Source: Thalassiosira profunda (Eukaryota > Bacillariophyta > Thalassiosirophyceae > Thalassiosirales > Thalassiosiraceae). Taken from it: a stretch of 12,291 nt of DNA. The DNA lies in the NCBI GenBank assembly GCA_036939355.1, contig JALLAP010000511.1, positions 1-12,291 on the forward strand, read 5' to 3'. Every line of letters starts with the position of its first letter. The stretch's first letter is position 1. Shown here one piece after another: positions 1 to 12,291 of the stretch. The notes below the pieces were generated by a model. That model was not told the DNA's origin. It did no database searches and saw only the letters and a program-made list of their open reading frames with translations. A program made the translations under genes and the position numbers.

Positions 1-2
1 AG

Positions 3-434
3 CGCCTGCTGACGATGGAAGGCGGATTGATGTCTGGCATGTCTTCCGCCGATGAGGAAATGGGCCGTCCCAGGAGGCGCAAGGGATTTCGCACCACGTC
101 CAAGGTGGAATCCATCCGGTCCGCTCTTGGTCTTCACCCCGGACGATTGCCCCAGGGCGGGTGGCAGGAACCAGTGGCATCGCTGCTCGATACATTTGAC
201 AATCTCGCCGTCGACCTTGGATCTCACTTCCGGCATTATCCCATGAGCCGGCTGGCATTCATGCTGTACCTGTTGATATTGCACATGTGGGCGTTCTTCT
301 TGCTCGTGTACCACGCCCATGCGCAGGGTTCCGGGGGAGATGTCCACGGCCCAGAGGCACTGCTGAGATCCTACCGTCACATGGAGCAGGTCCCTAGAGT
401 CGTGGCGGCAGTAGCGGCGAAGAAGACGCCGTAG
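3..434 (+). CDS. Golgin-84-like Golgi membrane protein, C-terminal part (5' end outside window)
   Basis: The reading frame is open from the left edge to a TAG at 432-434, giving 143 residues of the C-terminus; the coiled-coil body expected of a golgin would lie upstream of the window. Residues 57-100 read as a conserved segment (LDTFDNLAVDLGSHFRHYP, then SRLAFMLYLLILHMWAFFLL). This matches the golgin-84/GOLGA5 membrane anchor, where an RRYP-type motif precedes a single transmembrane helix containing a Y...LHxW core. Golgins of this type are tail-anchored coiled-coil tethers of Golgi cisternae and COPI vesicles. After the helix there is an unusually long lumenal tail of about 40 residues ending in AAKKTP; animal homologues have a shorter one. 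The ATG at 15 is internal and should not be taken as the start. CASP is a related alternative, but the YP/LHxW pattern favours golgin-84. No intron is visible in this piece. Confidence 0.82.
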   Translation, partial: RLLTMEGGLMSGMSSADEEMGRPRRRKGFRTTSKVESIRSALGLHPGRLPQGGWQEPVASLLDTFDNLAVDLGSHFRHYPMSRLAFMLYLLILHMWAFFLLVYHAHAQGSGGDVHGPEALLRSYRHMEQVPRVVAAVAAKKTP

Positions 435-527
435 AGGATACCTAGTGCCACCAGTTCATACGCTTCGTGATGTGTTTCTCGGGAGCTTAGAGTGTGCTCT
501 CCGATCTAATGTTAAGCTGCAACCTTT

Positions 528-2397
528 CTACTCGACTGAAGGGATTGTCTGCCGCTCGTACAAGAGAATGAATGCCTCCGCATCGAGAACGCTCGCCTCG
601 GTCGCCGGTGTCACGCTCGAGTCGTTGAAGAGAAACCATTTATTCTCGCTGACTTGGATGTAAACGAAATAGTGGCCGACGAAGGGACTTGATCCGCTGT
701 GTGAAACGCAAGCAACCAATCGATAGTGGCAGCCCTCGAAATCATCGTCGATGCTCCTGTCTTCTTTCATTCCAATCAGTTGCGATGCGTCGAGCTCAAT
801 AGGAAAAATCACGCGCCGGCTATCCTTGTGCAGTCCCTTTTCTTTGGACCACTGCGTTCGCCGCAGAGAAATGAGCAGGGATTGCGGTCGTCGTTGCAAC
901 GTGACCCTCCATTCGGCGTCCTTCTTTCCCTGGCATTCGTCGCAGTCGAATTGATTGTCTCCTTCGAAGCGTCCAGTCGTTTGTAAGGAATCAAAGCACT
1001 CGTGCAAATCAACGCCATTCTTCCTAGACTCCCTTTCAGAGTCACCGGTTGGAATCGACAACACAAGCCCCAACATTGGTTCCGTCCTCTTTGTCACGGT
1101 GTTGCATTCGTCGCACTCTACCTCCTGATACTGATTTACTCCAAACAGATCCAGCATCACCGAATTTGTGGCTTTGGCGGGCTTTAGCTCATCGTCCACC
1201 CTCCCAAGGTACCAGTTAAGAAATTCGTTGGCATCCTGTTGACGTTTCGCCGCAAACAGAATTGAGTGCTTCCACACTGCATTGACAAAGTATCGGGGGG
1301 CGATGGATCGCCACCGTCCGCTCCACAGCACTCGCAATAGTGCATGGGTGGCCTCCGTTAACGCCAATTCCTCTGGCGACTCGTCCTCGTGCAAAGCTTT
1401 CTTTAATCGCGTCGTGCTCTGCCGCGCAAGCGTGTAGCCGCCCTCACCGGCCAATCGCAACGGCGCCGCGGCCCGGAGGAAGTCCCGAAAGAAGCTGCGG
1501 AACCCGGAGCAGTGCGAGAGCATTTGCACGACGCTGTTCATGTAGCACGTGTTGCCCAGGTTGTCCAGCCCAGTGATTCCCGGCTCAAAGGACGAGGGTT
1601 GCGAGGCCGCTTTCGATTCCTTTTGTTCAGGCGAAAGCTTTGTTGCATCTTCCTTCATTTCGTCCACGGCCGGCAACTTTGCATCTCCCTCCTCCGGGCG
1701 CTCCACCATCTCATACTCCGCCTCCATCGATCCCTGCCGCTCCAGTTCGTCGTCGGTGGACGGCGTGGGCGACGCGACGTCCATGGCGTTGTCCCGGCGC
1801 AGTTCGATTTCGTTCAATTCCTCGCGCAGATTCGCCAGCCAGGGGGCGTCCGAGAGGACGTAGTCGTCGCACGCGTAGCAGTGGACGGCTTTGGAGACAA
1901 TGTCGATGCACACAAAGTGGCCGCCGCTAAGAGAAACGTCGTTATCGTCGCTCTCTCCGCTTTTCTCGTCGTCGGCAGAATCGCTGTCCCTCGAGATCTT
2001 CTTCCCTGAGGGATAGCTGCGCAGTATCCTCCTGAATATTTTCGCCCGCTTCTTCTTCCCATCGTCGCCGCTTTGACTGGAGGAGCTCTCCTCCGAGCCA
2101 AGAGAGTGCGTCGTGTGGAAGTGGTGTTTCGAGTGGCCGCCACCCAGGGCGGGCAGGTGGGCACGCCGGCCGCACCCAATGTGACCGCATCTGCACGCAC
2201 ATGAGAGCAAGGTGATGTCAATTGCAATTTGCAATGAATAAATACAATACGATGCACATGCTCCTGAGAACTCACCTCAGGCAGCACCAAATACCATCCG
2301 TCGAGTGGCAGCTGTCGCACGCCCACCGGAGAGGGTCGCGCAGACGGGCCCACGCCTCCTCCGTCGGCTGCTGCAGATGAGGACAGCGATCCGCCAT
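528..2397 (-). CDS. USP3-like ubiquitin-specific protease with N-terminal ZnF-UBP domain (two exons)
   Basis: A cysteine deubiquitinase, encoded as join(528..2190, 2276..2397) on the minus strand, 594 residues. Exon 1 begins at ATG 2397 (purine at -3, G at +4; in-frame TAG 30 bases upstream) and ends mid-codon; splicing forms an Arg codon. The joined N-terminus has the full ZnF-UBP pattern: CPH at 5-7, CDSC at 27-30, IWCCLRC at 36-42, GCGRR, several His, and CYACDDYV at about 145-152. An acidic, Ser-rich loop with a KKKRAK basic patch is inserted in the finger. The catalytic domain runs from about 245 to 590: Cys box GNTCYMNS with nucleophile C256, RQQDANEFL, two CDEC zinc-ribbon pairs (C400/C403 and C457/C460), His box FVGHYFVY with H547, and FNDSS with D564. 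All catalytic residues are present, so an active enzyme is expected. The finger layout, CDDYV continuation and WFxFNDSxVT motif fit USP3 and its USP44/49 relatives, which act on nuclear proteins including histone H2A/H2B; the exact substrate here is not shown. Confidence 0.9.
2191..2275 (-). other. Spliceosomal intron in the USP gene (85 nt)
   Basis: On the minus strand the donor reads CTGAG|GTGAGT and the acceptor TGCGTGCAG|ATGCGG. A possible branch site (ATTGACATC) lies about 30 nt upstream of the acceptor. The intron is 85 nt and interrupts an Arg codon after its second base. Reading through it would break the ZnF-UBP domain, whereas removal joins WCCL with RCGHIGCGR into an uninterrupted finger. 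This is the only intron that the coding evidence requires in the window. Confidence 0.88.
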
Positions 2398-2482
2398 CCT
2401 TCTTCCTCGAGACGCCGGTCCACACTAGTTTTGCCTCTGCCACCAGCGCGGGACTTTGTTAGGGGAAGCTAGAGGGGGTCCC

Positions 2483-2488
2483 CACGTG
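2483..2488. promoter_or_regulatory. G-box/E-box CACGTG, USP-proximal
   Basis: An exact CACGTG palindrome, the core site of bHLH and some bZIP factors, about 86 bp upstream of the USP start. A further CACGTG occurs inside the USP coding sequence near 1545, so a single copy is weak evidence. Confidence 0.3.
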
Positions 2489-2591
2489 CCGTCGGCGGCT
2501 CTAGAGAGGGCATGTGTGTATGCCGCTGCCAGCCGGCATGGTGCATGTGGGCCGCGGAAGTTGGGTGGAGCGGGGGAGCTGTGCAAGGTGC

Positions 2592-2597
2592 CACGTG
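2592..2597. promoter_or_regulatory. G-box/E-box CACGTG, USP-distal
   Basis: A second exact CACGTG, with flanks GC-CACGTG-GA, about 195 bp upstream of the USP start and 56 bp beyond the TAF1B-like stop codon. Two copies in 255 bp are more than expected by chance, but function is inferred only. Confidence 0.3.
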
Positions 2598-2652
2598 GAA
2601 ATGAAAAGCTGCAAGAATGGTAGATGTACCTAGTTGCTGCTGTGTTTCCTCT

Positions 2653-4767
2653 TCATCGCTTCGGCACCAGGCGGGACAGCAACTCATCCTCGAGCTCTTC
2701 GACCATCTCGTGCAACCTCTGCGGTATCGTTTCCTCAATTGTGTAGCATATGTATTCAATCAGCCGGCAATAATGCGGATGGTACGGCCGGGTGTCCAAG
2801 ATTTTCCCGCTCGAATGCATCCGGTATGTGTAGATTGTGTATTGATCTTTGGCGTTGACTTTGCGTGTGTCAGGCGGTTGTTCGTTGGGATTGGGAGCGC
2901 CCGAGAGAATGCGATTTGGCACCACCTTCTCCTCGCCCAGCGACCTTTTCTGTTGTGCTTCTTCAGACCCCCCATCCTTCTTTTGAGACGACAGAGAGTG
3001 CAGTCCTGTCTCCAGCGATTGAAAGTATTGCGTCACATCGTTCGATGGCTCGACTCCTTTGAATGCGGTATCTTCCAGGAAGTTGATGTAGTGAATGAGC
3101 GTGGGGCCGTTCCCCAGTTGTTGAAATTGCGCTTCGTTCCAAGGCACAGAGGCTTTTGTAGCGAGATTGGACTCGGTGCTCGTCTCATCTTTTCCAGAGT
3201 GCAGATTGGCAATTTGCCACGTCTCCCACCCTGGGCACAGTTTGGACGCAACCACAATGACTGCAGCAACATGCAGTGGGGTGTACAGTTTGTCTGTCCT
3301 GACACCGACCAACGGAGGTGGCAAGGGATGCGTTGTGGTGGACTCCTCCTGGCTGTCACCGCCTTTGCCTTCTGCGCTCGACTCGGTCTCGCGGCGAGAC
3401 TCGACGCCCATCAATGCCAGTGCATTGTCAAGTACTCTTTGCTCAAACCCCAAATCTTGCAACAACCGAGCTGCCAAAAGTGGCACGTTATACAGGCTCC
3501 TCTGGTGGCGAGTGGCATCGCCATCCTCATTCCTGCGGAGAGATCTAGAGCCTCGCTGGGGAGTCAGACTTGCCGCGTCAGACACGCAAACATCCGGGGT
3601 TGGAATTGCCGCCACGCCGTCGCTGTACCAGTTGCACGCCGTGGCCAGCAAACCAGTCAAATCCGCAACGGATCCCGCCGGAGGCACGAAGCTCCTCGCA
3701 AAAAACCTCTTGACGAGCTCGATCCGCTCCTTCAATTTGCTCGGCAGCAAGTCGTATCCATTCAGGGCATGGGGCAATTGTCCGCTCGCCGTCCACATCG
3801 TCAGGTGGTGCGGCGCCACCCCCGTTCGCAGGTGGGTCAAGGCTAGCTGCAGTATCGAGAGGAGGAACGTCAACGATGGTTGGATCCACAACGCCGCGTG
3901 GTGAGGGTGCATCTGGTACAGCCCGTTCGGGTGGCGGTTTGCTTTGTCAAGATGTAGCTTGTGCTGACAAAGCGCGGGGATGGTCAGCACGGGGTGGCGC
4001 GCTCTTTTTCGTCGCTTCGAAGAGCGGCGGCTGGAACGGCTCGCACTGTCCGCCTCGCTGTCGTCAACGGTATCATTGGCCGAGGAATACACGCTCTCCA
4101 TTCCGACGGTGCTTTCGTCGCCTTCGCCGTCGTCTTCCCGCTCCTTCCTTTGTAAATCCTCCAATATCTCCTCTTCCACCCTCCTCCCCACTTGTATCGA
4201 CAGGTGTCCCAGGACGTAGCCCTTCCGTCGAATCTCCAAAAAGTAATCCCGAAACGACGCCCGCATCTCGGGGTATTTGGCCGAGTATTCCCTGGCCGCC
4301 TCTCTCCACGCGTTCAGGTAAGCAAACCATATCTTTTCCACAGTGCGCTCCATTCTGGTGGGTTCCTCATTCTCCTCCGGATAATGTCCGCTGTTGTGTT
4401 CCTCTATGCCAGCCAACTTGGAAACGCACTTGGCCGCCTCGCGCAACAGCCACTGGAACGCCAAGCAGCAGTCCTCCGCGTCCGGCAGCCGCTTGCTCCG
4501 GTCGTATTCCTTCAGCGGCCGCGCCGGCACCCCCCGCTTCCCGCCCCCGCCCACGGCCCGCTTCTTGACCCCGATGCCCTTCGCGGCCAGCGCGAAGCCC
4601 TCGTCGTAATCGAGCTCCTCCTGCGTGGCGATTTGGCTTTGCGTGAAGCACGACGAGCACACGAGGGCCCCCGAGGGATCGTTGTAGAAAGATGTTCCGC
4701 CACAGTTGGGGCAGGTGTCGGAGGCCTGGCGGTCGTCGTCGGGGTAGTCGTCGAGGTAGAAGGACAT
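2653..4767 (-). CDS. RNA polymerase I TFIIB-related initiation factor, Rrn7/TAF1B family
   Basis: A single 704-residue reading frame. The start ATG at 4767 is fixed by an in-frame TGA immediately upstream (4773-4771). Residues 19-40 form a zinc ribbon, CPNC and CSSC separated by 14 residues, as at the N-terminus of TFIIB-like factors. A basic linker (about 60-90) follows, in the position of the B-reader. Residues 99-200 are helical and fit a first cyclin fold. A low-complexity acidic/Ser insertion (about 210-258) ends in an NLS-like KRRKRAR at 251-257. The second conserved block (about 285-375, with LTMWTASGQLPHALNG and ADLTGLLA) and a late helix PLHVAAVIVVASKLCPGWE (497-515) are the segments I recognise as TAF1B/Rrn7-like. 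In yeast core factor or animal SL1 this subunit recruits Pol I to the rDNA promoter in the nucleolus. The C-terminal region of about 130 residues ends in an acidic helix (EMVEELEDELLSRL). A Brf1-type factor is less likely, since the cyclin repeats are very divergent. The gene is head-to-head with the Ubl-MUS81-like gene. Confidence 0.85.
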   Translation of the reverse strand: MSFYLDDYPDDDRQASDTCPNCGGTSFYNDPSGALVCSSCFTQSQIATQEELDYDEGFALAAKGIGVKKRAVGGGGKRGVPARPLKEYDRSKRLPDAEDCCLAFQWLLREAAKCVSKLAGIEEHNSGHYPEENEEPTRMERTVEKIWFAYLNAWREAAREYSAKYPEMRASFRDYFLEIRRKGYVLGHLSIQVGRRVEEEILEDLQRKEREDDGEGDESTVGMESVYSSANDTVDDSEADSASRSSRRSSKRRKRARHPVLTIPALCQHKLHLDKANRHPNGLYQMHPHHAALWIQPSLTFLLSILQLALTHLRTGVAPHHLTMWTASGQLPHALNGYDLLPSKLKERIELVKRFFARSFVPPAGSVADLTGLLATACNWYSDGVAAIPTPDVCVSDAASLTPQRGSRSLRRNEDGDATRHQRSLYNVPLLAARLLQDLGFEQRVLDNALALMGVESRRETESSAEGKGGDSQEESTTTHPLPPPLVGVRTDKLYTPLHVAAVIVVASKLCPGWETWQIANLHSGKDETSTESNLATKASVPWNEAQFQQLGNGPTLIHYINFLEDTAFKGVEPSNDVTQYFQSLETGLHSLSSQKKDGGSEEAQQKRSLGEEKVVPNRILSGAPNPNEQPPDTRKVNAKDQYTIYTYRMHSSGKILDTRPYHPHYCRLIEYICYTIEETIPQRLHEMVEELEDELLSRLVPKR

Positions 4768-4944
4768 GCTTCACTGCATGCGCCGGGAGGTCCGGCGAGG
4801 GGTGACGGGGTGCACTGCCTGTGATGGCACGTAGGTACGTGAGCGAGCGCTAGTCAAGAGCTGCCAAAACCCAGCTCGCCGCCCCGCGCATTCTAGACGG
4901 CCTGTCGACTATTGAAACGCCCCCGCAACGCCGACCTGGGTCGA

Positions 4945-4952
4945 CGACGTCA
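4945..4952. promoter_or_regulatory. CRE-like bZIP site (CGACGTCA)
   Basis: Seven of eight bases match the palindromic CRE TGACGTCA, and ACGTCA is exact. bZIP factors binding CRE-like sites are described in diatom CO2/light-regulated promoters. It sits about 180 bp from the TAF1B-like start and about 360 bp from the MUS81-like start. Confidence 0.3.
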
Positions 4953-5023
4953 TGACAGGGGTTCACCGCCCAGAAGTGATGGCAAGCGGGCAAGCGGGAG
5001 CGGGGGCCGAGTTGGTAACGACA

Positions 5024-5031
5024 ACGTACGT
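5024..5031. promoter_or_regulatory. ACGTACGT palindrome with nearby TACGTA
   Basis: A perfect 8-bp palindrome with two overlapping ACGT cores, followed ten bases later by TACGTA (5041-5046). ACGT is the core recognised by many plant and algal bZIP proteins. It lies in the divergent promoter region; a role is inferred only from position. Confidence 0.2.
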
Positions 5032-5311
5032 ACATTCGTCTACGTAGGCGCCAAACCCTTCCTTGCGCTTGACAAGACGTACAATATTATCGTACCTAGA
5101 CAACAACCAACAACGAGCAACGCCTCCCCCTCTCCTACAACAGGGGCCCAGCCCGAGCCCGGCGGCATCCGGTCGGCTGTCCGGTGTGCGCTTGGCCCGG
5201 CTGGCGCATCTAGCGTGGCATTTTTGCCTGCGGGCCCTGGGCTGGTGCGCAAAGCGCAGTCGCGAGCGTGGCGCAGCAAAAGCATTGTACCTGCACCACC
5301 ACGCCCGAAGG

Positions 5312-8300
5312 ATGGTCCAGGTCTCCATCCTCGTCCGGCCGACGGGCGGCTACCACAAGCCCAACAAGATCGACTCCATCAGCATTGATTCCTCGGAACG
5401 GCTCGAAACGATACAGGAGAAGTACAACAGTGCGGGGCGGGGGAGCACCACTCGGCTCTATTATCGCGGTCGCGAGTTGCCTCTCAATTCATCCATTGGG
5501 AGCCACAACCTCGACGATTTTGCGATCCTAGAATGCTGCAGAAGCCCGGCACTTTCAGCAGCTCTTTCGGCGTGCCTAAAGGATTTGGACAAAGTCAAGG
5601 CACTGCCAGCGCATGAACGGACGCGGTCGAATTTGGTGTCCATTCTGCAGCTGCCTTCATCCATCGTTTCCGATGTGGAACATGAAATCTGGAACGCCAG
5701 CTCTTGGACGGACGAGAAGATCAAGCCACGGACGATCAACTTTGCCACAATCAAAGCTGTGCTGCAGCGGCTGGATCGATACCACGTTCACGATTTGCCG
5801 CAATGCAACGATTGCCAGAGCCTATTCAATGCATTGAATGCCCACAACGTGTGGAGGGGAGGAGGGCGAGATGCGAGGAATAGGAGGGGATTTAATTCGC
5901 AGGATCACCTCTTCAAGCCCGTCAAGAACAATGGGCAACCTTCCACGAACTGGAGCTTGCTCGAGGAGAAACTTGCGATTCAGCAAAGCATTAGACGCGA
6001 GTTCCAGGCCGGGTACGGCTCTTCGGGCGCAGAGGATTGGCTGGAAGAGTTCGTACGACGTGACGATGCACGGCACGGTGGGAGCAGAGGAAGAAACAAC
6101 TCGCGCCGAGCCGCCGTTGACGATGCAGATCCTTGGCTGACCCATCTGCCGCCGAATACGCCTCCAGTGCCACGGCAAAATGGAAGGAGTGCGACGCCGC
6201 CCTCGCGATCTCTGACTTCCTCCGCACGAGCATCTGGCGGCAGGCTCTACACGCCGCAATACGCCTCCGGCCCATTCTCTGTCCTCGCCACGCTTCATCT
6301 CGCGATGCATGCCCGGCACCCCCGCTCAAACGGTCGTCGTTACCTCACGCTCACCGAAGAGCAACTGAAAAGGATGGCCCAGCCAATGTGTCGATCCAAC
6401 CTCTTCGATAAAGGGCGACTGAGGGGGCGCAATGCATTCGCTTGCATGGACGGGCTTGTGGAGAAACAACTTGCGAGGAAAGAAATCGTCCGCGGCAATT
6501 CGGGCGTGGACATTGAGAAATGGGGACTGTTGCGCGGCGGCGAAGTGCTCGGGCAAGGGTGCGCCGAGTTCGACCGCGCCGTCAACCAAGTGATTCCCGT
6601 TCGGCAGCTCAGTGATGAATCGGGGAAGCCTCACGCAAATTTGACCCTCTGCCTCGACGCGCGCGAGGATGACTTGCTGCTGAAACGAATCAAGTGGAGC
6701 TGCGGTGATGAAAGCGTTCCTTTTGTCGAAAAGGAGCTGCCCGCTGGAGATTACTTGTTCCTTGAACGACGCAATGGAGACGATCACGTCCTGCCTCTAG
6801 TCATCGAGCGCAAGAGTTGGAGCGATTTAGCTGATTCCTGCCTCGGCCGAGGCAAGGCTCGTCACAGGCTGGATTGCGTCAAGATCGGTGGTGATGGGAG
6901 CGCCTGTTCCGGCTGTCAGCTGTGCAAGATGAAGCGATGTGGATGCAAGCAAATAATGTTCTTGATTGAGGGAGAGCGATGCTTGGGAAGTGATAGCGCC
7001 CACAGATCGGCGAAGAAGTGCACGGAAGACAATTGCTGCTCCGCCTGCAAACTTCTGAAAGAGAGGCACGGCGTAACACAAGATGCGTTGGAGGGTGTTC
7101 TGACGAAGCTGCAGATGGAGCACGGATGCTTTATTCATTACACCAACTCCTACAACGAGACGATTGAGTCGCTATTTGATATGAGGCAGATACTACAGAT
7201 GGACCGGGCCCTTGTACGGGACTCTCTGCCTTTCGACGCATACGCGACGCAGGCCCGAAGAGGCAGCGACGCGATGGAACGCTCACATCCAAGCCCCACG
7301 GCTGTGCAGGAGCTGAACATTGAAACAATGCTGCCGGCTGCTGTCAGCAGAACATGGAATGCCCAATTGATTGGAAGCCTGCTTGGCGTCAGCTCGTGCA
7401 GAGGATTGCCCCAACAACGTCAGCAGAGTGCGACATCTGGTCGCCGTGGAACCAGTGCCCTTCAAAACAGAGGTGCTATCGATCTAAACGATTCGGACGA
7501 TGATGCCATTTGCATCGATTTGTCGGAGTCTCAAGACTATTGCCGCCCAAAGAAGCGCAAAAAGAACGACGACACGATATGCCTCGACTCGGACTCAGAG
7601 AATGACGGAGCTCGAACTATCCGAGGTGGAGGCGGCTATTCCGACAGCTCTGACGATGAGATCGAGGTATGCAGTCAGGACGTATGGAAGACTGTTCCAA
7701 GCACCGCTGCCGGTGCTTCTTCCATTGGTAAGGGATCCGTTGGTAAGGGCAGCAGCAGCTCGAGCGACACGTCAGGAGACGAGCTCTTCAACCTCAGCAG
7801 ATTCGACCAGAGCCGCAAAAAGAGGTTCCTTGAGAGTCCAGCCAAACGTGATGGGTCCGATTCGGATGATTCTGATTCTGTATTGTTGGGATTGAGTGCA
7901 CGAAAAGGAAAGGCAAAGGTCGCGAGGAAGAAGTCTCCAGCAAAGCCACGAGCGAAGTCTTCTGCTCCTCCCGTGAGAAAATCTCCATCGCAAAAGACCC
8001 AGGACAGTGCGGCTAAGCGAGCCCCCAAAGCATCGGCTGCCACAACGGCAAATATTGAGTGCAGTCTTCTTCTTTCTTCCGACGACGAGTCTCAACCACT
8101 GCAACCACCGTCGACAAACGCATCGGCTTCTGCTCGTGCAGGCAAGAGTGAGGGCGATGATGATGATCTGTGCGAAGTCTTGGAGGTGCCCAGTCAGCTA
8201 CCGCCTTTGTCCCGCAAAAGGAAGACTGGTGCAACGAGTTCTCGTGCCACAGGGAGAATGCCCAATTTGGATGAATCGCTCCTCGTTGTCCACGGGTGGG

Positions 8301-9463
8301 GCGACTACGACAAGTCATTCCACAAACAAGTTGACGGAGTTTGGAAGGAAGTCTACTCGAACAATCCCATTGACATCTATGCGATGGCTTTGGATCGATT
8401 GGGCGAGCTTACAAGGGGAGCCGCATCTCCCCTCCTTCGGCGCAGAACGTTGATGAGACTCACACTCTGGGCACAGCTTGTCCTCGGCCTCAAAGTCAGG
8501 GTGGTGACTAGGATGCAATTCGCCGACGAGCTAAAACGGTCCATCGGTCAGGGCAGGGGGTCGGAGGCGCTACCTGCAATGTCTTCGCGACCGCCGGATA
8601 GGATGCCCCAGCGCGCAGCATTATTGTCAACGCCCCTTCCAACCAATCCGCCACCACGGGCCAGCGTCAACAGAAGCCAGCCCCTCGGCAGGAAAACGAG
8701 CTCGAAGGAAGAAGAGGCGCGGTTGGCTCGCCTTCGGAAATTCGACAACGCTGGCGGCCAATCACACGCAGCAGCCCCTGCCCCCAGCCACCCCGGGAAG
8801 TCTGGCGAGTGGGACTGTCCACGTTGCACATTCAAGAATAGCTTGGACAATACGCAATGCTCTGCGTGTGGCGTGGGCGAGTCACCCTATCTCTCTGGCC
8901 AGCGGTTGCCACAGCAGGCTCCTGCCCGCAGAGTGGATAGTGATTGGTCGTGCTCAAAATGCACGTTGGTTAACGATGGGAGCGCTAACAACTGCTCCGC
9001 GTGCGACGAACCCAAACCATTTACTGCAGCTATGCCTCGGCACTCTCGCCTCCCGGACAACTTCGACATGGATGCAGTCGACTTCCCCAATTCCTCCTCC
9101 GCGGATAGGTATTCCAAGCCACCAACGAAGCGAACTGCTCGATGCGGAGCGTGTGGGCAAGAAGGGCACAACAGAGCATCTGCCACGGCCCAAAACTGCC
9201 TGGCCTACAATGATCCGAAAGAGGTCGAGAGGAGGAAGAAGCAGCGGCAGAAGAGAGCGGAGATAATCGCCGCGGAGGAGGAGGATATGGAAGCAATCGA
9301 GAAGGAACGCGAACAGTCTGAAAGGATGCAGGCTGAGTTGAAACGTCAGATCGAAGCATTGCAGCGCAACAATGAAAAGGCCGAGGGTCGTAGGAAGGAA
9401 GAGCTGAAACGCAAGCAGCAGAAAGTGAAGCGTTTGCAGAAGCAGCAAAACAAATCTGCGTGA
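5312..9463 (+). CDS. Ubl-MUS81/ERCC4-type nuclease with SIM-like motifs, RanBP2/NZF fingers and zinc knuckle
   Basis: An intronless frame; ATG 5312 is the first ATG in it, in strong context (A at -3, G at +4), giving 1383 residues. Domains in order: a ubiquitin-like fold at 1-78 (MVQVSIL, RLYYRGREL, HNLDDFAILECC); a helical region with no assignment; a MUS81-type winged helix at about 313-395 (YASGPFSVLATLHLA, RMAQPMC); an ERCC4 nuclease at about 446-625 with D449-A-R-E452, AGD480Y, and ERK(499-501)SWSD505. All acidic residues and the Lys of the ERKxxxD site are present. Ten cysteines at 532-579 form insertions in the nuclease. Residues 640-980 are disordered with five SIM-like acidic/hydrophobic motifs and basic SPAK-type stretches. 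A possibly folded segment follows (984-1079), then RanBP2/NZF fingers at 1167-1186 and 1212-1231, a TAF1-like knuckle from C1278, and a charged coiled coil (about 1300-1380). MUS81 normally cleaves branched DNA as a heterodimer through a C-terminal (HhH)2; none is recognisable here. The nuclease call is firm; orthology to canonical MUS81 is uncertain. Confidence 0.85.
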   Translation: MVQVSILVRPTGGYHKPNKIDSISIDSSERLETIQEKYNSAGRGSTTRLYYRGRELPLNSSIGSHNLDDFAILECCRSPALSAALSACLKDLDKVKALPAHERTRSNLVSILQLPSSIVSDVEHEIWNASSWTDEKIKPRTINFATIKAVLQRLDRYHVHDLPQCNDCQSLFNALNAHNVWRGGGRDARNRRGFNSQDHLFKPVKNNGQPSTNWSLLEEKLAIQQSIRREFQAGYGSSGAEDWLEEFVRRDDARHGGSRGRNNSRRAAVDDADPWLTHLPPNTPPVPRQNGRSATPPSRSLTSSARASGGRLYTPQYASGPFSVLATLHLAMHARHPRSNGRRYLTLTEEQLKRMAQPMCRSNLFDKGRLRGRNAFACMDGLVEKQLARKEIVRGNSGVDIEKWGLLRGGEVLGQGCAEFDRAVNQVIPVRQLSDESGKPHANLTLCLDAREDDLLLKRIKWSCGDESVPFVEKELPAGDYLFLERRNGDDHVLPLVIERKSWSDLADSCLGRGKARHRLDCVKIGGDGSACSGCQLCKMKRCGCKQIMFLIEGERCLGSDSAHRSAKKCTEDNCCSACKLLKERHGVTQDALEGVLTKLQMEHGCFIHYTNSYNETIESLFDMRQILQMDRALVRDSLPFDAYATQARRGSDAMERSHPSPTAVQELNIETMLPAAVSRTWNAQLIGSLLGVSSCRGLPQQRQQSATSGRRGTSALQNRGAIDLNDSDDDAICIDLSESQDYCRPKKRKKNDDTICLDSDSENDGARTIRGGGGYSDSSDDEIEVCSQDVWKTVPSTAAGASSIGKGSVGKGSSSSSDTSGDELFNLSRFDQSRKKRFLESPAKRDGSDSDDSDSVLLGLSARKGKAKVARKKSPAKPRAKSSAPPVRKSPSQKTQDSAAKRAPKASAATTANIECSLLLSSDDESQPLQPPSTNASASARAGKSEGDDDDLCEVLEVPSQLPPLSRKRKTGATSSRATGRMPNLDESLLVVHGWGDYDKSFHKQVDGVWKEVYSNNPIDIYAMALDRLGELTRGAASPLLRRRTLMRLTLWAQLVLGLKVRVVTRMQFADELKRSIGQGRGSEALPAMSSRPPDRMPQRAALLSTPLPTNPPPRASVNRSQPLGRKTSSKEEEARLARLRKFDNAGGQSHAAAPAPSHPGKSGEWDCPRCTFKNSLDNTQCSACGVGESPYLSGQRLPQQAPARRVDSDWSCSKCTLVNDGSANNCSACDEPKPFTAAMPRHSRLPDNFDMDAVDFPNSSSADRYSKPPTKRTARCGACGQEGHNRASATAQNCLAYNDPKEVERRKKQRQKRAEIIAAEEEDMEAIEKEREQSERMQAELKRQIEALQRNNEKAEGRRKEELKRKQQKVKRLQKQQNKSA

Positions 9464-9564
9464 AGTCTCATTGGCAATTGGATTGCATGGAGGTCACTAT
9501 TTCCGTCGACGAGTTGGAGTGCCTTGTATGTTTTATCTGCGGTATCGGCCATTCCAGCTCTATC

Positions 9565-11124
9565 TCAAAAAGACCAAATGCTCTCTGGGGTTGGTCGCTC
9601 ATACTCTATCAAGTCATCCTCACTTTCAACGTCGTGTGCATTTGTTGTTGCGTCATTCATGTGATGAGGGTAGTCGTAATAGTGCTGATGATGTTGCTCT
9701 TGCATTGGCTCATACGTCTCTTCATATTGGTGATGTTCATGATACAACTCTCCACCAGTCTCCTCCCCGACGTACTCTTTCAGTCGATAGGACATGCGCG
9801 GTTGCCGGAGTTTGCGCAAACCTTTGGCTTCGAGCCCACGCACGATATCGCTGGAAACGCCGATGTCCTCGGCAGTTTCTCGGATACTCTTGGGTCTTCC
9901 GTCGTCCAGCCCAAATCTATGCGTCAAGACCAATCGTTCATCGTGGCCGAGAGCGTCTAACATCGAATGCACTTCGCCTCGGAGTGACTCCGACATGAAA
10001 TCTTCGTCGGGCGTTGCCATTTCTGTGCTGGCTAAGCAATCAGCCAACGTGCGCTTGTCCTCCGTGTTTGCGTGTCTATCCACCGGCAGTTCTAGGCTCA
10101 GAACGTTCTTCGACAAATGCCGGTACAGGTGGATTTTGTCTAACGGAACGCCCATTTCATGTGCCAACTCTGGCTCGCTTGGTTGTCTTCCATTCTGGCG
10201 TTCCAACTCCTTCCGCTTTTTGTGCATCGTTCGCATCATGGCTTGGACATGGGCTGGAAGTCTGATCATTCGGGAGCTCTCGGCAATCCCCCGCACTATT
10301 CGCTGCCTTATCCAATGGGTGGCGTAGGTACTAAATCGATTGCCCCTCTCCGGATCGAACCGTTCTGCGGCTTCCATGATGCCCATGTATCCTGTTTGAA
10401 TAAGATCGTCGAGTTGCAGCGTTGCGTCGGTGCCACCTGCTCCACCAGCCGAAGAGAGTCCTATACCACCACTATTGAGCATGTTGTAATATCGCTTGGC
10501 GATCATGGTCACTAGGCCAACGTTTCCCTGAATCAGTTTTGTTTTTGCTTCTTCGCCTCTTGCCATTACATTGCGCAGTTGGTCGACGGTCAATGAGCAG
10601 GCTGATGCCCACTGGTACTCTGATGGCTCGCTGTGCTGATCTCTGGCCATCCACTCAACCAAGTTGTCTCGTGCCCGAGTGACGGATCGAAGGTGTTGAA
10701 CGGCTAGAGCAATCTCCTTTTCCTCGTCAAAAGTCAGTAGATGTGAGGATGTTGGATTTGCATCTTGCGATATTGTGTTCTTTCTTCGAAATGGAATGCG
10801 TCGCCGCAGCTGCGCGACCTCTTCAACTTCTTCCAACGGTGGGCTCGAGTATGGAGGTTGGTGCATGGTCGGTGATGCGTCTTGCTCTTCAATGTGGTCC
10901 GCGCCGTTCGTGGGATCGTAGGTGAACGGATGCCCCTCCCAGAAGCCATACGTCATGGGATGCCCCGGATCGTCCAAGTAGTTGTTTGCCATGCTTCCCC
11001 GAGGTCTCTGCGGAAACGATGGCGTTGCTTGCAGAGCGTCGGCGCATGCATTGTTACAGCGAGCAGCAACAAGCACGAACGCAGCAGCCGCAGCCACCGT
11101 CGTCTTTGCACTCAACCAAGTCAT
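9565..11124 (-). CDS. Nucleus-encoded plastid sigma-70 factor (primary-type)
   Basis: 519 residues. Start 11124 is preferred because it gives a compact signal peptide: hydrophobic core at residues 8-21, AxA-type cleavage at ADA-LQ (28-32), then a Pro/Arg/Ser-rich stretch resembling a transit peptide. This fits bipartite targeting to a complex plastid. ATG 11166, 14 codons upstream, is an alternative in poorer context. Sigma regions: 1.2 from about 130; 2.1 at 192-214; a Gly/Ser-rich insertion at 216-236; 2.2-2.4 at 238-293 with LDDLIQTGYMGIMEAAERFD, NRFSTYATHWIRQRI and IRLPAHV; region 3 at about 290-365; region 4 at about 373-442 with a helix-turn-helix ending in LEAKGLRKLR. Such factors direct the plastid-encoded RNA polymerase to -10/-35 promoters. 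The tail, 443-519, is rich in His, Tyr, Glu and Asp and has no counterpart in bacterial sigma-70. The gene is convergent with the Ubl-MUS81-like gene, with 101 bp between stops. The plastid location is inferred from the leader; mitochondrial use is less likely. Confidence 0.9.
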   Translation of the reverse strand: MTWLSAKTTVAAAAAFVLVAARCNNACADALQATPSFPQRPRGSMANNYLDDPGHPMTYGFWEGHPFTYDPTNGADHIEEQDASPTMHQPPYSSPPLEEVEEVAQLRRRIPFRRKNTISQDANPTSSHLLTFDEEKEIALAVQHLRSVTRARDNLVEWMARDQHSEPSEYQWASACSLTVDQLRNVMARGEEAKTKLIQGNVGLVTMIAKRYYNMLNSGGIGLSSAGGAGGTDATLQLDDLIQTGYMGIMEAAERFDPERGNRFSTYATHWIRQRIVRGIAESSRMIRLPAHVQAMMRTMHKKRKELERQNGRQPSEPELAHEMGVPLDKIHLYRHLSKNVLSLELPVDRHANTEDKRTLADCLASTEMATPDEDFMSESLRGEVHSMLDALGHDERLVLTHRFGLDDGRPKSIRETAEDIGVSSDIVRGLEAKGLRKLRQPRMSYRLKEYVGEETGGELYHEHHQYEETYEPMQEQHHQHYYDYPHHMNDATTNAHDVESEDDLIEYERPTPESIWSF

Positions 11125-11674
11125 CTTGTCTATTGTAGGGCGCGCGTTCGCCGAAGGTTCACACATCGCACCCAAGTTGAGTTGCTTGCAACAGAACCAC
11201 TCTAACTTTGAAGCAGCGCCGGATAGCCCTGTCCCATTCCCTGCCTCGGACAAGTATCTCCGCCGATCAAGCGCGGTGGCGATGAGAGAACAGTGAGGGC
11301 AGCGGCCGGGTCTACAAGCGCCGTTCTAGAGAGAGAGAAGTGCGAAGCGCCTCGTTTTGAGGGGCGGGGAGCGCGAGGAACAAAAGGGGAAACGTATCAA
11401 CGGAGGAATAGTCAGTTCAGCTACGGGCGTCAACCCTCTCCCAAGCAAGCGTACAAAGTGGTTCCCCCAGCCAAGACGACAATAGTATTGATGCTAGAGC
11501 AACCACGCATACATTTGCATTCAGCTTGCTTCGTTGACCGGTCTATTAATTCGTGTCATCAATTCCGCCAACTGTCCCTTGGGTCAATGTCTCAACTAAT
11601 GCTAAGGAAGCAATAGGAGCCGAAGTTTTCCACAGTTGTATCTGCCCCTCCCACGCTCTCTGTACACGCATTCA
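11125..11674. promoter_or_regulatory. Intergenic region: sigma-factor upstream region and PPR 3' end
   Basis: 550 bp between the sigma-factor start and the PPR stop, both on the minus strand. It must contain the sigma promoter and 5' UTR plus the PPR 3' UTR. The only sequence features seen are a short GA-rich run (about 11328-11339) and the upstream in-frame ATG at 11166 that could extend the sigma factor. Small open frames here have no recognisable protein features. I searched by eye for tRNA A/B boxes and saw none that fold convincingly. Confidence 0.45.
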
Positions 11675-12291
11675 TCATCGGCGGAACTGCCATCGTCTCA
11701 TTCGCTTCCCCTCGATCACATTGCACGTCCACTCACTCGGCAGGTCCCTCAAATCGACCTCTCCCCACATCGAGCTCCCCACCAGACTTTCGTACGTCTC
11801 TTCCATTCCCATCTCCCGCAGTTGTCGCAGCACCATTTCGCCCACCATGCCTTCCTTGGCACATTTCCTAAAAACCGTCTCGACCAAGTGGTCCCGAGCG
11901 TGGCCCTCGGGCATTTGATTGTTGATCACCTTCAGATAAGTGCCGTAGGTGACCTGGTCGGGCCTCCCGTGCGGACTCCGATGCAGGCCCTTCAGCATGG
12001 CGTTGGCTATTTCTATCGCCTCAGACTGCTCTTCCAAATCTCCAATGGAAAAGGCGCACGCGTTCAAGACCGAGTTGTACACAACATTGTTGGGTCGGAG
12101 CGAGGTTTTGCCGGATGTGTCGTACAGCTCCTTCATGTGAACGAACAATTCGTAGGCGCGTTGGGCCTTGCCAAAGCTCTGCGATCGAGCGTACGCGTTA
12201 ATTGCCGTCGCAAAGCTCGTCGCGTCGGGCGACACATCCAGCTCGCTGTTGCTGTCCAGCTCCTCCATCCGTTGGATGACATCTCCCGCCT
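11675..12291 (-). CDS. Pentatricopeptide repeat (PPR) protein, C-terminal part (5' end outside window)
   Basis: The frame is open from the right edge to TGA at 11677-11675, giving 204 visible residues; the ATG at 12268 is internal because a PPR helix (DVIQRMEELD) already begins before it. Three or so degenerate PPR units are visible: one around VSPDATSFATAINAYARS, one around LRPNNVVYNSVLNACAFS, and one around GRPDQVTYGTYLKVINN, spaced by 35 to 50 residues. Each has the Pro-Asp/Asn-x-x-(S/V/T)-(F/Y) turn between helix pairs. A non-PPR C-terminal domain ends in a basic tail (KRMRRWQFRR). PPR proteins bind organellar RNA and act in processing, stability or translation. This wording pattern is common among diatom PPR proteins. 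No catalytic C-terminal domain (DYW, E or SMR) is visible. The target RNA and organelle cannot be determined because the N-terminus is missing. Confidence 0.85.
   Translation of the reverse strand, partial: AGDVIQRMEELDSNSELDVSPDATSFATAINAYARSQSFGKAQRAYELFVHMKELYDTSGKTSLRPNNVVYNSVLNACAFSIGDLEEQSEAIEIANAMLKGLHRSPHGRPDQVTYGTYLKVINNQMPEGHARDHLVETVFRKCAKEGMVGEMVLRQLREMGMEETYESLVGSSMWGEVDLRDLPSEWTCNVIEGKRMRRWQFRR

What the first reader, a model, noticed from the sequence alone, without database searches (positions are those of the whole stretch)
5312..9463. Single polypeptide joining a ubiquitin-like domain, MUS81-type nuclease, SIM-like cluster, NZF fingers and a zinc knuckle
The sequence shows, in one uninterrupted frame, an N-terminal Ubl, a MUS81-like winged helix plus an ERCC4 nuclease with an intact DxRE/GDY/ERKxxxD site, then SIM-like motifs, two RanBP2/NZF fingers, a TAF1-like knuckle and a coiled coil. 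Animal, fungal and plant MUS81 are simpler (HhH, winged helix, nuclease, HhH2), with SUMO/ubiquitin reading supplied in trans by scaffolds such as SLX4. A plausible inference is a nuclease with its own ubiquitin/SUMO-reading scaffold, recruited to modified chromatin or stalled forks. I do not know of a described protein with this order, but could not search.
Basis: partly seen in the sequence, partly recalled or inferred. Interest (0 to 1): 0.75.

Follow-up and report, generated by a model that had tools for sequence, protein, structure and literature searches.

The report
Diatom MUS81 with built-in SUMO/ubiquitin modules
Diatoms carry an unusually large version of the DNA-junction-cutting enzyme MUS81 in which parts that look able to read SUMO and ubiquitin damage signals, normally found on a separate scaffold protein, are built into the same chain.

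Summary
Window 5312-9463 (+) is one 1383-aa ORF from a Thalassiosira-type diatom; it matches T. profunda ACHAXT_006357 at 100% over residues 300-660. It is not a chimera: the order recurs in relatives from centric and pennate diatoms, in transcriptome-derived proteins, and in a collinear second copy under purifying selection (dN/dS 0.14).

No HhH2 was recognised.

Best reading: the diatom MUS81 catalytic subunit with in-cis SUMO/ubiquitin modules. Binding and cleavage are inferred, not assayed. A 2015 survey reported MUS81 not found in T. pseudonana and Eme1 not found in any diatom examined. New variant of a known kind.

The parts
5312..9463 (+). Whole coding sequence, 1383 aa plus stop, one ORF. 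NCBI's T. profunda model P0002 lacks residues 900-944 (45 codons); a GT-AG pair fits there, so this may be an in-frame intron. Either form keeps the frame.
   Evidence: dN/dS 0.142 against the C1183 copy
5312..5545 (+). N-terminal SUMO/Rad60-like Ubl (residues 1-78), no C-terminal GG
5546..6085 (+). Conserved helical domain (residues 79-258), fold not identified
   Evidence: mostly pLDDT above 90, with dips; profile A8 finds one PDB sequence, E 0.73
6248..6622 (+). MUS81-type winged helix (residues 313-437)
   Evidence: MUS81-like_WH in 6 of 36, best 5.4e-5; 2mc3 colinear at E 0.15; region aligned in 69 of 69
6632..7261 (+). ERCC4/MUS81-type nuclease (residues 441-650): DxRE 449-452, GDY 479-481, ERKxxxD 499-505
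6875..7048 (+). Cys-rich insertion inside the nuclease (C522, C532, C535, C538, C545, C557, C570, C576, C579; H586, H604, C606 follow it), probably zinc-binding
   Evidence: C522, C535, C557, C570, C576, C579 and H586 identical in 69 of 69; the other five in 64-68 of 69; zinc binding is inferred
7262..8263 (+). Linker of low conservation (residues 651-984), disordered by inference, with SIM-like motifs
   Evidence: conservation; 219 SIM-like motifs in 69 members vs shuffle mean 28, max 45 of 500
7496..7534 (+). SIM-like motif DDDAICIDLSESQ
7565..7603 (+). SIM-like motif NDDTICLDSDSEN
8279..8560 (+). Ordered domain (residues 990-1083), possibly the second half of an ERCC4 fold without an active site
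8726..8743 (+). ARLxRF-type motif, function unknown
   Evidence: regex in 69 of 69
8810..8869 (+). NZF 1 (residues 1167-1186), absent from the C1183 copy
   Evidence: Pfam
8945..9004 (+). NZF 2 (residues 1212-1231)
   Evidence: Pfam; at least one NZF in 61 of 69 by regex
9143..9199 (+). TAF1-type zinc knuckle CGACGQEGHNR..C
   Evidence: zf-CCHC_6 in 8 of 36; regex 59 of 69
9215..9457 (+). Long charged C-terminal helix/coiled coil (residues 1302-1382)
   Evidence: H333-413 of the C-terminal model

Best explanation
The gene encodes the diatom form of MUS81, the catalytic subunit of the branched-DNA endonuclease, enlarged with signal-reading modules. Shown by sequence and model: MUS81-type winged helix, MUS81-type ERCC4 nuclease with all catalytic residues, SUMO-like N-terminal domain, SIM-like motifs, NZFs, knuckle and coiled coil, conserved together in diatoms. 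Inferred: it nicks forks, flaps and recombination intermediates. SIMs and NZFs concentrate it on SUMO- or ubiquitin-marked chromatin, the work that SLX4's SIMs and UBZ fingers do in trans in animals. The SUMO-like domain either recruits the SUMO/STUbL machinery or docks onto the protein's own SIMs and restrains it until SUMO chains compete. Relatives with a RING could also ubiquitylate SUMO-marked targets. The partner may be the second MUS81-type nuclease of the genome (contig C25), or may be partly replaced in cis by the half-ERCC4-like domain.
Confidence: 0.66

Rival explanations
1. It is a diatom-specific paralogue in the MUS81/XPF superfamily, not the MUS81 orthologue. The MUS81 role falls to the C25 family (nuclease, apparent HhH by eye, SIM-like motif, RING/PHD-like finger), and this protein is a separate damage-processing nuclease.
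For: The C25-family profile (22 sequences) matches MUS81 chains in the PDB by sequence (E 6.8e-6), whereas the window family's profile A2 shows only archaeal XPF (E 0.016) and no MUS81 among the 60 of 61 rows printed. Three C25-family members, P0104, P0107 and P0109, are listed as a crossover junction endonuclease (name cut off in the list).
Against: Pfam calls no WH in C25-family members scanned, though it also misses it in the window protein; the window family has one in 6 of 36, and its fold ranks MUS81 chains clearly first. Both families have the ERK active site.
Confidence: 0.22
2. It is a MUS81, but the extra parts are not SUMO/ubiquitin readers: the NZFs bind RNA, Ran or other proteins, the SIM-like motifs are acidic phospho-sites, and the Ubl is structural.
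For: RanBP2-type fingers have several ligands; the best sequence matches of the fingers include RanBP2 and Nup153. Ala at position 25 in both window NZFs; 55 of 157 NZFs fit the recalled full motif. The SIM shuffle control breaks up acidic runs, which favours enrichment.
Against: Co-occurrence of a SUMO-like domain, SIM-like motifs and, in some relatives, a RING; Thr at position 13 in at least 141 of 157 NZFs.
Confidence: 0.25
3. The frame is two genes, or an assembly chimera.
For: The linker 651-984 is poorly conserved and NCBI's model leaves 45 codons of it out. One relative, the S. marinoi model P0083, lacks the ERCC4 call and the ERK motif.
Against: Collinear independent contig C1183; T. 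profunda model on a 3.4-Mb contig; full-length relatives and transcriptome-derived proteins with all parts; purifying selection on both sides and in the linker.
Confidence: 0.03

Closest known systems
MUS81 catalytic subunit (MUS81-EME1/EME2)
   Same: Winged helix plus ERCC4 nuclease, DxRE/GDY/ERKxxxD site, best fold match
   Different: Adds Ubl, helical domain, Cys-rich insertion, SIM-rich linker, possible half-ERCC4 domain, NZFs, knuckle, coiled coil; no HhH2 recognised
SLX4 scaffold (UBZ4 fingers and SIMs recruiting MUS81, XPF and SLX1)
   Same: Ubiquitin-type zinc fingers and SIM-like motifs linked to a structure-specific nuclease
   Different: Here in cis with the nuclease; NZF not UBZ4; Pfam found no BTB, SAP or SLX4 C-terminal domain
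Rad60/NIP45 SUMO-like domains
   Same: Non-conjugated SUMO-like domain in a genome-stability protein (Rad60-SLD match in 5 of 36 members)
   Different: One N-terminal copy fused to a nuclease
SUMO-targeted ubiquitin ligases (RNF4, Slx5-Slx8)
   Same: SIM-like motifs plus RING in 14 of 69 members
   Different: The window protein has no RING; the RING is attached to a nuclease

Membership tests
MUS81 | ERCC4 nuclease fold closest to MUS81 | tested here: met
MUS81 | Active-site residues D/E, GD, ERKxxxD | tested here: met
   69 of 69
MUS81 | MUS81-type winged helix before the nuclease | tested here: met
   PF21136 in 6 of 36 members, best 5.4e-5, below Pfam's cut-off of 27 bits where scores were shown; not called in the window protein itself
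MUS81 | C-terminal HhH2 after the nuclease | tested here: inconclusive
   No HhH family among those printed for 36 members (first 25 of 45 shown); low confidence after residue 650. Pfam also misses the apparent HhH of the C25 family, so sensitivity is poor
MUS81 | N-terminal HhH (HHH_8) | tested here: inconclusive
   Helical domain 79-258 present but unassigned; PF14716 in the own genome only E 0.35, on contig C460
MUS81 | Partner EME1/EME2 | tested here: inconclusive
   PF21292 no match in this genome, no eukaryotic control; C25 nuclease is a candidate; Patil 2015 lists Eme1 as not found in the diatoms surveyed
XPF/ERCC4 | N-terminal SF2 helicase-like domain plus nuclease | tested here: inconclusive
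   No helicase match in the window protein, but the scan of the genome's own XPF piece on C221 shows none either, so the test is insensitive; fold ranks XPF below MUS81
SLX4 | BTB, SAP and conserved C-terminal domain | tested here: not met
   None in the Pfam scan of the window protein up to E 1
STUbL | SIMs plus RING | tested here: not met
   No RING in the window protein; RING in 14 of 69 members
Rad60-type SUMO-like domain | SUMO fold without a conjugation GG | tested here: met
Ubiquitin-binding NZF | Thr-Phe with a hydrophobic residue at position 25 (recalled) | tested here: inconclusive
   TF then Ala, and TL then Ala, in the window; 55 of 157 NZFs in 93 proteins fit

The most novel reading that the evidence does not exclude
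Diatoms have collapsed a SUMO/ubiquitin-gated repair nuclease complex into single chains. One chain carries a catalytic MUS81, a degenerate half-ERCC4 'partner' domain, a SUMO-mimic lock on its own SIMs, ubiquitin-reading NZFs and, in some lineages, a RING that makes it a nuclease-bearing SUMO-targeted ubiquitin ligase. A sister chain in the same genome fuses an SLX1-type GIY-YIG nuclease to another MUS81-type nuclease.
Probability: 0.2. Interest if true: 0.8.

Novelty: new variant of a known kind. Interest (0 to 1): 0.58.

Why it matters
MUS81 is usually taken as a compact enzyme told where to cut by separate scaffolds and modifiers. A phylum of major primary producers seems to have put the signal-reading parts into the enzyme, which makes the SUMO/ubiquitin control of junction cutting testable in one polypeptide. 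It also offers a candidate for the MUS81 that a 2015 survey did not find in T. pseudonana, and raises the question of what replaces EME1 in diatoms.

Tried and rejected
Two-gene or chimera reading: rejected. XPF identity: set aside on fold ranking and on a separate XPF gene.

Searches that gave little: profile A1 found one new relative, P0095 (only 7989 candidates scored); profile A2 in the PDB was swamped by NZF matches; profile A8 of the helical domain gave one PDB sequence at E 0.73. PF21136 in the own genome gave no match and no control genome rang; PF21292 gave none and rang in 1 of 14 controls, below the cut-off; the controls are prokaryotes, so absence is not shown. Alignment A4 was misaligned at its start and not used for modelling. 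No known fold was listed for residues 79-258, which the tool says were barely tested.

Rows dropped: of the 93 proteins held (window protein plus 92 hits), the 70 of 1180 aa or more were aligned and 23 shorter ones, P0083 among them, left out; P0002 was then left out as near-identical to the window, leaving 69, window protein included. P0095 came later and is not in that set. A1 holds 36 of the proteins, chosen by me. NZF and RING regex counts over all sizes use 93 proteins: P0001, P0003-P0093 and P0095. One search stopped on a missing row and was redone.

Paper searches behind 'not in print' (a library of open PMC papers only): diatom + MUS81; MUS81 + ubiquitin-like domain; MUS81 + RanBP2-type zinc finger; MUS81 + stramenopiles + structure-specific endonuclease; three of SLX1/MUS81/fusion protein/diatom; MUS81 + SUMO-interacting motif + RING + nuclease; ERCC4 domain + diatom. 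Only listings were read, except passages of PMC4647503, PMC7841394 and PMC8599992.
Full report
What is there. The window is contig C510 of a 21.8-Mb assembly. ORF 5312-9463 (+) gives 1383 aa. The closest database protein is T. profunda ACHAXT_006357: 100% over residues 300-660, 97% overall, its model lacking 45 codons that a possible in-frame GT-AG intron would remove. A second contig, C1183, is collinear with window 5128-12291: 90.0%, 92.6% and 92.6% nucleotide identity in three pieces and 74.3% in a fourth. It carries the same frame. Between the two copies dS is 0.324, dN 0.046 and dN/dS 0.142; each of the eleven segments tested is below 0.3, the linker included. The NZF segment is the most divergent (dN 0.22, 29 gapped codons): the copy lacks the first NZF. 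Whether the copy is an allele, a homeologue or a sister strain was not resolved.

Family. A search with residues 300-660 gave 92 proteins at E <= 1e-3, and a profile search added one. The 14 whose source names an organism or a taxon id are all diatoms: Thalassiosira, Skeletonema, Conticribra, Cyclotella, Chaetoceros, Seminavis, Cylindrotheca and a Bacillariaceae sp. (two checked, the rest from general knowledge). Among 69 full-length members, window protein included: eight catalytic positions identical in 69; WH region in 69; ordered C-domain in 69; Ubl region in 65; an NZF by regex in 61; strict knuckle in 59; RING in 14; Ubl, NZF and strict knuckle together in 48. Transcriptome-derived proteins P0005, P0021 and P0050 contain Ubl start, active site, NZF and knuckle in one chain; P0064 starts after the Ubl. 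P0083 lacks the ERK motif and the ERCC4 call.

SIMs, NZFs, RING. SIM-like motifs: 219 in 69 members, shuffle mean 28, sd 5.2, max 45; members with at least one 69, shuffle maximum 36. The shuffles do not keep acidic runs, and the members are related, so this is support and not a probability. NZFs: 157 in 93 proteins, 55 fit the recalled Thr-hydrophobic-hydrophobic ubiquitin motif; the window's two have Ala at the last place. A RING (for example P0062, zf-RING_2 1.4e-9) is found by regex in 14 of 69 full-length members and 19 of 93 of all sizes. It lies between the C-domain and the NZFs in 13 of the 14; in the other, P0076, the regex finds no NZF.

Other nucleases of the genome. C221 is XPF. 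C25 encodes a second MUS81-type nuclease with SIM-like motifs and a RING/PHD-like finger (Pfam matches below their cut-offs), no WH called; its family profile matches MUS81 in the PDB at E 6.8e-6. C79 encodes a GIY-YIG domain and a MUS81-type nuclease in one 971-aa frame. Patil et al. 2015 (PMC4647503, passages) report MUS81 not found in T. pseudonana and Mms4/Eme1 not found in the diatoms surveyed; I could not tell which gene they scored as MUS81 elsewhere.

Mechanism. Shown: the anatomy and its conservation. Inferred from known families: branched-DNA cleavage; targeting by SIMs and NZFs as SLX4 does through SIMs and UBZ4 (PMC8599992, passages); a SUMO-like domain that recruits SUMO machinery or masks the SIMs. 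None of this was assayed. Overall: a real, conserved and, within the searches named, undescribed arrangement of a known enzyme.

Noticed in passing
G000:C79:34094-37533 (L010, L012, L014); T. profunda P0110: A GIY-YIG domain (2e-12 in P0110), SLX1-like by eye, and a MUS81-type ERCC4 nuclease share one 971-aa open frame, with the end of the nuclease on further exons: an apparent natural SLX1-MUS81-type fusion. P0110 is the only one of 65 relatives listed with GIY-YIG.
   Followed up: partly
G000:C25:129246-129689 (L004), P0094/P0096: Second MUS81-type nuclease family with N-terminal SIM-like motif and RING/PHD-like finger (13 of 65 by regex); candidate partner of the window protein. Its T. oceanica member THAOC_30748 (P0103) is listed in a Skeletonema dohrnii proteomics table (PMC7841394, passage).
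   Followed up: partly
G000:C945:7248-7673 (L013): Another GIY-YIG domain, 67% identical to that of P0110, in an 833-aa stop-free frame that runs on into what looks by eye like a methyltransferase-type sequence; may be adjacent genes.
   Followed up: no
G000:C1183:3000-10802 (L009): Collinear second copy of window 5128-12291 at about 90-93% nt identity (74% in one piece), with dS 0.32 in the nuclease gene: very divergent haplotype, homeologue or sister strain; its copy lacks the first NZF.
   Followed up: partly
window 528-2234 (-): Ubiquitin-specific protease (UCH 3.2e-49, weak zf-UBP) in the same neighbourhood as the ubiquitin-linked nuclease; linkage not tested in other diatoms.
   Followed up: no
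window 2653-4767 (-) and 9565-11253 (-): Rrn7/TAF1B-like Pol I factor (below cut-offs) and a sigma-70 factor, presumably plastid-targeted.
   Followed up: no
P0001 residues 1139-1144, window 8726-8743: ARLxRF-type motif found by regex in 69 of 69 members; a similar ARLKRF occurs in the C25 nuclease protein P0094. Function unknown.
   Followed up: no
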